Positions 1-64,000 of a stretch of DNA of 64,000 nt are shown one piece after another (positions within the stretch are counted from its first letter, which is position 1; every line of letters starts with the position of its first letter). Below the pieces are notes generated by a model that saw only the letters and a list, made by a program, of their open reading frames with translations, did not search any database and had not been told where the DNA came from. The DNA lies in assembly GCF_000230675.1 (NCBI RefSeq), contig NZ_AGIK01000005.1, positions 62,001-126,000 on the forward strand, given 5' to 3'. The position numbers and the translations under genes were made by a program. Source of the stretch: Synechococcus sp. WH 8016. GTDB taxonomy: Bacteria; Cyanobacteriota; Cyanobacteriia; PCC-6307; Cyanobiaceae.

Positions 1-149
1 CCGATGTAATCACAAAAACTTATACAGAGAGAAAGTTGATGGGTTTTCCAAAGAGAGAGACTACAGGAACTAACTTCGATTTCAGAGCGCACTCATTTCC
101 TCAAAAAAAATCCCCCAGGATGTTTGAGATCCCAAGGGTTGAGCATCAA

Positions 150-488
150 TCAATCTTGTGTGTCGTCGAATAGTTCCTCCAGTCTTCGATACATGCGGAT
201 TCCATCTTCTACCTCCCAGTGCTTGTTAAAAGATGGACCACCGGGATACTCAAAGTGTGATTGCTCTTCATCGCAATAGTTTTCCCAAACTCCAGTCAAA
301 ACTTGATTGACTTCACCACCACCTCGTTCTAGAAGGTCGCGGAACTCTCTGGATTGCTCCGTCATTCCAATGAGTTCGTCATGCGTAGCGTATAGAACAA
401 CTGGTTCAGGATTCTCACCACCATTTGGGTAGGTCCAGTCCTCATGGAAGAACGAAATCTTCCATGGTTTTTCATCGGCAAGTGTCAT
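150..488 (-). CDS. hypothetical protein of the integrated element
   Basis: A 112-residue acidic protein I do not recognise. It is rich in Glu/Asp and aromatic residues (for example FFHEDWTYPNGGENPEP near the N-terminus), with no signal peptide or membrane segment, so it is probably cytosolic. The ATG at 488 is supported by a strong purine-rich leader (GGAGGGAAAC eight bases upstream). It is the last visible gene of a minus-strand series of small genes between the window edge and the integrase; the series and the shared style of ribosome binding site suggest one mobile-element gene block. Function unknown. Confidence 0.6.
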   Translation of the reverse strand: MTLADEKPWKISFFHEDWTYPNGGENPEPVVLYATHDELIGMTEQSREFRDLLERGGGEVNQVLTGVWENYCDEEQSHFEYPGGPSFNKHWEVEDGIRMYRRLEELFDDTQD

Positions 489-554
489 AAGTGTTTCCCT
501 CCATTAGTAAGTGAATAAAGGGGAGTAGTTTCCTGCTCCCCAGTCAGGTCAGAT

Positions 555-899
555 TTACTCGCAACAACGGGAAACGAGTGTCAGCATCCATTCATCAAAA
601 TGATTAGACATCTCATCCATTCGCAGTTGCTCTTCATCAGTCCGAGCAATAGTGCTGGTTCCCAATCCTTGCTCTACTTCATCTTTTAGAGCAAAAGCAC
701 GAATAGCATCCCAGTAATAAAGCAAGACGTTTATGAGTTTGCGACAACCACTACCTTCATAAAAGTCATCATCATCTATCAAAGAATATAGATGTCCCTC
801 GAACACCCTGACAGAACATCTGTCTTTAATTGCGTCTCGCCTGAGAGACGACCACATCTTCGAGATGTGTCTAACATCTGATGCTTTTGTAATAGACAT
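555..899 (-). CDS. hypothetical protein of the integrated element
   Basis: A 114-residue protein with no recognised domain. It has a basic N-terminal part, an acidic middle (DDDDFYEGSG near residues 42-51) and an amphipathic, probably helical C-terminal half ending in two cysteines. The ATG at 899 follows a clear GGAGGAAA ribosome binding site. It lies 66 bases upstream (in transcription order) of the 150-488 gene. Base composition is more AT-rich than the core genes from 4.5 kb onward. Function unknown. Confidence 0.6.
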   Translation of the reverse strand: MSITKASDVRHISKMWSSLRRDAIKDRCSVRVFEGHLYSLIDDDDFYEGSGCRKLINVLLYYWDAIRAFALKDEVEQGLGTSTIARTDEEQLRMDEMSNHFDEWMLTLVSRCCE

Positions 900-1059
900 A
901 AGAGATTTCCTCCATAGTTTTGTTTGTAAAAGTGAGAGTTATTACCTTTCTGTCTCCCGTATATCTCTCAGAACCGGGGTTTTACGAGGGTCAGAGGTCC
1001 TCGAAGAACTTATGTAATGAGAACCTTGGTGCGTCCTCCAAAAGGAGAGACCGCACAAA

Positions 1060-1254
1060 CTAATTCTGGTTTCCAACCACATAGTTCTGATAGTTCCTTC
1101 CAGGGGTCCAACAGAAAACAAATGATCTCTTCTGTCCCCCATAGGAAACAACACAGACGGGGTGTCCCGTCTTCTTACGCATATGGAAGGTTCCTTCATC
1201 AGCAAGGTCCCGCAGGAAGTCCTGAATCCTGCGATTGACCTGTGCTGAGTTCAT
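1060..1254 (-). CDS. small hypothetical protein
   Basis: A 64-residue ORF beginning MNSAQVNRRIQDFLRDLADE, with an amphipathic helix followed by a compact hydrophobic/aromatic segment (GHPVCVVSYGGQKRSFVF). I prefer it to the overlapping 87-codon ORF in another frame (942-1205) because its start lies only 10 bases after the stop of the 1265-1690 gene, consistent with translational coupling, and its composition looks more like a folded protein. No family recognised; the choice of frame is not certain. Confidence 0.45.
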   Translation of the reverse strand: MNSAQVNRRIQDFLRDLADEGTFHMRKKTGHPVCVVSYGGQKRSFVFCWTPGRNYQNYVVGNQN

Positions 1255-1264
1255 GGGTCAGAAG

Positions 1265-1690
1265 TCAAGCGAATCCCTTTCCAGAAGGAACATAAGGATT
1301 TGCTTCTGGAAAGGTCGCAAAATCCACCAATGTCATATTGGGAGGAAGGAGTTTTGCTCTCGCAGGATTCACACGAGTCGCATCACATTCACTACAGCAA
1401 CGATGCGGGAGATTCTGTTCTTGCGCTTCCTTCGCATAGGTATGAGGAGCAAGAGGAGCAGGATTATGAGTGTCGTGAAGGGAAACCATTTCCTTACCGC
1501 ATAAGCAGCAGTTCATGGGTTGGTAATCCTTCTCATGAATCATGGTCGAACCAGGTTCATAGGAATTCTTGTTCCAGAGGTTCTTATAGAAGTTGTTGTA
1601 TTTGATTTGAGATTCGACATTTCCTTTAGTTCCTTCACGGAACCACTTCATAACCTGCTTTTGAGAAGGTTGCTGATGTTGTATAGACAT
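1265..1690 (-). CDS. small protein with a putative zinc-binding four-cysteine cluster
   Basis: A 141-residue protein with two cysteine knuckles: NCCLCGKEM in the middle and RCCSECDATRVNPARA about 37 residues later. This CxxC...CxxC spacing is typical of a structural zinc ribbon, as found in HNH-like or recombination-endonuclease-like phage proteins, but no catalytic His-Asn-His motif is evident. An upstream in-frame GTG at 1699 is possible; I chose the ATG at 1690. The leader (TTATTAGAGTGAATCTAATG) resembles that of the neighbouring 1823-2404 gene, as if both belonged to one element. Nucleic-acid binding is an inference only. Confidence 0.55.
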   Translation of the reverse strand: MSIQHQQPSQKQVMKWFREGTKGNVESQIKYNNFYKNLWNKNSYEPGSTMIHEKDYQPMNCCLCGKEMVSLHDTHNPAPLAPHTYAKEAQEQNLPHRCCSECDATRVNPARAKLLPPNMTLVDFATFPEANPYVPSGKGFA

Positions 1691-1822
1691 TAGATTCACT
1701 CTAATAATGTGATTTACATGGGGTCTCTGCCTCCACTCCTAAGTGAAAGCAAAGCAGAGAGATTTGTTGTGAGGACTCAGGTGTTCAGGATTTTAGACTT
1801 ATTACTGCCTGATTACTTCTGA

Positions 1823-2404
1823 CTAAGTAGTGGTCAAAGATTCACCCTCAGAAAGGTCAGTTTTAACCACCTTTATAGTTCTATCTTGTTGATTAGCAAG
1901 GAGAGCAATCTGACCACAGAATGAATCCAGATCAGTGTCCTCTAATGAAGAGTCAGCAAGGACCTCAAAGAAGAGTTGCCAGGTCTTCTGCTTCTGTTCC
2001 TGAGGTTTCAGACGCAGGTTCTCAACCTCAATCACCAGAGAACAATGGTCATCACCCGAAAGATCCCACTCAGGGTAAAAATTAGACATATCAGGTTCTT
2101 CCAGTTCCTTCTCACCACGCACATAAGCAAGTGCTTCTTCCTTAGAAGAACATTCAAAGGTCTGGGTATGGTCCGAAACCACCACTTTCCAAGTTCCTTC
2201 GACCGAATAAGATTCGTCCCACTCAAAGTTGTCCAGAAACTCTTGGAGAGTCAGGTGCTTTGTTTCATCAGCAGAACCCCTGAAGTCCAATTCCTTATTT
2301 AAAAGACGACTAAGTTTCTGGGTGAGATAATGAATAGTCTTCTTGTCTCCCGTACTGAAGAGTTCTACGGCAGTTTTCTGCTGTTCTTGTGTTGCGTTGA
2401 ACAT
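1823..2404 (-). CDS. hypothetical acidic protein of the integrated element
   Basis: A 193-residue, strongly acidic, Gln/Glu-rich protein beginning MFNATQEQQKTAVELFSTGD. The reading frame extends 26 codons further up, but the ATG at 2404 is preceded by AGAGGAATCC at good spacing and the extra N-terminal segment looks untranslated. No signal peptide, no membrane helix and no recognised domain. It lies between the AlpA-like regulator and the cysteine-cluster gene, in the same direction. Anti-restriction or DNA-mimic function could be imagined from the acidity, but nothing specific supports it. Confidence 0.55.
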   Translation of the reverse strand: MFNATQEQQKTAVELFSTGDKKTIHYLTQKLSRLLNKELDFRGSADETKHLTLQEFLDNFEWDESYSVEGTWKVVVSDHTQTFECSSKEEALAYVRGEKELEEPDMSNFYPEWDLSGDDHCSLVIEVENLRLKPQEQKQKTWQLFFEVLADSSLEDTDLDSFCGQIALLANQQDRTIKVVKTDLSEGESLTTT

Positions 2405-2493
2405 AATGGATTCCTCTAATAAAGTGTTTATATGTATTCTTGGGAAGGAGTTATAAAGGTGGGTTCCCTTGCTTTTTTTCACCTATCGATTAC

Positions 2494-2709
2494 TCAAATA
2501 TGAGCAGCATTAATTTTCTGAGCGCACCAATCTTCGACATCGGACTTCACCCAGGCGACAGAACGAGCGCCCAATGAAACTTGTTTCGGGAAATTGCCCT
2601 CATCCATAAGGCGATAAATCGATGACTTAGAGAGACAAGTAAGTTCTTTTACTTGAGGGAGTCGAACGAATACCCGAGGAAGACGAATGAACTGATACTG
2701 AGAAAGCAT
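2494..2709 (-). CDS. AlpA-like helix-turn-helix regulator
   Basis: A 71-residue protein with the AlpA/MerR-like winged-helix pattern: a recognition-helix segment LTCLSKSSIYRLMDEGNFPK around residues 23-42, then an SLGARSVAWVKSDVEDW wing and helix. Proteins of this family control integrase or excisionase expression in P4-like prophages and satellite elements, and some act as excisionases themselves. It lies beside a P4-like integrase in the same orientation, which fits that role. There is no obvious ribosome binding site before the ATG. The 267-base gap to the integrase contains a strong inverted repeat (2867-2899). Confidence 0.8.
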   Translation of the reverse strand: MLSQYQFIRLPRVFVRLPQVKELTCLSKSSIYRLMDEGNFPKQVSLGARSVAWVKSDVEDWCAQKINAAHI

Positions 2710-2860
2710 AAAATGTGGTTCATAAAAGTGTATTGATTACGGAAATCTCGAAGTTAGATTAGTCAGGGAGGGGATGTCTGACTATAAAGACCCAGGACGG
2801 GTGAATGTTTATTTGATTGTTGGATGCGTGTGGTCGTTTCCTCTTCATCTGTATGTGAAT

Positions 2861-2899
2861 AGTATAACAAGAGGAACCCGACCCGTGGGTTCCTCTTGT
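2861..2899. promoter_or_regulatory. 13-bp perfect inverted repeat with promoter-like element before the AlpA gene
   Basis: ACAAGAGGAACCC (2867-2879) and its exact complement (2887-2899) flank a 7-base loop. On the minus strand the hairpin is followed directly by TATACT (2866-2861), a good -10 box for the downstream AlpA-like gene, so the right arm would cover the -35 region. It lies between the end of the integrase gene and alpA. It could be an integrase terminator, a repressor operator, or both; there is no T-tract, which weakens the simple terminator reading. Confidence 0.5.
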
Positions 2900-2976
2900 G
2901 CCACTTTGACCCCTGACTTTTCAGTCATACCAGTAGGTCTCACAAGGTCTCACTAACAAGAACTAACCACCAATCG

Positions 2977-4248
2977 TCAGACCTTCATGCCCTGAGAAAG
3001 TAGAGCATCGCACCAAGAAATCATAAACTTTCTCCTCTCATCTAAGAGTGTCGAATCGTCATAGGACTGCCTAACTTTGTCTCCAATCGCATGAGACAAC
3101 TGCCGTTGGATAAGTTCAGCAGGAAATCCCAAGACATCCTGTCCAGCAGTCAAAGCAGTTCTTCTAAGTCCGTGTGCCGTCTGGACTCCCTTGTATCCCA
3201 TCCGAATGAAGTGCTGGTTGATGGAATAGGGATTCAGATAGGGAGTGCTCCTGGACCTGGGAGAAGCAAAGACAAACTCCTCATCCCCACTCACCTTCCG
3301 CAGAGAGTCCAGAACTTCTTTGAATGGGTTCGTCAAAGGAACCAGATGGTCATGCCCAGTTTTCATCCGAGTGCCTGGAATCACCCATAGATCCTTGGAT
3401 TCATCGAGTTCTTCCCACCGCATCGGAGTCAAAGACCCGACACGCAAAAAGGTCATCAGAACGACCTTCACCGCAGAACAAAGCACCAAGGTTCCATTTG
3501 CCTGGTTCCTCTCCAAGTCATCAAAGAACCGAGGGAGTTGGTCCCAAGGAAGGGTTGGATGCGGAGTTGCCTTGTGCTTTGTCTTTGTGCCTTTGGTCCC
3601 AAGAGCAGGGTTCTGGTTCCTCTCCATCCACCCCTGGTCAATCGCATGGTCAAAGACCCCACGCATCACCATCAGGAGTTTGTCTGCCTGAGGTGCTTTC
3701 CCATCAGCAACCTTGGACCGAAATATCTCCATCACCCTTTCCCTGCCGTTCTTTCCACCAGTTCCCTTGTGGTCCCAGGACAAGTGAGCAACAGGTGTAT
3801 CTCCACCTAATCGGGGTATGACCTGATGGTTGAGCAGGTTTGGATATTCCTTTTTCGATGCCTTGGACGAGGAGTGGGAGAGATAGGACTTACATGCCTC
3901 AGCAAAGGTTGGACCTGATGAGTCCTGGACCTGAATCTGCTGTTCCTTTTTCAGTTCTCTTGGGTCTCTTCCTGTCTCCCTGCTCCATGACCTGATGCGG
4001 TCCCATTCGTCCCGTGCCTCTTTCAGGGACCACTTCCCAACCCCCCTTCCATAGACACCAATCCGAAGGGGGACCTGCTTTCCCTTCCGTCCAGGGGGAA
4101 ACCTCATGCGTCCCTCAAAGGACTTTCCACCACCTTTTCCGTCATCACGGAGAGGTTCGATGACGAGGAAAAGAGAATCCCCTACGGAAACATTTCTTCT
4201 GCGAACTCCTGCCTTCTCTGCCTTGACTTGCGAGTCAGAGAAAGACAT
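2977..4248 (-). CDS. int: P4-like tyrosine integrase
   Basis: A 423-residue site-specific recombinase. The N-terminal 90 residues resemble the arm-DNA-binding domain of P4-type integrases (RIGVYGRGVGKWSLKEARDE), followed by a core-binding domain (about 110-220) and a catalytic domain. The catalytic set is visible: Arg269 (FLRVGSL), His359-x-x-Arg362 (HGLRRT), His386 (QLSHAIG) and the nucleophile Tyr396 (RQSYDDS). It is transcribed away from the tRNA-Ser gene, with its promoter region between gene and tRNA, the usual arrangement for an element integrated at a tRNA 3' end. The gene appears full-length and intact. Confidence 0.93.
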   Translation of the reverse strand: MSFSDSQVKAEKAGVRRRNVSVGDSLFLVIEPLRDDGKGGGKSFEGRMRFPPGRKGKQVPLRIGVYGRGVGKWSLKEARDEWDRIRSWSRETGRDPRELKKEQQIQVQDSSGPTFAEACKSYLSHSSSKASKKEYPNLLNHQVIPRLGGDTPVAHLSWDHKGTGGKNGRERVMEIFRSKVADGKAPQADKLLMVMRGVFDHAIDQGWMERNQNPALGTKGTKTKHKATPHPTLPWDQLPRFFDDLERNQANGTLVLCSAVKVVLMTFLRVGSLTPMRWEELDESKDLWVIPGTRMKTGHDHLVPLTNPFKEVLDSLRKVSGDEEFVFASPRSRSTPYLNPYSINQHFIRMGYKGVQTAHGLRRTALTAGQDVLGFPAELIQRQLSHAIGDKVRQSYDDSTLLDERRKFMISWCDALLSQGMKV

Positions 4249-4256
4249 CTCAGGAA

Positions 4257-4319
4257 TCCAACAACACCAATTTTATCCAACAACACAACCCCTAAATCCA
4301 ACAACACTTCCAACAACAC
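4257..4319 (+). repeat. four direct repeats TCCAACAACAC upstream of the integrase
   Basis: Perfect copies start at 4257, 4276, 4297 and 4309 (spacings 19, 21 and 12 bases), between the integrase start codon and the tRNA-Ser gene. Integrases with an N-terminal arm-binding domain bind short direct repeats flanking the crossover site, so these are good candidates for arm-type sites. They also overlap where the integrase promoter should be, so binding could autoregulate it. A 6-bp inverted repeat (TCCTGG...CCAGGA) follows at 4332-4348. Confidence 0.75.
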
Positions 4320-4433
4320 ATTTACGGGACATCCTGGTGTTTCCAGGAACCACATGAGACCACGCAGACACTAAAAAGTCCCTCACCACAACGGGTTTGA
4401 GACATCAAAAGACCTTTCAGGACTTACTTAGAA

Positions 4434-4520
4434 CGGAGAGGGTGGGATTCGAACCCACGAGGGTGTTACCCCTACACGATTTCGAGTCGTGCGCATTCAA
4501 CCGGGCTCTGCCACCTCTCC
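4434..4520 (-). tRNA. tRNA-Ser(CGA)
   Basis: The minus strand folds as an 87-base class II tRNA: acceptor stem GGAGAGG/CCTCTCC with discriminator G, D-arm, anticodon stem CACGA/TCGTG with loop CTCGAAA (anticodon CGA), a long variable arm and a T-arm containing GGGTTCGAATCCC. The 3' CCA is not encoded. The 3' end faces the integrase, marking it as the likely attachment site. The first 24 bases also encode the last seven codons and stop of comEC. Confidence 0.97.
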
Positions 4521-6476
4521 AAACGCTTCACCAGCGTGATCCCATCTTAAAGCGCCACGGCCTGATTGCTTAAGGCGATGGAGCTGCGCATTCACGCGCA
4601 ACTGCCAACGTCGGTCTTGACCTTGCAGAGGGCGCAGCATCAAACCAGGGCTTTGCAGACGTTGACCTGGAAGCAAGGGAGGTTGGCCTTGATGCTCCGC
4701 CCGCACGGTATGGGCCAAAGGCGTCCAACAACTGATGTGATCACTCGCCACTGGGTCCATCACCACCAGCCAATCCAAGCGGCGGTGTCCGTAACCCTGC
4801 GCAAGCTGCTGAGCCAACTGGCAACTAAGCAAATCGCCATGACTGCTGATCAGTGCAGCGCGCCCTTGATGACGAGCCAGTAGCCACTGCCTTCCCCACT
4901 GGTGCACCAACAACACCTCATCGCTGAGCTGAACAGCGGCTTGCACCAGCGTGGCCAAGAGCAAAAGAGGAAACGCTCTCCAGCGCCAGCGTTGCAGTGC
5001 GGGTAAGGCCCAAGGGAGAAAAGCCAGCACAACAACCAACACCACCCAAGGCTGCGGATGTCCCGTCAGCAGCTGGGCATGGGGCCAGGCGCTGATCCAC
5101 CCCACCAAAGCGATCAACAACGCTGCCAACTGCTGCACCGGCCAAACCAACAGCGGCATCACGAGTGCGGCGATCGCCGTTGGCAGCAGCAACGTCAGCA
5201 ATGCCAAGGTCATCGCCGCAAGGGTGAGCGGTGCCAGCAGAGGTGCAGCCATCAGGTTGCTCAGAAGCGAGTACAAAGGCACAGAGCCAAAATGCAGGAT
5301 CTGCAAGGGAAGGGTCCAAAGCAGCGCCGCCATCGGCACCGATAGGGCAGGGGCCAGAACCGTCATCCACCTCTGAGGACAACACTGAGAACCATGCTGG
5401 AGAAGCCACTGCTCTAAGGGCTGCGCACTGAGCACTAAACCCGCTGTTGCAGCAGCACTGAGCTGAAAGCCGATGGAACGTGCCCAAGCAGGGTTCAGCA
5501 ACAGCATCACCACCAAGGTGCTGAGCAGCACGCCCAAGGGTTGGACGCGAGAGCCCCGTTCCCGGATCAAGAGAGCAGCAGCGCCCATCAACACGGCACG
5601 AACCACGGATGGCTGCCCGCCCGCCAGCGCAAGAAACACAGCCATCGCGCCCACTCCAGCCGCCAATCGCAAGGGCATGCAACCCCTGCGCGTCAGGGCA
5701 AGCGTGGCTCCCAACAACACGGAAAGATGAAATCCGGACGCGGCTAAGGCGTGGGATAACCCAGCAACACGAAAGGCTTCTCGCAACTCCGCGCTGAGCT
5801 CAACGTGGGCGCCGCCCAGCACCAGCGCCGCCAACAGACCACCTGAATGCTCTCCTGCTAGCTCTTGAAAGCGAGCCGCGATCTGACGACGCCGATCAGC
5901 CAGGGGGGTGTGATCTTGATGGATCAGCTCCACTGTCTTGGTTCGGAATTGGGTCCAACAGCCGCGAGCCGCCAACCGTTCCGCCGGGTTGGGAAGCAAG
6001 GGATGGGTTGCGACAGCAGGCGTCACGAGCTGACCCTGAGCCCTCACCCAGGCACCTTTGCGCACCAGCTGAGGGCAGGGATCCACCACCAACTCCGTGC
6101 GACCATCGCGTACCTGCCCCGCCAAATGGTGCACCTGCAGCAGGGCTTGGCAGCGCCCCCGACGAACAGGTGCATCAGCCAGAGCACGGCCTTCAAGCAC
6201 CAGCTGCTGCGAATCTGAATCGCTTGGCACAAGCTGCAGCGGATCCAGGGGGGTGGGCGTGGCCACTTGCCCCATCGAGGAGCGCAGCAACAAGCCACAC
6301 AACACGACCACAAGAACAAACAGCTTCCAACCTGAAAGTGAAAACCGGCGGCAGATCAGCACAACAGCCGCAGCCAGCCCAACCAAGACCACACACCAGT
6401 GCTGAATCCCCTGGGGAAAGGCCGCCCCCAGTTGGGTGGCAAGCATCAAAAGAACCAGCCAAAGAGCAACGTTCAT
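4497..6476 (-). CDS. comEC: ComEC/Rec2 family DNA-uptake channel protein
   Basis: A 659-residue polytopic membrane protein. An N-terminal pair of membrane segments and an OB-like periplasmic region (about 65-190) precede the competence core with its signature GLSHALAASGFHLSVLLG near residue 245, followed by many helices to about 520. ComEC carries single-stranded DNA across the inner membrane during transformation. The C-terminal domain (about 520-659) sits where other ComEC proteins have a metallo-beta-lactamase-like domain, but I see no HxHxDH motif, so it is degenerate or truncated. Its stop codon lies inside the tRNA-Ser gene. With the pilus genes at 20.9-29.9 kb it suggests natural competence. 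Confidence 0.88.
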   Translation of the reverse strand: MNVALWLVLLMLATQLGAAFPQGIQHWCVVLVGLAAAVVLICRRFSLSGWKLFVLVVVLCGLLLRSSMGQVATPTPLDPLQLVPSDSDSQQLVLEGRALADAPVRRGRCQALLQVHHLAGQVRDGRTELVVDPCPQLVRKGAWVRAQGQLVTPAVATHPLLPNPAERLAARGCWTQFRTKTVELIHQDHTPLADRRRQIAARFQELAGEHSGGLLAALVLGGAHVELSAELREAFRVAGLSHALAASGFHLSVLLGATLALTRRGCMPLRLAAGVGAMAVFLALAGGQPSVVRAVLMGAAALLIRERGSRVQPLGVLLSTLVVMLLLNPAWARSIGFQLSAAATAGLVLSAQPLEQWLLQHGSQCCPQRWMTVLAPALSVPMAALLWTLPLQILHFGSVPLYSLLSNLMAAPLLAPLTLAAMTLALLTLLLPTAIAALVMPLLVWPVQQLAALLIALVGWISAWPHAQLLTGHPQPWVVLVVVLAFLPWALPALQRWRWRAFPLLLLATLVQAAVQLSDEVLLVHQWGRQWLLARHQGRAALISSHGDLLSCQLAQQLAQGYGHRRLDWLVVMDPVASDHISCWTPLAHTVRAEHQGQPPLLPGQRLQSPGLMLRPLQGQDRRWQLRVNAQLHRLKQSGRGALRWDHAGEAFGEVAEPG

Positions 6477-6568
6477 CCACGCTGTGCGATCAAGCTGGTT
6501 GAAGCATTCCCCTAAAAAACAAAAGCAAAAGTCCAGTCAGAGCGAGCTAGAGAAACAATCCACTATCT

Positions 6569-6600
6569 ATGTGTTGTGACTCACTAAAGCCACAACACAT
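6569..6600. terminator. 10-bp perfect inverted repeat downstream of glyQ
   Basis: ATGTGTTGTG (6569-6578) and CACAACACAT (6591-6600) form a 10-bp perfect stem with a 12-base loop, placed between the glyQ stop and the comEC start on the minus strand. It is well placed to end the glyQ transcript, but there is no long T-tract on the minus strand, so it could equally be a protein-binding palindrome upstream of comEC. The rest of the 185-base gap shows no gene. Confidence 0.45.
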
Positions 6601-6661
6601 TGCTTAAAAATATATTCAGATTTCGAATCGATACCGCTTTATTGATGCATTGAGAGCAAGC

Positions 6662-7555
6662 TCAATGATCAACCGCCGCGGCAACCTTTGATTGCAGCAA
6701 CGGGAATCCCAGGGCCTCCCGCTCTGCTAACCAAGCCTCAGCCACTTTTCGGGCCAAATTGCGAATCCGTCCAATCGTGGCAGTCCGTTCCGTCACCGAA
6801 ATCACGCCACGAGCTTCCAGGAGATTGAAGGTATGACTGCACTTCAGAACAAAGTCGAGAGCAGGAGCTGGCAAGTTGTGTTCAATCAGATCCGTGGCTT
6901 CTGCCTCATAAATGGCAAACAGCTGCTTGAGACGATCGGGATTGGAAGCCTCGAAATTAAATTGACATTGCCCCTTCTCGAAGGGAAGCCAAATATCCCC
7001 ATAGCTGCGTTCAGCGTTCCAGCTCAAATCCCAGATGCTTTCCACATCCTGTAGATACATCGCTAGGCGCTCCAAGCCATAGGTGATCTCAATCGATACA
7101 GGCTTGCAATCGATGCCACCACATTGCTGGAAGTAGGTGAACTGGGTGACCTCCATACCGTCTAACCACACCTCCCAGCCCACACCCCAAGCGCCAAGTG
7201 TTGGCGACTCCCAGTTGTCCTCCACAAAACGAATGTCGTGATCGGCAGCGCAAATGCCAAGGGCCGCGAGCGATGCGAGATAGGTTTCCTGAATGCCATC
7301 GGGCGAAGGCTTGATCAGCACCTGATATTGGAAGTAATGCTGCGCCCGATTCGGGTTATCGCCATAACGACCGTCGGTGGGGCGCCGGCAAGGTTCTGGA
7401 TAGGCAACCGCCCAGGGCTCAGGTCCAATCGCCCGGAGCACCGTATGCGGGCTCATGGTTCCAGCACCCTTTTCCGTGTCGTAGGGCTGCAACAACACAC
7501 AACCCTGCTCTCCCCAAAAGCGATTCAGCGTGCTGATGATGTCCTGAAAGTGCAT
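6662..7555 (-). CDS. glyQ: glycyl-tRNA synthetase alpha subunit
   Basis: A 297-residue protein matching the alpha subunit of the bacterial tetrameric glycyl-tRNA synthetase: [19 protein letters not shown] at the start, then motif 2-like [35 protein letters not shown] and [13 protein letters not shown]. It activates glycine with ATP and charges tRNA-Gly together with GlyS, which is not in this window. Length is normal. It is transcribed alone, with a long non-coding stretch upstream and a palindrome downstream. Confidence 0.97.
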
Positions 7556-7820
7556 ACCGAGCAGGGACCTAATGGGGGCGATTGGACATGCTCACGGAGT
7601 TCTGCGCTGTCGCAAGCCTTAGAACGCACATCGAACGAGTGCGAGACGGTCCAGCAACGCAGAGAACTTGTGGAGGTCAAAGGCTAGTCGAGCACAGGCT
7701 TCTGGCCTGAACACGGAAGCACGCTCTCGCCACGGACTGATTTGGTAGCGACTCGCTCACCTTTTCGTCATACCTCCGCTTGCTCCAAAGCCAAAGTGAA
7801 CAGGCGAAAGCAAGACGCGT

Positions 7821-7850
7821 TGAGAGGGGTTGAGAGCCCTCTCATTTTTT
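7821..7850 (+). terminator. rho-independent terminator with no upstream gene on its strand
   Basis: TGAGAGGG (7821-7828) pairs perfectly with CCCTCTCA (7837-7844) across an 8-base loop and is followed by TTTTTT. This is one of the two best intrinsic terminators in the window, yet the nearest genes on both sides are on the minus strand. Confidence 0.8.
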
Positions 7851-8028
7851 ATGACGCCAGGTCAGCGAGACCATGACGCCTGATCACGGCGCCCGATCAC
7901 GATGAACCTGTTCACCCAGTAACGATCAGGATCCCTGAACCATCCCTCTGAATGCAACCAGTCAGAACTTTTCAGGGCTGTGACGCAAACGGCCGCTTTC
8001 CTCTTTTCAATTCATCAAAAGATCAAAC

Positions 8029-8064
8029 TTAGGAATCAAATTTAGGAATCAGACTTAGGAATCA
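8029..8064 (+). repeat. three tandem copies of TTAGGAATCA, 13-base period
   Basis: Perfect 10-base units start at 8029, 8042 and 8055, separated by three variable bases. They lie just beyond the stop codon of the 8073-8669 gene. A short tandem array like this can arise by slippage or bind a regulator; no function can be assigned. Confidence 0.7.
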
Positions 8065-8072
8065 GTAAGTTC

Positions 8073-8669
8073 TTAATAACGAAACTGTTGAAAAGCCTTA
8101 ATGGATATCGACTCTTTATCACTAGGGCGACTCACAACGGCATCACGCGCAACATCGAGCTCAATGCATTCAAAAGACTGCAACTCTTGATCGTCGCTGC
8201 ATTCACGACGTTGATATTCAACTTTTTTCAATTCCTGATCTTTCACGATCTTTTTCTGGGGGATCTTGGCATCATCTCCAGCGATGACTTTACGCGGACC
8301 AAATGAACACAACTCCTTGGCCAGATCAGTCTCAGCTTTCTCGAGACAATCACTATATTCAGCCTCAATTCTTTGCCTCATCGACTGATCATTTTGAGAC
8401 TTCAATCTCTTCTTTTCAAGGGCCGTTAGAGGCACCGTGCGCCGAACCGTGGCAAGCGTCTCCACAAAATAAACGCCTCCAAGGGAGATCCACTCATTCG
8501 CCGCATTCTCAGCTTCCTGCTTAGATTGAAAGATGGATTGATCAATCTCGTCGGGCGTAGGAATTGTGCGCTTAGCGTTGGAGTAAAAAATACCCGCATA
8601 AACCAGCATCCCAACCAAGCCACTGCCAACAACAGCGATGAACAACGCGAGCGTGGAGGGCCCTTTCAA
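8073..8669 (-). CDS. membrane-anchored hypothetical protein
   Basis: A 198-residue protein with one N-terminal hydrophobic helix (about residues 8-29, TLALFIAVVGSGLVGMLVYA), followed by a charged, Lys/Glu-rich domain that is probably partly coiled coil. Four cysteines occur in the second half (SDCLEKAETDLAKELC and RRECSDDQ...FEC), which could form disulfides if the domain is periplasmic. The start appears to be TTG at 8669. No family recognised; the neighbours give no functional hint. Confidence 0.6.
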   Translation of the reverse strand: MKGPSTLALFIAVVGSGLVGMLVYAGIFYSNAKRTIPTPDEIDQSIFQSKQEAENAANEWISLGGVYFVETLATVRRTVPLTALEKKRLKSQNDQSMRQRIEAEYSDCLEKAETDLAKELCSFGPRKVIAGDDAKIPQKKIVKDQELKKVEYQRRECSDDQELQSFECIELDVARDAVVSRPSDKESISIKAFQQFRY

Positions 8670-8818
8670 TCAATAACAAGCAAGCATTAAAAATCTAGCA
8701 GGCATCAGCCAGGCAAGAAGAATCAATGATCTAAGCAAAAAACAAAGATCCCAATTCAATGGGTTCAGATCAGAACAAAACCAAAGATTGAGGCCCAGAT
8801 CCAATCTTCCTCAAGGAT

Positions 8819-9250
8819 CTACCCCTTCGCGAAGCAGCGATCCAGGTGAGCGACCGCATGCTGATGCCGGGAGCGCGAACGCGACACGCTGGGGCTAATG
8901 ATCCCCAACCAAAAGCGCCCGTCTCCCTGGACGACCAACACGGGTTTGCTCGCCCGCTTCCCCTGGGACTTGAGCAGCGACAGACTGAGCTTGTCCGCGA
9001 CCTCTGCACCTCGCGGTTTCGATCGCAGCCTGGCCAGCACAGGATTCACCTGAGCCACAGGAAGAAAGGTGGCCTCTTGGGACTCCGTCACCAGGATCAT
9101 CCCGTCTAGCCATGCCACCTCCACCAAGAGATCTTCAATCGAAGCCAGCAAGGATGGGAGGGGGAAGGCCAAACGGACAGCTCCGTTTCTTAATGTTTTC
9201 TTCCTAATCCCTTTTTGGGCTCGCCGCGCAAGGGCCTCAACAGGCCTCAA
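8819..9250 (-). CDS. conserved-looking hypothetical protein
   Basis: A 143-residue basic protein with alternating beta and alpha character (LPSLLASIEDLLVEVAWLDG in the first third; KPVLVVQGDGRFWLG in the last). No signal peptide or membrane helix. The apparent start is TTG at 9250 with no strong ribosome binding site, so the N-terminus is uncertain. It ends 150 bases from the preceding gene, and menG follows 19 bases upstream of its start on the same strand, suggesting co-transcription with menG. No family recognised. Confidence 0.55.
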   Translation of the reverse strand: MRPVEALARRAQKGIRKKTLRNGAVRLAFPLPSLLASIEDLLVEVAWLDGMILVTESQEATFLPVAQVNPVLARLRSKPRGAEVADKLSLSLLKSQGKRASKPVLVVQGDGRFWLGIISPSVSRSRSRHQHAVAHLDRCFAKG

Positions 9251-9269
9251 CCATCCTTAACGAATTCAA

Positions 9270-9971
9270 TCAACGGATTAAGAGCAGCACACCCATCTGT
9301 CCGCCGACCAAAGGTCGATGCTGTGCGGCGGTGAAACCAGCAGAAACAGCCTCCCGCTCCTGCTCCTCTCCCGTGAGGAATTGCTCCACGCTCGTTTCCA
9401 GATAGGCGTACTGGTCGGCTAGCCCCATGCCAGCGGCGACAGGGACCACCACCCGGCGCAGGTAGGTGCGCTGAAAAGCAGCTGCTGCACTGCCTTGTGG
9501 CAACCGATTGAAGTCCAAAACAGCGGCGCGCCCGCCAGGCTTCAACAGCCTTGCCATCTCCTGAAAACCCAACAACGGGTCCGCCAGGTTGCGCAACCCA
9601 TACGCCATCACCACCCCATCGAAGCTCTGATCCGGAAACCCAGTGTCAAGCGCATCCGCTTGGATCCATTGCACCGGCAACCAGGGCTCGCGGCCTGCGC
9701 GTTCCGCCGCCAGCGACAGCGGTGCAGCGGCGGCATCCAACCCCAAAACCGAGCCCTCCGGCCTCAACTTTCGTGCAAAAGCAAGGGCGAGATCCCCTGT
9801 TCCACAACAAAGATCAAGCCAACGCTCAGGCGATTGCGGGCTCAGCCAGGACAGGAGTTGACGCTTCCACTGCCTGTGCAGCCCCAAGCTGAGCAGATCA
9901 TTCAGGCGGTCGTAACGGGGAGCAACGGCGTTAAATAACGCCTCCACCGCAGCTGGGTCACGAGGTTTCAC
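9270..9971 (-). CDS. menG: demethylphylloquinone/demethylmenaquinone methyltransferase
   Basis: A 233-residue class I SAM-dependent methyltransferase of the UbiE/MenG family: FNAVAPRYDRLNDLLSLGLH at the start, SAM-binding LDLCCGTGDLALAFA at about residues 52-66, VMAYGLRNLADP and LLKPGGRAAVLDF. In cyanobacteria this enzyme makes the final methylation of phylloquinone, the A1 electron carrier of photosystem I. The GTG start at 9971 lies seven bases after the stop of the 9979-10203 gene. Assignment to phylloquinone rather than ubiquinone follows from the host inference. Confidence 0.93.
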   Translation of the reverse strand: MKPRDPAAVEALFNAVAPRYDRLNDLLSLGLHRQWKRQLLSWLSPQSPERWLDLCCGTGDLALAFARKLRPEGSVLGLDAAAAPLSLAAERAGREPWLPVQWIQADALDTGFPDQSFDGVVMAYGLRNLADPLLGFQEMARLLKPGGRAAVLDFNRLPQGSAAAAFQRTYLRRVVVPVAAGMGLADQYAYLETSVEQFLTGEEQEREAVSAGFTAAQHRPLVGGQMGVLLLIR

Positions 9972-9978
9972 AAGCAGC

Positions 9979-10203
9979 TCAAACCAGCAGTCCGTTCAAC
10001 GTCATCACCATCACCGTTGCCAAACCAACGGCAGCTGAACACACCAAGCAGCCCGCGAGCATCAACGAAAATTCCTGTTGATCGATCGCCGCTTGCATCA
10101 ATTGCAGGGCCCAGGCCAGCAACGCAATCACCACCGCAACCAAAAGGATCCCCACAGGCAAGGCCTGATGACGGGTCATAAATGGCAAACCACCCAGCAA
10201 CAA
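9979..10203 (-). CDS. small two-helix membrane protein
   Basis: A 74-residue protein with two hydrophobic helices (ILLVAVVIALLAWALQLM and LMLAGCLVCSAAVGLATVMV) and a short polar loop between them. Translation could also begin at the internal Met9 (MTRHQALPVG), giving 66 residues. It lies between hisF and menG in the same direction with a tiny gap to menG, so it is probably part of that operon. No function known. Confidence 0.6.
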   Translation of the reverse strand: MLLGGLPFMTRHQALPVGILLVAVVIALLAWALQLMQAAIDQQEFSLMLAGCLVCSAAVGLATVMVMTLNGLLV

Positions 10204-10226
10204 TCGCCCTTCTAAGTCTCCCCAAT

Positions 10227-11018
10227 TTAAGGCGCCAGCTCAGGCTCCAAGGGCCTAATCAGCAAACCGCGTCCCTGCAAATCCAGCTTGATTTGCTCAA
10301 CGCTGAGAACACCGTCATGGAGGAGTGAGGCCAACAAGGCCGCCGATGCCTGGCCGCCCTCTGGCCCGGCATCGAGGGCGGCAGCGATGTGATCCATACA
10401 CCCCGCCCCACCCGAGGCGATCACTGGAACTGCAACGGCCTGAGCCACCGCCCTGGTAAGCGCCAAGTCGTAACCCGCTTGGGTTCCGTCTCCATCCATT
10501 GAAGTGAGCAGGATCTCCCCCGCCCCAAGGTCCGCAACCCGACGGGCCCAGTCCACCGCATCCAATCCGGTGTTTTCTCGGCCACCTTTCACATAGACAT
10601 CCCAGCCCCCGCTCGAGCGGCGCCTCGCATCAATCGCCACAACAATGCACTGACAGCCGAAACGCTCAGCCCCCTCAGACACCAGTTCAGGGCGGCGAAC
10701 AGCCGAAGAATTCAGGCTCACCTTGTCGGCACCGGCACGCAGCAGTTCCGTGATGCCCTCCACGGAAGCGATTCCGCCCCCCACCGTGAAGGGGATCGTC
10801 ACACTCGCAGCCGTACGACGCACGAGGTCCACCAAGGTGGCGCGTCCCTCATGGCTGGCCGCAATGTCAAGGAACACCAGTTCATCGGCTCCGGCCTCGC
10901 TGTAACGACAGGCCAATTCCACCGGATCGCCTGCGTCACGCAGGCCCACAAAATTGACACCTTTCACCACCCGGCCGTTGGCCACGTCGAGGCAGGGAAT
11001 CAAACGAAGAGCGACCAT
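10227..11018 (-). CDS. hisF: imidazole glycerol phosphate synthase cyclase subunit
   Basis: A 263-residue TIM barrel. It starts [20 protein letters not shown], the typical HisF N-terminus with catalytic Asp in CLDV, and contains the phosphate-binding VGGGI segment and ASGGAGC; the second catalytic Asp lies in [15 protein letters not shown]. With HisH it converts PRFAR and ammonia to imidazole glycerol phosphate and AICAR in histidine synthesis. The frame extends 14 codons upstream but the ATG at 11018 matches the family. It is divergent from the 11073 gene with a 54-base gap. Confidence 0.96.
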
Positions 11019-11072
11019 GTCAATTGAAAAGAGGCTGTTAGTGTTGCGGCCACTTCTCAAGCCTCGCAGGCC

Positions 11073-11294
11073 ATGTCACAGCAGACGTCAGTCACGATCG
11101 ACATCGGCTCGAAAGTCCGGGTCACCCGGGTCCGTGATCGCATTTCCGGTGCACTGGTGGAATTGCTCAAGAAAGACGCCATCGGCACCGTGGTTGATTT
11201 CCGCACTGTCGATGGGAAAGGAATCGGCGTGGTCGTTCAGCTCAGTGATGGCTCAACCAGCTGGTTCTTCGAAGACGAAATCGCTCCCGGCTGA
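11073..11294 (+). CDS. DUF2862 family protein
   Basis: A 73-residue protein: a basic beta-rich fold with [20 protein letters not shown], a central [20 protein letters not shown] and a C-terminal [11 protein letters not shown], the pattern of the cyanobacterial DUF2862 family. Function is not established; the small SH3-like barrel would suit an accessory protein. It lies directly upstream of chlG on the same strand with an 11-base gap, so the two are likely co-transcribed. Confidence 0.85.
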
Positions 11295-11305
11295 GGATTG
11301 ATCTA

Positions 11306-12259
11306 GTGAGTGACGCCCGTCAGCTGCTCGGAATGAAAGGTGCCAGTGGCACCTCCAACATTTGGAAGCTGCGCTTGCAGCTGATGAAACCAGTCACCTG
11401 GATTCCCTTGATCTGGGGGGTGGTGTGTGGTGCTGCCGCTAGTGGTAATTACGAATGGCGTTTTGACCATGTGGCCGCTGCGCTGGCCTGCATGGTGATG
11501 AGTGGGCCTCTTCTCGCGGGCTACACACAAACCATTAACGACTACTACGACCGCGAGATCGATGCGATCAACGAGCCGTACAGGCCGATCCCTTCGGGTG
11601 CGATCAGCCTCGGCCAAGTGAAGGTTCAGATCTGGGGCCTGTTGATCGCCGGCTTAGCGGTGTCTTGGGGTTTGGATGCTTGGGCTGGACACAGCACTCC
11701 CGTGTTGTTCCTGCTCGCCCTTGGCGGCTCGTTTGTGAGCTTTATCTATTCAGCGCCTCCCCTCAAGCTGAAACAGAACGGTTGGTTGGGCAATTACGCC
11801 CTCGGGGCCAGTTACATCGCCCTTCCCTGGTGGGCAGGTCAAGCCCTATTTGGCCAACTCACCTGGGCGACGGCACTGCTCACGCTTGCCTACAGCCTCG
11901 CCGGCTTGGGAATTGCTGTGGTCAACGACTTTAAAAGTGTGGAAGGTGATCGCGCTCTCGGCCTTCAGTCACTCCCTGTTGCATTTGGGATTGGGCCCGC
12001 AAGCTGGATCAGCGCTGGGATGATCGACCTCTTCCAGCTCTTGATGGTTGCAGTTCTGATCGCAATCGGGCAGCATTTTGCAGCCATCCTGCTGGTGTTG
12101 TTGATCGTGCCTCAGATCACTTTTCAAGACATCTGGCTGCTTCGCGACCCCGTTGAATTCGACGTGAAATATCAAGCCAGTGCCCAGCCCTTTCTCGTGC
12201 TGGGAATGCTGGTCACAGCGTTGGCGATCGGCCACAGTCCCCTGACGCAGGGAATGTGA
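11306..12259 (+). CDS. chlG: chlorophyll synthase
   Basis: A 317-residue polytopic prenyltransferase of the UbiA superfamily. The first Asp-rich motif is in TINDYYDREIDAINEPYRPI, the chlorophyll synthase signature, and the second region in GIAVVNDFKSVEGDRALGLQ. It esterifies chlorophyllide with phytyl or geranylgeranyl diphosphate in the membrane, the last step of chlorophyll synthesis. About nine membrane segments are expected and visible. The start is GTG at 11306. The stop overlaps the GTG start of the next gene (GTGA). Confidence 0.97.
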   Translation: MSDARQLLGMKGASGTSNIWKLRLQLMKPVTWIPLIWGVVCGAAASGNYEWRFDHVAAALACMVMSGPLLAGYTQTINDYYDREIDAINEPYRPIPSGAISLGQVKVQIWGLLIAGLAVSWGLDAWAGHSTPVLFLLALGGSFVSFIYSAPPLKLKQNGWLGNYALGASYIALPWWAGQALFGQLTWATALLTLAYSLAGLGIAVVNDFKSVEGDRALGLQSLPVAFGIGPASWISAGMIDLFQLLMVAVLIAIGQHFAAILLVLLIVPQITFQDIWLLRDPVEFDVKYQASAQPFLVLGMLVTALAIGHSPLTQGM

Positions 12260-14286
12260 ATCGCACCCGTCGTCACTGGTTCCTGATCGCGGGTGTCGCC
12301 GCTGCGATTGGCAGTGGTGCGGCCCTCGGGCAAGCCGCCATCACACGCGCGATTGATGCGACCTTGCCCGATGCCAGAGGGATCAATCTCTTCAATCGGC
12401 CTGGCACGATCACGCTCCTCTCGAGCAACGGCAAGGTGATCCAAAAACTCGGGCCTGCCACCCGGGAGAAGATCAAACCAGGGCAAATGCCCCCGCTTGT
12501 GATGCAATCGTTCATCGCAGCGGAAGACCGTCGCTTCTTTGACCATGACGGCGTTGATCTCTGGGGGATCGGACGGGCCGTTGTCACGAATTTGAAGCAG
12601 GGCTCGGTGCGCGAAGGAGCGAGCACGATTACCCAGCAACTGGCCCGCACGGTGTTCTTGAGCCAGGACCGGACGGTCACGCGCAAGCTCAAGGAAGCAG
12701 CGCTGGCCTACAAGCTCGAGCGTCAACTCAGCAAGGAGCAGATCCTCGAGCAATACCTCAACTTTGTGTATCTCGGATCCAGCGCCTATGGCGTCTCCGA
12801 TGCGGCTTGGGTGTATTTCTCCAAGCAACCGGAGGACCTGACCCTCCCAGAAGCGGCTCTCATCGCGGGCATGCCACCAGCCCCCTCGCTCTACTCACCG
12901 CTGGTGAACCCCGAGATTGCACTGCAAAGGCGCAGCATCGTGATCAGCCGCATGGAGCAGGAAGGATTCATCACCAGCGGCGAAGCGGAAGCGGCTCGCA
13001 ACAGCCCACTGGCGCTCAAGCCCGCCATCCCGAAGTACTACAACAGCACGGCTCCCTACTTCACAACCTGGGTCGCCCAACAGTTGCCCACCTTGCTCAC
13101 CCCAGAACAACTGGAGGTGGGAGGCCTCAAGATTCGCACCAGCCTGAATCTCGATTGGCAACGCAAAGCCCAGAAGGTGGTGCGTGAAATCGCTCCGAAT
13201 GGAACAGAAGGTGTGATCGTTTCGATCGCCCCTGGCACAGGATTGGTGCGGGTGATGGTGGGAGGAAAAAACTTTTATTCCAGCCAGTTCAACCGCGCCA
13301 CCCAGGCCCTGAGATCACCAGGATCCACCTTCAAACTGTTTCCCTACAGCGCAGCGATTAATGCGGGCGTCAAAGCAGAAGATATTTTTCTGGACAAACC
13401 GCGCTGCTGGAACGGTTACTGCCCCAAAAACTTTGGCAAAAAATATTTTGGCAACATCTCTCTCGCCGACGCCTTAAAGAATTCGCTCAACACGGTTGCG
13501 GTGCAATTGCAAGACAAGGTGGGCTTTGACCCGATCATTGCGATGGCCAACAATCTCGGCATTGGTAACAAGCGACCTCTCGGCCGCTATTACCCGATGG
13601 CCATCGGTGCCTATGAGCAAACCGTTTTAGACATGACGGCCGCCTATTCCGCCGTCACCAACCGCGGTGTATACGTGAAACCCACCGCCTTTGAAGAGAT
13701 CAGAGGTCCTGGAGGCGATGTGCTTTGGAGCCGCAGGCTCGATGGCGATCGCGGCAAGCGTGCCATGGATAGCGACGTTGCCGACACCATGAATTGGATG
13801 CTGCAGCGGGTGGTGAGCGGCGGCACTGGAGTGGCAGCCAAGCTCGATGATCGCCCTGTGGCAGGAAAAACGGGAACCTCAGAGGGGGGGCGCGATCTCT
13901 GGTTCATCGGCTCGATTCCCCAACTCACTACGGCCGTTTGGTTTGGTCACGACAACAACGCAGAAACCAAGAGCAACAGTGGCGAATCCGCATGGGCCTG
14001 GAAACAATTCATGAATCAAATCAAGTCTGAATTTCCGGCACAGAAGTTTCCCGCCAAACCCAACGTTGTGCGGCCGGTTCTTCAACGACCTGGCAAAAAG
14101 AAAGCAAGCAACCCCAACCAACCGAACCCTGGAGACGGGCCTCTTCCCGATCGCGATCTGTTTGGTGAAATGGATCCATCCAATGACAACTCGGACACAC
14201 CGAAACCCGCACCCACACCCCGTTACGTGAGCCCATCTGGTGGCCCCCCTGTGGACGAATTCTTCAGGCCTCTGCCGGTGCAGTGA
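12256..14286 (+). CDS. class A penicillin-binding protein
   Basis: A 676-residue bifunctional peptidoglycan synthase. An N-terminal anchor (about 7-27) precedes the GT51 transglycosylase domain with EDRRFFDHDGVDLWG, REGASTITQQLARTVFL and KLKEAALAYKLERQLSKEQI. The transpeptidase domain has SPGSTFKL (nucleophile Ser about 357), KNSLNTVAVQL (SxN) and VAGKTGTSEGG (KTG, Lys about 538). The C-terminal tail from about 595 is Pro/Asn-rich and probably disordered. It polymerises and crosslinks glycan strands in the periplasm. It is coupled to chlG by a 4-base overlap and converges with rsmB, overlapping it by 23 bases. Confidence 0.95.
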   Translation: MNRTRRHWFLIAGVAAAIGSGAALGQAAITRAIDATLPDARGINLFNRPGTITLLSSNGKVIQKLGPATREKIKPGQMPPLVMQSFIAAEDRRFFDHDGVDLWGIGRAVVTNLKQGSVREGASTITQQLARTVFLSQDRTVTRKLKEAALAYKLERQLSKEQILEQYLNFVYLGSSAYGVSDAAWVYFSKQPEDLTLPEAALIAGMPPAPSLYSPLVNPEIALQRRSIVISRMEQEGFITSGEAEAARNSPLALKPAIPKYYNSTAPYFTTWVAQQLPTLLTPEQLEVGGLKIRTSLNLDWQRKAQKVVREIAPNGTEGVIVSIAPGTGLVRVMVGGKNFYSSQFNRATQALRSPGSTFKLFPYSAAINAGVKAEDIFLDKPRCWNGYCPKNFGKKYFGNISLADALKNSLNTVAVQLQDKVGFDPIIAMANNLGIGNKRPLGRYYPMAIGAYEQTVLDMTAAYSAVTNRGVYVKPTAFEEIRGPGGDVLWSRRLDGDRGKRAMDSDVADTMNWMLQRVVSGGTGVAAKLDDRPVAGKTGTSEGGRDLWFIGSIPQLTTAVWFGHDNNAETKSNSGESAWAWKQFMNQIKSEFPAQKFPAKPNVVRPVLQRPGKKKASNPNQPNPGDGPLPDRDLFGEMDPSNDNSDTPKPAPTPRYVSPSGGPPVDEFFRPLPVQ

Positions 14287-15619
14287 TCGGTGCAGTGATC
14301 ACTGCGGTGTAAAACCCATCACCGCCGTCGGGGTCGGGCCAGCGCTGCTGCTCAGACTCCAACTGATAGTGAGCGTGGCCTTGGAGAAGCTTGTTGACCT
14401 GCGCCACGTTCTCATCGGGATGGATCGTGCAAGTCGCGTAGACCAATCGCCCACCAGGGGCGAGCAAGGGCAGCATCGCCTCCAGTAAGCGCGCTTGCAG
14501 CGGCAACAGCTCCTCCACCGTGGCAGGCGTGACGCGCCAACGGGCATCGGGATGACGGGACAAGGTCCCCAACCCCGAGCAAGGAACATCGAGCAGGATC
14601 CTTTGAAAGAAACCACGCCATTGGGGCTGTTGTGCAAGCAGGTCGGTCGCATCCGCTGCCAGCGCCTGGATGGAAGCGCATCCCAAGCGAGAGGCATTCG
14701 CGGCCACTCGCTTTAAACGACCAGCGGAGCGATCCACGGCCCAGATCTCACCTCCATCCCCCATCAGCTCCGCCAGATGGGTGGTCTTCCCTCCCGGGGC
14801 AGCGCATGCATCCAGAACCCGATCTCCAGGCTGAGGCGCCAACAGCGGAGCAACCCCCTGGGCCGATCGATCCTGAACGCTCCAATGCCCCTGTTCAAAA
14901 CCCGGCCAACGGCGCAAATCACCTGCAGGTGCAAGCACCTGCAAGCCATCTGGGCAAGCCTCAATCGGCTGCGTGGGCACCCCAGCCTCGGCCAATTCAG
15001 CCGCCACGAATTCTGGCGTGCTGCACAAGCGATTCACCCGCAGATCCAAGGGGGGCACTTGATTGCTGGCGATCGCCACACGCTCGGCCTGATCGGGACC
15101 CGTCCAGTTCAGGAGGCTCTCAGCAAACCAAACGGGTAGGGAGTGGCTCAACGCCAGTCGTTCGGCGGGTTGGTGGGGCACCGCCAGGGTCTCGCCGGCC
15201 TCCTTGGCGCGTAGGGCCGAGCGCAGCACACCATTCACCACCGGCGACAGCTTGGAGAGCCGGTGGCGCTTGGCAAGCTCCACCGTGGTGTCGACGGCTG
15301 CTGCAGCCGGGATGCGCTGCATCCGCAGCAGTTGATAAAGGCCGAGATGCAGGAGCCAACGCAAGCGAGGCGGCTGCTTATGGGCTGGAACTTTGCCGAG
15401 ACGATCCAACCAACCATCCAGCCATTGACGCCAGCGGATGCATCCATAGGCCAGCTCGGTGGCCAGGCCGCGATCCGCTGGAGACAGGGGATTTTGACGA
15501 AGGGCCCGCTCTAGGGCCACGTCGGCATAGGCGCCCGCAGCCACGGCCTCCAGCACCTCCCAGGCCAAACGACGCGCCGGTAAACCAATTTTGGCGCCGT
15601 TGACTTCGGGCTCACTCAC
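14264..15619 (-). CDS. rsmB: 16S rRNA (cytosine-967-C5)-methyltransferase RsmB/Sun
   Basis: A 451-residue protein with an N-terminal NusB-like RNA-binding domain (RLAWEVLEAVAAGAYADVAL to about 150) and a C-terminal SAM-dependent methyltransferase: VLDACAAPGGKTTHLAELMG (SAM site), LLDVPCSGLGTLSRHPDARW (catalytic Cys in PCS) and LVYATCTIHPDEN (second Cys). It makes m5C967 in 16S rRNA. The most likely start is the GTG at 15619, inside the end of the upstream alkyltransferase-like gene (GTGAGTGA); a TTG two codons further up is also possible. Length is normal. Confidence 0.95.
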   Translation of the reverse strand: MSEPEVNGAKIGLPARRLAWEVLEAVAAGAYADVALERALRQNPLSPADRGLATELAYGCIRWRQWLDGWLDRLGKVPAHKQPPRLRWLLHLGLYQLLRMQRIPAAAAVDTTVELAKRHRLSKLSPVVNGVLRSALRAKEAGETLAVPHQPAERLALSHSLPVWFAESLLNWTGPDQAERVAIASNQVPPLDLRVNRLCSTPEFVAAELAEAGVPTQPIEACPDGLQVLAPAGDLRRWPGFEQGHWSVQDRSAQGVAPLLAPQPGDRVLDACAAPGGKTTHLAELMGDGGEIWAVDRSAGRLKRVAANASRLGCASIQALAADATDLLAQQPQWRGFFQRILLDVPCSGLGTLSRHPDARWRVTPATVEELLPLQARLLEAMLPLLAPGGRLVYATCTIHPDENVAQVNKLLQGHAHYQLESEQQRWPDPDGGDGFYTAVITAPITAPAEA

Positions 15620-15992
15620 GGGCAATGGCGAATTGGTGGATCTCTAGAGCTAGCGCCTCGAGGTCCGGCCTCCAGAGAAATCGCTGCAACGGGAGCCGGC
15701 CGTCTCCATCCACAGGGATCCCCTCTGCGATCAAAAGCTGCCGCTGCATCCAATCGGATCCCTCCCTACTCAGGCTCATCGAAATCCGTCCCTTGGCATT
15801 TATAACCCGCTGCCAAGGCACCTCAGACGGCAAGCTCAGCCGGCGCAACGCCCATCCCACCTGACGGGCGCAGCCCCAGGCCCCAAGCCAGTCAGCCACC
15901 TGGCCATAAGTGGCCAAATGACCAGGCGGAATCAAGCTGACGGCATGCCAAACCCGCTCATCAAAACCTCTCTCCCTGCTGGACCCAATCAA
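15612..15992 (-). CDS. alkyltransferase-like (ATL) DNA-damage protein
   Basis: A 126-residue protein matching the C-terminal DNA-binding domain of O6-methylguanine-DNA methyltransferase: VSLIPPGHLATYGQVADWLG, an Arg-finger region (CARQVGWALRR) and PWQRVINAKGRIS. The acceptor Cys of PCHRV is replaced by Trp (Trp60), the hallmark of ATL proteins, which bind O6-alkylguanine without removing the alkyl group and recruit nucleotide excision repair. The start seems to be TTG at 15992. It overlaps rsmB by eight bases and is probably co-transcribed with it. Confidence 0.88.
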   Translation of the reverse strand: MIGSSRERGFDERVWHAVSLIPPGHLATYGQVADWLGAWGCARQVGWALRRLSLPSEVPWQRVINAKGRISMSLSREGSDWMQRQLLIAEGIPVDGDGRLPLQRFLWRPDLEALALEIHQFAIARE

Positions 15993-16114
15993 ATGTTTTT
16001 ATCGTCATCAACCCACCACTAGGTAGCTCGATACGAGCCAATCTGACGGCACACACCATCCTTTCGATAGTTCGAGCGACGCCCCTCAACGATCCGGTTT
16101 TCTTTTCAGGCCAT

Positions 16115-16318
16115 ATGACAACCCAAGACAATGGCGATTTGCGAATTGATCTCTCCTTAAGTCCTGCAGACCTCAGGTTGCTGCTGGATGCCGTGAGCTA
16201 CCGACTCGAGCGTTGGCCAGGAGGGGAACCTTATGAACAAGAGGATTTACAAACCATGCAAACCCTCTTACAAGCCGCCATTTTGGAAGCGAATTTTGGC
16301 TCCACAGGGGAGCGCTGA
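16115..16318 (+). CDS. small hypothetical protein
   Basis: A 67-residue acidic protein, MTTQDNGDLRIDLSLSPADL at the start, then LRLLLDAVSYRLERWPGGEP and an alpha-helical C-terminus. No signal peptide or membrane segment. It stands alone on the plus strand, its stop five bases from the stop of the convergent glycine-zipper gene. The helical, Leu-rich composition looks like a real small soluble protein but the family is not recognised. Confidence 0.55.
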   Translation: MTTQDNGDLRIDLSLSPADLRLLLDAVSYRLERWPGGEPYEQEDLQTMQTLLQAAILEANFGSTGER

Positions 16319-16323
16319 AGGCA

Positions 16324-16662
16324 TCAGCCCCCATCCACTTGGCAACCCAACAAGGCGCCAGCGGCACCACCAACGGGAACACCCACCCAGCGGCCGTTGC
16401 CCCGTGACAAGACAGCACCAAGACCAGCGCCCAATAAGCCGCCGATCACACTGCCTTCCAGGCAACTATTGGTGTCTTGATTGTTCACGTAAACGTCACG
16501 ATTGGAACCGACCCAAGGATCGCGAGCTGAACCGCCATACCGCTGATCGACATAGGCAGATTGAGGGTCATAGATATTTTTCGGCCTTGCAAAAGCAGGT
16601 GCAGTGGCAGCAGCAGCAGCCGACATCAACATCAAAGCAACAGCGAACCCGGCGCGTTTCAT
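16324..16662 (-). CDS. secreted glycine-zipper protein
   Basis: A 112-residue protein with a Sec signal peptide (MKRAGFAVALMLMSAAAAAT, cleavage near AFA), then a Tyr/Asp-rich linker (NIYDPQSAYVDQRYGGS) and a C-terminal glycine zipper: SVIGGLLGAGLGAVLSRGNG and VGVPVGGAAGALLGCQ. Such zippers form paired membrane-associated helices in 17-kDa-antigen-like outer-membrane or periplasmic proteins. Two cysteines (NSCLEG and LLGCQ) could bond. The frame runs open for 137 codons further upstream, but the signal peptide fixes the start at 16662. Confidence 0.75.
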   Translation of the reverse strand: MKRAGFAVALMLMSAAAAATAPAFARPKNIYDPQSAYVDQRYGGSARDPWVGSNRDVYVNNQDTNSCLEGSVIGGLLGAGLGAVLSRGNGRWVGVPVGGAAGALLGCQVDGG

Positions 16663-16791
16663 GGAGTGAGAAGCAACAACTCCATCGTTTTGCAAACCAA
16701 CAGGGAATCGATGACTGAACCAGCCCCGTGATGCGTCTGGATGTGACCGAGAGCGGCATCCCATACCCTCAGGGATAGAGAACGATGCGCC

Positions 16792-17481
16792 ATGCCCATC
16801 CTTCCCCGTCGTTTCGAGCGGTTGCGTGCGGTCTTGAACCAACGCATGGCCAACCTCACCGTTCTGGTCGAGCACGTGGACAAACCCCACAACCTCTCTG
16901 CGATCCTGCGCAGCTGCGATGCCGTTGGCGTGCTGGAAGCCCATGCCGTGAGCCTCAGTGGCCGCTCGCGCACCTACAACAGCACGGCCCAAGGCAGCCA
17001 ACGCTGGGTGCCCCTGCATGACCACCCCAACATCGAGGCAGCTGTTAAAAAGCTCAAAGACAGGGGCTTTCACCTGTATGGCACCAATCTGAGCGTGGAT
17101 GCGGTGGATTACCGCGACTGTGACTTCACCGGTCCCAGCGCCTTTGTTTTAGGGGCAGAGAAATGGGGACTCAGCGAAAACGCCACCCAGCTGATGGACA
17201 CGGACGTGTTCATCCCGATGCGCGGCATGGTGCAGTCGCTCAACGTATCGGTGGCCACCGCCACCCTGTTGTTTGAGGCACTGCGGCAGCGGGAAGCGGC
17301 AGGACTTGCGCCCTCCGATGGGGAGGGGATCCCAGCAGAGAACTACGACAATCTGTTATTCGAGTGGGCCTATCCCGACGTTGCCCTGTGGTGCCGCGAA
17401 CAAGAAAGGGCTTATCCAACCCTCAACTCGGAGGGCGAGATTCAAGAAGAGCTTCCACGCAATCGAAAACTGCGCTGCTAA
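16792..17481 (+). CDS. trmH: tRNA (guanosine-18-2'-O)-methyltransferase
   Basis: A 229-residue SPOUT-class methyltransferase. The three conserved motifs are present: [21 protein letters not shown] (motif 1 with Asn and Arg), [19 protein letters not shown] (motif 2) and [20 protein letters not shown] (motif 3, the trefoil knot). It methylates the ribose of G18 in the tRNA D-loop. The C-terminal extension of about 40 residues is normal for TrmH. The start ATG at 16792 lies 130 bases from the divergent zipper gene. Confidence 0.95.
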
Positions 17482-17507
17482 TCAAGATCTGACCTCAATC
17501 AGGGGCG

Positions 17508-17777
17508 TCAGAACGGCATCAACATATCTTTTCCAGCCTTGGAGCGAGCCGCCACAGGATGATTGCGCCGTGCGGCGGGCAAACGCAGGGCAAACACCAG
17601 CACCAGCACTTCCAGCAACAAACTGCGTCCGATGAACAGCACCACCAAGCCAAGGGTGATGGCCAGGATTTGCTCTAAAAGACCAATCACGTCATCGGGA
17701 TTGCTGCGCCCCGCCAACCACAGGTAGGTCATCAGGCCAAGCAACATCAATGTGGCCCAGAGCGTCATGCGCGACAC
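17508..17777 (-). CDS. small membrane protein downstream of ABC permease
   Basis: An 89-residue protein with two hydrophobic helices (ATLMLLGLMTYLWLAG and ILAITLGLVVLFIGRSLLLE) and a basic C-terminal tail. The initiation codon may be GTG at 17777 or ATG at 17768. It begins 11 bases after the ABC permease stop in the same direction, so co-transcription is likely. No family recognised. Confidence 0.6.
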   Translation of the reverse strand: MSRMTLWATLMLLGLMTYLWLAGRSNPDDVIGLLEQILAITLGLVVLFIGRSLLLEVLVLVFALRLPAARRNHPVAARSKAGKDMLMPF

Positions 17778-17788
17778 ACCAATTGGTT

Positions 17789-18688
17789 TCAGTTTGCCGC
17801 GTCGCGCCCCGTACTGCTAACCCAAGACTCGAGTCCTTCACCAAGGAACGACAAACCCAGGACCAGCACAAACATCGCCAATCCGGGGTAGAGGGCCGTC
17901 CACCAGATGCCCGTGGGCACCGCCGCAAGGGCCAAATTGAGATCACTCCCCCATTCCGGCACCGTTTCTGGCAGGCCCAGCCCCAGAAAGCCCAAGCCTC
18001 CGAGCACCAACACCGCATCAGCAGCATTCAAGGTGAGCAGCACGGGCACTGACGTGATCACATTGCGGAACAGGTAGCGCCGCAGGATCCAGATGGGACC
18101 AGCCCCAAGGGTTTGTGCTGCCTCCACGAACAGCTCCGATTTCACCTGGGCCGTTTGATTGCGCACCACCCGAAAGTACTGGGGGATGTACACCACACAC
18201 AGCGCTGCTGCTGCATTGGGAATCCCTCGACCCAGCAGAAACGCCAAGACCACAGACAGCAGCAACACCGGAAGGGTATAAAGCGTGTCCATGAGCAGAA
18301 CCAGCACCCGGTCAACCCCGCCCCCCAGGTAGCCGCTAATCATTCCAACCGGCACTCCCACCACCAAGGCAAGAACTACCGCCAACAGCACCACCTGAAG
18401 AGCCACACCACTCCCCTGCAATGTGCGTACACACACATCGCGGCCGAGCCGATCGGTGCCACACCAATGCTGCGGAGACGGCGGTGCATAGATCGCATTC
18501 TCTAAACCGGCGTTGGGATCCGGAAGGAAGCCAGCGCTGATCAATACAGGCGTGAGCAGGGCAACGGTGATGTAGATCCCCACAATCACAAGCCCCCATC
18601 GGGCCATGCGGGCCGAGAGGGTGGGGCGTGCGATACCTAAAGGCGAGACCGCAAAACTCAAGGCAAGAGAACGCGCTAGGGGTTTCAT
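17789..18688 (-). CDS. ABC transporter permease, DppC/OppC (peptide/nickel) family
   Basis: A 299-residue inner-membrane permease with an N-terminal helix (about 25-47), a periplasmic segment containing QHWCGTDRLGRDV (the DppC-family GTDxxGRD motif), then five helices with the EAA-loop region VEAAQTLGAGPIWILRRYLF. This family pairs with a DppB-like permease, ATPases and a binding protein to import oligopeptides, nickel or similar solutes. None of those partners is in this window, so it is an orphan subunit here. The start at 18688 is chosen over 18766 because family members begin near the first helix. Confidence 0.88.
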   Translation of the reverse strand: MKPLARSLALSFAVSPLGIARPTLSARMARWGLVIVGIYITVALLTPVLISAGFLPDPNAGLENAIYAPPSPQHWCGTDRLGRDVCVRTLQGSGVALQVVLLAVVLALVVGVPVGMISGYLGGGVDRVLVLLMDTLYTLPVLLLSVVLAFLLGRGIPNAAAALCVVYIPQYFRVVRNQTAQVKSELFVEAAQTLGAGPIWILRRYLFRNVITSVPVLLTLNAADAVLVLGGLGFLGLGLPETVPEWGSDLNLALAAVPTGIWWTALYPGLAMFVLVLGLSFLGEGLESWVSSTGRDAAN

Positions 18689-18749
18689 TCTCCCTGGTCC
18701 AGCTGCCAAAATCCCAGGAAGAGAGGCATTAACGCTGAGGACCGATTTC

Positions 18750-20222
18750 GTGGCATCTGGGTCCAACTGGCGATCAAAACTTCTTGGCAGCCTTGAGGGC
18801 CAACTTCAGCTGGCCACCTACACCGCCGTGCTGATCGGATTCACTGGGGCCACCACCACAGGGCTTTGGCTGAGTAATCGCAATCAAATCCGCAACGGAG
18901 AAGCGGAATTGCAGGCCAATGCGGACCATCTGAACAACAACCTGGAGGCCCATCGACACCTCGGCCAAGGCCATTCAGCCCGAGATTGGAGCCCAACGAT
19001 TGAGGAGGAAGTGCGCCAAGAACTACGCGATCAATCCAGCGTGCGCACCACCCTCTGGATTGAGCTAGCAGATGGACGCCTCGTGCTGCCAACGGTGGGC
19101 CCCATCGCCATCCCCCAAAAGATGATGAGAGCCACCATGCAGGCTCACAAACAGGATCCCAAAACTCGGCTGATCAGCGTTGAAGACGAGGATTACCTCA
19201 CGTTGCTTGGTCGCTCCTATCCCACAGGGGAACGGCTTTGGAGTAGTGCCAAAGCGATTGACGCGGGCCGCATCCAAAACGAATTTTTGGGTTGGATGAT
19301 CTTGATCGGGGTGGGATCGATGTTGCTCTCACTGATCACGATCACCGTGATGGTGAGACGGATCGTGAGGCCTCTGCTGCATCTCAGTGAGCGCAGTGCC
19401 GCCCTCACCGCCGACACCCTCAATCAAGATCCGATCCCAGAGATGACGGCAGCACCGAAGGAAGTGCGCCAACTGGCAAGGACCTATTCCGACTTAATGG
19501 AACGGCTGGCCCTGTCCTGGCATGATCAGCGTCGCTTTGTGAGTGCCGTCAGCCACGAGTTGAGAACACCGCTCACCATCGTTCAGGGGTATTTGCACCG
19601 CACGATCAAGCGCAGCAAGGGATTAAGCGACGACGAACGTCGTGGACTAAAAACCGCAGAAGAGGAAAGCATTCGCATGCGGATGCTGCTCGACGATCTC
19701 CTCGACCTCTCGCGCGGGGACTCCGGCCAACTGCAACTCAACCAAGAAGTGGTGGACCTTGGGCTATTGGTCGAGAAAGTGGCTGATCTCAGCCAAAGCA
19801 ATCTCACCGATCGCAGGCTTGAAGTGCTCAACAACATTTTTATAGATGAAAGCAGTGAGGCCCTGGCTGACCCGGGTCGACTCCAACAAGTGCTCTTGGA
19901 TTTAATCGATAACGCTGCCAAATACTCCGCAGAAGGCTCTCTGATTTCGCTGATTCTTCGTTCTCATCCAGATGGCATCGCCATCGATGTGAAAGACGAA
20001 GGAATCGGCATTCCCGAGAGTGATCTCCCCCATATTTTTAAGCGCTTTCATCGCGCTAAAAACAGCTCAGGCAGCAGCGGCACCGGGCTCGGGCTCTCTG
20101 TTGTCGCGCTCCTGATGTCTGCAATGGGCGGAGAAGTTTGCGTTCAAAGCAAAGAAGGAGAGGGAAGCTGCTTCTCTGTCATCCTTCCAAAACCAGCATC
20201 AACAGCAAGTTCAGCCTCATGA
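18750..20222 (+). CDS. membrane sensor histidine kinase
   Basis: About 490 residues from the GTG at 18750; the frame is open from 18606, but that would overlap the divergent permease start. Two membrane helices (LQLATYTAVLIGFTGATTTG, and one near WMILIGVGSMLLSLITITVM) flank a periplasmic sensor region of about 150 residues. A HAMP-like linker is followed by the dimerisation domain with phosphoacceptor His in FVSAVSHELRTPLTIVQG, then an ATPase domain with LIDNAAKYS (N box), DVKDEGIGIP (G1) and GTGLGLSVV (G2). No response regulator adjoins it. The next gene overlaps by four bases. Confidence 0.92.
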   Translation: MASGSNWRSKLLGSLEGQLQLATYTAVLIGFTGATTTGLWLSNRNQIRNGEAELQANADHLNNNLEAHRHLGQGHSARDWSPTIEEEVRQELRDQSSVRTTLWIELADGRLVLPTVGPIAIPQKMMRATMQAHKQDPKTRLISVEDEDYLTLLGRSYPTGERLWSSAKAIDAGRIQNEFLGWMILIGVGSMLLSLITITVMVRRIVRPLLHLSERSAALTADTLNQDPIPEMTAAPKEVRQLARTYSDLMERLALSWHDQRRFVSAVSHELRTPLTIVQGYLHRTIKRSKGLSDDERRGLKTAEEESIRMRMLLDDLLDLSRGDSGQLQLNQEVVDLGLLVEKVADLSQSNLTDRRLEVLNNIFIDESSEALADPGRLQQVLLDLIDNAAKYSAEGSLISLILRSHPDGIAIDVKDEGIGIPESDLPHIFKRFHRAKNSSGSSGTGLGLSVVALLMSAMGGEVCVQSKEGEGSCFSVILPKPASTASSAS

Positions 20223-20599
20223 TGATCTATTACTTGGTGTTTTGTTCCCTGCTGATTCCCGTGAATTTATGGGCAGCGATTACTCCCCATCTCCATAGCG
20301 ATCTGAGCATGCAAATTCTGCATGCGACGTCCACCCTGATCTTGCTGCCGCTGCTAGTGAGTCTCTGGACCCAACGCAAACGTCTCAATCATTTTATTAG
20401 CTTCATTTTGAGCACGTTCCTAAGCGTGATGATGGTGATCAACACCTGGATTGCCTTCATGGGCATGGGGGTGCGCAACGGCTGGATTGATCACCTCTTT
20501 CTGGCCCTCGCGGCCACAAGCGTGGAGGCCTACTTCCTGTGCATGCCTATCCCCGCAGCTGAAAAGCTTGAACAAGCAGAAGGCATCGATTCAGCCTGA
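20219..20599 (+). CDS. membrane protein coupled to the sensor kinase
   Basis: A 126-residue protein beginning MMIYYLVFCSLLIPVNLWAA with four hydrophobic helices. Its ATG overlaps the kinase stop (ATGA), so it is translationally coupled, which suggests a functional link such as a signal input or quencher for the kinase. The open frame extends 27 codons further up into the kinase gene but the ATGA overlap is the natural start. Family not recognised. Confidence 0.7.
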   Translation: MMIYYLVFCSLLIPVNLWAAITPHLHSDLSMQILHATSTLILLPLLVSLWTQRKRLNHFISFILSTFLSVMMVINTWIAFMGMGVRNGWIDHLFLALAATSVEAYFLCMPIPAAEKLEQAEGIDSA

Positions 20600-20668
20600 C
20601 ACTGGTGTGAGAAGGCAAGACCTGCACTGGGCACATACCTAGAGTTGAGTGAATAGGTCTCAAAAAAC

Positions 20669-20872
20669 TTGCAAACTCCAACCAATCAGCATTTGGTTGA
20701 ACTATTTCACTTGGAATACAACGGACCCTTTTTGGTTGGACATTCATTTCTCGTAGGACTGGTGGTGGGCTTGTTTGGCTGGCTGCTGGCCTGGGGGTTA
20801 TGGCGGTTCTGGAGAGTGTTTCCTTACAAGCCCTGGGTGAAGATCAGAATCAAGGTCTATTTCAACGATTAA
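20669..20872 (+). CDS. possible small single-helix membrane protein
   Basis: A 67-residue ORF with a Gly/Leu-rich membrane helix (LVGLVVGLFGWLLAWGLW) followed by a basic aromatic tail (RVFPYKPWVKIRIKVYF), the topology of many cyanobacterial small membrane proteins. The only available start is TTG at 20669 with no clear ribosome binding site, so the N-terminus or the gene itself is uncertain. It stands between the kinase operon and the convergent pilin operon. Confidence 0.45.
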   Translation: MQTPTNQHLVELFHLEYNGPFLVGHSFLVGLVVGLFGWLLAWGLWRFWRVFPYKPWVKIRIKVYFND

Positions 20873-20888
20873 GTAGAAAGCACTTCAT

Positions 20889-21497
20889 TTAGAACACGGC
20901 AGCAGAGCGAAGGCGTTTGGAGCCACGATCAGCTTCCTGTTCCAACGCGAGATGCAGCACCTTGGAGTGAGGATCCTGGCGGACTTGAAACCCCAAATCG
21001 TCTTTAGGTAAGCCATCAATAAGAACGCGGTTTTGGGCTGTGCCCCCTGGTCTGATCACACCATCGAGGCCATAGGCGGGCCCGCAGCGCATCAACACCT
21101 GGCCCCGCCAAATGGGTGAAGGCGCTGCTCCCACGCTGTAAACAATGGTTGGAGCAGAAGCCTGAGACTTGCTGCCATCCAGCCCAATCGCGAGCACCGG
21201 CTGACGGCCAGCCATGCCGCAGGGCCATTGATCGGAATTAACAGGATCCACCTCCCAGCTAGAGCCAATCGCCAACTCATCACGTATCAACTCCAGGGTG
21301 CGCCGTTGCTGCGCTGATTCACGCAAACGGCTCGCCATGCTGCTGCCAAGGCGCAAATCAGCACCGATCAGCTGCAGGAGCACCACAAACAGCAGACTGC
21401 CAAGGCTAAGGGAGAGCAGCAGCTCGATCAGCGTGAAGCCTTTCTCAACTCGTGTTTCAGGAATTCGCTTGATCATCGACTTAGCTCGCAGCGACAT
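20889..21497 (-). CDS. minor pilin, PilW/GspJ-like
   Basis: A 202-residue prepilin with a canonical class III signal: VEKG|FTLIELLLSLSLGSLLFV, Gly at -1 and Glu at +5, followed by the polymerisation helix and a beta-rich globular domain of about 150 residues. It is the last gene of a four-gene minor-pilin operon on the minus strand (22927 down to 20889). Its first ATG at 21497 overlaps the upstream gene by 17 bases; the ATG at 21476 is an alternative. In related systems such proteins help prime or cap the type IV pilus. Specific role unknown. Confidence 0.82.
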   Translation of the reverse strand: MSLRAKSMIKRIPETRVEKGFTLIELLLSLSLGSLLFVVLLQLIGADLRLGSSMASRLRESAQQRRTLELIRDELAIGSSWEVDPVNSDQWPCGMAGRQPVLAIGLDGSKSQASAPTIVYSVGAAPSPIWRGQVLMRCGPAYGLDGVIRPGGTAQNRVLIDGLPKDDLGFQVRQDPHSKVLHLALEQEADRGSKRLRSAAVF

Positions 21498-21999
21498 CTG
21501 GCAAACAACGGCTACTCAAAAGACGCCCTCCATTGGAGGGAAGGGGAGCCTGATAGGAACCAATCCGGCTCACGCCTAAGGGCAAACTCACCACCAAACA
21601 ACGCGCTTTCGCCAAGCGCTGATGACTGAGCACGGCAATCCCACCATCCAAAAGCAAACCATTGGCGGTGAAGCGCAACACCGCCGGCAGATTCGTGTTT
21701 AAGGCAACAGGCCCCTGCTCAAAAGCTTCCTGCAAGGCCATGCCAAGTCCAGGGCAGGGAGGAATGGCACCAGGCTGAATCCCTTCATCAGGAGCCGCGA
21801 ATCCTGCCTCGCTCAAAGAAAGTCCACAAGCTGTTTGCTCACGCCGAGCCATGCTCCGGGCCCGGTCCAAACCGACCTGCAAGCGGCGAGCACTGGCATC
21901 GAGCTGAAGCTGATCGCGATCGCCGCGACCCGTCACGAATGGAATCGACGCCAACATCCCCACCAAGCTCACCACCATGAGTTGCTCGATCAAGCTCAT
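21481..21999 (-). CDS. pseudopilin, GspH/FimT-like, starting directly at the mature helix
   Basis: A 172-residue pilin-like protein. From the ATG at 21999 it reads MSLIEQLMVVSLVGMLASIP, so Met is +1 and Glu is +5 of the pilin helix and no leader peptide exists. That ATG has a strong ribosome binding site (GGAAGAGGTGAGTTCATG) and overlaps the previous stop (ATGA). Starting eight codons earlier would give -1 Phe, not the Gly needed by prepilin peptidase. The soluble domain has several cysteines and resembles GspH/FimT proteins. How a leaderless pilin would reach the membrane and assemble is unclear. Confidence 0.72.
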   Translation of the reverse strand: MSLIEQLMVVSLVGMLASIPFVTGRGDRDQLQLDASARRLQVGLDRARSMARREQTACGLSLSEAGFAAPDEGIQPGAIPPCPGLGMALQEAFEQGPVALNTNLPAVLRFTANGLLLDGGIAVLSHQRLAKARCLVVSLPLGVSRIGSYQAPLPSNGGRLLSSRCLPDVAAS

Positions 22000-22427
22000 G
22001 AACTCACCTCTTCCTGCTTGCACAGGCCATAGGCAGCAGGGGTAAACAGCAAACGCCTCTTCAAGGGAGGCATTACGTGCTGAGAAGTCGCACTGAGCTC
22101 AAGCCAATGGCCAAGGCCCTGGGAATCAACACTCCAACGGCTGCTCACATCAGAGCCCAGCAGCATGCGCTCAGCAACGAATGCCTCTAAAGCTTCAGGG
22201 TTAAACCTGCAATCAGCTGAAGTTGAATCGATCACGACAGACGCTGCCGCATCCGACTGCAGCCAACGATCAGTCGCGATCCGAGCCGTCTCCAGCTGAA
22301 GAGACAACGCATCCAATTGCTTGGCACGTTGAATTTCGCTCGCAGCCTGATTCCACACTCTAAGAGCAGCACTGCTGCTTCCAGCCAACACAACCGATGA
22401 GACCACCACTTCTAGCAAGCTCATCAC
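21996..22427 (-). CDS. pseudopilin, PilV/GspI-like, nearly leaderless
   Basis: A 143-residue pilin-like protein reading M-MSLLEVVVSSVVLAGSSS, with Glu at +5 counting from the second Met, then a long helix and a small domain. The only codon in frame before it is GTG preceded by a stop, so no Gly-ending leader is possible. AAGGGTGAGTGATGATG puts the ribosome binding site six bases before the second ATG. It overlaps the upstream PilX-like gene (TGATG) and the downstream gene (ATGA), a tight operon. PilV/GspI proteins are minor pilins of tip complexes. Confidence 0.72.
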   Translation of the reverse strand: MMSLLEVVVSSVVLAGSSSAALRVWNQAASEIQRAKQLDALSLQLETARIATDRWLQSDAAASVVIDSTSADCRFNPEALEAFVAERMLLGSDVSSRWSVDSQGLGHWLELSATSQHVMPPLKRRLLFTPAAYGLCKQEEVSS

Positions 22428-22927
22428 TCACCCTTCAGCTGAGGAACGCGAGCCTGCAACCCCACATCACTGATGCCCAGGACCGCAGGAGCAAGAGGAT
22501 CAAGCGCAAGTCGGAAGCTTCCGGTTTGGCCATCCGCTATTTGCAATCGCAACGCCCCGTTTTCACCATGGGGAGTCCAATCGAGCAGGGACCATAGCTT
22601 CTCTCCCACCACACCACGACTCAGCTGGGATGGATCGGATGCTTTGCAAGCGTGAACGGCAGCAGGCCAATCCGTTGCGGCCCATCGCAACAAACAAGAC
22701 TCCGGCCCATGGGAAGCAACAACAAAGGCCTGGGCCGCAGAGCGCAACTGATCGGCGACCTGCGCATGCCGAGTAGAAGCATGGATTCTCAAACGCTTCT
22801 GGAGACTGAGGGTATGAATCGAGGCACTGCCCAGCAACAACACCGCTGAAGCAGTCATCGCCAGCGGCAACACGAATCCAGCCTGTGATAGGGGGCTACC
22901 CGTTAACCGAAAACTCAAAGCTTTCAA
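22424..22927 (-). CDS. PilX-like minor pilin
   Basis: A 167-residue protein whose leader ends SQAG, followed by FVLPLAMTASAVLLLGSASI. Like PilX/GspK proteins it lacks Glu at +5 and has LPL at +3 to +5; the 25671 protein shares exactly the GFVLPL segment. It is the first gene of the minus-strand pilin operon. The start seems to be TTG at 22927, only 11 bases from the divergent response-regulator ATG at 22938, so the two promoters must overlap the coding regions or the starts lie further in. Confidence 0.75.
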   Translation of the reverse strand: MKALSFRLTGSPLSQAGFVLPLAMTASAVLLLGSASIHTLSLQKRLRIHASTRHAQVADQLRSAAQAFVVASHGPESCLLRWAATDWPAAVHACKASDPSQLSRGVVGEKLWSLLDWTPHGENGALRLQIADGQTGSFRLALDPLAPAVLGISDVGLQARVPQLKGE

Positions 22928-22937
22928 ACGCAGCTGG

Positions 22938-23705
22938 ATGAAGCATTCCCCGGAGCAGCGCCGTATCTTTCAGAAACCTGGTATGCCCGCCATGCCGCAG
23001 GAACAACCCAACAGGCTGCTGATCGTCGACGACGATCCAGAGCTACTGCGCTTTCTCCTGGAAGAGTTCAGCAGCGAAACAATGGAATGTATTGCTGCAA
23101 ACTGCGGAGCTGATGCACTGATGCATCTCCGTCAGAGCAGCTTCGATCTCGTTCTACTGGATTGGACACTTCCAGACTTTGAGGGCATTGAGATCTGCCG
23201 GCGGCTACGCAGCAGCGGTGACACCACACCCGTTCTGATGCTCACAGCCCGCGATGATCTGGACGAAAGGGTGCGAGCGCTTGATCTGGGCGTCGACGAT
23301 TACCTCACCAAACCCTTCGAATTAAAGGAATTGCACGCCCGTGTACGCGCAAGATTGCGCCGAGGCCAGTATGCAAGCGCTGAACGCGTCAAAGACAGCC
23401 TCAACCTGGGAGATCTGCACATCGACCTGATCGAACATCAAGTTCATAGAGGAGATAGGGCGTTGTCACTCTCCCAGCGTGAGTTCGAGCTGCTCGCTCA
23501 CCTCGTTAAGCACACCGGCGAGGTTCAAACCCGGCAACAAATTTTGGAAAGCGTTTGGGGAAAGCCGTTTGTAGGGGATCCCAACTCGCTAGATGTCTAC
23601 ATGGGCTACTTACGCAAGAAGGTGGAAGCCCAAGGAGATCCGCAACTGCTACACACCGTGCGCGGTGTGGGCTTTATGGCACGAGTTGGCGATCCGAAAT
23701 CTTGA
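22938..23705 (+). CDS. OmpR-family response regulator
   Basis: A 255-residue two-domain regulator. The receiver has the acidic pair in LLIVDDDPELL, the phosphoacceptor Asp75 in LVLLDWTLPDFEG and Lys in YLTKPFELKEL; the C-terminal winged helix (about 155-250) has LSLSQREFELLAHLVKH and VYMGYLRKKVEAQGDP. The natural start may be 22983 or 22992, as the first 15 residues are poorly like the family. It lies between two pilin operons and converges with a sensor kinase, resembling RppA-type regulators; pilus control is suggested by position only. Confidence 0.93.
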   Translation: MKHSPEQRRIFQKPGMPAMPQEQPNRLLIVDDDPELLRFLLEEFSSETMECIAANCGADALMHLRQSSFDLVLLDWTLPDFEGIEICRRLRSSGDTTPVLMLTARDDLDERVRALDLGVDDYLTKPFELKELHARVRARLRRGQYASAERVKDSLNLGDLHIDLIEHQVHRGDRALSLSQREFELLAHLVKHTGEVQTRQQILESVWGKPFVGDPNSLDVYMGYLRKKVEAQGDPQLLHTVRGVGFMARVGDPKS

Positions 23706-24963
23706 AGCGCAACTGGAGATCAGCCCCACCTCCTGGGGCATCGCCGATCAGCAACTCGCCCTGCATCGCCCGCATCAAGTCATGGGCGATGGCCAGACCA
23801 AGGCCACTGCCCTGGGTTCCAGTCGCCGTGCGTCCGCGGGCAAACCGCTCCAACACCTGATTGCGTTCCGCTACGGGGATGCCGGGCCCTTGATCGCGCA
23901 CATGCAGCGTGACGCCAGTGGAGTATCCCGACACTCCCAGCTGAACGGCACCATCTGAATAGCGCAAGGCGTTCTCCACCAGGGCGGCCAGGCATTGATG
24001 CACCCGATCAGCATCAGCATGAATAAGTGGCAAATCATCCTGAACAGGAGGCGCCAAACTCAATCGATCGGGAGCCAGACCCTGCAGGCGTTCAAACGCC
24101 CGCAGCAGCAATGCCTCAGGCTCGAGCTCAATAACCGCCAAAGCGAGTCGCCCGGCATCAACGCGGGCGAAGTCGAGCATCACCGAAATCAATTCACCCA
24201 GCCGCTTTGCTTCAGCAGCGATCAAGGCAACCGCAGCTGGGGAGTTCTGCGAAGGCTCAGCCTGAAGACGCTGGGCATGGATAGAGATCACCGTTATCGG
24301 CGTGCGCAATTCATGGGCGACGCCATCCACAAAGCGGCGTTCACGCTGCCATGCCTCCGCCAAACGTGTTTGTAGCTGATTAAAGGCCTCCACGATGGAG
24401 CGAAATTCGCTGGGCTGCTCAGCAGGATTCAGCACATGGCTGCCGAGCGAATCAGCCTCCAACTGCTCCAATTCATGGGTGAAGCCCCGCAAGGGCTGAA
24501 TCAAGCCCCGCCAGATCACGAGCCGCAACAGGGCGGAGGTGAACAGCACCGACCCTCCGGCCACTGCGATCAACAGCAGCAGATCCCTCTGACTGCGAGC
24601 AACCGAGGCCGTTATGTCTTGCCGCACTTCCAGAACAGATGCCTGCTGGCTCGGTGAGTCCAACGGCGTTCGACTGATCAACCAGACACGACCATCCGCC
24701 GAACGAATGGTTTGCGGAGGAACAACGAGGCGCGTCTTGATCCACTCCGCCTTCACCCCCAACCCCGGAGGCAGAGGCAGGGTGACCCTTCCATCGCGCA
24801 ACCCATCAGACAAAGCAGCCACAAGTAGCTGGTGACGATCAAGACGTTCGGATTCAACAAACCCGCGACTGACCGCAAACAGCAGGCTATAACCGGCGAC
24901 CACCGCCAACAGGGAACTGGACTGAAGCCAGACCCGTAAAGAGGGAAGTGATCGGGAAGCCAA
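23674..24963 (-). CDS. sensor histidine kinase paired with the pilus-locus regulator
   Basis: A 429-residue membrane kinase: two helices (about 11-33 and 127-151) around a short periplasmic domain, a HAMP-like linker, the dimerisation domain with phosphoacceptor His217 (FVDGVAHELRTPITV) and an ATPase domain with LVENALRYSDG, VRDQGPGIPVAER and GSGLGLAIA. The start is TTG at 24963. It converges with the response regulator, overlapping it by 32 bases, an unusual arrangement for a cognate pair. Its 5' end faces the major pilin gene. Confidence 0.92.
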   Translation of the reverse strand: MASRSLPSLRVWLQSSSLLAVVAGYSLLFAVSRGFVESERLDRHQLLVAALSDGLRDGRVTLPLPPGLGVKAEWIKTRLVVPPQTIRSADGRVWLISRTPLDSPSQQASVLEVRQDITASVARSQRDLLLLIAVAGGSVLFTSALLRLVIWRGLIQPLRGFTHELEQLEADSLGSHVLNPAEQPSEFRSIVEAFNQLQTRLAEAWQRERRFVDGVAHELRTPITVISIHAQRLQAEPSQNSPAAVALIAAEAKRLGELISVMLDFARVDAGRLALAVIELEPEALLLRAFERLQGLAPDRLSLAPPVQDDLPLIHADADRVHQCLAALVENALRYSDGAVQLGVSGYSTGVTLHVRDQGPGIPVAERNQVLERFARGRTATGTQGSGLGLAIAHDLMRAMQGELLIGDAPGGGADLQLRFKISDRQLVP

Positions 24964-24977
24964 AATCTGAGAGAAAA

Positions 24978-25079
24978 CCTAAGAACGCTCTTAGGGAAGC
25001 TTTAGCCAACTCTGGCTTCCCAGCAAATGGATTAAGTCATGGTTGTGATGTCAGCACCACCGGTGCAAAACCACATCAC
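24978..25079 (+). promoter_or_regulatory. structured leader upstream of the major pilin gene
   Basis: The 127 bases between the kinase start and the pilin ATG hold several hairpins: CCTAAGA/TCTTAGG with a four-base loop (24978-24995), GGGAAGC/GCTTCCC around 24994-25021, and GTGATGT (25045-25051) with ACATCAC (25073-25079) enclosing CACC/GGTG. The last stops 11 bases before the ATG and could affect ribosome access or message stability. Promoter boxes could not be assigned with confidence. Confidence 0.4.
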
Positions 25080-25090
25080 TCATTATTGCC

Positions 25091-25591
25091 ATGACGAAGC
25101 TAAACAGCCGGCTGCAACTGGCACTCCTCAACCGCAAAAAAGGCCGCAATCTGCTCGAGAAGGGCTTCACCTTGGTGGAGCTGATGATCGTGATTGTGAT
25201 TGTGGGAATCCTTTCTGCAGTTGCACTTCCAAGCTTTCTGAACCAAACAGTGAAAGCCAAGGCAACAGAATGCACGACAAAATTTGGTGCGATGCTCTCA
25301 CAGATAGCAGCAGAGGCACAGATTTCTACAGGCGATGCAGACACCCTGGCAGCAGCACTTGTTAGCTCCGGCGACACAAATTCACTAATTTGCGATTTTA
25401 CTATCACTCCTATTGAGGACGGAACCGGAAGCATTTACACAGGCTCAGTCGCAGGCAAGGGGGAGCTATTAAACAAGTATTTAGCAAAAGGATGTGTCAA
25501 CTACTCGAATTCAAAACGTGTGATTAAATCGGCTACTAGCAACACAGACAGCCCTCCAACAATAGCCGATGCAGATATAAATTGCACATAA
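25091..25591 (+). CDS. major type IV pilin, PilA-like
   Basis: A 166-residue prepilin with a 25-residue leader ending LLEKG, then FTLVELMIVIVIVGILSAVA with Glu at +5, the canonical N-terminal helix, and a globular domain containing four cysteines, including the C-terminal pair (GCVNYSN... and the final NCT) that probably forms the D-region disulfide. It would be cut and methylated by PilD and form the pilus fibre. It heads the plus-strand pilin operon and is followed by a strong hairpin. Which of the strain's pilins this is cannot be decided from the window. Confidence 0.9.
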   Translation: MTKLNSRLQLALLNRKKGRNLLEKGFTLVELMIVIVIVGILSAVALPSFLNQTVKAKATECTTKFGAMLSQIAAEAQISTGDADTLAAALVSSGDTNSLICDFTITPIEDGTGSIYTGSVAGKGELLNKYLAKGCVNYSNSKRVIKSATSNTDSPPTIADADINCT

Positions 25592-25597
25592 AACAAA

Positions 25598-25641
25598 TTT
25601 AGAGAAACAGGACGCCTGGCAAGGAATCCTGGTTCTCTAAA
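25598..25641 (+). terminator. strong hairpin between the major pilin and the next pilin gene
   Basis: TTTAGAGAA (25598-25606) pairs perfectly with TTCTCTAAA (25633-25641), continued by CAGGA/TCCTG after one mismatch, leaving a 14-base loop. There is no T-run, so it may be a partial terminator or a 3'-end stabiliser that makes the major pilin message more abundant than those of the minor components downstream. Confidence 0.6.
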
Positions 25642-25670
25642 GTCAACACACGAAAGGGGCGAAGAATGAG

Positions 25671-27362
25671 ATGCAGTTCACCTCAGAAAATTCCCAAAGA
25701 AACGAATCAGATGATGGGTTTGTCCTCCCACTTGTCATCACCGTTGGCCTCATCCTTACGGTTGGAGGCTTTGCACTCTTAACACGAGTCTTCGGCGGGT
25801 TCATGGGCTCCATTCGTTCAGAACAAGCACGTCAAGCCAGGGAGATCGCCGAGGGAGGCATGGCCGAAACCATTGAGAATCTAAATCGAAAATTTAACTA
25901 TTTACTGATCAACTGCTACGACCCCAGCATCAGCGATAACGGTTGGCAGTCCGCAGACCAATGCCAAAACATTGTATTTAGGATCGACTCAGGCAAAGCG
26001 GTAGGACTCTGGAACTCACCACGATATCCAAGTTCCGTATGCCCAGGAGTACAAAGAGAGAGTTACAACCAATTCAGCAAATTAATTGATACACCAAAAG
26101 GAGAATATCGAGTTCTTCGCTATATCTTTGATGGCACCCAATTTTACGGTGGAAAAGGAACGCTGAGTATCGAAGGAACAAGACGCTCAAGTGACAACCG
26201 TATTCTTGCAACATCAGTGATTGAGCAAACATTTGAAGTAAAGCCAAAAAACTGTGGTTCCAATTTCAAAGGAAATGCAAACAATAGTGGGTTCCCCGGG
26301 CTGTTAGCTAGTGAAATCAACCTCGGGAATAACGATGTAAAAGGATCCATCTCTGGCAACATCCTCTGCACAGGCTGTGAGTATGCAGACCCATTAAATC
26401 CTCAACCAGGAGAGGAGTTAGCTCTTATTCAAGCAAACACAAACAATGCTGAAGTGGATGGTGAAATCTTCATCGGTGAAATCACCATGCCCGATGTCTG
26501 GCCCATTCCAGACAAGATCCGCAAGGCCATCACCCAAGTTACGGATGATGAAGACAATCCAATTATCCGCAGCCTGCAAGAAAACATCAATAAGGAATCT
26601 GGGACAAACACCTATAAGATTAGTTCTCAACCAGTTCCGCAGGCAGGCGAAAGCGAGCTCAGCAATGGTGGAATGTGCGCCACAGATGAAGCTAATCCCG
26701 CTCTTGCCGCTGGTGAACCGATCACATACTGCATTGTCTCCAGCATCGTTCTCTCCAGCACAGAACAATTAGAAGTCGATACAAGCAGAGGCCCCGTGAA
26801 GCTGTATGTGACTGGTGATGTAGATGTAGGAGGGCAGCGCAGCCTCAAACAAACCAGAAGTGATGGACTCAGCACCACGGCATTTCGCTTGGGTCTCTTT
26901 GGATTGAATGAGGCCCAATGTTCCAAAGAACGTATAAATAATTCGTCATTTCAGCAGAATGTGAAGCTCGCCGGTGTTTCGAAAACCAAAAAGAAAAATA
27001 ACGGAGGAGAAGAACCAAAGGCAGCGAATGTGTTTGTGCATTTTCCGTGCGGGAAGGTGGGCATTAGTGGTGGTGCTCAAAACGAGGCTGAGTGCAACAC
27101 CACCGACGAATCGATCACACCAGAGAATGCCTTGGAGGGGCAGGTCCCCTACGGTGACTGCGGCGGGGGAGACATCCGAGGTGTGGTTTGGGCGGAAGAA
27201 TGGGATGGATCCGGCTCAAACAATGCACAGCTGGTTGTACCTAGCAACGCCGCAGATGATGGACTCCGCGAACAGGGATTTGAATACGCCATCAGCGTGA
27301 AGGATTACGTCGCCATCGGCACCAACAGCTGGTTTGGATTCGGAGGAGTCCCCAGGCCATGA
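25671..27362 (+). CDS. large PilX-like pilus protein
   Basis: A 563-residue protein with a PilX-type N-terminus: leader ending NESDDG (Gly16), then FVLPLVITVGLILTVGGFAL. The rest is a large secreted region with many cysteines (over ten, such as LINCYDPSISDNGWQSADQC and LCTGCEYADP), Ser/Asn-rich and beta-predicted, probably disulfide-bonded. Its size far exceeds ordinary PilX (about 170-200 residues), so the added region may be a tip adhesin or binding domain. It overlaps the next gene by four bases (ATGA). Confidence 0.75.
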   Translation: MQFTSENSQRNESDDGFVLPLVITVGLILTVGGFALLTRVFGGFMGSIRSEQARQAREIAEGGMAETIENLNRKFNYLLINCYDPSISDNGWQSADQCQNIVFRIDSGKAVGLWNSPRYPSSVCPGVQRESYNQFSKLIDTPKGEYRVLRYIFDGTQFYGGKGTLSIEGTRRSSDNRILATSVIEQTFEVKPKNCGSNFKGNANNSGFPGLLASEINLGNNDVKGSISGNILCTGCEYADPLNPQPGEELALIQANTNNAEVDGEIFIGEITMPDVWPIPDKIRKAITQVTDDEDNPIIRSLQENINKESGTNTYKISSQPVPQAGESELSNGGMCATDEANPALAAGEPITYCIVSSIVLSSTEQLEVDTSRGPVKLYVTGDVDVGGQRSLKQTRSDGLSTTAFRLGLFGLNEAQCSKERINNSSFQQNVKLAGVSKTKKKNNGGEEPKAANVFVHFPCGKVGISGGAQNEAECNTTDESITPENALEGQVPYGDCGGGDIRGVVWAEEWDGSGSNNAQLVVPSNAADDGLREQGFEYAISVKDYVAIGTNSWFGFGGVPRP

Positions 27363-27898
27363 ATAATCACAGAGTTATTCACAATGGTTTCAGCCTTCCG
27401 GAGTTGATGGTGGTGGTGGCGATTGTGGGAATTCTCAGTGGCATCTCCATCGCCAGCTTCGATCGCAACTACAAACAAGAAGTCCTAAAGCGAGACAGCC
27501 GAGAAGCCTCAACCTGGCTCAGGGAAGTAAAAAGCAAAGCCGTTCAGCAAAACAGGATTTGCGAAGTCACGATTGATCGATCCCTAGGGACGGCAACCCA
27601 AACCAATCCCAGCGATTCGGGCTTAGCTGCCGCCGATCGCTGTGAGCAACTCGGAGACTATTCCTTTAGAGCACCAATCTCAACACTCATCAGCGATAAC
27701 CAATGCCTATGGGATGACAACACCAACAAACTTCTGATCAGCTTCACCGCCCGCGGAACACTTCCCTGCGGAGGGGAGATACGCCTCACCGATACCAAAT
27801 ACAGCACAACACGCTGCGTCAAGCTCGTCTCACCCCTCGGTGTGATTCGAGAAGGTCCTGAACAACAAGGAATATGCAATTACGCCAACTCCTATTAA
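27359..27898 (+). CDS. minor pilin, GspH/FimT-like
   Basis: A 179-residue prepilin with a short leader ending VIHNG (Gly10), then FSLPELMVVVAIVGILSGIS with Glu at +5 and the normal Pro at +4. The soluble domain has six cysteines and the conserved AREASTWL-like helix typical of GspH/FimT. It overlaps the large PilX-like gene by four bases and the RTX-bearing pilin by 25, an operon read as one unit. Confidence 0.82.
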   Translation: MNNHRVIHNGFSLPELMVVVAIVGILSGISIASFDRNYKQEVLKRDSREASTWLREVKSKAVQQNRICEVTIDRSLGTATQTNPSDSGLAAADRCEQLGDYSFRAPISTLISDNQCLWDDNTNKLLISFTARGTLPCGGEIRLTDTKYSTTRCVKLVSPLGVIREGPEQQGICNYANSY

Positions 27899-29169
27899 CA
27901 AAGGGCTTCACACTGGTGGAGTTGATGGTGGCCAGCGTTATCGGGCTACTTACAACCACAGTGGCCGGTCAAGTCATGCTGAATCACTTCGAAACATCGG
28001 AAAGAGCAGAGGCCTTCCAGCGTCACCGGGAAAACTGGACACGAGCAGCAAACTTCATTGAGGCCGAAGTGGCACTATCTGAATCAATCATCACCGATGG
28101 CACAAAGGTGACAATTCCAGCAAGCTGCAAATCGGTTTTCAATCAAGACCAAACTCAATTCAAATTCGCTCTGAATATTCGTCAAGATATTCACCAATCA
28201 ATCTACGCCGTTCGCCCATCGGAGGAAGGCTGGCTGAAACCCAACACCCTTTGGAGGTGCGGCCCTTCCTTTGACCAGTATGGAAATTACCTCTCCATTG
28301 AAGAAGAAGTCAATGAAGGACCGATCGCTCAAATTCTCCTTGATGGTCTCGATGACAATGACAGTCACAATGGTTTTGAAGTCAGAGAATCAACATCACC
28401 AGGAAAATTACTCAATTTCAAACTGTCGATGGTTAAGCGCAATCAACGCAACCAGAATGTGCAGTTCAGTTACAGCAATCAAGGCAGCACCAGAACACGA
28501 ATCAGCCCCCTTTATTCCAGGCCCACATCCGGCAGTCTCTGCACTGCATCGAATATGGCAAAGTTCAGCCCAAAGCCAGGGAGCTCGAGCACAGATTTCA
28601 AGGTGAATTTAAGCGTAAATGACCTTACTCCTGGCCAGGACGTGTTGATTTGTGGGAAAGGACTTGTAACCGCGATCCATGGAAGTGATTACGACGATAT
28701 CATTGAAAGTGGGGCTAATGAATCAACAACGATCTACGGCTGCAACGGCAATGATGTCCTGGAAGGAACAATCGCAAACGACTCGTTAAGAGGTGATGAC
28801 GGAAGCACATCAAACTGCCCAGATGGCATCAAAATTGATGGTGATGATATTTTGATAGGCAATGGAAATAATTCCACCAATCCAGAAATCCTCATTGGCG
28901 GGAATGGATTCAACCGCTATATACCAGGCATAGGAAATGCAAGTGTCATAGGAGGAGACAATCTTGACATTGTTTTCTTCGATAAACCAGTTCAATTTAC
29001 TGATGAAAATACTACAACAACTAATTACACCTTTACAGCCAAATCAGGGGGGATTTGTAATCGGTCTCAGTGCACCGTAAAAGACATCACGAACAACCCA
29101 CAACTCGAATACACCCTAGAGAATGTGGAGATCTTAATCTTTCCCGACCAACGCAAAGACCTAGAATAA
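27874..29169 (+). CDS. minor pilin (PilW-like) fused to an RTX-like calcium-binding region
   Basis: A 431-residue prepilin: leader ending LLTKG, then FTLVELMVASVIGLLTTTVA with Glu at +5. Residues up to about 240 look like a PilW-type minor pilin. From about residue 265 to 370 there are RTX-like, Asp/Gly-rich nonapeptide units such as GSDYDDIIES, GCNGNDVLEG, GDDGS, GDDILIGNG, ILIGGNGFN and SVIGGDNLDIVFF, which in haemolysin-type proteins bind Ca2+ and form a beta roll. The RTX block has extra cysteines. A pilin carrying such a region is unusual; it could be a Ca2+-dependent tip adhesin. The gene shows no frameshift. Confidence 0.8.
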   Translation: MQLRQLLLTKGFTLVELMVASVIGLLTTTVAGQVMLNHFETSERAEAFQRHRENWTRAANFIEAEVALSESIITDGTKVTIPASCKSVFNQDQTQFKFALNIRQDIHQSIYAVRPSEEGWLKPNTLWRCGPSFDQYGNYLSIEEEVNEGPIAQILLDGLDDNDSHNGFEVRESTSPGKLLNFKLSMVKRNQRNQNVQFSYSNQGSTRTRISPLYSRPTSGSLCTASNMAKFSPKPGSSSTDFKVNLSVNDLTPGQDVLICGKGLVTAIHGSDYDDIIESGANESTTIYGCNGNDVLEGTIANDSLRGDDGSTSNCPDGIKIDGDDILIGNGNNSTNPEILIGGNGFNRYIPGIGNASVIGGDNLDIVFFDKPVQFTDENTTTTNYTFTAKSGGICNRSQCTVKDITNNPQLEYTLENVEILIFPDQRKDLE

Positions 29170-29300
29170 CAACAATGATCGGGCGAAAACTCATCAAATT
29201 CTCAGGAAACAATCATCGAATACTCCGCAAGGCCCATCGCAGCAATCACCTAATCAAAGGACGCTAGTCACAAATAAAGCTAGAATAGCAATATCAGTCA

Positions 29301-29855
29301 GTGAAGCAACTGCCATTTGGCACATTGCTTTCACCTTCGATGACCCTTACCGAATCGCTAGTTTCATCGTTCCTCCTGATGCTGTTTGCTGGACAGTCAG
29401 GCAGAGTGTTCACGTATTCAATGGAAGCTGCTGGCAAGACAAAAATACGCGATCAAGTTGCACTGGTCATCGCCAGCGACCTTGAGCATATGCGTAACCA
29501 GGTCAATCTATGGAAAACAGTGGGCACAAACTTGAACAGCAATGGTTTACCCCTCAATGGAGAAATGAGCTACGAGCCAACCGCTGCCATGTGTTTAAAT
29601 AACACTCTTGCAAAAGATCTTCTCAACGATAACGTTTTTTCCGGCCAAGGAATCCTTAACAACACAGAAAGCGAAACAACGATCGTAAAAACCATTGTAG
29701 TGCCAAGTACAGATATCGAAATAACACGCACGATCTCGAGCGAGGCTAAAAACTACAACCTCCTCAATATCCACTACAAGATCAATGCACAATCGCTTAA
29801 GCAAAGTGATCAGAGAACAACCCTAATGATGCCAGCACAAGCTTGGTGTCCGTAA
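29301..29855 (+). CDS. pseudopilin, PilV-like, without a Gly leader
   Basis: A 184-residue protein reading SPS|MTLTESLVSSFLLMLFAG, with Glu at +5 counted from Met14 but Ser, not Gly, at -1. The apparent start is GTG at 29301; the ATG at 29340 would produce a leaderless pilin, as in the 21481 and 21996 genes. Neither start has a clear ribosome binding site. The rest is beta-rich with two cysteines. It is the last gene of the plus-strand pilin operon, 131 bases after the RTX pilin; it converges with lepA. Confidence 0.65.
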   Translation: MKQLPFGTLLSPSMTLTESLVSSFLLMLFAGQSGRVFTYSMEAAGKTKIRDQVALVIASDLEHMRNQVNLWKTVGTNLNSNGLPLNGEMSYEPTAAMCLNNTLAKDLLNDNVFSGQGILNNTESETTIVKTIVVPSTDIEITRTISSEAKNYNLLNIHYKINAQSLKQSDQRTTLMMPAQAWCP

Positions 29856-29873
29856 CGAAAACCAGCAAGAAGA

Positions 29874-31688
29874 TTAAGGTGTTTGATTCAGCTTCAACAC
29901 CGCCATGAAAGCCTCCTGCGGTACATCTACCTTACCCATTGCTTTCATCCTCTTCTTACCTTTTGCCTGTTTCTTCAACAGTTTCTTCTTGCGCGAAATA
30001 TCACCGCCGTAGCACTTGGCAAGCACATCCTTACGGATTGCACTAATACTCGTACTGGCAATAATCCGGCTACCGATGGAAGCCTGCAAAGGAATCTTAA
30101 ATTGTTGGCGAGGAATCAATTCCTTGAGCTTTTCAACTAAGCCCTTGCCCACGTTATAGGCCTTATCGCGATGCACGATCGTGGTAAGAGGATCAGCTCT
30201 TTCCGCATTGATCAACACATCCAAACGCACAAGCTCGTTCTTGCGATATCCAATCAGGTGGTACTCCATCGAGGCATAACCCTGGGTGCGGGTCTTCATT
30301 TGATCGAAGAAATCAGTCACAACTTCCGCCAAGGGCAATTCATAGATCAAGGTCACCCGTTCCTTGGTGATGTACTTCATATCGATATAGTCACCCCTTC
30401 TCTCCTGGCACAGTCCCATCAAGGCCCCGTTGAACTCATTCGGCGCATAAATCTCCATGCGCACATAGGGCTCCTCAATCGATTCACGCTGCTGAGGATC
30501 CGGAAGTGTGGCCGGATTATCCACCAAGATTTGCTCACCATTGGTGAGGTTTACGGTATAAATCACCGATGGAGCGGTAACAATCAGGTCTAGGTTGTAT
30601 TCGCGTTCCAGCCGCTCCTGCACGATCTCCATGTGCAACAAACCAAGGAATCCACAACGGAATCCAAAGCCCATTGCACTGCTGGTTTCGGGTTCAAATT
30701 TCAGCGCTGCATCAGAGAGCTGCAATTTGTGCAGAGCTTCGCGTAAATCCGGGTATTGATCGGCTTCCGTCGGAAACAAACCACAAAACACCATCGGCTT
30801 GGCTTCTGCATAGCCAGGAAGCGGGGCATCAGCGGGCTCATTGACCAGGGTGATCGTGTCGCCCACACGGGCATCAGCCACGGCCTTGATCGATGCCGCG
30901 AGGTATCCCACCTCTCCGGCGTGGAGCTCATCCACCTTTTTCTCATCCGGAGCCATGATCCCGACTTCATCGAGTTCATAGGTTTTGTTGCTCGCCATGA
31001 GCAACACCTTGTCTTTGCGAGTAATCCTGCCGCTCATCACACGGAAGTAAACAATTACGCCGCGATAAGGGTCGTAATAGGAATCAAAAATCAAAGCTTT
31101 CGTGGGCTCCTTCACCGTGTCGGCAGGAGGTGGCACCCGATCCACCACCGCTTGGAGAATTTCAGGAACGCCCATCCCTGTTTTGGCAGAGCAAGGGATC
31201 GCATTCGAGCAATCCAAACCGATAATTGCCTCGATCTCCTCCTTGATCCGATCCGGGTCGGCCCCAGGCAGATCAATCTTGTTGAGCACAGGAATGATCT
31301 CAAGATCGTTCTCCAGCGCCATATACACGTTGGCCAAGGTCTGAGCCTCAACGCCCTGGCTTGCATCCACCACAAGCAAGGCCCCTTCACAGGCCTGCAG
31401 GCTGCGGCTCACCTCATAGGAGAAGTCCACATGACCAGGTGTATCAATGAGGTTGAGGACATACTCCTCACCATCCGCCGCCTTGTAGTTCATGCGGGCA
31501 GCCTGGAGCTTGATCGTGATCCCCCGTTCCCGCTCCAGCTCCATGTTGTCGAGGAACTGCTCTTGCATATCCCGATTGGCCACCGTGCCGGTGTCTTGCA
31601 GCAAACGGTCGGCCAACGTCGACTTGCCATGGTCGATGTGGGCAATGATGCAGAAGTTGCGAATCCTTTTGACGGGAGCGTCGGTCAT
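29874..31688 (-). CDS. lepA: elongation factor 4 (LepA)
   Basis: A 604-residue translational GTPase. GTP-binding motifs [40 protein letters not shown] and SAKTG are all present, followed by the EF-G-like domains and the LepA-specific C-terminal domain (ending [20 protein letters not shown]). EF4 acts on stalled ribosomes and affects ribosome assembly or back-translocation. Length and motif order are normal. It converges with the pilin operon with an 18-base gap. Confidence 0.98.
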
Positions 31689-32020
31689 GCGGTTGGCGAA
31701 ATCCCGGCTCGGGCTTCAGAAGGCAATGCGCCAATCCTAAGGAGCCGCCACCAATTCGAAGACAGAAACGCTGGATGCTCTCAACCTGGATTCTGCAATT
31801 GCTGGCGATCGGTTCCTAATTGATTCGAACCTCCTACCTCAATTTCTCTCAAGGGTTCAGCAGAGCTATTCCCACAATCGTTGTGCTCGCCGCTTTCTCC
31901 ACCTCGATGCTGTTGGTCTCTCGCGTGCTGCAAACCATTCCTTCCTCTCGGCATCACCCACGCCCAGTGAAGTGGAATTGGGTTCGTGAATCTCACAGGA
32001 AAGCATCCCTGAACGCAGCC

Positions 32021-32308
32021 ATGGATCTCCCGCCCATGCCCCTTGAATGGATCAAGGCTTCCCTAGGCATGGCCGCAGCTCTCAGCATGGCGGCACCTTT
32101 CGCCCCATCAGCCATGGCAACCCAAACGGAGAAGCCCACCCAATTCGTTCCTGAGGGTCACAAGGGAATGGTTTGCATGGCAATCGCACCTCAGTGCATG
32201 ACCAAAAAGCAGTGGGCGGCCTATTGCCTTGCACAGAGCGATTTGATCGAATCCAAAAGTTGCCGTGACGCACTCGATCGACCCGGCCCAAACCCAGAAA
32301 AGAACTGA
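32021..32308 (+). CDS. small secreted protein (start uncertain)
   Basis: From the ATG at 32021 the product is 95 residues: a signal-like segment (ASLGMAAALSMAAPFAPSAM, cleavage near SAMA) and a soluble tail with four cysteines (GMVCMAIAPQCMTKKQWAAYCLAQSDL...SC), probably disulfide-bonded in the periplasm. The same frame is open back to a TTG at 31820, giving 162 residues with another hydrophobic helix (RAIPTIVVLAAFSTSMLLVS), so a longer two-helix form cannot be excluded. No family recognised. Confidence 0.5.
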   Translation: MDLPPMPLEWIKASLGMAAALSMAAPFAPSAMATQTEKPTQFVPEGHKGMVCMAIAPQCMTKKQWAAYCLAQSDLIESKSCRDALDRPGPNPEKN

Positions 32309-32393
32309 CGACCCTGGCCCAGCTGGGAGTGAATGCCGACCACGACGAAGCCAGCTCTCAAGGCCGCCGATCAACGTCAAGTTCAACGCCTAG

Positions 32394-33863
32394 TTAGCTC
32401 GCAATCTGCAAGCCAAGCAGGGCATCACTGCGATCTCGGCTGCGCTGAAGGAGCTCTCTATCCGCATTGAGATCTTGCCCATAGCTCGGCAATAACGCTT
32501 GCAAACGCTGCTGCCACGCTTGCGAAGCCAAGCGATCAGGAAAACAGCGTTGAAGAATTTCCAACATGATCGTGACGGAGGTGCTCGCCCCAGGAGAGGC
32601 ACCAAGCAGGGCAGCCAACGAACCATCGCCAGAGGCAACCACTTCCGTGCCCAATTGCAAACGGCCTCCAGTGGGGGTGCGTTTGATGATCTGAACGCGC
32701 TGACCAGCCACCGACAAAGCCCAATCATCGGCGCGCGCCGTTGGGAGAAAAGCCTTTAACGCCTCCATCCGATCCTCACTGCTTTGGCGCAGTTGATTTA
32801 CGAGATAACGAACCAGGGGGATGTTGTTGACCCCAACTTGAAGCATGGGCAACACATTGGAGGTGCGCACAGAACGAGGAAGATCCAGCAAGGACCCCTG
32901 CTTCAAAAACTTGCTGCTAAAGCCTGCATAGGGCCCAAACAATAGGGAGCGACGGCCATCGATCCAACGGGAGTCGAGGTGGGGCACCGACATCGGTGGA
33001 GCCCCCACCTTGGCTTTGCCATACACCTTGGCGAAGTGATGCTCTGATAAATCCGGGTCATTGCAGACAAGCCATTGGCCGCTCACGGGGAACCCGGCAT
33101 AAGCGGCCGCTTCAGGAATGCCCGAACGTTGAAGGAGAGGTAGGGCCCCACCACCGGCACCGAGAAACACAAACGGCGTCATCACGTCGCGGCGTCCAGA
33201 GGGGCCACGCAATTGCAGCTCCCAGCCCTCTGCGCGGCGGTTGAGATCAGACACCGAAGTGCCGAACACCAAATCAAGGGCCCCCGACGCTTGCAAGGGA
33301 ACAAACAGAGAGCGAGACAAAGCCCCAAAATCCACGTCTGTGCCGCGCTCAATCCTGGTGGCCGCAACGGCCATTTGAGGATCTCGCCCGGCCATCACGA
33401 GCGGAATCCAAGAAGCGAGCTCAGCCTCATCACGGCTCCACTCCATGGCCGCAAAAGCAGGCAGCGGCTTCAACTGCTCATAGCGCTGGCGCAGGTAGGC
33501 CACATCGCCCTCACCCCACACAAAACTGATGTGGGGCACGCGGTGAATAAACCCAGAGGGATCTAAGCGACCCTGCTCACATAGGGACGACCAAAACTCG
33601 AGGCTGCACTCAAAACTGGCATTGATCGCCAGCGGTTTTGCCGTTGAAACTGTGCCATCAGCCAGAAGAGGCGTGTAGTTGAGCTCACAGTTGGCAGCGT
33701 GGCCCGTGCCAGCGTTATTTCCCGCAGCACTGCTTTCTAAAGCGGGTGCCTCTAACCGTTCAACAACCAACAACCGCAAGTCTGGATCGAGTTCATGCAG
33801 GAGGGTTGCCAGGGTGGCACTCATGATCCCAGCACCCACGAGCACAACGTCGTAGCGGTCCAA
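32394..33863 (-). CDS. mqo: malate:quinone oxidoreductase
   Basis: A 489-residue FAD enzyme: the dinucleotide motif [20 protein letters not shown] at the N-terminus, then the Mqo pattern [17 protein letters not shown] and FHxxFVFGGGG-like [20 protein letters not shown]. It oxidises malate to oxaloacetate and passes electrons to the quinone pool in the membrane, replacing malate dehydrogenase in many marine picocyanobacteria. The start appears to be TTG at 33863. It is divergent from nfu with an 84-base gap. Confidence 0.96.
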
Positions 33864-33947
33864 GGGGCGAACAGATCTGCTATCGACAGGCTATGAGGCC
33901 GAGCGACTTGGGAATGCCTAGAATCACATCAATCTGAAAATTGAGCG

Positions 33948-34193
33948 ATGAGCACCGAGACCATGGCCCTCACCAACGAGAACGTGGAAAAGGTGCTCGA
34001 TGAACTCCGCCCCTTCCTGATGGCCGATGGCGGCAACGTGGAAGTGGTCGAGATCGATGGTCCAATCGTGAAAGTTCGCCTCCAAGGCGCTTGCGGAAGC
34101 TGCCCGAGCAGCACGATGACCCTAAAAATGGGAATCGAACGCAAGATGCGCGAATCGATTCCTGAGGTGAGCGAAGTGGTCCAAGTTCTCTGA
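33948..34193 (+). CDS. nfu: NifU-like iron-sulfur scaffold (Nfu)
   Basis: An 81-residue protein equal to the Nfu domain: [40 protein letters not shown] with the CxxC (Cys-Gly-Ser-Cys) that bridges a [4Fe-4S] cluster, and [13 protein letters not shown]. In cyanobacteria the single-domain Nfu is essential for photosystem I cluster assembly. Length is typical. The gene seems monocistronic, ATG at 33948. Confidence 0.96.
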
Positions 34194-34317
34194 TCGCAAG
34201 CACATCAAACATCGCATCGAAAAACTCAGAACAATTCATTGAAGCTGGCATTCAATTGCAGCTACTGGACGCCAATCAATAACTCTAAAAAGTATTTTCA
34301 TCGCAGCCAATCCTTCA

Positions 34318-35097
34318 GTGAACCGGCCACAGTGTGGCAGTCATTCGGCATATGTCGGGATGCTTTGGATCTCTTCGATTCTCTGCGTGACTGCGATTGC
34401 CAGTGCGCATTGGCTCGCAGGCAAGGTGGCAACACGACCTGATCGCGAACAGATGCGCTGGGCCTCCTTTGGAGGCGGAGCGGGAATGGCCTACGTATTT
34501 GTGCATTTATTGCCAGAACTTGCCAGTCATGGACAAGCCTTATCCCTAGCCCCAGGGATGGAAAGCTTTGCCCCTTCCCCTATTACAGAGGCATTGCTAT
34601 TTCTGATCGCCCTGGCAGGAATCATGGTGACGTACAGCCTTGATGTGCTCGCCACCCATGAGCGCAAGGCTGGCAGTATTGCGAGATCACTGCACACGCT
34701 TAATTTCGCTGCGATCAGCTACCTCTATGCCTATTCGCTTCCGTCCCTGATCAGCACCGGATTGGCCTATGGAATCTTGTTCACCATCGCCATCAGCGCC
34801 CATGTCCTCCTAGCCGATCGGACCATGGATGCTCGGCATCCAGCCATCTACAGAACACGCATGCGCTGGGTGGGAACCGCTGCCCTGGTGTTGGGGCTGT
34901 TGCATGCAGCACTCCTCCACCCCGTGGACGACCTCCATCTCGCTATCGCCACAGCATTTCTGGGAGGGGGACTGCTCATGGCCGTGTTCCGAGAAGAACT
35001 CCCGGCCATTGATCGCGCCCGTCTTGGTTGGTTTGTGGCTGGCACCGCATCAATGACCAGTCTTCTCCTTCTCGCACTCACCCATGCCACGCACTGA
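34318..35097 (+). CDS. polytopic membrane protein, ZIP-transporter-like
   Basis: A 259-residue protein with about seven or eight membrane helices, several His residues at helix ends (VFVHLLPELASHGQ, DVLATHERKAG, LLHPVDDLHLA) and a FGGGAGMAYVFVHLLPEL segment reminiscent of ZIP metal transporters (HxxPE). The starts GTG 34318 and ATG 34360 are both possible. The metal-transport role is a guess from the HLLPE motif. It overlaps the convergent esterase by 48 bases. Confidence 0.6.
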   Translation: MNRPQCGSHSAYVGMLWISSILCVTAIASAHWLAGKVATRPDREQMRWASFGGGAGMAYVFVHLLPELASHGQALSLAPGMESFAPSPITEALLFLIALAGIMVTYSLDVLATHERKAGSIARSLHTLNFAAISYLYAYSLPSLISTGLAYGILFTIAISAHVLLADRTMDARHPAIYRTRMRWVGTAALVLGLLHAALLHPVDDLHLAIATAFLGGGLLMAVFREELPAIDRARLGWFVAGTASMTSLLLLALTHATH

Positions 35098-35991
35098 GGA
35101 TGAATTGGAAGCCACGAATCCTTCACGCAGAAAGAGGGATGCCTCAGCCGTAGCGCGTTGACCGGGTAAAAAGTCACGTAAAAAGAGCTGCCCACAATGA
35201 ATCATTCCAGGCACAACATGCAAAGCCACATCATGTCCTGCTGTTTTTAAAATTGAAAAACAGGCGATCGCATCACTGAGCAACACTTCACGATCACCAA
35301 CCTGGAATAATGTACGGGGATAAGAGCTGTAATCCTGCTGCAAGCAATCAAGATCTCGTGAATCATATGAACCATCCTCTGGCAAATAATGGGAAGAGAT
35401 GGCCTCCAGTCGCTGCAACGACACCAGATCATCCTTGGCATTAAAAGCAACAGATTCTCTCCCATAGCGGAAGTCCATCACCCCTGCCATCACCAACGCC
35501 ACAGCGGGCATCGGCAAGCCCTTGCTCTTACAGCGATGCAGCAACTGCGTCACCAATGTGGCCCCAGCAGAAATTCCTGTTACACCAATCGCCTCTGCTC
35601 GATAGCCCTGCGCTAATAACCAGCGATAAGCATCTTCCACATCATCGAGAGCAGCTGGAAAACAATCATTCGGGCACAAACGATAATCAACCCCTAGAAA
35701 ACTGATCCCTGAATCCTCTACAAGTGAGGCAATCAATTGCAAGTGATCATCCGTCGATCCCATGGTGTATCCCCCACCATGGAAAAACAAACACACATTT
35801 TTGCTACGGCCCGAGGGAGGATCAATCCAGGTGTAGAACGTTCCCTTCATAGGAGAACAACGCACACGCCTTACAACATCCGTCTGAAAGCTTCGATAGA
35901 GCGCAGAAAAAGCTTGTGACATGGCCTCAAGCTCAGACCCCCCCAAGCTCACACGTTGCAAAAACAGTGCCTTCAACGCTGAAGAATCCAT
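35050..35991 (-). CDS. alpha/beta hydrolase, HSL-type esterase
   Basis: A 313-residue hydrolase of the hormone-sensitive-lipase-like family: HGGGYTMGSTDDH oxyanion motif, VDYRLCPNDCFPAALDDVED (the conserved PE...A.DD region), nucleophile elbow GISAGATL and catalytic His in VPGMIHCGQLF. Substrate unknown; the family cleaves short-chain carboxylic esters. The longer TTG start at 36006 is less likely than the ATG at 35991. Its 3' end overlaps the convergent membrane-protein gene by 48 bases. Confidence 0.88.
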   Translation of the reverse strand: MDSSALKALFLQRVSLGGSELEAMSQAFSALYRSFQTDVVRRVRCSPMKGTFYTWIDPPSGRSKNVCLFFHGGGYTMGSTDDHLQLIASLVEDSGISFLGVDYRLCPNDCFPAALDDVEDAYRWLLAQGYRAEAIGVTGISAGATLVTQLLHRCKSKGLPMPAVALVMAGVMDFRYGRESVAFNAKDDLVSLQRLEAISSHYLPEDGSYDSRDLDCLQQDYSSYPRTLFQVGDREVLLSDAIACFSILKTAGHDVALHVVPGMIHCGQLFLRDFLPGQRATAEASLFLREGFVASNSSSVRGMGECEKEKTGH

Positions 35992-36033
35992 GGGTTGAAG
36001 CCACAACCCTCTCTGTTTAGCCAGAGGGGTCAG

Positions 36034-36744
36034 TCAGGGCTGTGCATTGGGATCCAGTGAAGGACAGGTCTTCGCATGGAAATCACAGGCATAGATGGTG
36101 GACTTCTGCCAACCGAGCGGAATCTCGAGAAGGTCGCGAGTCCCCGTGAGGCCTTGCGTCAAAAACAGCAAGGCCGCCAGCACGTTGGCGGTGACATGCA
36201 TGCGACGCATGCGAATGTCGCGCAGGATCTCAGCGCGAGCTCCCAGGGAAAACAACATCAAGCCCGTCACGCCAACACCAGCCCAGTAATGGGACTGCCA
36301 AAACGCAGGCGTAAGGGGATTATCCGAAAGCCGCCAAACCTCAGGCTGGGCGCCAAGCCCCAACACTCCGGCCCAGGTAATGAGAGAAAAAGCCAACCTC
36401 AATCCGGGCCTCTTGCAACGCCAAAGGGCCAGGAGGCTCACGATCGTTCCAACCAACACCAGCAACAGCTGGATTGCACGCCCCAGCCCCCCTTGGAACT
36501 CAGCGACAGGAACCTTCGTGCCAATCACAACAGAGAGGGCAATCAACACCACCATCACCACAGCCGCTGCAAGCCAACGACCCAGGTCGCTGTGGTCGCG
36601 CCCAACCGTGACGGGGAGATTCTGTTTCTGGAGCCGTCGTGCACGCGTCTGGACGGCCAAGCGCACCACCACACCCACCAGTGGATAAACCAAAACCACG
36701 GCAAGGAAAGGATGCAAGATCCACAACCAATCAACGCCGGCCAT
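36034..36744 (-). CDS. DUF4079 membrane protein
   Basis: A 236-residue protein with six or so membrane helices. MAGVDWLWILHPFLAVVLVY, HYWAGVGVTGLMLFSLGARA and RRMHVTANVLAALLFLTQGL fit the cyanobacterial/plastid DUF4079 family, cytochrome b561-like proteins with His ligands. The start at 36744 is preferred to the upstream ATG 36807 because the family begins at this helix. The last 30 residues (STIYACDFHAKTCPSLDPNA) extend past the last helix with two cysteines. Function not established. Confidence 0.8.
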   Translation of the reverse strand: MAGVDWLWILHPFLAVVLVYPLVGVVVRLAVQTRARRLQKQNLPVTVGRDHSDLGRWLAAAVVMVVLIALSVVIGTKVPVAEFQGGLGRAIQLLLVLVGTIVSLLALWRCKRPGLRLAFSLITWAGVLGLGAQPEVWRLSDNPLTPAFWQSHYWAGVGVTGLMLFSLGARAEILRDIRMRRMHVTANVLAALLFLTQGLTGTRDLLEIPLGWQKSTIYACDFHAKTCPSLDPNAQP

Positions 36745-37034
36745 CACCAACAGAGCACCAACGCAAAACGTAGCCACGCTGCCAAAACATGCCGACGCCA
36801 CCTGCAAGGCATCGTCGTTGCCCTCAAAGGCTCAATGGTGCCGAGCAAAAAGGGACAAAAAAGCAACATCAAGACAACGCAATCGCGTCGTTAGCAAAAC
36901 GATTCACACAACAATTCCCCTCAAAATCATCCACAAATGAATGGCCAAAACCATGCTTAATCACTGGCGCAAGTCCTGGTAGATAGCTTGGTGCTCATCA
37001 GAAGCCTCTCGTGATCCATACCTGATCGACAACC

Positions 37035-38243
37035 ATGGACATTCGAAACTCCCTTCGCGATCTCTGTCCAGCACTGGGCAACAAGATCTACTTCAACTAC
37101 GGCGGTCAGGGACCGTTGCCTACGCCTTCATTGGAGGCCATGACCCAAAGCTGGCAGCGCATCCAAGAACTGGGGCCCTTCACTACAGATGTGTGGCCGT
37201 TTATCAGTTCAGAAACAAACAAAACGCGTGCGTTGCTCAGTCGCATGTGTGGTGTGGCACCTCATCGCCTTGCTCTCACCGAAAACGTCACCAGCGGTTG
37301 CGTTTTGCCGCTTTGGGGACTTCCCTTTGAAGCAGGTGATCGCCTCCTAATCAGTGATTGCGAGCACCCAGGAGTCGTAGCTGCATGCCATGAACTTGCC
37401 AGACGGGAACACCTAGAGGTCGACACCCTTCCTGTTCAGCAGTTCAGGCAAGGACGTGAGGCCCAACAGGACACCGACGCAGGCGTTCTTCAAGCTTTGG
37501 AGGACTCTCTACAGCCACGCACCAAAGTGGTGGTGCTATCTCATCTGCTATGGAACACCGGGCAGCTGATGCCCATCCCTGCGGTGGCAGAGCAGCTTGA
37601 TCAGCATGCCCAGCAACCTTTTCTGCTCGTGGATGCAGCTCAAAGCATGGGTCAAATTCCTGTGGGAGCAGCAGCGCAGGCAGCTGATATTTATGCATTC
37701 ACTGGCCACAAATGGGCGTGCGGTCCCGAGGGGCTTGGAGGTGTGGCCTTATCAGAAAGAATTCTCAACCAAGCCAATCCAACCCTGATTGGCTGGCGCA
37801 GCCTGCGCGATGAAACACGCGCCGTGATCGATGATCCAGACCCGTTTCACCACGACAGCCGGCGCTTTGAAATCGCAACGAGCTGTGTGCCATTGATGGC
37901 AGGGCTGCGTCAATCGTTGGGCTTGCTCGCTAGTGAGGCGAACGAGCAACAACGCCTCCAAACCATCCAATCTCTAAGCGGCGAGCTCTATAGAAAGCTG
38001 AATGAGCTTCCAGGAACCACTCCCTTACTCGAAGGGGAGCCCCCCGCAGGATTGGTGAGCTTCCAGCTCAACGATTCATGCTCCCGAAGCACAACTGACA
38101 TCGTAAAAATACTTGGTAGCAAAGGGATTTGGATCCGCAACCTGGAAGAACCCATCTGCCTAAGAGCCTGTACCCACATCACCACAGAAGAACGCGAACT
38201 CACATCCTTCCTGAAGGCTCTTCAAGAGCTGACCGGCATCTAA
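37035..38243 (+). CDS. class V aminotransferase-fold PLP enzyme, cysteine/cystine lyase-like
   Basis: A 402-residue enzyme of the NifS/class V fold: YFNYGGQGPLPTPSLEAM at the start, VLSHLLWNTGQLMPI, VDAAQSMGQIPV and the PLP lysine (Lys226) in FTGHKWACGPEGLGG. The segment resembles cyanobacterial L-cysteine/cystine C-S-lyase (C-DES), which releases sulfane sulfur, more than classical IscS because the mobile Cys loop is missing. It could also be an isopenicillin-N-epimerase-like relative. It converges with the channel gene with a 3-base gap. Confidence 0.85.
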   Translation: MDIRNSLRDLCPALGNKIYFNYGGQGPLPTPSLEAMTQSWQRIQELGPFTTDVWPFISSETNKTRALLSRMCGVAPHRLALTENVTSGCVLPLWGLPFEAGDRLLISDCEHPGVVAACHELARREHLEVDTLPVQQFRQGREAQQDTDAGVLQALEDSLQPRTKVVVLSHLLWNTGQLMPIPAVAEQLDQHAQQPFLLVDAAQSMGQIPVGAAAQAADIYAFTGHKWACGPEGLGGVALSERILNQANPTLIGWRSLRDETRAVIDDPDPFHHDSRRFEIATSCVPLMAGLRQSLGLLASEANEQQRLQTIQSLSGELYRKLNELPGTTPLLEGEPPAGLVSFQLNDSCSRSTTDIVKILGSKGIWIRNLEEPICLRACTHITTEERELTSFLKALQELTGI

Positions 38244-38246
38244 TCC

Positions 38247-39485
38247 TTAAGCCCCTGCAGGTATTAAGTACCAAGACGTCACCACAGCAATTGAGCAAAA
38301 CAACACCATCGAAAGCGGCCAAACCTCATCTAAGAATTCAAGTCTTTTCGAAAGATTATCGCGCGCCTCTCCAAGCGGCATACTTTCCATATCGGCATAA
38401 CGACGTCCAATCCATACCAACAAAACAAACGCAAACAAAGTAACCACATAAGCAATCACATAGACCTGATCTAGAAACGTTAGGAAGGGAAGATCAGGAA
38501 GTTCTCCTCGATAGACCTGCTGTAAGAAAACCAAAGTCAACAAAACTGTTACCGGAATTCCGGCTCGAGCATCTTGTTCGTCTGGACGAATTTTAAAGAC
38601 CAGTAGGACCATCACCATGACCACCAACAAAGGCAACATCAAGCGCCAAAAAGAGGACCAAGATGAGGTTCCAAACGTAATATCATAAAGAATTAGACTA
38701 TAGTCTCGATCAAGTCCACCCAGGCCAAAATTGGTAGCATAATTATGGCGGTACTCAGCAATCGACCAGCCTCGATTCAACCAACCAATGATTCCCGTAC
38801 CTGCATAGAGACCCATCCCGCTATTACGACTATCAGGTTCAAAACGTAGTGTTCCATAGCCAAGACCACCAGCTACATCATCAGCCTCGATCGCAATCGG
38901 CAAACTAATTGTAAGGAAAGGAAAATGTCTAAAGCTTGCTCGATCGATATAAAAACGTCCAACATAAGTATAAAGTTGATAGTAGGTACCATCAGACAAA
39001 ATTGCTGGCTTATCTTGAACAGGATGCAACACAGGATCCGCGTCAGACAACAACGCATTCAGCAACGAAATATGCTCTTGCAAATCCGTATTATTAGCCT
39101 CCAAATAATCCTGAAGAGGCTGTTTCCAACGCATCCATACATAACCGTTCGATGAAAAGCTAGGAATACTTAAATCTAAATCATAGGTACTATTTGAATA
39201 CACCCCGATCTTTACATGATATTGCGCATCATCCAAGGCATCAATATCAGCTTGAATTTCACCTCCACCCAAAGACTCTCCTCGCTGAGAACTCCAACCA
39301 TCACGAGGAAGACGATCCACTGATGTCGTCAAAGCACGAGAAGCTGAAGAAAGGCGCAGGGAATCACGACCTGGCACTTGATCAACATTTAAACTGGTGA
39401 CTCCAACGATAGAAAGCAAGGCTGCCAGAACAACTGACGCGATCGCCAAGATGTTCCACTTTCTCCGTCTTCGAACCTTCGTCAT
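38247..39485 (-). CDS. pentameric ligand-gated ion channel (pLGIC) homologue
   Basis: A 412-residue protein with a signal-anchor helix (about 11-30), a beta-rich extracellular domain (about 40-270) and four C-terminal helices. The Pro-loop FRHFPFLTISLPI matches the Pro-loop of bacterial channels, which lack the eukaryotic Cys pair. M1 (LMLPLLVVMVMVLLVFKI, about 280-299) carries the conserved Pro. M2 (GIPVTVLLTLVFLQQVYRG) leads to GELPDLPFLTFLDQVYVIAY, matching the M2-M3 region of GLIC-type channels (LPxxPYMT). M3 and M4 follow. It is probably a cation or anion channel in the inner membrane. Its ATG overlaps the divergent binding-protein ATG. Family assigned by eye. Confidence 0.78.
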   Translation of the reverse strand: MTKVRRRRKWNILAIASVVLAALLSIVGVTSLNVDQVPGRDSLRLSSASRALTTSVDRLPRDGWSSQRGESLGGGEIQADIDALDDAQYHVKIGVYSNSTYDLDLSIPSFSSNGYVWMRWKQPLQDYLEANNTDLQEHISLLNALLSDADPVLHPVQDKPAILSDGTYYQLYTYVGRFYIDRASFRHFPFLTISLPIAIEADDVAGGLGYGTLRFEPDSRNSGMGLYAGTGIIGWLNRGWSIAEYRHNYATNFGLGGLDRDYSLILYDITFGTSSWSSFWRLMLPLLVVMVMVLLVFKIRPDEQDARAGIPVTVLLTLVFLQQVYRGELPDLPFLTFLDQVYVIAYVVTLFAFVLLVWIGRRYADMESMPLGEARDNLSKRLEFLDEVWPLSMVLFCSIAVVTSWYLIPAGA

Positions 39486-40692
39486 GAAAAAAAAAGCAGC
39501 GAATCAAACAAGTGTGTTACAAGCTAAGCCAATAGCAACGATTCTTCGTAGAAATACCCTGGTAGCGATTGGGCTCAGTCTATCGATCGCCTCCACATCA
39601 GCCCAACAAAAAGAATCCCAAACATACACTGATAGCAAAAGCACGATCCTCCTCGGTCAATCCTTACCACTGAGCGGACCTTCAGCTCAAATCGGGAAAA
39701 AATATCAAGCTGGAGCGCAAGCATGGTTTAACGAAGTGAATCGTCAGGGAGGAATCAATGGAAAAAAAATCCGCTTGATCAGCCTCGACGACCAGTATGA
39801 GCCTGAGCAAACCATCAGAAACACGAAAACCCTGCTGGACCGCCCCAACCTTCTCGCCTTATTTGGGTACGTAGGCACACCAACAACAAAAGAGATCCTT
39901 CCCGTCATTGAAAAAAGAAAAGTCCCTCTCATTGCCCCCCTAACAGGCGCTTCAATCCTGCGAGACAACGAATTGAACATGGTGGTGAATTTAAGGGCCA
40001 GCTATCAAATGGAAATCGATAAAATTGTGGATAGTCTTGTTCGAAATGCGAGACAGAAAATAGCCATTATTTATCAAGATGACGCCTTCGGGAAAGATGG
40101 ACTTAAATCTGCAGAATCAGCGCTAAAAAGGCACGGCCTAAAACCATATGCAATCTCCACAGTTCAAAGAAACTCTGCACAAATACAATCAGCACTTCAA
40201 ATCCTGACGTCAAGCCGACCAAACGCCATCATCATCATCTCGACATACGTCAGCTCGGCAGCATTAAGCAAAGAGTTACTGCAACGAGATATAAAAGCCC
40301 AGATCATGAATGTGTCTTTTGTTGGCACCAGAGCTCTGGAACAATCACTGCCTGTAGGACAAGCCAATGGCATTGGGGTTAGCCAAGTCGTCCCCTTTCC
40401 CTGGGACCGCTGGATTCCTATTGTCGCGGAGTATCAACGCCTCATGCGCGTAAACAATCCTTCAGCCCGATTTGGATTCACAAGCCTGGAAGGATTTATG
40501 GCTGCCAAATTAATCACAGAAGGTATCAAAAATGTCCAAGGGCCACTCACAAAAGAAACTCTCCTCACAAGCCTTAAGTCGATTAAAAAAGTAGACTTGG
40601 GAGGATTTCAGCTAGACTTGTCCAGCAATAACAAGCAAGCTAGCAATTACGTTGAGCTCACATTTTTTGGAGCACAACAATGGGAGCCTTAA
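39484..40692 (+). CDS. periplasmic ligand-binding protein (PBP type 1, LivK/ANF-receptor-like)
   Basis: A 402-residue protein with a signal peptide (RRNTLVAIGLSLSIASTSAQ, about 28-47) and the type 1 two-lobe binding fold: ILLGQSLPLSGPSAQIGK, YQAGAQAWFNEVNRQGGING, KKIRLISLDDQYEPE, LFGYVGTPTTKEIL and AIIYQDDAFGKDG, as in branched-chain amino-acid and amide receptors. The ATG at 39484 shares bases with the divergent channel ATG (CATG). No LivH/M/G/F transporter genes are present, so it may be a sensor or receptor rather than a transport component. A GTG start at 39514 is an alternative. Confidence 0.87.
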   Translation: MKKKAANQTSVLQAKPIATILRRNTLVAIGLSLSIASTSAQQKESQTYTDSKSTILLGQSLPLSGPSAQIGKKYQAGAQAWFNEVNRQGGINGKKIRLISLDDQYEPEQTIRNTKTLLDRPNLLALFGYVGTPTTKEILPVIEKRKVPLIAPLTGASILRDNELNMVVNLRASYQMEIDKIVDSLVRNARQKIAIIYQDDAFGKDGLKSAESALKRHGLKPYAISTVQRNSAQIQSALQILTSSRPNAIIIISTYVSSAALSKELLQRDIKAQIMNVSFVGTRALEQSLPVGQANGIGVSQVVPFPWDRWIPIVAEYQRLMRVNNPSARFGFTSLEGFMAAKLITEGIKNVQGPLTKETLLTSLKSIKKVDLGGFQLDLSSNNKQASNYVELTFFGAQQWEP

Positions 40693-40740
40693 CTTCTGCC
40701 GTAGCAAGGATCTCAACCCCATTTAACCATCAAACAATAC

Positions 40741-41886
40741 ATGCGCTCAGGCCTTCATAAAGTCGACGAACTCATACCCCAAAGCTTGATATCCTCCTTC
40801 GTCCAATCCGGACGCTGGAAGCTGATTCCAGCGCTACTCATGCTGGGGATAACACAGCTGGCCTCGATGCAGGGTTGGCCAACTCTGCTTTGTTTCATTG
40901 TTTCAGCGACAGGCATCATTCCGATCGCCCTGTTGCTTAGCGATGCAACGGAAGAGATTGCAGAACATAGCGGACCAACGATTGGAGCCATCTGCACCGC
41001 AGTGTTTGGCAATTGTGCTGAATTTATTATTGCCCTATCGGCTCTAAGATTGGGCCTTATTGATGTGGTCAAGGCAAGTATTACTGGAGCGATTCTCTCC
41101 GATCTACTCCTCGTTACGGGCGTGGCGATGCTTGTAGGTGGATTGAAGTACAGCGAACAAAGTTTTCAGGAAACCATGGTTCGCACCAACGGTGCGGCCA
41201 TGACCTTAGCTGTCATGGCGATGGCCCTACCTGCATCCCTCATCAGCACATCAGGAATCGATGATCCCGTCGCAATTCATGGCCTATCAATGACTGTTGC
41301 GGCAGTCCTTATTATCATTTACTTCCTAACACTAATATTCTCGCTCGCGACCCATAGCCATCTGTTTAACCCCCAACACAGCCATAATGATGACGCTGAT
41401 GCACCTCAGGAAGCAGCAAAAAAAATAAACTTAGCGCCCTGGATTATTCAATTAATCGTTAGCACAGCGTGCTTGGCTTACCAATCGGAGAGCTTTGTAC
41501 ATTTTTTAGAACCTGCCACAGAACAGCTCGGATTCAGTGCCCTATTTACCGGAATCATCATCATTCCGATCATTGGGGGGTTTTCAGAGTATGTGCCTGC
41601 CGTTAAAGGAGCCTTAAAAAATCAAATGGATCTCCCCATCTCCTTAGCGATGGGATCCAGCTTGCTTGTTGCCCTACTAATCACCCCATCACTGATCATG
41701 ATTGGATCTGTGATCGGTCAGCCCATGGATCTTGACTTCACAGCCTTCGAAGTCATCGCGCTCATCTTTAGTGTCTTAATTGTAAATCTTGTGAATATGG
41801 ACGCAAAATCGAATTGGCTGGAAGGTGTTTTACTCCTGGGAATGTTTTCGATTTTCGGAGCAGCTTTTTACTATTACCCAAGCTAG
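40741..41886 (+). CDS. Ca2+/H+ exchanger homologue (CaCA/Cax family)
   Basis: A 381-residue, 11-helix membrane exchanger. The first alpha repeat has the signature FGNCAEFIIALSALRLG; the second reads IGGFSEYVPAVKGALKNQ instead of the usual GNAAEH...A, so the conserved Asn and His are replaced. An acidic loop with His (NPQHSHNDDADAPQ) separates the halves. It exchanges Ca2+ or another cation for protons. It follows the binding protein by 48 bases in the same direction, so co-transcription is likely. Confidence 0.88.
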   Translation: MRSGLHKVDELIPQSLISSFVQSGRWKLIPALLMLGITQLASMQGWPTLLCFIVSATGIIPIALLLSDATEEIAEHSGPTIGAICTAVFGNCAEFIIALSALRLGLIDVVKASITGAILSDLLLVTGVAMLVGGLKYSEQSFQETMVRTNGAAMTLAVMAMALPASLISTSGIDDPVAIHGLSMTVAAVLIIIYFLTLIFSLATHSHLFNPQHSHNDDADAPQEAAKKINLAPWIIQLIVSTACLAYQSESFVHFLEPATEQLGFSALFTGIIIIPIIGGFSEYVPAVKGALKNQMDLPISLAMGSSLLVALLITPSLIMIGSVIGQPMDLDFTAFEVIALIFSVLIVNLVNMDAKSNWLEGVLLLGMFSIFGAAFYYYPS

Positions 41887-41890
41887 AAGT

Positions 41891-43414
41891 TTAAGAACTC
41901 AATTTATCTTGCAGGGCTTTTAAAGCCTGTTCACGGTCATCAAAATGAATTTTTTCGGTACCCAGAATTTGATAATCCTCATGACCTTTACCAGCAATGA
42001 GAACAAGATCTTGTGAGCCAGCATTCTGAATCGTTTCCGCAATCGCTTCCGCTCTATCCAGGGTCACCGTTAACGCAGCTCCACTAGGAATTCCACTCAG
42101 AACATCATCCAGGATTTGTTGAGGATTTTCTGTGCGTGGATTATCAGACGTCACCACCACCCCATCAGCAAGCTCTGCCGCAATCGCAGCCATCTGCGGA
42201 CGCTTGCCACGATCCCTATCACCACCGCAACCAAACACACAAATCAGTTTGCCGTCCGCGAAAGGACGACAGGCCTTCAAAGCGCTGCGCAATCCATCTG
42301 GCGTGTGGGCGTAATCCACCAAGACCGTGGGCAACGCTGCCCCCTTTGAGGTCACAACAACCCGTTCCATCCGACCAGGAACGCCACCGAATGTGCTGAT
42401 AGCTTCAAGGAGCGGCTCCAAAGGGAGACCTTGCTGAAGCAAGGCCCCTACGGCCTGCAACAGATTCATCACATTGAATCGACCCAGCAGTGGGGAGTGA
42501 AACGAGCCCTCACCAACCGGACTCAACAGGCGGCCTTCAACCCCAGACGAGCCCATCACCAAATCTGACATCGTCAATTCTGCGGGAACTGAGCCCTCGG
42601 ACAACGAACTCCGCCAACAACGATCGCCCAACCGCTCCGCCAGTTGTTTGCCCCAAGGGTCATCCACATTCACGACAAATTGAGCGCCACGATCAGCAAT
42701 CAGAGGTGGGGCAAGCGGTGAGGCAAACAGGCGAGCTTTGGCTTCGAAATAAGACGCCATCGTCTCGTGGTAATCGAGATGGTCCTGGGTGAGATTGGTG
42801 AACACAGCGCCAGAAAAGCGGCATCCAGCCACCCGATGCTGATCAAGGGCGTGGGAACTCACCTCCATGGCCGTGATCTCAGCGCCAGCGGCACAGGCCT
42901 CCGCGAGCTGAGCCTGCAGCCGATCAGCCACAGCGGTGGTATGAGTTGCGGTCACGCTATGGCCAGGCCAGCGATTCAGAAGGGTCCCAAACAGAGCAGA
43001 AGGACGTCCGCAAGCCGAACTCAAATGTTCAATCAGATGCGTCGTGGTGGTTTTGCCATTGGTGCCCGTAACCCCAATCAAGCCGATGCGATCACTGGGG
43101 TAATTCCAAAAAGCTGCTGCCAGCTCACCAGCCCAAAGAGCAACTGGATCAGGCACCACCACCACGGCGTCGCTGTGTTCAGGAGGCTTAGCAGCAGCAG
43201 CGGCTGAGCCAATCAGTACAGCGGCAGCGCCATCAGCGAGAGCATTAGGCCAAAAGCTGCCTCCATCGACCATTCCGCCGGGAAGACCGATGAACAAACT
43301 CCCAGGACCCACGCCACGTGAATCACAGGTGATCGATTCGATCACGACATCGACCAAGCCCTGGGGGACAGGCAAACCCACCGAATGAAGCAAGGCGTGG
43401 AGTGTCTGGGTCAT
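41891..43414 (-). CDS. murE: UDP-N-acetylmuramoyl-tripeptide synthetase
   Basis: A 507-residue Mur ligase: [18 protein letters not shown] (ATP site), [29 protein letters not shown] and the [13 protein letters not shown] motif; DNPR is the meso-diaminopimelate specificity motif. It adds the third amino acid to the peptidoglycan precursor in the cytosol. The start at 43414 ([14 protein letters not shown]) is chosen over 43501 because the extra 29 residues do not belong to the family. It lies after the glutaredoxin-like gene in the same direction. Confidence 0.97.
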
Positions 43415-43439
43415 CGCTGGGGCACCACAGAAGGGTTTT

Positions 43440-43748
43440 CTAATCCGAACCTGCCCCAGTGGAGCAGACCCGCTGCAACCAGTTGCGCAATCCATCCCCA
43501 CTCAGTCTGGGGGAAACGCGAGGGAGCTCGGTGTCCTCCAAGACCAAAACGGGCACCTCGAGGTCATAACGCGCGCGCAATAACGCTGGACATTCGGGTG
43601 AATCAATGTCCACCACAACGAGCTGTAGGGGATGGACGCTTCGCTCAAGATTGAGGTCTCGCAAGCGCTGTTCCAGCCCCTCACAGAGACAACAACCAAC
43701 CCTGCTGTAGAGCAACAGTCGCCGGGAATCAATCGGGGACGGGGTCAC
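43440..43748 (-). CDS. glutaredoxin-like protein (DUF836 type)
   Basis: A 102-residue thioredoxin-fold protein: [19 protein letters not shown] with the CxxC pair (Cys-Cys-Leu-Cys), [17 protein letters not shown] and [13 protein letters not shown] carrying the cis-Pro. It fits small cyanobacterial glutaredoxin-like proteins; redox role is inferred. Its 5' end overlaps the yidD stop by 20 bases, and murE follows in the same direction. Confidence 0.85.
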
Positions 43749-43995
43749 AGCCGCAGGGGGTAAAGGGATGGCAACGCAGCAACCGTCTCAGAGTGAGCCA
43801 ACCGCCCCTCCAGGGACCATGGCGCTCAATCGCCTCAAGACCGTAGGCACTACATGTTGGGATGAAACGACAGCGAGGGCCGATCAAAGGGGAAATCCAA
43901 CGCCGATAAAAACTGATCAGCGCAAGCATCAGCGCGCTTACCAACCGATTGAGGGGATGCGTGCTGCCGGCAGATAGGATGTTTAATTCGTGCAT
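43729..43995 (-). CDS. yidD: membrane protein insertion efficiency factor YidD
   Basis: An 88-residue protein with the YidD motif: [40 protein letters not shown] and [17 protein letters not shown], including the three conserved cysteines. YidD sits on the inner membrane and helps the YidC insertase. The ATG at 43995 gives a short N-terminal extension; a start nearer the family core is also possible. Divergent from rpsD with a 78-base gap. Confidence 0.93.
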
Positions 43996-44073
43996 GCGAT
44001 TCCGCGGTGCGGGCCACAAACCCAGCATGACGGATTCTCGCTTGAGCGCGAACCATTTCATCCCTTCTTTCCT

Positions 44074-44682
44074 ATGTCCAGATACCGCGGCCCTCGCCTG
44101 AGGATCACGCGGCGCTTGGGAGACCTCCCTGGTCTCACCCGGAAGGCCGCAAAACGGTCCTATCCACCCGGTCAGCACGGCCAAGCCCGTCGCAAGCGCT
44201 CCGAATACGCAATCCGCTTAGAAGAGAAGCAAAAGCTTCGCTTCAATTACGGCGTTTCCGAACGTCAACTTGTGCGCTACGTGAAGAAAGCGCGTGCTCA
44301 GGAAGGTTCAACAGGAACCAACCTGCTCAAGCTGCTCGAGAACCGTCTCGACAATGTTTGTTTCCGCATTGGATTTGGTCCAACCGTGCCCGGCGCACGC
44401 CAATTGGTGAATCATGGCCACGTCACCGTGAATGGACGGGTCACTGATATCGCTAGTTATCAGTGCAAGGCAGGTGATGTGATCGCCATTCGCGAACGCA
44501 AGTGCAGCAAACTGCTCGCTGAAGCGAATCTTCAATTCCCAGGATTGGCCAACGTGCCTCCCCACCTTGAACTCGACAAACCCAAGCTGAGCGCGAAAGT
44601 GGTTGGCCGCGCTGAGCGCGAATGGGTGGCCCTTGAGATCAACGAACTGCTAGTGGTTGAGTACTACTCCAGAAAAGTCTGA
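44074..44682 (+). CDS. rpsD: 30S ribosomal protein S4
   Basis: A 202-residue S4: [20 protein letters not shown], the basic N-terminal region and the S4 RNA-binding domain ([40 protein letters not shown]). It binds 16S rRNA early in 30S assembly. No zinc-binding Cys motif is present (cyanobacterial type). The ORF is open from 43990, but the ATG at 44074 begins the true protein. It is followed by a hairpin with a TTCG loop. Confidence 0.98.
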
Positions 44683-44690
44683 GGTTCAAG

Positions 44691-44708
44691 CCCAGATTTC
44701 GATCTGGG
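44691..44708 (+). terminator. hairpin with TTCG tetraloop after rpsD
   Basis: CCCAGAT (44691-44697), TTCG loop, ATCTGGG (44702-44708): a seven-base-pair stem with an extra-stable UUCG tetraloop, starting eight bases after the rpsD stop. No T-run follows, so it may act as a transcript 3' end by processing or partial termination. Confidence 0.6.
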
Positions 44709-44806
44709 ACTGTTCTCAATCCATGTCTATTCCTGTTGGCCTTGGAGATCAAGCCAGCAGGATTTTTTATGCCCACACACACCTTTCAAGCCAATCAAAT
44801 AATTTT

Positions 44807-45070
44807 CTAAGTATCGCCAAATCCATTCGACTTTTTAGATGATTTCTTCTTCTTTGCCTTTGTAACGGAAGCAGGAAGCTTTTCAAGAGGTTGATCATCC
44901 TTAAAGAAAACTCCATCCAGCCATACTGTAATGATGTAAACAACGATCAAAACCGGAATCAACACAGCCCATTGATTGGGAAATTCATAGGGGATCTGCT
45001 GAACACCAAAAATCGCCAAATAGCCCGTAATTAAAGTAAATATAAATCGGCGGATACTGGCTTGATTCAA
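44807..45070 (-). CDS. small two-helix membrane protein
   Basis: An 87-residue protein with two membrane helices (RFIFTLITGYLAIFGVQ and NQWAVLIPVLIVVYIITVW) and a Lys-rich tail (TKAKKKKSSKKSNGFG). Its start appears to be TTG at 45070. The base composition is AT-richer than its neighbours. No family recognised; it is downstream of rpsD on the opposite strand. Confidence 0.6.
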   Translation of the reverse strand: MNQASIRRFIFTLITGYLAIFGVQQIPYEFPNQWAVLIPVLIVVYIITVWLDGVFFKDDQPLEKLPASVTKAKKKKSSKKSNGFGDT

Positions 45071-45176
45071 CTGAAATTCTCAATTAAACAGAACTATAAC
45101 GCTAACCCCACAAGACTCCTCAATAATCACAATATTTTTCGCTATAACCATTTTCTTTCATCAGTTATCAACGCTT

Positions 45177-45482
45177 TCAATGGGGCACACTCTTGCTCAC
45201 ACAGTCCTGACTCTCAGCAGAGATCGAACATTCGGGATCCTTTTTGCCGTACTGACTAGGCTCTCGCATCGCCCAGTACTCATCGACAACGCCAAGCAAA
45301 TAAACCATGGCTTTTTTAAGTGATTTCCTCAGACCCATGGAATTGACCCTTTTCAAGTACTGTGGCAAACAATTGCTGGTCGTGCAATCAATGACACACA
45401 ACCCTTTGCACTGAATAACGAGAGCGCACCCACGGGCGAAGCCACTGATATTCAAAAATCCAACCCTGGTTACTACAATCAT
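45177..45482 (-). CDS. small cysteine-rich hypothetical protein
   Basis: A 101-residue protein starting at the ATG 45482 (MIVVTRVGFLNISGFARGCA). It has several cysteines (RGCALVIQCKGLCVIDCTTSNC) and a Lys/Arg-rich helix (LRKSLKKAMVYLLGVV) before a polar tail with two further cysteines. The longer 125-codon frame reaches into the divergent 45510 gene and is unlikely. A secreted or disulfide-bonded role is possible, but no standard signal peptide is visible. Function unknown. Confidence 0.5.
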   Translation of the reverse strand: MIVVTRVGFLNISGFARGCALVIQCKGLCVIDCTTSNCLPQYLKRVNSMGLRKSLKKAMVYLLGVVDEYWAMREPSQYGKKDPECSISAESQDCVSKSVPH

Positions 45483-45509
45483 TTCCCTGCAACAAAGCGT
45501 TTGAACAAA

Positions 45510-45911
45510 ATGATTAAAACCAGGCCAGTCCTTCCGGCCGATCTCTTTGATCAAGCACTCTCCAAGGCCTCACTCACAGAAGAGGAAGAGGCATTCATCG
45601 AATTTGTGAGATATACAGGAGTGATCGACGAATTAATATTAAGGAAAGGTTTATCGCTACCTGCAAAACCTCCTGCCCTCTGCAGGCTTTCAGACATCTG
45701 CGAAAGAATCGGAGCCATCATTCCTGATCATTTCAGCGCTGCAATGGAATGGTCAGCAGAGCAAAGTGAAGACAAGATTGCCTGGAAAGGAAACTTGATT
45801 TGCAACATCGCCTTCAACAGTGATGGAATCGAACTTTCGCCCAATGCCGGAACAACCTTGTACCACACCTATGTTGTGCATCAAGAACTATTTATCGGTT
45901 TGGGGTTTTAG
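45510..45911 (+). CDS. hypothetical protein
   Basis: A 133-residue acidic protein starting at ATG 45510 (MIKTRPVLPADLFDQALSKA); an upstream TTG at 45501 is less likely. It has helical segments (ASLTEEEEAFIEFVRYTGVI) and a beta-rich C-terminal part. No membrane segment, signal or recognised domain. It lies between two minus-strand small genes. Confidence 0.55.
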   Translation: MIKTRPVLPADLFDQALSKASLTEEEEAFIEFVRYTGVIDELILRKGLSLPAKPPALCRLSDICERIGAIIPDHFSAAMEWSAEQSEDKIAWKGNLICNIAFNSDGIELSPNAGTTLYHTYVVHQELFIGLGF

Positions 45912-45982
45912 TCCCTAACCACACAGCATCTCATTCATCGCTCAACGTCTTGATTCGAGGAATCAAGAAAGTTTTCTTACAT

Positions 45983-46240
45983 TCAGCGAATCAGAGTCGC
46001 CTTGAAAAAGCCAAGACCTAGCCCCATTCCCTTGGGCTTATCCTCCAGAAATGTGATCGCCAATTCAAAATCCATCAAGCCTTTCTCTTCAATAAAATCT
46101 CGTGGAAGTTTGCCGCTTCGTTGATCGAGATAACGCCCATGAATCTTTTCTTTGTTCTTACTTAAGAAGTCAACAATCTCCTGAAGCACATGATCACGCC
46201 ATTCATCCTTGTCACTTTGCTGCACCTGGCTTTCCTTCAT
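45983..46240 (-). CDS. small hypothetical protein
   Basis: An 85-residue charged protein (MKESQVQQSDKDEWRDHVLQ, then EIVDFLSKNKEKIHGRYLD and a C-terminal FLEDKPKGMGLGLGFF). The ATG at 46240 is preferred to a TTG at 46255. No known family. It lies 48 bases after the ABC transporter stop in the same direction, so it may be co-transcribed with it. Confidence 0.5.
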   Translation of the reverse strand: MKESQVQQSDKDEWRDHVLQEIVDFLSKNKEKIHGRYLDQRSGKLPRDFIEEKGLMDFELAITFLEDKPKGMGLGLGFFKATLIR

Positions 46241-46288
46241 GATGCATTCCAACAACCTTTGAACGCTAAGACGCCCTGAGGCAAACCA

Positions 46289-48286
46289 TCAAGCCTGCGG
46301 GAAGGCATAGTCATGGGCATCACACAACCTCCAGCCGCCGTCACGATCAAGCTCCAGAACAGAGTCGTGAAAGGGCAGCAAAGTAGACCGATGTCCCACA
46401 CTCACATACCCAGCGCCAGCATCACGGAGTAGCTGATACACCGCCCGTTCCGTTGGGATGTCTAACGCGCTGGTGGATTCATCGAGAAGCACAAATTTCA
46501 TCTTGGCCCGCAAAACCCTCGCAAAGGCAATTCTCTGCTGCTCTCCCACAGAGAGCACTTTTGGCCAATCAATGAACGCCTCTGATGACTCAAGGGTCTG
46601 GTGAACGGAAGAAAGAGAGACCGAGTCGAGCAGTGTGTACATCCGCTCCTGGTTGAGATCCAACTCAACATCTGGATAGAGCAGCTGTTCGCGCAAGGAG
46701 CCTGAAAACACATAGGGCTTCTGCGGAACAAAGATCACCCCCTCTCGAAATCCCCGTGATGCCACCACTCCAGAAGCGGGAGGCCAAAGGCCGCTGAACA
46801 TCCGCAGCAACGACGTTTTCCCACATCCCGATGGACCCACAACAAGAAGACGACTCTCCTGATCGAGATCGATGCTGAGGTTTCGCACCAATGTGCGCTC
46901 TTCGGATGGAATCTTCAGCGTGGCGGACTCCACATGAATCATCACCCCAGGAGCTAGCAGATTGGCTTCGGGAGCTGAATGCGATGCAGACAAGGAAGGG
47001 CCAGTCTCGAGATCACCTGCGCTGAGATCGAAACCATGACCAATTTCAGTTAGACGTTGGCCATTGGAAAGCAAATTGGCGATATCAGGGAAATTATCCA
47101 CAACAAAGCTAAAAGCTCGCGTCACAGACCCGAATGCCATTGATACTTGAATGAAAACCCCATACTCAATTTCGCCCTTAAAGTAAACAGACCAAAGCAA
47201 AAGATAAGGAGCCAGGTAGGTAAAATTCCTGAATGCAACCGAAATAGACCTTACCACTGAACTGAATCGAATCACACGATATTGATTTCCAATGGCGGCA
47301 AATAATGCATCTATACCTCGCGCCCATTCGCTCCTTTCACCGCCGTAGAAAGCAATCGACTCAGCATTATCTCGAACACGCGTCAAAGAGTAGCGGAAAT
47401 CAGCATTTAGCATCAATTGAATATAATTCAATTGAACAAGTTTCTTGCCAACAAAAGCAATTAGACCAGTCGTGAAGACCGCATACACCACTACATATAA
47501 AAGAATCCACGCATCAATAGTAATCAAGACTACGGCGAAACTTGCAGCCGAAACAAAAGATTCAACCAGCTCAAAAAACAACTCCGAGCTTTTCTCTGTG
47601 AACTTTTCAATATCTTGCGCAATCCTTTGATCAGGATTATCAATCGGAACGCCATCAACTGAGCCAGTAGAGCTCAGCCGGTAGAAAAATCTCCCGCCCA
47701 GATAACCACCAAAAAAGCGTAGGGTCATCGCTTCACGCCAAAAATTAGCAAACGCACTTCTGGTAAAGCTATAGACATAAATCGCCGGAATAAAAACACA
47801 CAACAAGACAAAAATTTGAACCAATCCCCTACGAGAACCCGCAACATCTCTAGCTACGAATGAATTGGTCAGATCCCTTAAAAAGTAAGTTATAAGAACC
47901 GAGAGTGCGCTTACAACCAACAAAAACCAAAAAATAACCAGTACATACAACCAAGCCACACGCCGACGGGTATCCATCCCCCGAAGAGGCCATGCAGCGA
48001 AACCAGCCGCCATAACGGACAACACCGTAAGCACAGCTAAGGCGCGGCTATTCACAAGCCAGCCAGCAAAATCAACCATCACACTCAGACCAGTGATCAA
48101 GTCGGCTGGAAGGAAATGAGTGATCAGACCATTCGCAATGAAAATGGTCCAGGCTGATAAGCCAAGGGAGACAGCAATCACCGAGCTCATCAGAGCGATA
48201 AACAGCTGTAGCGAGCGCCGATCTGTGCCATTCACGAAAAAAGGCAGCAACAACTGCCTTAGATCTTTCGTATTCGTTGCGCCCAT
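46289..48286 (-). CDS. ABC half-transporter, SbmA/YddA-like (ABCD family)
   Basis: A 665-residue fused permease-ATPase. The N-terminal about 400 residues are membrane-spanning with the ABC_membrane_2 pattern (LRDLTNSFVARDVAGSRRGL, IDNPDQRIAQDIEKFTE), the C-terminal ATPase has GPSGCGKTSLLRMF (Walker A), LSVGEQQRIAFARVL (signature) and KFVLLDESTSALD (Walker B). Related bacterial proteins import peptides or vitamin B12, and eukaryotic ABCD proteins carry acyl-CoA; substrate here unknown. A second ATG at 48310 adds eight residues; 48286 is preferred. Divergent from the metB-like gene. Confidence 0.92.
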   Translation of the reverse strand: MGATNTKDLRQLLLPFFVNGTDRRSLQLFIALMSSVIAVSLGLSAWTIFIANGLITHFLPADLITGLSVMVDFAGWLVNSRALAVLTVLSVMAAGFAAWPLRGMDTRRRVAWLYVLVIFWFLLVVSALSVLITYFLRDLTNSFVARDVAGSRRGLVQIFVLLCVFIPAIYVYSFTRSAFANFWREAMTLRFFGGYLGGRFFYRLSSTGSVDGVPIDNPDQRIAQDIEKFTEKSSELFFELVESFVSAASFAVVLITIDAWILLYVVVYAVFTTGLIAFVGKKLVQLNYIQLMLNADFRYSLTRVRDNAESIAFYGGERSEWARGIDALFAAIGNQYRVIRFSSVVRSISVAFRNFTYLAPYLLLWSVYFKGEIEYGVFIQVSMAFGSVTRAFSFVVDNFPDIANLLSNGQRLTEIGHGFDLSAGDLETGPSLSASHSAPEANLLAPGVMIHVESATLKIPSEERTLVRNLSIDLDQESRLLVVGPSGCGKTSLLRMFSGLWPPASGVVASRGFREGVIFVPQKPYVFSGSLREQLLYPDVELDLNQERMYTLLDSVSLSSVHQTLESSEAFIDWPKVLSVGEQQRIAFARVLRAKMKFVLLDESTSALDIPTERAVYQLLRDAGAGYVSVGHRSTLLPFHDSVLELDRDGGWRLCDAHDYAFPQA

Positions 48287-48356
48287 CAACACTCCTTCAC
48301 CGATCCTCATCTTGAAGGCCAGCCAGCCCCTTCAACATCCCTTCAACAAAGGTCCG

Positions 48357-49547
48357 TTGAATAGCCTTGCTATAGATCGCATCAACGCCTTGCAGCGTCC
48401 TGTCCCAGAACCGGCGACAGCCACCCGGGCCATTCACCACGGCGAAAGCTTCGCGAGCGAAACCGGCACGGTGATGCCACCCATCTACGCCACCTCTACG
48501 TTTGAGCATGGCAATCCAGGCGGATTCGATTACACCCGCTCGGGCAACCCCAACTTCCGCATTCTTGAAACGGTGTTGGCCTCCGTAGAGGCGTGTAGCC
48601 ATGCCACGGTGTTTGGTTCAGGGGTCAGTGCGATCACCGCGATTGCCTCCACCCTGAGCCAGGGAGATTTGGTGCTCTGCGAGGAGAACCTCTACGGCTG
48701 CACCGTGCGCTTGTTCGAACAGGTGTTTGCCAAGTTTGGGGTGCGCACCGAATGGGTGGATTTCACCAACCCCGAGGCGGCAGCCCGCATCATTGAGCGG
48801 CAGCCAGCGATGGTCTGGCTGGAGAGTCCCACCAATCCACTGCTCAAGGTCATTGACCTCGATGCGGTCTGCAGCGCTGCCCGCTCCGCGGGCGTCCCCG
48901 TCGTGGTCGACAACACCTTCGCGACCGCCTTGGTGCAACGTCCTCTGGAACTCGGCGCCACCCTGTCCCTCACCAGCACCACGAAATACATCAATGGGCA
49001 TTCCGATGCCCTCGGTGGTGCGGTTTGCACCGATGAGCCCAGCTGGCACCAAAAGATGGTGTTTGCCCAAAAAGCATTGGGGCTGATGCCCTCACCCTTC
49101 GACTGTTGGCTGATCACCCGAGGCATCAAAACGCTGCCTCTGCGCCTGAACCAACAGATGGCGAATGCCGCTGCGGTGGCAGATCATTTGGCATCCCATC
49201 CCGCCGTGTCGTGGGTGCGCTACCCAGGACGAGACGATCATCCACAGAGGGCTGTGGCCTCGCGCCAGATGAAGGGAGGCGGAGCGATCGTGACGATTGG
49301 ATTAAATGCGAGCCGTGAACAGGCCTATGCCGTGTGTAAAGCCCTGCGTTGGTTCACGATGGCCGAAAGCCTTGGCGGAGTTGAGAGCTTGATCTGCCAT
49401 CCAGCCACCATGACCCACGCCGCCGTTTCTGCCGAGATCAAAACAGCCTTAGGAATCAGCGACGGACTGATACGTCTATCGCTTGGCTGCGAAGACATCA
49501 CGGACCTCTTGATCGATCTTGACCACGCCCTCAGCCTGCTTCCGTGA
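48357..49547 (+). CDS. metB: cystathionine gamma-synthase-like PLP enzyme
   Basis: A 396-residue fold-type I Cys/Met-metabolism enzyme: SETGTVMPPIYATSTFEHGN, YTRSGNPNFRILETVLASVE, LESPTNPLLKVIDLD, VVDNTFATALVQRPLELGA and the PLP lysine (Lys210) in SLTSTTKYINGHSDALGG. It would join O-succinyl- or O-acetylhomoserine with cysteine, or act as a lyase; the activity cannot be told from sequence. The frame is open from 48120, but the TTG at 48357 is the first start that does not overlap the divergent ABC transporter. Overlaps the next gene by four bases (GTGA). Confidence 0.88.
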   Translation: MNSLAIDRINALQRPVPEPATATRAIHHGESFASETGTVMPPIYATSTFEHGNPGGFDYTRSGNPNFRILETVLASVEACSHATVFGSGVSAITAIASTLSQGDLVLCEENLYGCTVRLFEQVFAKFGVRTEWVDFTNPEAAARIIERQPAMVWLESPTNPLLKVIDLDAVCSAARSAGVPVVVDNTFATALVQRPLELGATLSLTSTTKYINGHSDALGGAVCTDEPSWHQKMVFAQKALGLMPSPFDCWLITRGIKTLPLRLNQQMANAAAVADHLASHPAVSWVRYPGRDDHPQRAVASRQMKGGGAIVTIGLNASREQAYAVCKALRWFTMAESLGGVESLICHPATMTHAAVSAEIKTALGISDGLIRLSLGCEDITDLLIDLDHALSLLP

Positions 49548-51028
49548 GTCCCCGCGATCTCCTGCGCAATCCCTGCTGGCAAGGCGAGGACCTCGGCCAT
49601 CCCTTGCCTGACAGCACCCACGCCGTATCGGTGGCCTTACCGCGCTGGCGCGACGTCATCGCCTACGAAGACAACGATCCGCAATGCCGCTCGCAATTAC
49701 GAGCGTTTTATCCACGTTTTGCGCTCCATCCTTTGGTTGCGGAGGTTGCCCGCAAAACCCTAGCGATGCTGCCAGCCGGCATGACTTCGGCTGGATCCAG
49801 TGCTTGGCCCTACCCCAACAGAGCTGCCGCCCAGCTCGCCCAGGACCATTGCCATGGGGTGGCTCCCCATGCTTCCACCCAAATCGTGGATCAACTCGGA
49901 CTCGCCGTCTTGATTGCCAACGCTGAAGCAAGCCCCCATGCCAAGGCTTTCTGGCAACACGCTGGTTTAGGAGCCTCGTCGCGACGGGCCGCGATCAGCT
50001 TGAACAAGGAAGCAGCACCAGCAGCTGGGAGCGCTGATCAAGCCCAGGCTCTTGTGATCGAACGACTGGCCGCCATCTATGGGTGTGAATCCCAGCAATT
50101 GAGCCTGCATCCCTCCGGGATGGCTGCTCTGCACACCGCTCTTCAATGGGTCACGGCATTGCGCCCCGGACGCCCCACCCTGCAAATCGGCTTCCCTTAC
50201 GTGGATGTGCTGAAACTGCCTCAGGTGGTCTTTGCCGGCAGCGAACTGCTCCTCGACAGCAGCAGCGCAGCCGTAGAAGCCGCTCTTGATCGCATCGATC
50301 CAGCAGCTGTGATTGTGGAACTACCCAGCAATCCACTTCTTCAGTGCGTGGATCTCTCCACCCTCGCCCGCCTAGCCCACGACCGAGGGATTCTAGTGAT
50401 CGCAGACGACACGATCGGCTCTTGCTTGAACATCGATCCCCTGCCTCACGCAGACCTGATCTTCAGTTCCCTCACCAAAAGTTTTGCCGGCCGTGGTGAT
50501 GTGTTGTCTGGATCCCTGGTCGTGAGCCCTTGGTCCCCATGGGAGCAAACCTTCCGAGAGCAGCGATCAATCACAGGGTTCGTCGCCCTTGGCGATGCCG
50601 ATGTGATCGCCCTGGAACAAGGAAGCCGCGATGTCCAAGCACGCGTTCCCCAACTCAATCGCCATGCCCAAGCCTTAGCCGCGCGGCTCAACCGCCACCC
50701 GGCAGTGGCTCGCGTGTATTACCCCGATCAATGCGCCAACTTCCATAGCCTCCTGCGCCCCGGTGCCGGACATGGTTGTCTGCTCTCCTTTGAACTCAAG
50801 GGCGGTAGCGATCAAGCCCAAGCCGTTTACGACGCGTTGTCGGTATGCAAAGGGCCAAGCCTGGGCACACCGTTCACCTTGGTGTGCCCCTATGTGCTTT
50901 TGGCTCACTACGACGAGCTGGCTTGGGCTAAGGACTGCGGCGTTCCCGCTCACCTCCTGCGCGTCTCGGTCGGACTCGAACAGCCTGAGGAGCTTTGGCA
51001 ACGGTTTGAACGCGCCCTGTCTCGTTAG
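49544..51028 (+). CDS. second cystathionine gamma-synthase-like enzyme, fungal STR2-type
   Basis: A 494-residue PLP enzyme with an N-terminal extension of about 130 residues: HPLPDSTHAVSVALPRWRDV, YEDNDPQCRSQLRAFYPRF, matching the leading domain of STR2-type cystathionine gamma-synthases of fungi. The catalytic domain has VIVELPSNPLLQCVDL, DDTIGSCLNIDPLP and Lys312 in FSSLTKSFAGRGDVLSG. It is translationally coupled to the metB-like gene, suggesting linked roles in transsulfuration or direct sulfhydrylation. Some catalytic residues of the canonical enzyme are replaced in this copy, so activity is uncertain. Confidence 0.82.
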   Translation: MSPRDLLRNPCWQGEDLGHPLPDSTHAVSVALPRWRDVIAYEDNDPQCRSQLRAFYPRFALHPLVAEVARKTLAMLPAGMTSAGSSAWPYPNRAAAQLAQDHCHGVAPHASTQIVDQLGLAVLIANAEASPHAKAFWQHAGLGASSRRAAISLNKEAAPAAGSADQAQALVIERLAAIYGCESQQLSLHPSGMAALHTALQWVTALRPGRPTLQIGFPYVDVLKLPQVVFAGSELLLDSSSAAVEAALDRIDPAAVIVELPSNPLLQCVDLSTLARLAHDRGILVIADDTIGSCLNIDPLPHADLIFSSLTKSFAGRGDVLSGSLVVSPWSPWEQTFREQRSITGFVALGDADVIALEQGSRDVQARVPQLNRHAQALAARLNRHPAVARVYYPDQCANFHSLLRPGAGHGCLLSFELKGGSDQAQAVYDALSVCKGPSLGTPFTLVCPYVLLAHYDELAWAKDCGVPAHLLRVSVGLEQPEELWQRFERALSR

Positions 51029-51032
51029 GCCA

Positions 51033-51216
51033 CTAAAAACGCAGACGCAAACTCGCCAGAACGGCTTGAGATTGAAGATCAATCTGAGTGCCAGCTATCT
51101 CGAGAACCGAGTCGCAGATAGGGGCCACGCCACTGCTCCTCAGACTCTGCCCAAGCAGCAGCAGGGGAGATAGCAATCAAAGCGCATGTCAAAAACGACG
51201 CGTAGCAGGTTTTCAT
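51033..51216 (-). pseudogene. remnant of a secreted, probably outer-membrane beta-barrel protein gene
   Basis: A minus-strand reading frame starts at 51216 with a clear signal peptide (MKTCYASFLTCALIAISPAA, cleavage after AWA), then ESEEQWRGPYLRLGSRD, and stops at 51079. In the next frame the sequence continues AGTQIDLQSQAVLASLRLRF and stops at 51033; the closing Phe and alternating pattern are typical of an outer-membrane beta-barrel end. The pieces together are only about 60 residues, so an internal deletion plus a frameshift is the simplest reading. A short, intact 45-residue secreted peptide is an alternative. Confidence 0.5.
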
Positions 51217-51249
51217 CGGAAACCCAGACAGTTTTCATCGGAAACCCAG
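51209..51249 (+). repeat. tandem 22-base duplication over the pseudogene start codon
   Basis: The 19-base unit GTTTTCATCGGAAACCCAG occurs at 51209-51227 and again at 51231-51249, a 22-base period. On the minus strand each copy contains TTTCCGATGAAAAC, that is, a start codon in context; because 22 is not a multiple of three, the two starts open different frames. It lies in the 342-base gap between the STR2-like gene and cysK, which otherwise holds only the pseudogene remnant. Confidence 0.75.
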
Positions 51250-51370
51250 CTGTTGATCTGGTCGGCTTAGCCAAACCCACATCAACAGACGCCGAAGTCT
51301 TAAAAGGGCCTGAAGCTGGAATCAAGTGCCAGTGATGGCAATTAAATTTCTAGAAAATAATTCCAGCCTC

Positions 51371-52357
51371 ATGTCCCGCGTCTACGCCGACAACAGCCAA
51401 GCCATCGGCAACACTCCGCTCGTTCGCCTCAACCACGTCACCAAGGGTTGCAAAGCCACGGTTTTGGCCAAAATCGAAGGCCGCAACCCCGCCTACAGCG
51501 TGAAGTGCAGGATTGGCGCCAACATGATCTGGGACGCTGAAAAGCGCGGTGTTCTCAGCGAAGGCAAAACCATCGTGGAGCCCACCTCAGGCAACACTGG
51601 CATTGCCCTGGCCTTCACTGCGGCAGCTCGGGGTTACAAGCTGATCCTCACCATGCCGGAATCGATGTCGATTGAACGTCGACGGGTGATGGCCGTGCTT
51701 GGTGCCGAACTGATTCTCACGGAAGCCGCCAAGGGCATGCCTGGCGCCATCGCCAAGGCCAAGGAAATTGCTGATAGCGATCCTGCCAAGTACTTCATGC
51801 CTGGGCAGTTCGATAATCCCGCCAACCCAGAGATCCACGAGAAGACCACTGGGCCTGAGATCTGGAGTGACTGCGATGGAGCGATCGATGTCTTGGTCGC
51901 CGGCGTTGGCACCGGCGGCACCATCACCGGCGTCTCGCGTTACATCAAACAGGAAAAGGGCAAGGCCATCACCTCGGTAGCCGTGGAGCCAAGCCACAGC
52001 CCTGTGATCACCCAAACCATGAATGGCGAGGCGCTCAAGCCAGGCCCCCACAAAATTCAAGGCATCGGCGCCGGCTTCATCCCCAAGAATCTCGATCTCT
52101 CTGTGGTCGATCGCGTGGAGCAAGTCACCAACGAGGAATCGATCGAAATGGCCCTGCGTTTGGCCCAGGAGGAAGGCCTGCTAGTAGGGATTTCTTGTGG
52201 CGCCGCAGCCGCAGCGGCCATTCGCCTCGCCCAACAGGATGAATTTGCTGGCAAAACGATCGTGGTGGTCCTACCCGACCTTGCCGAGCGTTATCTCTCC
52301 TCCGTGATGTTCGCCGATGTGCCCACCGGCATCATCGAACAACCCGTTCCTGTCTGA
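51371..52357 (+). CDS. cysK: cysteine synthase A (O-acetylserine sulfhydrylase)
   Basis: A 328-residue PLP enzyme starting [20 protein letters not shown]. The PLP lysine (Lys45) is in [11 protein letters not shown], the substrate loop [20 protein letters not shown] and the phosphate-binding [10 protein letters not shown] segment are present. It makes cysteine from O-acetylserine and sulfide. The start at 51371 is chosen over 51326 because the family begins at this point. It is followed by a good terminator at 52402-52426. Confidence 0.97.
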
Positions 52358-52401
52358 TCAACACGTTTTAGATCAACACCTTCGCGAATGAGCGTTGTGA
52401 T

Positions 52402-52426
52402 GCCCCGTCTGAGCACGGGGCTTTTT
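52402..52426 (+). terminator. rho-independent terminator of cysK
   Basis: GCCCCGT (52402-52408) and ACGGGGC (52415-52421) form a GC-rich seven-base-pair stem with a six-base loop, directly followed by TTTTT. It ends the cysK transcript and stands ahead of the convergent queA stop. Confidence 0.92.
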
Positions 52427-52448
52427 CATGTGCCCACCAAAAGGCTCC

Positions 52449-53570
52449 TTAGGCCGTACCTCCAGGACGTGCATCGCAAAGCACCGCCTCAGGAGCAATC
52501 CACATGGCATCGCCATAGGAATAAAAGCGATACATCTCCTCGATCGCTGCGGCATAGATCTGAAGCAACGGGTCGCGACCAATCAGGGCGCTCACAAGAA
52601 GCAACAGGGAGCTCTTGGGAAGGTGGAAATTTGTGAGCAAACCTTGCACAACTTGGAAGCGATAGCCGGGCTGAATCACGAGGTCCACAGGCCCCTTCAA
52701 GGGCTGCAGACTCCCTCCACCCGCAGCAGCTGCCGCCTCCAGTGCGCGCACACTCGTGGTGCCCACGGCAATCACCCGGCCGCCGCGAGCTCTACAGGCC
52801 AAGACCGCTTCCACCACTTCAGGGCGCACCTCCACCCATTCACTGTGCAAGGTGAGATCCTTCAGATCCTCCGTTTCTACCGGCCGAAAGGTGCCTAATC
52901 CCACATGCAAGGTCACATGGGCCAAAGCGACACCCCGCTCAGCAATCGCCTCTAGTAAGGCATCGCTGAGATGCAATCCCGCCGTCGGAGCGGCGACCGC
53001 TCCTGGACGGGTGGCGTAGCGGGTTTGATAGCGCTCTTGATCCGAGCTGTCATGTCGCGTGATGTAAGGAGGAAGCGGCACTTCTCCGTAACGCTCCAAC
53101 AGTCCTTCGAGTGCAAGCGCATCCACGCAATCCGGAGGAAACTGCACGATCCGGCCGCCGCTGGCAGCATCGTTTGCCAGCACGGCTAAGGACAACGGTT
53201 CTTGCTCCAAGGCCTCGAGCCAAAGCTGATCACCAGGCCGCATGCGTTTGGCAGGTCTCGCTAAACACAACCACCTCCCCTCGCCACGGGGCTCGAGCAC
53301 GAGCAATTCACCCAAACCACCGCCACTGCGCCGCACCCGAAGACGGGCTTTCAGAACGCGGGTGTCATTCACCACCAAAAGATCGCCAGGTTGCAACTCC
53401 TGCTGCCAGTCCCAAACGCGTTGATGCCTCAGCTCAGACAGGGAGCTCCCTGCAGGGGGCACCACCAACAGACGCGCATCGTGCCGCGGCTCCACCGGCG
53501 CCTGCGCAATCCTTTCTTCCGGCAGAACGTAGTCATACGAGCTGAGCTGGAGATCGCGTGAGTCAGGCAT
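52449..53570 (-). CDS. queA: S-adenosylmethionine:tRNA ribosyltransferase-isomerase
   Basis: A 373-residue enzyme: [77 protein letters not shown] and [17 protein letters not shown], all QueA signatures. It transfers the ribose of SAM to preQ1-tRNA, making epoxyqueuosine. The ATG at 53570 ([13 protein letters not shown]) is preferred to 53618 and overlaps the stop of the KimA-like gene by eight bases. Confidence 0.97.
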
Positions 53571-55482
53571 GATCTGGCTCCACCACAACATCAGCCCATG
53601 CTGCCCGCACGAAGTCACCTGGAGTCCCGGCGGTCGGGATGTAGTACCTCACCATCGAAAACACGCGACTTTTGCCATCAGAAAGAGCACGAAACAGGTT
53701 GAAAGCCCTCTGGTTCAGGAGGGTTTGATCCAGGTGATCCCTCGGAATGACAAATGGCATCACAACCGTTGTGCACTGCTCAGGATGAAGCTGCTCCTGA
53801 TCCACAACAAAATCACAAAAGGGCTGCAGGAGAGAGCTGAATGGACTCTCAAGCAATTTGAGCTCCAAGGCGCCTGTCTGAGATCCCGCTAGACGATCCC
53901 ATTCCTGACTGAGTTGACCCGCTTCGTCTTGATCAACCACCACCATCACAGCCGTGACCTGATCGGCAATCGAACAGGCATAACGCACGGCTTCAAAAGA
54001 GGGCTGATTGAGACCACCAAGCCAAACGATGGCCTGATGGCATGGCGACGCATTCGGCTCTAGGTAAAGAGGCTCCATGCCCTGATCAGGCGCCAATAAA
54101 GCCTGCACCTCTCGAGAGCGCTTGCGAATCAAAGCGAGCCCCCACACCACCAGGGGCAGAGCAATCACCACCGTCCAGGCGCCCTCTGTGAACTTGCTCA
54201 CGATGATCACCAACAACACCACGAACGTGGAGAAGGCACCCAAGGCATTGAGCGCCATCCGCCCCTGCCAACCCGATCCACGCAAGCGCCACCAATGCAG
54301 CACCAATCCCAGCTGCGACAGCGTGAACGCCGTAAACACGCCAAGGGCATACAAATTGACCGCCACGGTGGTGTCTCCCTGGCAGATCCAAATGATCAAC
54401 GCCGACACCGCCAACAGAACGCCAATGCCGTTCTGATACACCAAACGGTCTCCCAACCAGCGCATCTGCGGCGGCAGGCAACGGTCTTCCGCAAGCATCG
54501 CCGCCAACAGAGGAAACCCAGCAAAGGCCGTATTGGCGGCCAAGACCAGAATCAGCAGGGTGGAGAGTTGCAACAGCCAAAACAAGAGGCTGCCGCTGCC
54601 AAACACACGAACACCGATCTGAGCCAAAACGGTGACTTGAGGATCTGGGGCAACGCCGTACATGAAGCCCAGGCCCGTCACGGCCAAAAGCATCGATGCA
54701 AGCAATCCACCCATCACAAGCAGCGTCACGCGGGCATTGCGCGCTGCGGGTTCACGAAACACCTGCACGCCAGTGGAGATGGCCTCAATCCCGGTCATCG
54801 CCGAACAACCAGAGCTGAATGCGCGCAAGATCAAAAACAGCCCTAAGGGCTGCAGAGCGGCCTCCAAAGGCGGCGGCTCCGGCGTCCAGCCATGGTGCAA
54901 GTTGAGGTTACTCACCCCAACAAGGGTGAGCAACAGGATCATCACCACGAAGACATAGGTGGGAATCGCAAAAACCCTGCCCGCCTCACGAAGGCCCCGC
55001 AAATTGGCCCAACCCACCAGAGCCAGCAGCAGGAGGGACAACGCCAACTCATGGGGCAGCAACGAGGGCAGCAAAGACGACAGGGCCTGGGTTCCAGCCA
55101 TCAAGCTCACGGCGGCTGTGAGCGTGTAGTCGATGAGAAGGGCTGCCGCGGCCACGAGGCTGACGTTGCGTCCCAAGTTCTCACGAGCCACCACGTAAGA
55201 ACCGCCGCCATTGGGATAGGCGGAGATCGCCTGCCGATAGGACAGCACCACAATCACGATCAACGCGATGATCGCCAGGGTGATGGGGAGCGACTGCTTG
55301 AGGGCCGAACTCCCCGCCAGGATGAGCACCCCAAGCGATGCCTCTGTGGCGTAAGCCACAGAGGAGAGAGCATCCGACGAGAGAATCGGCAAAGCCTGCA
55401 GGTTGGGCAGTCGCTCATGGGCGACTTGAGCCCGAGGCAAGGCTCGGCCAATCAGGCGTGACAGCAACGAAGCAGCCAACAC
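53563..55482 (-). CDS. APC-superfamily permease, KimA-like
   Basis: A 639-residue, 12-helix membrane protein with a cytosolic C-terminal domain of about 160 residues. The segment [20 protein letters not shown] and [20 protein letters not shown] are close to the KimA/YdaO family of potassium importers in the APC superfamily; the Asp of SSDALSSV and the PNGGG loop are the recognisable features. The start is GTG at 55482. Substrate (K+ or amino acid) is inferred from family only. Confidence 0.88.
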
Positions 55483-55491
55483 AGCTGCGGC

Positions 55492-56829
55492 TTACAGAGC
55501 CAAACTCTCCGGACGCGTATCGATGAGCTCCGCCAGATCCTTGAGGAAGGCAGCACCGTCAGCGCCATAAATCACCCGGTGATCAGCAGTGAGGTTCACC
55601 TGCATCTGACGCTTCACAGCGATGGAGCCGTCTTTGCCTGCCACCACGGTGGGACGAGATGCCGCAACAGCCAGGATCGCGCCGGTGCCAGGGGGCAGGA
55701 TGGCATCAAAGCGATCCACTCCAAACATTCCCAGATTGGAGAGGGTGAAGGTGCCGGTGCTGTATTCCTCCGGCTGAAGCTGCTTGCTGCGGGACCGCTT
55801 TACAAGATCCCCCCACTGACGCGACAACTCATACAGATCGGTGCGATCGGCATTGCGCAACACAGGCGTAATCAATCCGCCGTCTTCCATCGCCACGGCA
55901 ACAGCCACATTCACCTCAGCCGGATAGCTCATGCCAGAGGCCGTGGTGGCGGCATTCACCTGCGGATGCCGTGCCAAGGTCACGGCCACGGCTTTGGCCA
56001 GAAGCGCCGTCATCGTGACGCCCTTGGGCTTCACCTGCTTGTAAAACGCATCGAGCTTGTCGGTGGTGATCGTGTATCCAACGCGGAAACAGGGCACCGC
56101 CAAGCTGGCTTCCATGTTGCGGTTCACGGCCGCCTGAAGGGTATTGAAGGCCACGGTGTCGCCCGGGGCCCCAAAACTGTTCCCCGCGGGAGCCGACGGT
56201 GAAGCGGCGCCCGTGGCACCAGCCACAACAGCGGCTGACGTGCCCTCTCCCACTCTTGGTGGGGTCACCGGACGCCCGGCCGCCTTTTCAACGTCTTCCG
56301 CCTGAATACGACCATTGGGGCCAGTGCCGCGCAGACCGGCAAGGTCCACGCCCATTTGGGAGGCCAGCTTGCGCGCCCGAGGACTCACGATCAAGCGTCC
56401 ATTGCTCGCGGGTGCTGCCACGGGAGCTGAGATGGGAGCGGGAGCCGCCACGGGCGCTGGGGCAACGGGTGCCGCAGGAGGTGCCGGAGCAGGAGGTGCC
56501 GCAGCGGCTGGGGCGGTTGGCGCAGACGCTGGGGATGCTGAAGGGGCTGCGGTGGGGGCTTTGGCCTTGGCGTCCGCAATCTCTGCTTCCGTCTCAACGA
56601 TCAAGCCGATCGTTTCCCCCACGGGGGCCGTGCTTCCCGCAGGCATCAACACGGCAGCCAGGTAGCCCTCCTGAAAGGACTCCACATCCATATCGGCTTT
56701 GTCTGACTCAACAACGAGAACGGATTCGCCTCGGGCCACCTTGTCTCCGGGCTGTTTGAGCCACTCCACGATTTTGCCCTCCGTCATGGTGGAGCTGAGG
56801 GCAGGCATGAAAATGTCGTGGGTTGCCAA
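55492..56829 (-). CDS. pdhC: pyruvate dehydrogenase E2 component
   Basis: A 445-residue dihydrolipoamide acetyltransferase. The lipoyl domain carries Lys44 in VVESDKADMDVESFQ; a long Ala/Pro linker (about 90-145) follows, then a peripheral-subunit-binding domain (VSPRARKLASQMGVDLAGLR) and the catalytic domain with DHRVIYGADGAAFL, catalytic His in DHRV. It is the core of the pyruvate dehydrogenase complex, and needs LipB, encoded at 59369. Start appears to be TTG at 56829. Confidence 0.96.
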   Translation of the reverse strand: MATHDIFMPALSSTMTEGKIVEWLKQPGDKVARGESVLVVESDKADMDVESFQEGYLAAVLMPAGSTAPVGETIGLIVETEAEIADAKAKAPTAAPSASPASAPTAPAAAAPPAPAPPAAPVAPAPVAAPAPISAPVAAPASNGRLIVSPRARKLASQMGVDLAGLRGTGPNGRIQAEDVEKAAGRPVTPPRVGEGTSAAVVAGATGAASPSAPAGNSFGAPGDTVAFNTLQAAVNRNMEASLAVPCFRVGYTITTDKLDAFYKQVKPKGVTMTALLAKAVAVTLARHPQVNAATTASGMSYPAEVNVAVAVAMEDGGLITPVLRNADRTDLYELSRQWGDLVKRSRSKQLQPEEYSTGTFTLSNLGMFGVDRFDAILPPGTGAILAVAASRPTVVAGKDGSIAVKRQMQVNLTADHRVIYGADGAAFLKDLAELIDTRPESLAL

Positions 56830-56873
56830 AACCGTCTCCAGAAGAGCTAATCAGACAGATTTTACGGCCCGGG

Positions 56874-57317
56874 TCAGCCCTGATCGATCGACTCGATCAC
56901 GCCATCGCGCACTACGAGAGAGACCTGCATCTTGCTGACCAAATTATCGCCAACTTTGACGTCGCAAAAGCTATCGAGTTGACCCTGTTCAACGATCTGA
57001 TCCAGCTCTAGCTCACGAACTTGAGCCTGTTGTTGCAGCAGGTTTCGCTTTTGTTCCTCGAGCTCTGAGCGCTTGGCTGCCACCTGCTGCTGCACCTGTG
57101 CCACCTGATCCTGCACGCGGGGGTCGAGCGGATTCGCACTTTGACGACGCACTTCGTCCACCACTTGCTGTCCCTCTTGCTCCAGCTGGGCAAGCTGCTG
57201 ATCCGTGGTGGCGATGCCATTGCTCAACTCGCGCTCAGCCTCCTCCTTCCATGAGGGAGTCACCACCGCACGAATGGTGATCGAGCGCTTAATCGTGAGG
57301 GTGTTGCCGTCCGACAT
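56874..57317 (-). CDS. YlqD-like protein
   Basis: A 147-residue protein: N-terminal beta segment (LTIKRSITIRAVVTPSWKEE), a long coiled coil rich in Gln and Glu (about 40-110) and a C-terminal beta domain (VGDNLVSKMQVSLVVRDGVI). This matches the YlqD family of unknown function found in cyanobacteria and Firmicutes. It is between pdhC and the acyl-CoA synthetase on the same strand. Confidence 0.82.
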   Translation of the reverse strand: MSDGNTLTIKRSITIRAVVTPSWKEEAERELSNGIATTDQQLAQLEQEGQQVVDEVRRQSANPLDPRVQDQVAQVQQQVAAKRSELEEQKRNLLQQQAQVRELELDQIVEQGQLDSFCDVKVGDNLVSKMQVSLVVRDGVIESIDQG

Positions 57318-57400
57318 AAAATTAATGACGTGGAGCCAAGGGTCCCAGTCCAGTGGCTGCAGGTCAACCCAAATCAGGGGATGCAGGTATCAGCATCTAT

Positions 57401-59347
57401 TCAGCTTCCGTAAAGAGCGTTAATCGACTCCCGGTCACGCCCGCTGATCCGATCGCGACGCTGCTTCAAGGTCTGCGTGAGCAAGCCGTTTTCAATCGTG
57501 AATGGCGCCACCAAAACCACACCCATCACCCGTTCATCCGAGCGGGCTCCAACCCGCAAACTCAGCAGACGATTCAGTTCCCCACGCAGCAGACGCCGCA
57601 AGTCTTGATCGCCTGGAGTCCCCCCAAGATCAGCCGGCAAACGGAGACCCTGCTCTGCCCCCCAGGCCAACATCGCTTCGAGGCGCGGCACAACCAAGGC
57701 CGCCAGCTGGCGTTGATCTTGACCAACAAGCATCACCTGTTCAATCAAGGGGCTTGAAACCAGCTCCTCCTCCAAAGGTGCCGGCTCAATGTTTTCACCG
57801 CTGCTGAGCACGATCGTGTCCTTGGCACGCCCCGTCAGGACCACCGAACCATCGGGCAAGAGCATGCCCAGATCACCGGTATCAAACCAGCCATCGGCAT
57901 CGAGCACTTTTGCTGTGGCCTCTGGACGACGCAGATAGCCAGCCATCACCTGGGGGCCGCGCACCAAAACAACACCACATTCACGAAACCCGAGCGGCTG
58001 ACGCGTCTCAGCATCCACGATCCGGAACTCCGTATCCGGCAAGGGCTGGCCTGAACTTCCGCGAATGTTGCGCCATGGACGCCGGCAACTCACGACCGGG
58101 CTGGTTTCAGTGAGGCCATAGCCCACCAACAACTCAATCCCCACCGCCTCAAAAAAGGAATCCACATGAGGAGCGATCGCTCCTCCTCCATTGATGGGGA
58201 AGCGCAGCTGACCACCACTGAGCTGCAACCTCAGCTTTGGCCAGATCAGCTTGGATGCCAGCGCATGGGCGGGCCAGCGTCCGGCAGATTTCAAGCGCGC
58301 CATCATGCGCTGACGGCGACCCAGGGGCATCAGCATCAGGTTGCGACGCTGACGCCGGGCCAAGCAATAGGCACTGCTATTGGCGAGCGCCGCGCGCAGC
58401 AGGCGCTGCCTGGAGGCAGGAAATGTTTTGAGGACATCCTCAAACCCGGCTTGCACCGCCTCCCAAAGACGCGGCACCGTGACCATCACCACAGGCTTCA
58501 CCCTGGGGAGATCACGTTTGAGCTGTTTGATCGTGGTGTAGCTCTGCGAACAGGCGCAGGAAAAGAAGTAATACTCCGCACTGCGTTCATAGGCATGCCA
58601 GATCGGCAACACGCTGAGAACGGGAGCTCCGGGCTCTGGGCGAGCGACGCAACTCAAGCTGCGCATCTGATGCAGCAGGTTGGCGTGAGTGAGCGGAACG
58701 CCCTTGGGCTGACCGGTGGTTCCAGAGGTGTAGAGGATGGTGGCTGTTGTGCTTGCAGCGCTGGCGGCATCTCGGCCAGCGTCTGGATCCGGTGCCTGTT
58801 GCCCGGCTCCAGCCGCCAAAAGATCAGCCCAAGTGATCACGTCTGGATCCACAGCATCGCCCTCGAGCTGCAGCACAAAGCGCAGCTGGCTGCGCAGCTG
58901 ATCAGGCAATTGCAGCCGTTGCCATAGGTCCGCGTTTTGAACCACCAAAGCCACGGCCTTGGCGTCTTCGAGGATGTAGCGCAGCTCCTCGACAGGAGCC
59001 GAGGCGCCACGCACCGCATCGGCCGCACCAGCGCGCATCAAACCCTGATCAGCCATCAGCCAGCGAGGACTGTTTTCGGCAAACAGTCCCACCACATCGC
59101 CCTCACGAATCCCCAAGGAACGAAACCCTGCTGCTGCCGTTGCAATCCGTTGCGACAACTCCGCGTAGGTGAAATGCTCCGGATGGGCGGCATGGGGAGC
59201 ATCCACAGCCAACAGCGCTCCATGGCGTTGCTCAAGCCAGGGCCAAAGTTGATCCACGCGCCCCAGGCCTTGCACATGCTGCTGACGGGCGAGTGATTTC
59301 AACTCCCAAGGCGTTGGTCGCCAGCTGGCCTGTGCAAACGAACCCAC
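57401..59347 (-). CDS. long-chain acyl-CoA (or acyl-ACP) synthetase
   Basis: A 648-residue AMP-forming enzyme: TILYTSGTTGQPKGVPLTHA (P-loop), LLVGYGLTETSPVVSCRRPW, GWFDTGDLGMLLPDGSVVL and the C-terminal domain with ENIEPAPLEEEL. In cyanobacteria such an enzyme is usually an acyl-ACP synthetase (Aas) that recycles free fatty acids; acyl-CoA use cannot be excluded. Start GTG at 59347. Its gene begins 21 bases from the lipB stop. Confidence 0.93.
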   Translation of the reverse strand: MGSFAQASWRPTPWELKSLARQQHVQGLGRVDQLWPWLEQRHGALLAVDAPHAAHPEHFTYAELSQRIATAAAGFRSLGIREGDVVGLFAENSPRWLMADQGLMRAGAADAVRGASAPVEELRYILEDAKAVALVVQNADLWQRLQLPDQLRSQLRFVLQLEGDAVDPDVITWADLLAAGAGQQAPDPDAGRDAASAASTTATILYTSGTTGQPKGVPLTHANLLHQMRSLSCVARPEPGAPVLSVLPIWHAYERSAEYYFFSCACSQSYTTIKQLKRDLPRVKPVVMVTVPRLWEAVQAGFEDVLKTFPASRQRLLRAALANSSAYCLARRQRRNLMLMPLGRRQRMMARLKSAGRWPAHALASKLIWPKLRLQLSGGQLRFPINGGGAIAPHVDSFFEAVGIELLVGYGLTETSPVVSCRRPWRNIRGSSGQPLPDTEFRIVDAETRQPLGFRECGVVLVRGPQVMAGYLRRPEATAKVLDADGWFDTGDLGMLLPDGSVVLTGRAKDTIVLSSGENIEPAPLEEELVSSPLIEQVMLVGQDQRQLAALVVPRLEAMLAWGAEQGLRLPADLGGTPGDQDLRRLLRGELNRLLSLRVGARSDERVMGVVLVAPFTIENGLLTQTLKQRRDRISGRDRESINALYGS

Positions 59348-59368
59348 AACGTTGTTTTCAGCTTGCGC

Positions 59369-60169
59369 CTAGGAGTACCACCCAGAATCAAGACCAGCAA
59401 GGTCGCACCAGCTGAGGGACAGACGCTGGGCCAGTGCATCCCGCAGCAGTGGCTGCACGACCGCAGGGGTGATGCCAGGAATCCAATGCTGCAAACGATC
59501 CACCGGACGATCGGAAATGCCACAGGGCACAACCTGTGCAAACCCTTCCATGCCGCACGACACGTTGAAAGCAAGGCCGTGCTGCGTGATCCAGCGACGA
59601 CATCCCACCCCGATGGCCGCCACCTTTCGCCCCTCAAGCCAAACCCCCGTGAGGCCTGAGATGCGTTGCCCCGTCAAGCCCAATGCCGCCAACACATCGA
59701 TCACCACCTGTTCGAGCTGATGCATGTACCAATGCAGATCGGGTTCACGCCGGCGCAGGTCCAACACCGGATAGACCACCAACTGCCCTGGAGCGTGATG
59801 GGTGACCTCCCCGCCACGATCGATGCGATGCAGGGGCGCTGGCGGATGGTCTGGCTCAAAGCGCAAGTGATCCTCCGTCGCTCCCCGACCAAGGGTGAAG
59901 CAAGGCGGATGTTGAAGAATCCACACCGCTTCTCTGTCTGAGCCTTCCGCAGCAAGCAATCGCTGCTGCCAGAGTCGTTGCCACTCCCAGGCCTGGAGAA
60001 ACGGCACGGGCGCAACCGGCTCAAAAAGAAATGCCGCAGACCGGTTTCCTGCGTCTGGGGCAGTTAGTAGGTTGCCGGTAGAACCAGGCAAAGGGGACCG
60101 CCATGAAGCTTCTGATCCATGGTCGCAATTTGGATGTGACGCCCGCACTGCGGGAATACACCGAAACAA
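59369..60169 (-). CDS. lipB: lipoyl(octanoyl) transferase (start uncertain)
   Basis: The enzyme core is complete: [39 protein letters not shown] (Lys), [12 protein letters not shown] and [12 protein letters not shown], with the catalytic Cys in PCG. It transfers octanoate from ACP to lipoyl domains. The first 50 residues of the frame overlap the divergent hpf start and have no family character; a start near codon 40 would be normal, but no good ATG or GTG is visible there, so the true start is unresolved. Confidence 0.92.
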
Positions 60170-60678
60170 AACTGGAACGGGCCATCCATCACTTCGACGA
60201 CCTCGTCAAGGAAGCAGATGTGCACCTATCCGTCGCCAGAAACCCCCGGGTGCCGCAACAAACCGCTGAAGTCACCGTGTTTGCCAACGGCACGGTGATC
60301 CGCGCCCAGGAGAGAAGCGAAAACCTTTACGCCAGCATCGATCTGGTCGCGAGCAAGCTGGCGCGCCAGCTGCGACGGTTCAAGGAACGCCACAGCGACC
60401 ATGGCCATCGCACCACCCCTACGGCGGCGAATGACGTCCTGCTCACGGAACGTCCCACGGAAGACTCCCTGCTCGAAGGGAAAGAAGCGCAGCTCCCAAG
60501 CCCAGGCATTCGGCGCAAATATTTCGCGATGCCAGCGATGAGTCTCGAAGAGGCACGCCATCAACTCGAGATGATCGACCACGACTTTTACCTCTTCCGA
60601 GACAAAGAAAGCGGTGAGCTCCAGGTGATTTATCACCGCAATCACGGTGGTTTTGGCGTAATCCAAGCGCGGAATTAA
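60103..60678 (+). CDS. hpf: long-form ribosome hibernation promoting factor
   Basis: A 191-residue protein with an N-terminal HPF/YfiA domain ([20 protein letters not shown] to about residue 100; [20 protein letters not shown]) and a C-terminal dimerisation domain ([20 protein letters not shown]). It dimerises stationary-phase ribosomes; the cyanobacterial form is known as LrtA, light-repressed. A strong AAAGGGGACC leader precedes the ATG at 60103. Confidence 0.96.
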
Positions 60679-60700
60679 GGCCAGTGCTTGCCCCACAACG

Positions 60701-61381
60701 ATGACCGCGTCGCCGCGTCAGCGGGAGCTTCCTGAGCTCCCGCCCTTGATCCATCAAGCCGTTTTAGATCCACTCTTGGACGAGGAGGCCCTGCACAACC
60801 TTTGCGATGCGGGAAGGTTGCTGGGCTTCGGGGGGCTCTGCACCAGCCTCTGCCACCTGGAAGCGGTCCGAAATCGCATTGGACCAAGCGGTCGTCTTCG
60901 CCTGTTCGCCGTTGTGGACTTCCCCTTCGGAACGATTCCAGCGGAGCTCAAACGGGCGCAGGCGGAATGGGCCGCAGCCAGGGGAGCGGATGCCCTTGAT
61001 GTGGTGCCAAACCTCGCTGCCATCACAGCGGGGCGGGCGGAGGCCTATGCGGAAGAACTTGCAAAAATTTGCGATCTCGGCTTACCGGTCACGGTGATTT
61101 TGGATGTCAACCGCTTGCCGCCAGAGCGGCTGAGCTTGGCTGTCGAAGCCGCCATCGATGCCGGTGCTGCGTGCCTGCAAGCAGGCAACGGATTTGGAGC
61201 GGCCACCACTCCGCTGCAAGTGCGCAAGCTCAAGGAACTTGCCAGGGGGAATTGCGCCATCAAGGCGGCCGGGGGCATTCAACGGTTGGAAACGGCCCTG
61301 GATCTTGTGGAAGAGGGCGCCACAGCCCTGGGAACCAGCCATGGCCCAGCGTTGATTCAGGCTCTCCGGCATCCGCAATGA
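60701..61381 (+). CDS. deoC: deoxyribose-phosphate aldolase
   Basis: A 226-residue TIM-barrel aldolase: LGFGGLCTSLCHLEAVRNRI, VVDFPFGTIPAELKRAQAEW, DALDVVPNLAAI and the Schiff-base lysine in CAIKAAGGIQRLE. It splits 2-deoxyribose-5-phosphate into glyceraldehyde-3-phosphate and acetaldehyde. It lies 22 bases after hpf and its stop overlaps the recO start (ATGA), so the three genes probably form an operon. Confidence 0.95.
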   Translation: MTASPRQRELPELPPLIHQAVLDPLLDEEALHNLCDAGRLLGFGGLCTSLCHLEAVRNRIGPSGRLRLFAVVDFPFGTIPAELKRAQAEWAAARGADALDVVPNLAAITAGRAEAYAEELAKICDLGLPVTVILDVNRLPPERLSLAVEAAIDAGAACLQAGNGFGAATTPLQVRKLKELARGNCAIKAAGGIQRLETALDLVEEGATALGTSHGPALIQALRHPQ

Positions 61382-62211
61382 GCCCGGAACGGCGAATCGA
61401 AGGATTGGCCTTAAAGGTGGGCCCCCTCGGAGAGCACGACAGGCTGCTCACCCTGCTCAGCGATGACGTCGGCCTGATTCGCCTGGCCGTTCCAGGGGCG
61501 CGTAAACCTCGCAGCAGCCTGGCGGCAGCGGTTCCCCTCACCACCCTGGAGCTGCAGGTGGGAGGACGCAGCGGCCTGCTTCGGGTGCGCCAACTGCGGG
61601 TGCAACACAATTTCGGCAACGTGGGCCAACGATTGGAAACGCTCACAGCCGCCCAGGCTCTGTCTGAGCTTTCGATCTCGTTGGTCGCTGGAGATGATCC
61701 CGTACCCGGAATGCTCAGTGTGGTCTTGATGCATCTCGAGCGTCTCGAGCTGCTGGCGAGGAATCAGGGTGAAGCTCAACGTGAAAGCGCTGAGGGCGAG
61801 CGTGTAGATCGAACCCTGGCAACGCTTGTTCAGGCCTGCGTTCACCTGCTCGCACTAGGCGGCTACGGCCTGCCTCTGCAAACGTGTTGCCGCACTGGAG
61901 CCGCCCTCTCTCCACCGATCGGGAATTGGGACTGGCGCTGCAGCCTGCTGGCGGACGAAGGTCTGGCCATCGGTGCGCAAGCTGGAGCAGCCATCCAGAT
62001 CAACCCCTCCGAACTAGCCCTGCTTCAGCGCTTAACGCGGCTTGAACTGCCGGAACGCCAAGACGGCGGCTTGATGGGACCCAGAACCGTTTGGCTCAGA
62101 CTTTTTACCCTTTTGGAGTGCTGGTGCCGCGTGCATCTCCCAAGGCCCGTACGCTCCTTTGCCATGGTGAAAGAGGCTGTTCACGCTACGGCCAGTGGTG
62201 GGCGATCATGA
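61378..62211 (+). CDS. recO: DNA repair protein RecO
   Basis: A 277-residue protein with an N-terminal OB fold (RRIEGLALKVGPLGEHDRLL, LLTLLSDDVGLIRLAVPGAR) and the RecO C-terminal domain (LQTCCRTGAALSPPIGNWDW, cysteine pair included). RecO loads RecA onto gapped DNA with RecR. The frame is open well upstream inside deoC, but the ATGA overlap at 61378 is the natural start. It overlaps the next gene by about 17 bases. Confidence 0.94.
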   Translation: MSPERRIEGLALKVGPLGEHDRLLTLLSDDVGLIRLAVPGARKPRSSLAAAVPLTTLELQVGGRSGLLRVRQLRVQHNFGNVGQRLETLTAAQALSELSISLVAGDDPVPGMLSVVLMHLERLELLARNQGEAQRESAEGERVDRTLATLVQACVHLLALGGYGLPLQTCCRTGAALSPPIGNWDWRCSLLADEGLAIGAQAGAAIQINPSELALLQRLTRLELPERQDGGLMGPRTVWLRLFTLLECWCRVHLPRPVRSFAMVKEAVHATASGGRS

Positions 62212-63613
62212 TCCGGCGAATGAACACATTTTGAGCGGCCCCTCCCTAAATAGTCCGGACCCGGCCCTGCCCACGAGCGCCAATCCCGAAGGTCGCCGCG
62301 GCCTTCAGGCCGTGATCCATTTCGATGGCTTCCGACGCCTCTGGGTCGGCCAGATCTTCTCCCAACTTGCGGACAAGTTCTACATCGTGTTGATGGTGTA
62401 TTTGATTGCCCAGTACTGGGTGACCAACACGCCGGATAGCAATGGCGCCCTTGCTGAAATCGCCTCTGCGATTCGCATGGATTTCGAAACGCGAGCCCAA
62501 CGGATCACCTTGCTGGCTACCGGCATCTATGTGGCCAACACCATCCCAGCGATGGTGCTCGGATCCGTGGCGGGGGTGTGGGTCGACCGCTGGCCCAAAC
62601 GCAGGGTGATGGTGGCCTCCAATGGCCTAAGGGCGCTGCTTGTGCTGTGCACTCCTCTGTTCCTGATCCCTGGGCCGCACTGGTTTGGGCTGAGCTGGGG
62701 ATATTGGGCCCTGTTGGTGATGACCTTTCTTGAATCGGTTCTCACCCAGTTTTTCGCCCCCGCTGAGCAAGCCTCGATCCCACTGCTGGTGCCCAGAGAA
62801 CACCTGCTGGCCGCCAACTCCCTGTATCAAGCCACAAGCATGGGGGCCACGATCGTGGGCTTTGCCCTAGGCGATCCAATCCTGCGAGGACTCAACCACC
62901 TGCTTCAAACGGTGGGCATCAACGGCGGCGAATTTCTGCTGCTTCCGTTCTGTTATGGGATGGCAGCCATCAGCCTGAGCACCATCCAGATGCGCGAACC
63001 GCCGCGAAAGGACAGCAGCGAATCGGTCTGGAAAGAAATCGTGGCAGGCATTCAGGTGCTTCGAGAGCAGTCATCTGTCCGTGGAGCGATGGTGCATCTC
63101 GTGGTGCTCTACAGCCTCCTAGCCGCGCTGTATGTGCTGGCGATCAGCCTGGCGTCTGCCATCCAAGGGTTAGGGCCAACAGGCTTCGGCACCCTGCTGG
63201 CGATGAGCGGACTCGGGATGGCCATTGGCGCGGTGCTGGTGGCCCAAATGGGCCATCGCTTCAGCCGTCGTCGCCTCGCCGCGGCCGGACTGGGCACGAT
63301 CACCTGGTGCCTGATCATGCTTGGCCAACTGCGCGGAAATCTCAGCACCACCCTGCTGTTGTGCGGCGTCTTGGGCATTGGTGCCGCTCTCGTTGCGATT
63401 CCGGCTCAGACCACCATTCAAGAGGACACCCCTGAATCGCAGCGGGGTCGGGTCTTTGGGCTACAAAACAACCTGATCAACATTGCTCTCAGCCTGCCCC
63501 TGGTTCTGGCCGGTGCCCTGGTGAGCAGCATTGGCTTGATCCCGGTGCTCTGGGTGCTTGCGGCCCTGTCTCTCGCTGCCGCTCTATGGGAGCGCCCTTG
63601 GGAGCGCTGCTAA
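62195..63613 (+). CDS. MFS transporter
   Basis: A 472-residue major-facilitator protein with about 12 helices: GFRRLWVGQIFSQLADKFYI at the first helix, VAGVWVDRWPKRRVMVASNG (motif A, loop 2-3) and MSGLGMAIGAVLVAQMGHRF in the second half. The family is like bacterial drug-efflux or macrolide-type (MefA-like) exporters; substrate unknown. The start is uncertain: GTG 62195 overlaps recO, and a TTG near 62231 would avoid this. Confidence 0.88.
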   Translation: MVGDHDPANEHILSGPSLNSPDPALPTSANPEGRRGLQAVIHFDGFRRLWVGQIFSQLADKFYIVLMVYLIAQYWVTNTPDSNGALAEIASAIRMDFETRAQRITLLATGIYVANTIPAMVLGSVAGVWVDRWPKRRVMVASNGLRALLVLCTPLFLIPGPHWFGLSWGYWALLVMTFLESVLTQFFAPAEQASIPLLVPREHLLAANSLYQATSMGATIVGFALGDPILRGLNHLLQTVGINGGEFLLLPFCYGMAAISLSTIQMREPPRKDSSESVWKEIVAGIQVLREQSSVRGAMVHLVVLYSLLAALYVLAISLASAIQGLGPTGFGTLLAMSGLGMAIGAVLVAQMGHRFSRRRLAAAGLGTITWCLIMLGQLRGNLSTTLLLCGVLGIGAALVAIPAQTTIQEDTPESQRGRVFGLQNNLINIALSLPLVLAGALVSSIGLIPVLWVLAALSLAAALWERPWERC

Positions 63614-63635
63614 CTTCAGACTCGGCTTTGAAACG

Positions 63636-64000
63636 GTGCCAGTGGCTCACATTGCCTGGCTCGGCAAAAAAACTCCGTTCTGCGGCAATGTCACCTACGG
63701 GCTGAGCACGACAGAGGCCCTGAAGAAACGCGGCCATCAAACCAGCTTCATTCATTTCGATAACCCTGGCGCCCCCGGCAGTAGCAACACGTCGTTGCTG
63801 GCCCACGACCCGGATGTGAGCCTGCCCTACCTGGTGAAGTCTCAGGTGTACACAATCCCCTCCCCTAGGGCCCAGAGGGAGTTGCGTGAGTCCTTGAAGA
63901 GGTTGCAGCCCGATGTCGTGCACGCCAGCCTCACCCTCTCCCCCCTCGACTTCAGGCTTCCGGAGCTTTGCCAACCCTTAGGGATTCCGCTGGTCGCCAC
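63636..64000 (+). CDS. glycosyltransferase, N-terminal part (cut by the window edge)
   Basis: The GTG at 63636 opens a frame that runs to the window end (about 121 residues): VAHIAWLGKKTPFCGNVTYG, then STTEALKKRGHQTSFIHFDN and LKRLQPDVVHASLTLSPLD, the N-terminal Rossmann pattern of GT4-type glycosyltransferases with the PDVVH segment. Donor and acceptor cannot be told. A second in-frame GTG lies two codons further on. The C-terminal half is outside the window. Confidence 0.75.
   Translation, partial: MPVAHIAWLGKKTPFCGNVTYGLSTTEALKKRGHQTSFIHFDNPGAPGSSNTSLLAHDPDVSLPYLVKSQVYTIPSPRAQRELRESLKRLQPDVVHASLTLSPLDFRLPELCQPLGIPLVA

Follow-up and report, generated by a model that had tools for sequence, protein, structure and literature searches.

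A gene for a predicted pentameric ligand-gated channel, a stand-alone periplasmic binding protein (PBP) of the LivK type and a Cax-type Ca2+/H+ exchanger lie side by side in Synechococcus sp. WH 8016, which raises the question of whether these proteins act together and, if so, which of them belong to the unit. We addressed it with a stretch of 64,000 nucleotides (contig NZ_AGIK01000005.1, positions 62,001 to 126,000), hereafter the window, and with related genomes. The initial annotation had taken the three genes for a possible signalling module in which a ligand opens an ion path and the exchanger restores the gradient. Of its layout, the divergent channel and PBP with overlapping starts hold base by base, as the two ATGs share a CATG; GTCATGAAAA is identical in 6/6 aligned genomes of the genus, the window genome counted. 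For the PBP, a longer frame with a GTG start at 39397 is also possible. An aminotransferase (37035-38243) was considered as a further partner and rejected; its cluster c5 directly adjoins window-type pairs in this genus alone, where 5 genomes have it in that place.

Table 1 Features of the channel-PBP locus and its neighbour (window coordinates).
Feature	Position	Strand	Details
Channel (pentameric ligand-gated homologue, clade A)	38247-39485	-	412 aa ORF
Pore helix M2, channel residues 304-326	38508-38576	-	acidic -2', Arg 0', Pro 4', Leu 9', Phe 13'
Channel residues 34-80, putative PBP docking segment	39246-39386	-	conservation in paired channels
CATG overlap of the divergent channel and PBP ATGs	39483-39486	.	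sequence, alignment
LivK-type PBP, stand-alone	39484-40692	+	402 aa counted from ATG; signal-peptide-like start
Cax-type Ca2+/H+ exchanger	40741-41886	+	381 aa; outside conserved unit

Family profiles respond faintly to the channel. Neur_chan_memb gave a weak match (17.4 bits against a cut-off of 28.1) and Neur_chan_LBD none, as in 14 control genomes of the same search, and the Pfam check proposed at the outset is thus borne out weakly; NCBIfam LGIC_1 reached 1.2e-6, also under its cut-off. A profile built from 48 channel relatives retrieved ELIC (3.6e-21) and GLIC (4e-16 to 5e-14), and an AlphaFold2 model (mean pLDDT 85.7) matched GLIC with an E value of 8.5e-19 and a TM score of 0.79 by target length. 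The predicted model consists of a beta-sandwich ectodomain and four TM helices. The expected fold, whose absence was to have counted against the annotation, is therefore predicted, and both motifs named for the family are present in the sequence, with FPF in the Pro-loop and LPDLPFLT following M2. Specifically, the beta6-beta7 loop carries the proline at its tip, and P189-F190 is invariant in 48/48 rows. From the acidic ring at -2', in the prime numbering that we take to apply to the M2 pore positions (-2' to 13'), the channel may be cation-selective, and it presumably assembles as a pentamer.

GLIC and ELIC resemble the window channel in fold and four-helix pore. The latter differs in having a separate PBP partner gene and, in the model, an N-terminal helix followed by some 40 residues that precede the ectodomain, while its clade lacks the Pro-loop Asp and the pre-M1 basic residue. 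As the alignment demonstrates, column 191 in clade A is occupied by L, V, M, T or N, and G stands at 272 or T at 273; clade C channels have D at column 191, and several other clades have R or K at 272. An acidic residue after Pro-Phe and a basic residue before M1 are called universal by Tasneem et al. (PMC549065); in our view they are common rather than defining traits. Since both are missing in the window clade, the classical gating contact is in doubt.

The partner protein matches Peripla_BP_6 (4.9e-49, 168.3 bits) and has the Venus-flytrap PBP-I fold, its closest solved relative being 4kv7 (TM 0.85 by target). No transporter gene adjoins it, and its description as a LivK-type binding protein without transporter genes stands. 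The 19 rows of window-type PBPs agree fully with the eight urea-pocket columns at Ser274 only, and at the level of sequence the window PBP is not of the UrtA type. The pocket offered no safe answer as to the ligand: GTPT and TGAS are common to 4kv7, and TGAS to 3lop.

We found 44 window-type pairs in 38 genomes, set in 19 flanking-gene combinations that we group into about 11-12 distinct surroundings. Altogether, the fetched regions contain 129 distinct channel genes, of which 53 lie no more than 200 bp from a PBP (39 divergent, 8 tandem with the channel first and 6 convergent). A fourth order, tandem with the PBP first, comes from loci labelled as other phyla: among 22 of these, drawn from the best 80 of 141 candidates in a scan of named genomes, 15 have the PBP gene immediately upstream of the channel and in the same orientation, with ORF gaps of -94 to +50, five of which are -4. 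These phylum labels depend on metagenome bins, and 2 of 79 records are evidently misbinned; these two, labelled Bifidobacterium (L230, 62% identity) and Phycisphaerae (L268, 94%), have window-type pairs and were treated as misbinned cyanobacterial DNA and left out of the 22, in which a locus at a contig edge (L279) counts as unpaired. Additionally, one protein of 750 aa (L217), the only fusion confirmed, joins Peripla_BP_6 to the channel. Other long ORFs near channels, of up to 856 aa, were considered as fusions; the sole one scanned (L141, 778 aa) is without a Pfam domain.

Distances between channels and between PBPs correlate with r=0.967 over the 53 pairs, a value inflated by the species tree and by the gap between two clades, and the nearest relative is identical for channel and PBP in just 35/53 pairs. 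Tandem-duplicated pairs remain matched in both trees. A separate tree was built from 55 Cyanobiaceae rows left after thinning, 24 scan loci and 12 of the 20 fetched other cyanobacterial loci. No such PBP lies within 200 bp of the remaining 76/129 channels, some of them at contig ends, and four window-type channels (G042, G051, G120 and G046) occur without it. Of 20 regions taken from other cyanobacterial families, 19 contain a channel ORF; none yielded a separate PBP, and one channel is the fusion. The scanned neighbours of PBP-less channels are mostly housekeeping genes (DnaJ, HemB, PPK2, TyrS), and a large neighbour cluster, c0, proved to be an artefact merging malate:quinone oxidoreductase with channels. 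Sixteen listed matches, most of them weak or fragmentary, were left unfetched, four being better than 1e-20 (contigs of G282, G291, G298 and G131).

Part of the synteny of the pairs is shared inheritance. The pair might also be a co-travelling cassette, or two genes around a common control region, whose products have no mutual action; the overlapping divergent starts mean that expression may be co-regulated, and some neighbours are common to several pairs. However, convergent and both tandem orders are maintained too, a channel-PBP fusion exists, and a channel segment is altered where the PBP is missing (see below), so we regard such a cassette as very improbable. Together, pairing and fusion bear out the earlier suggestion that a separate PBP partner for the channel is plausible, and the genomic patterns make this partnership well supported.

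The PBP could instead serve an unlinked ABC transporter as an orphan substrate-binding protein, placed beside the channel by chance or hitchhiking. Such transporters are the usual partners of this PBP family, and many of the PDB relatives are annotated accordingly. Against this, the only two PF02653 permeases found in the window genome both lie beside a different, UrtA-type PBP. Above cut-off, this genome has three more Peripla_BP_6 proteins, one next to each of its three channels. Across 24 genomes of the genus, 43 Peripla_BP_6 matches exceed the cut-off: 21 lie at the urea permease locus, 19 adjoin a channel, 1 adjoins a bestrophin-like gene and 2 are unassigned. Three single-contig genomes (G065, G094, G123) together hold five channel-PBP pairs, and PF02653 matches nothing in any of them. 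No urtB-like gene was found in 24 tested clade-C loci, nor in L031 and L074. As far as the PF02653 family goes, a cognate permease was found neither beside the PBP nor free in the genome. With no such PF02653 permease and with the pairing maintained in four gene arrangements and one fusion, we consider a role in transport highly unlikely.

The third gene fares differently. Its identity as a Cax-type exchanger is confirmed by TIGR00378 (326.5 bits, cut-off 211.15), and it does begin 48 bases past the PBP on the same strand, as first described. This proximity, maintained in six genomes of one genus, would suit a three-gene module in which ions enter by the channel and Cax restores the gradient. 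But Cax adjoins the pair in only 6/38 pair-bearing genomes, leaving 32 where it does not, and it outlasts the pair: in G020 most of the channel and of the PBP is gone, apparently by a single deletion that spared Cax and the aminotransferase. Cax orthologues also occur with no pair adjoining them in G078, G162 and G282, where Cax is located elsewhere, and in G184, where the gene is split in two frames. Free separation of the three genes was the outcome that the annotation itself had set against its proposal. Since Cax separates from the pair, gradient restoration by it is unsupported; the three-gene reading is refuted as a general module, we give it next to no chance, and Cax is a chromosomal neighbour of the pair. 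What survives of the signalling module is the partnership of channel and PBP.

To locate where the partners might meet, the conservation of the channel N terminus is informative. R40, R44, G69 and E76 are present in 44/44 paired channels and L72 in 43/44. In one PBP-less lineage (L056/L061/L068; three related genomes, hence one event), 5/9 near-invariant positions within residues 34-80 are changed versus 2/81 elsewhere (p=5.6e-5), although these bounds were picked after this lineage was seen; the narrower bounds 34-73 give 4/7 versus 3/83 (p=4.4e-4). The PBP-less L065 has 4/9 changed versus 1/81 (p=2.4e-4), and a PBP-less decarboxylase-linked clade 6/9 versus 14/81 (p=0.003); few changes in total, 7 and 5, lie behind the tests of the two PBP-less lineages. 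Ten PBP-keeping groups treated in the same way gave no p under 0.19. Eight of them have 0 to 3 changes each, so the convergent clade (3/12 versus 41/123) and L072 (0/9 versus 9/84) are the only informative controls. On these small numbers, residues 34-80 are probably the docking site of the PBP.

Predicted folds, pairing in many arrangements, the lack of a matching permease family and N-terminal changes without the PBP form the computed basis for considering channel and PBP as one receptor of two proteins, which we judge to be likely. The PBP would be exported to the periplasm, bind a small molecule and close on it, dock on channel residues 34-80 and thereby shift the gate, letting ions cross the plasma membrane; here we infer both the physical docking and the direction of gating. 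A PBP acting in this way would be the channel's ligand-binding subunit and not that of an ABC transporter. Alternatively, the PBP may merely concentrate the ligand or hand it to the channel's own site, without stable docking, as put forward for other bacteria by Tasneem et al. (PMC549065). Such a hand-over would account for channels living without a PBP, whereas the fusion protein and the N-terminal invariants altered in PBP-less channels point to contact, and we hold it to be rather unlikely. The two explanations overlap.

A receptor of two proteins would have parallels in known systems. Tar with maltose-binding protein and LuxP-LuxQ employ a loose PBP to present a ligand to a membrane receptor; the likeness lies in this loose partner, while the proposed output here is an ion channel. 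Animal glutamate receptors have PBP modules joined to channels, and picocyanobacteria would, if the proposal is true, possess a loose two-protein counterpart. To our knowledge, little has been established about what bacterial pentameric channels, the models for nerve receptors, bind in nature and what they do in the cell. PBP ligands can be discovered by simple binding screens; if the PBP reads the ligand, the agonist question becomes testable, since a PBP ligand would be a candidate channel agonist.

The idea of a PBP cooperating with a pentameric channel was already proposed in 2004/5 by Tasneem et al., who describe alphaproteobacterial channels fused to PBP-I, stand-alone PBP-II or Cache neighbours, and a simple architecture for cyanobacterial channels (PMC549065). 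The pairs described here differ from those systems (PMC549065) in having a stand-alone PBP, of the LivK or urea type, for which there is no matching permease, and in occurring in Cyanobiaceae and in records labelled as three further phyla. DeCLIC (PMC9897478) is likewise a bacterial pentameric channel with an extra periplasmic module, its jelly-roll lobes being part of one chain where the window system has a separate PBP.

A second channel clade has urea-type PBPs as partners; the records that contain it bear the labels Cyanobacteria, Pseudomonadota, Myxococcota and Verrucomicrobiota. Its partner PBPs share all eight urea-pocket residues with UrtA, as given in PMC10392092, in 22/22 cases; in contrast to UrtA, they adjoin a channel, and no urtB-like gene is close by. 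TIGR03407 scored 436 to 558 bits on six of them, two exceeding the cut-off of 492.75. An operon with a bestrophin-like channel contains a further PBP clade that branches among or beside the window-type PBPs; two broken copies (L158, L159) and a fragment (G274) were left out of the check for the bestrophin gene. We tentatively raise the possibility, in which we have somewhat less than even confidence, of a general bacterial receptor class with a detachable PBP subunit, which would span at least two pentameric-channel clades and an unrelated bestrophin-like channel and whose urea-type branch would be urea-gated ion channels. Such channels, if real, would be the first that we know of, and this sister branch points to urea as a concrete candidate agonist. 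The urea-type channel-PBP branch is also represented, at about 768530-770922 of contig 1, in the window genome.

The three genes of the window, encoding a channel homologue, a periplasmic binding protein (PBP) and a Ca2+ exchanger, lie where the initial annotation had placed them (see table). The divergent channel and PBP start codons indeed overlap, in a CATG that is identical in six of six aligned genomes. The PBP proved to be a LivK-type flytrap, as judged by Pfam and predicted structure, and the exchanger is a clear Cax. For the 412-residue channel protein the family assignment stood, not through the usual Pfam models, which match weakly or not at all, but through other comparisons: a 48-sequence channel profile matched ELIC at 3.6e-21, and structure prediction (mean pLDDT 85.7) yields a pentameric-channel subunit, with GLIC as the best PDB match (E 8.5e-19, TM 0.79 by target). 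Beyond this subunit, the model contains an N-terminal helix (residues 2–31) and a roughly 40-residue segment ahead of the ectodomain.

Coordinates of the genes and loci discussed in the text
Feature	Location	Strand	Description
Channel	window 38247-39485	-	pentameric ligand-gated channel homologue
PBP	window 39484-40692	+	LivK-type
Cax	window 40741-41886	+	exchanger
Second putative receptor pair of the window's genome	G000 contig 1, ~768530-770922 (L117:8749-11195)		channel, then urea-type PBP with eight pocket residues
Fusion	L217:4765-7017		PBP and channel in one protein
Bestrophin-linked PBP	L151:5176-8146		example of a PBP followed by a bestrophin-like gene
Decarboxylase-linked channel	L051:12274-13509		related channel clade
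Channel near chemotaxis gene	L212:5854-9081		another cyanobacterium

The pairing of channel and PBP genes is real and wide: the regions fetched around channels include 44 window-type pairs in 38 genomes. Overall, a PBP lies within 200 bp of 53 of 129 distinct channel genes (85 genomes), with 39 pairs divergent, 6 convergent and 8 tandem in channel-PBP order, and the same PBP model finds just one further PBP (at locus L087) elsewhere in these regions. The paired channels belong to two separate clades. In clade A, which holds the window's channel, 44 of 49 rows are paired, one of the five unpaired rows (L052) being cut by a contig end; in clade C, 9 of 11 rows are paired, with urea-type PBPs of a different family. 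A scan of named genomes kept the best 79 of 141 candidate loci, among which the nearest named records from cyanobacteria, L222 and L223 (both labelled Synechococcus), carry channels 88 and 74% identical to the window's. Among the same best 79 of 141, 22 loci are labelled as other phyla. In 15 of them a same-strand PBP immediately precedes the channel; six lack one, and the last is truncated by the edge of its contig. Apart from the PBP, no gene is a neighbour at more than two of these loci. In the tree, clade C (SH-aLRT 100, 22 of 24 rows paired) comprises records labelled Cyanobacteria, Pseudomonadota, Myxococcota and Verrucomicrobiota. Additionally, a 750-residue protein from another cyanobacterial family carries Peripla_BP_6 at residues 32–343 and the channel at its end. 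Together, the pair counts, the other-phyla loci and this fusion give head-to-head, tail-to-tail, both tandem and fused arrangements. Counting against generality, the 20 regions taken from other cyanobacterial families (19 with a channel ORF) yielded no stand-alone PBP. Loci L063 and L055 each contain two tandem pairs, with each channel and its own PBP in matching places in two trees. Window-type pairs also occur in records labelled Bifidobacterium breve (L230) and Phycisphaerae (L268), with channel identities of 62% and 94%; both records are likely misbinned.

The exchanger, which had been proposed as a third member, is no part of the channel-PBP unit. Cax borders only 6 of the 44 window-type pairs, all in one genus; a seventh, at L129, is close to an unrelated channel that has no PBP. 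Across 299 genomes of the order, relatives, many of them weak, were counted for the channel in 88, the PBP in 91 and Cax in 148. In genome G020, apparently by a single deletion, only the tails of the PBP and channel genes are left and now abut, next to intact Cax and aminotransferase genes. In genome G184, Cax, split in two frames, adjoins the aminotransferase end, leaving a gap too small for a channel-PBP pair. The aminotransferase/murE region is a possible channel hot spot; L036 (genome G083), L032 and L034 show two or three different channels around these genes.

The channel-linked PBPs have no matching transporter of the PF02653 permease family that was searched. Profile search detected only two such permeases in the window's genome, beside a UrtA-type PBP; the other three above-cut-off Peripla_BP_6 proteins each abut one of its three channels, and a fifth match is weak and below cut-off. 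Across 24 genomes of the genus, the 43 above-cut-off Peripla_BP_6 proteins divide into 21 at a permease locus (20 immediately next to the permease, plus an extra copy in G113 some 2 kb off), 19 at a channel, 1 at a bestrophin-like gene and 2 assigned to none of these (G055, G094). The single-contig genomes G065, G094 and G123 together have five pairs of channel and PBP and gave no match to PF02653, and the sole urea-type PBP found there is the channel's partner.

Sequence comparison points to channel residues 34–80 as the probable PBP docking site. When the 44 paired channels of clade A were aligned with relatives lacking a PBP, 90 positions proved near-invariant. In one PBP-less lineage (L056/L061/L068), most rows changed at R40, R44, G69, L72 and E76, plus two positions outside the interval; in a second (L065), changes fall at L45, R68, G69 and D80, plus one outside. 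Both lineages show significant clustering within the interval (p 5.6e-5 and 2.4e-4); the second is the better test, since the interval was chosen after seeing the first. Clustering is weaker in a PBP-less decarboxylase-linked clade (p 0.003). None of ten PBP-keeping control groups gave p below 0.19; because eight have three or fewer changes, the informative ones are the convergent clade (3/12 within the interval versus 41/123 elsewhere) and L072 (0/9 versus 9/84). Genome search of G042, G051 and G120 found no match to the window's PBP, and their sole above-cut-off Peripla_BP_6 protein is at the permease locus.

In the prime numbering of the pore, the aligned clade-A channels conserve an acidic side chain (-2'), Arg (0'), Leu (9') and Phe (13'); by analogy with GLIC, this pattern suggests cation selectivity. 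The Pro-loop Asp, kept in clade C, and the basic residue before M1, kept in several other clades, are absent from the clade-A alignment, so coupling may differ from the textbook scheme.

Eight residues around urea are important in UrtA of Prochlorococcus (PMC10392092). Residue comparison with UrtA shows no urea pocket in the window's PBP; the clade-C partners keep all eight of the residues described there (22/22), including one on contig 1 of the window's genome, whose pair is a candidate urea-gated channel. The clade-C loci tested revealed no urtB-like gene. One clade-C partner, the L111 PBP, groups with UrtA itself in the tree and may be a second UrtA. In several genomes (L051, L076, L080–L083, L085), a related channel clade lies downstream of clusters encoding a pyridoxal-dependent decarboxylase, a dCache-like protein and an MFS transporter, identified by scanning one member of each; the ligand is perhaps a self-made amine.

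Help from PBPs for pentameric channels has been proposed before. Tasneem et al. describe alphaproteobacterial PBP-I fusions as well as separate PBP-II genes in the vicinity of such channels, and propose that these PBPs assist the receptors (PMC549065). The words "periplasmic" and "operon" are absent from the main text of a 2016 inventory (PMC4795631). Among the matches listed, whose coverage left out subscription journals and preprints, titles and abstracts do not describe LivK- or urea-type pairing, a transporter-free census or a docking segment.

A further PBP clade, about 40% identical to the window's PBP, falls within or next to the window-type PBPs in the trees; its fetched regions contain no pentameric channel. 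A bestrophin-like gene (PF14023) follows the PBP in all seven loci with an intact copy (L151–L157), and the next gene encodes a PBP_like_2 protein in four of four tested. Since bestrophins are anion channels, PBP partners would then occur with a second channel family, one unrelated to the pentameric channels. At L212, the channel gene lies two genes ahead of one for a methyl-accepting chemotaxis protein.
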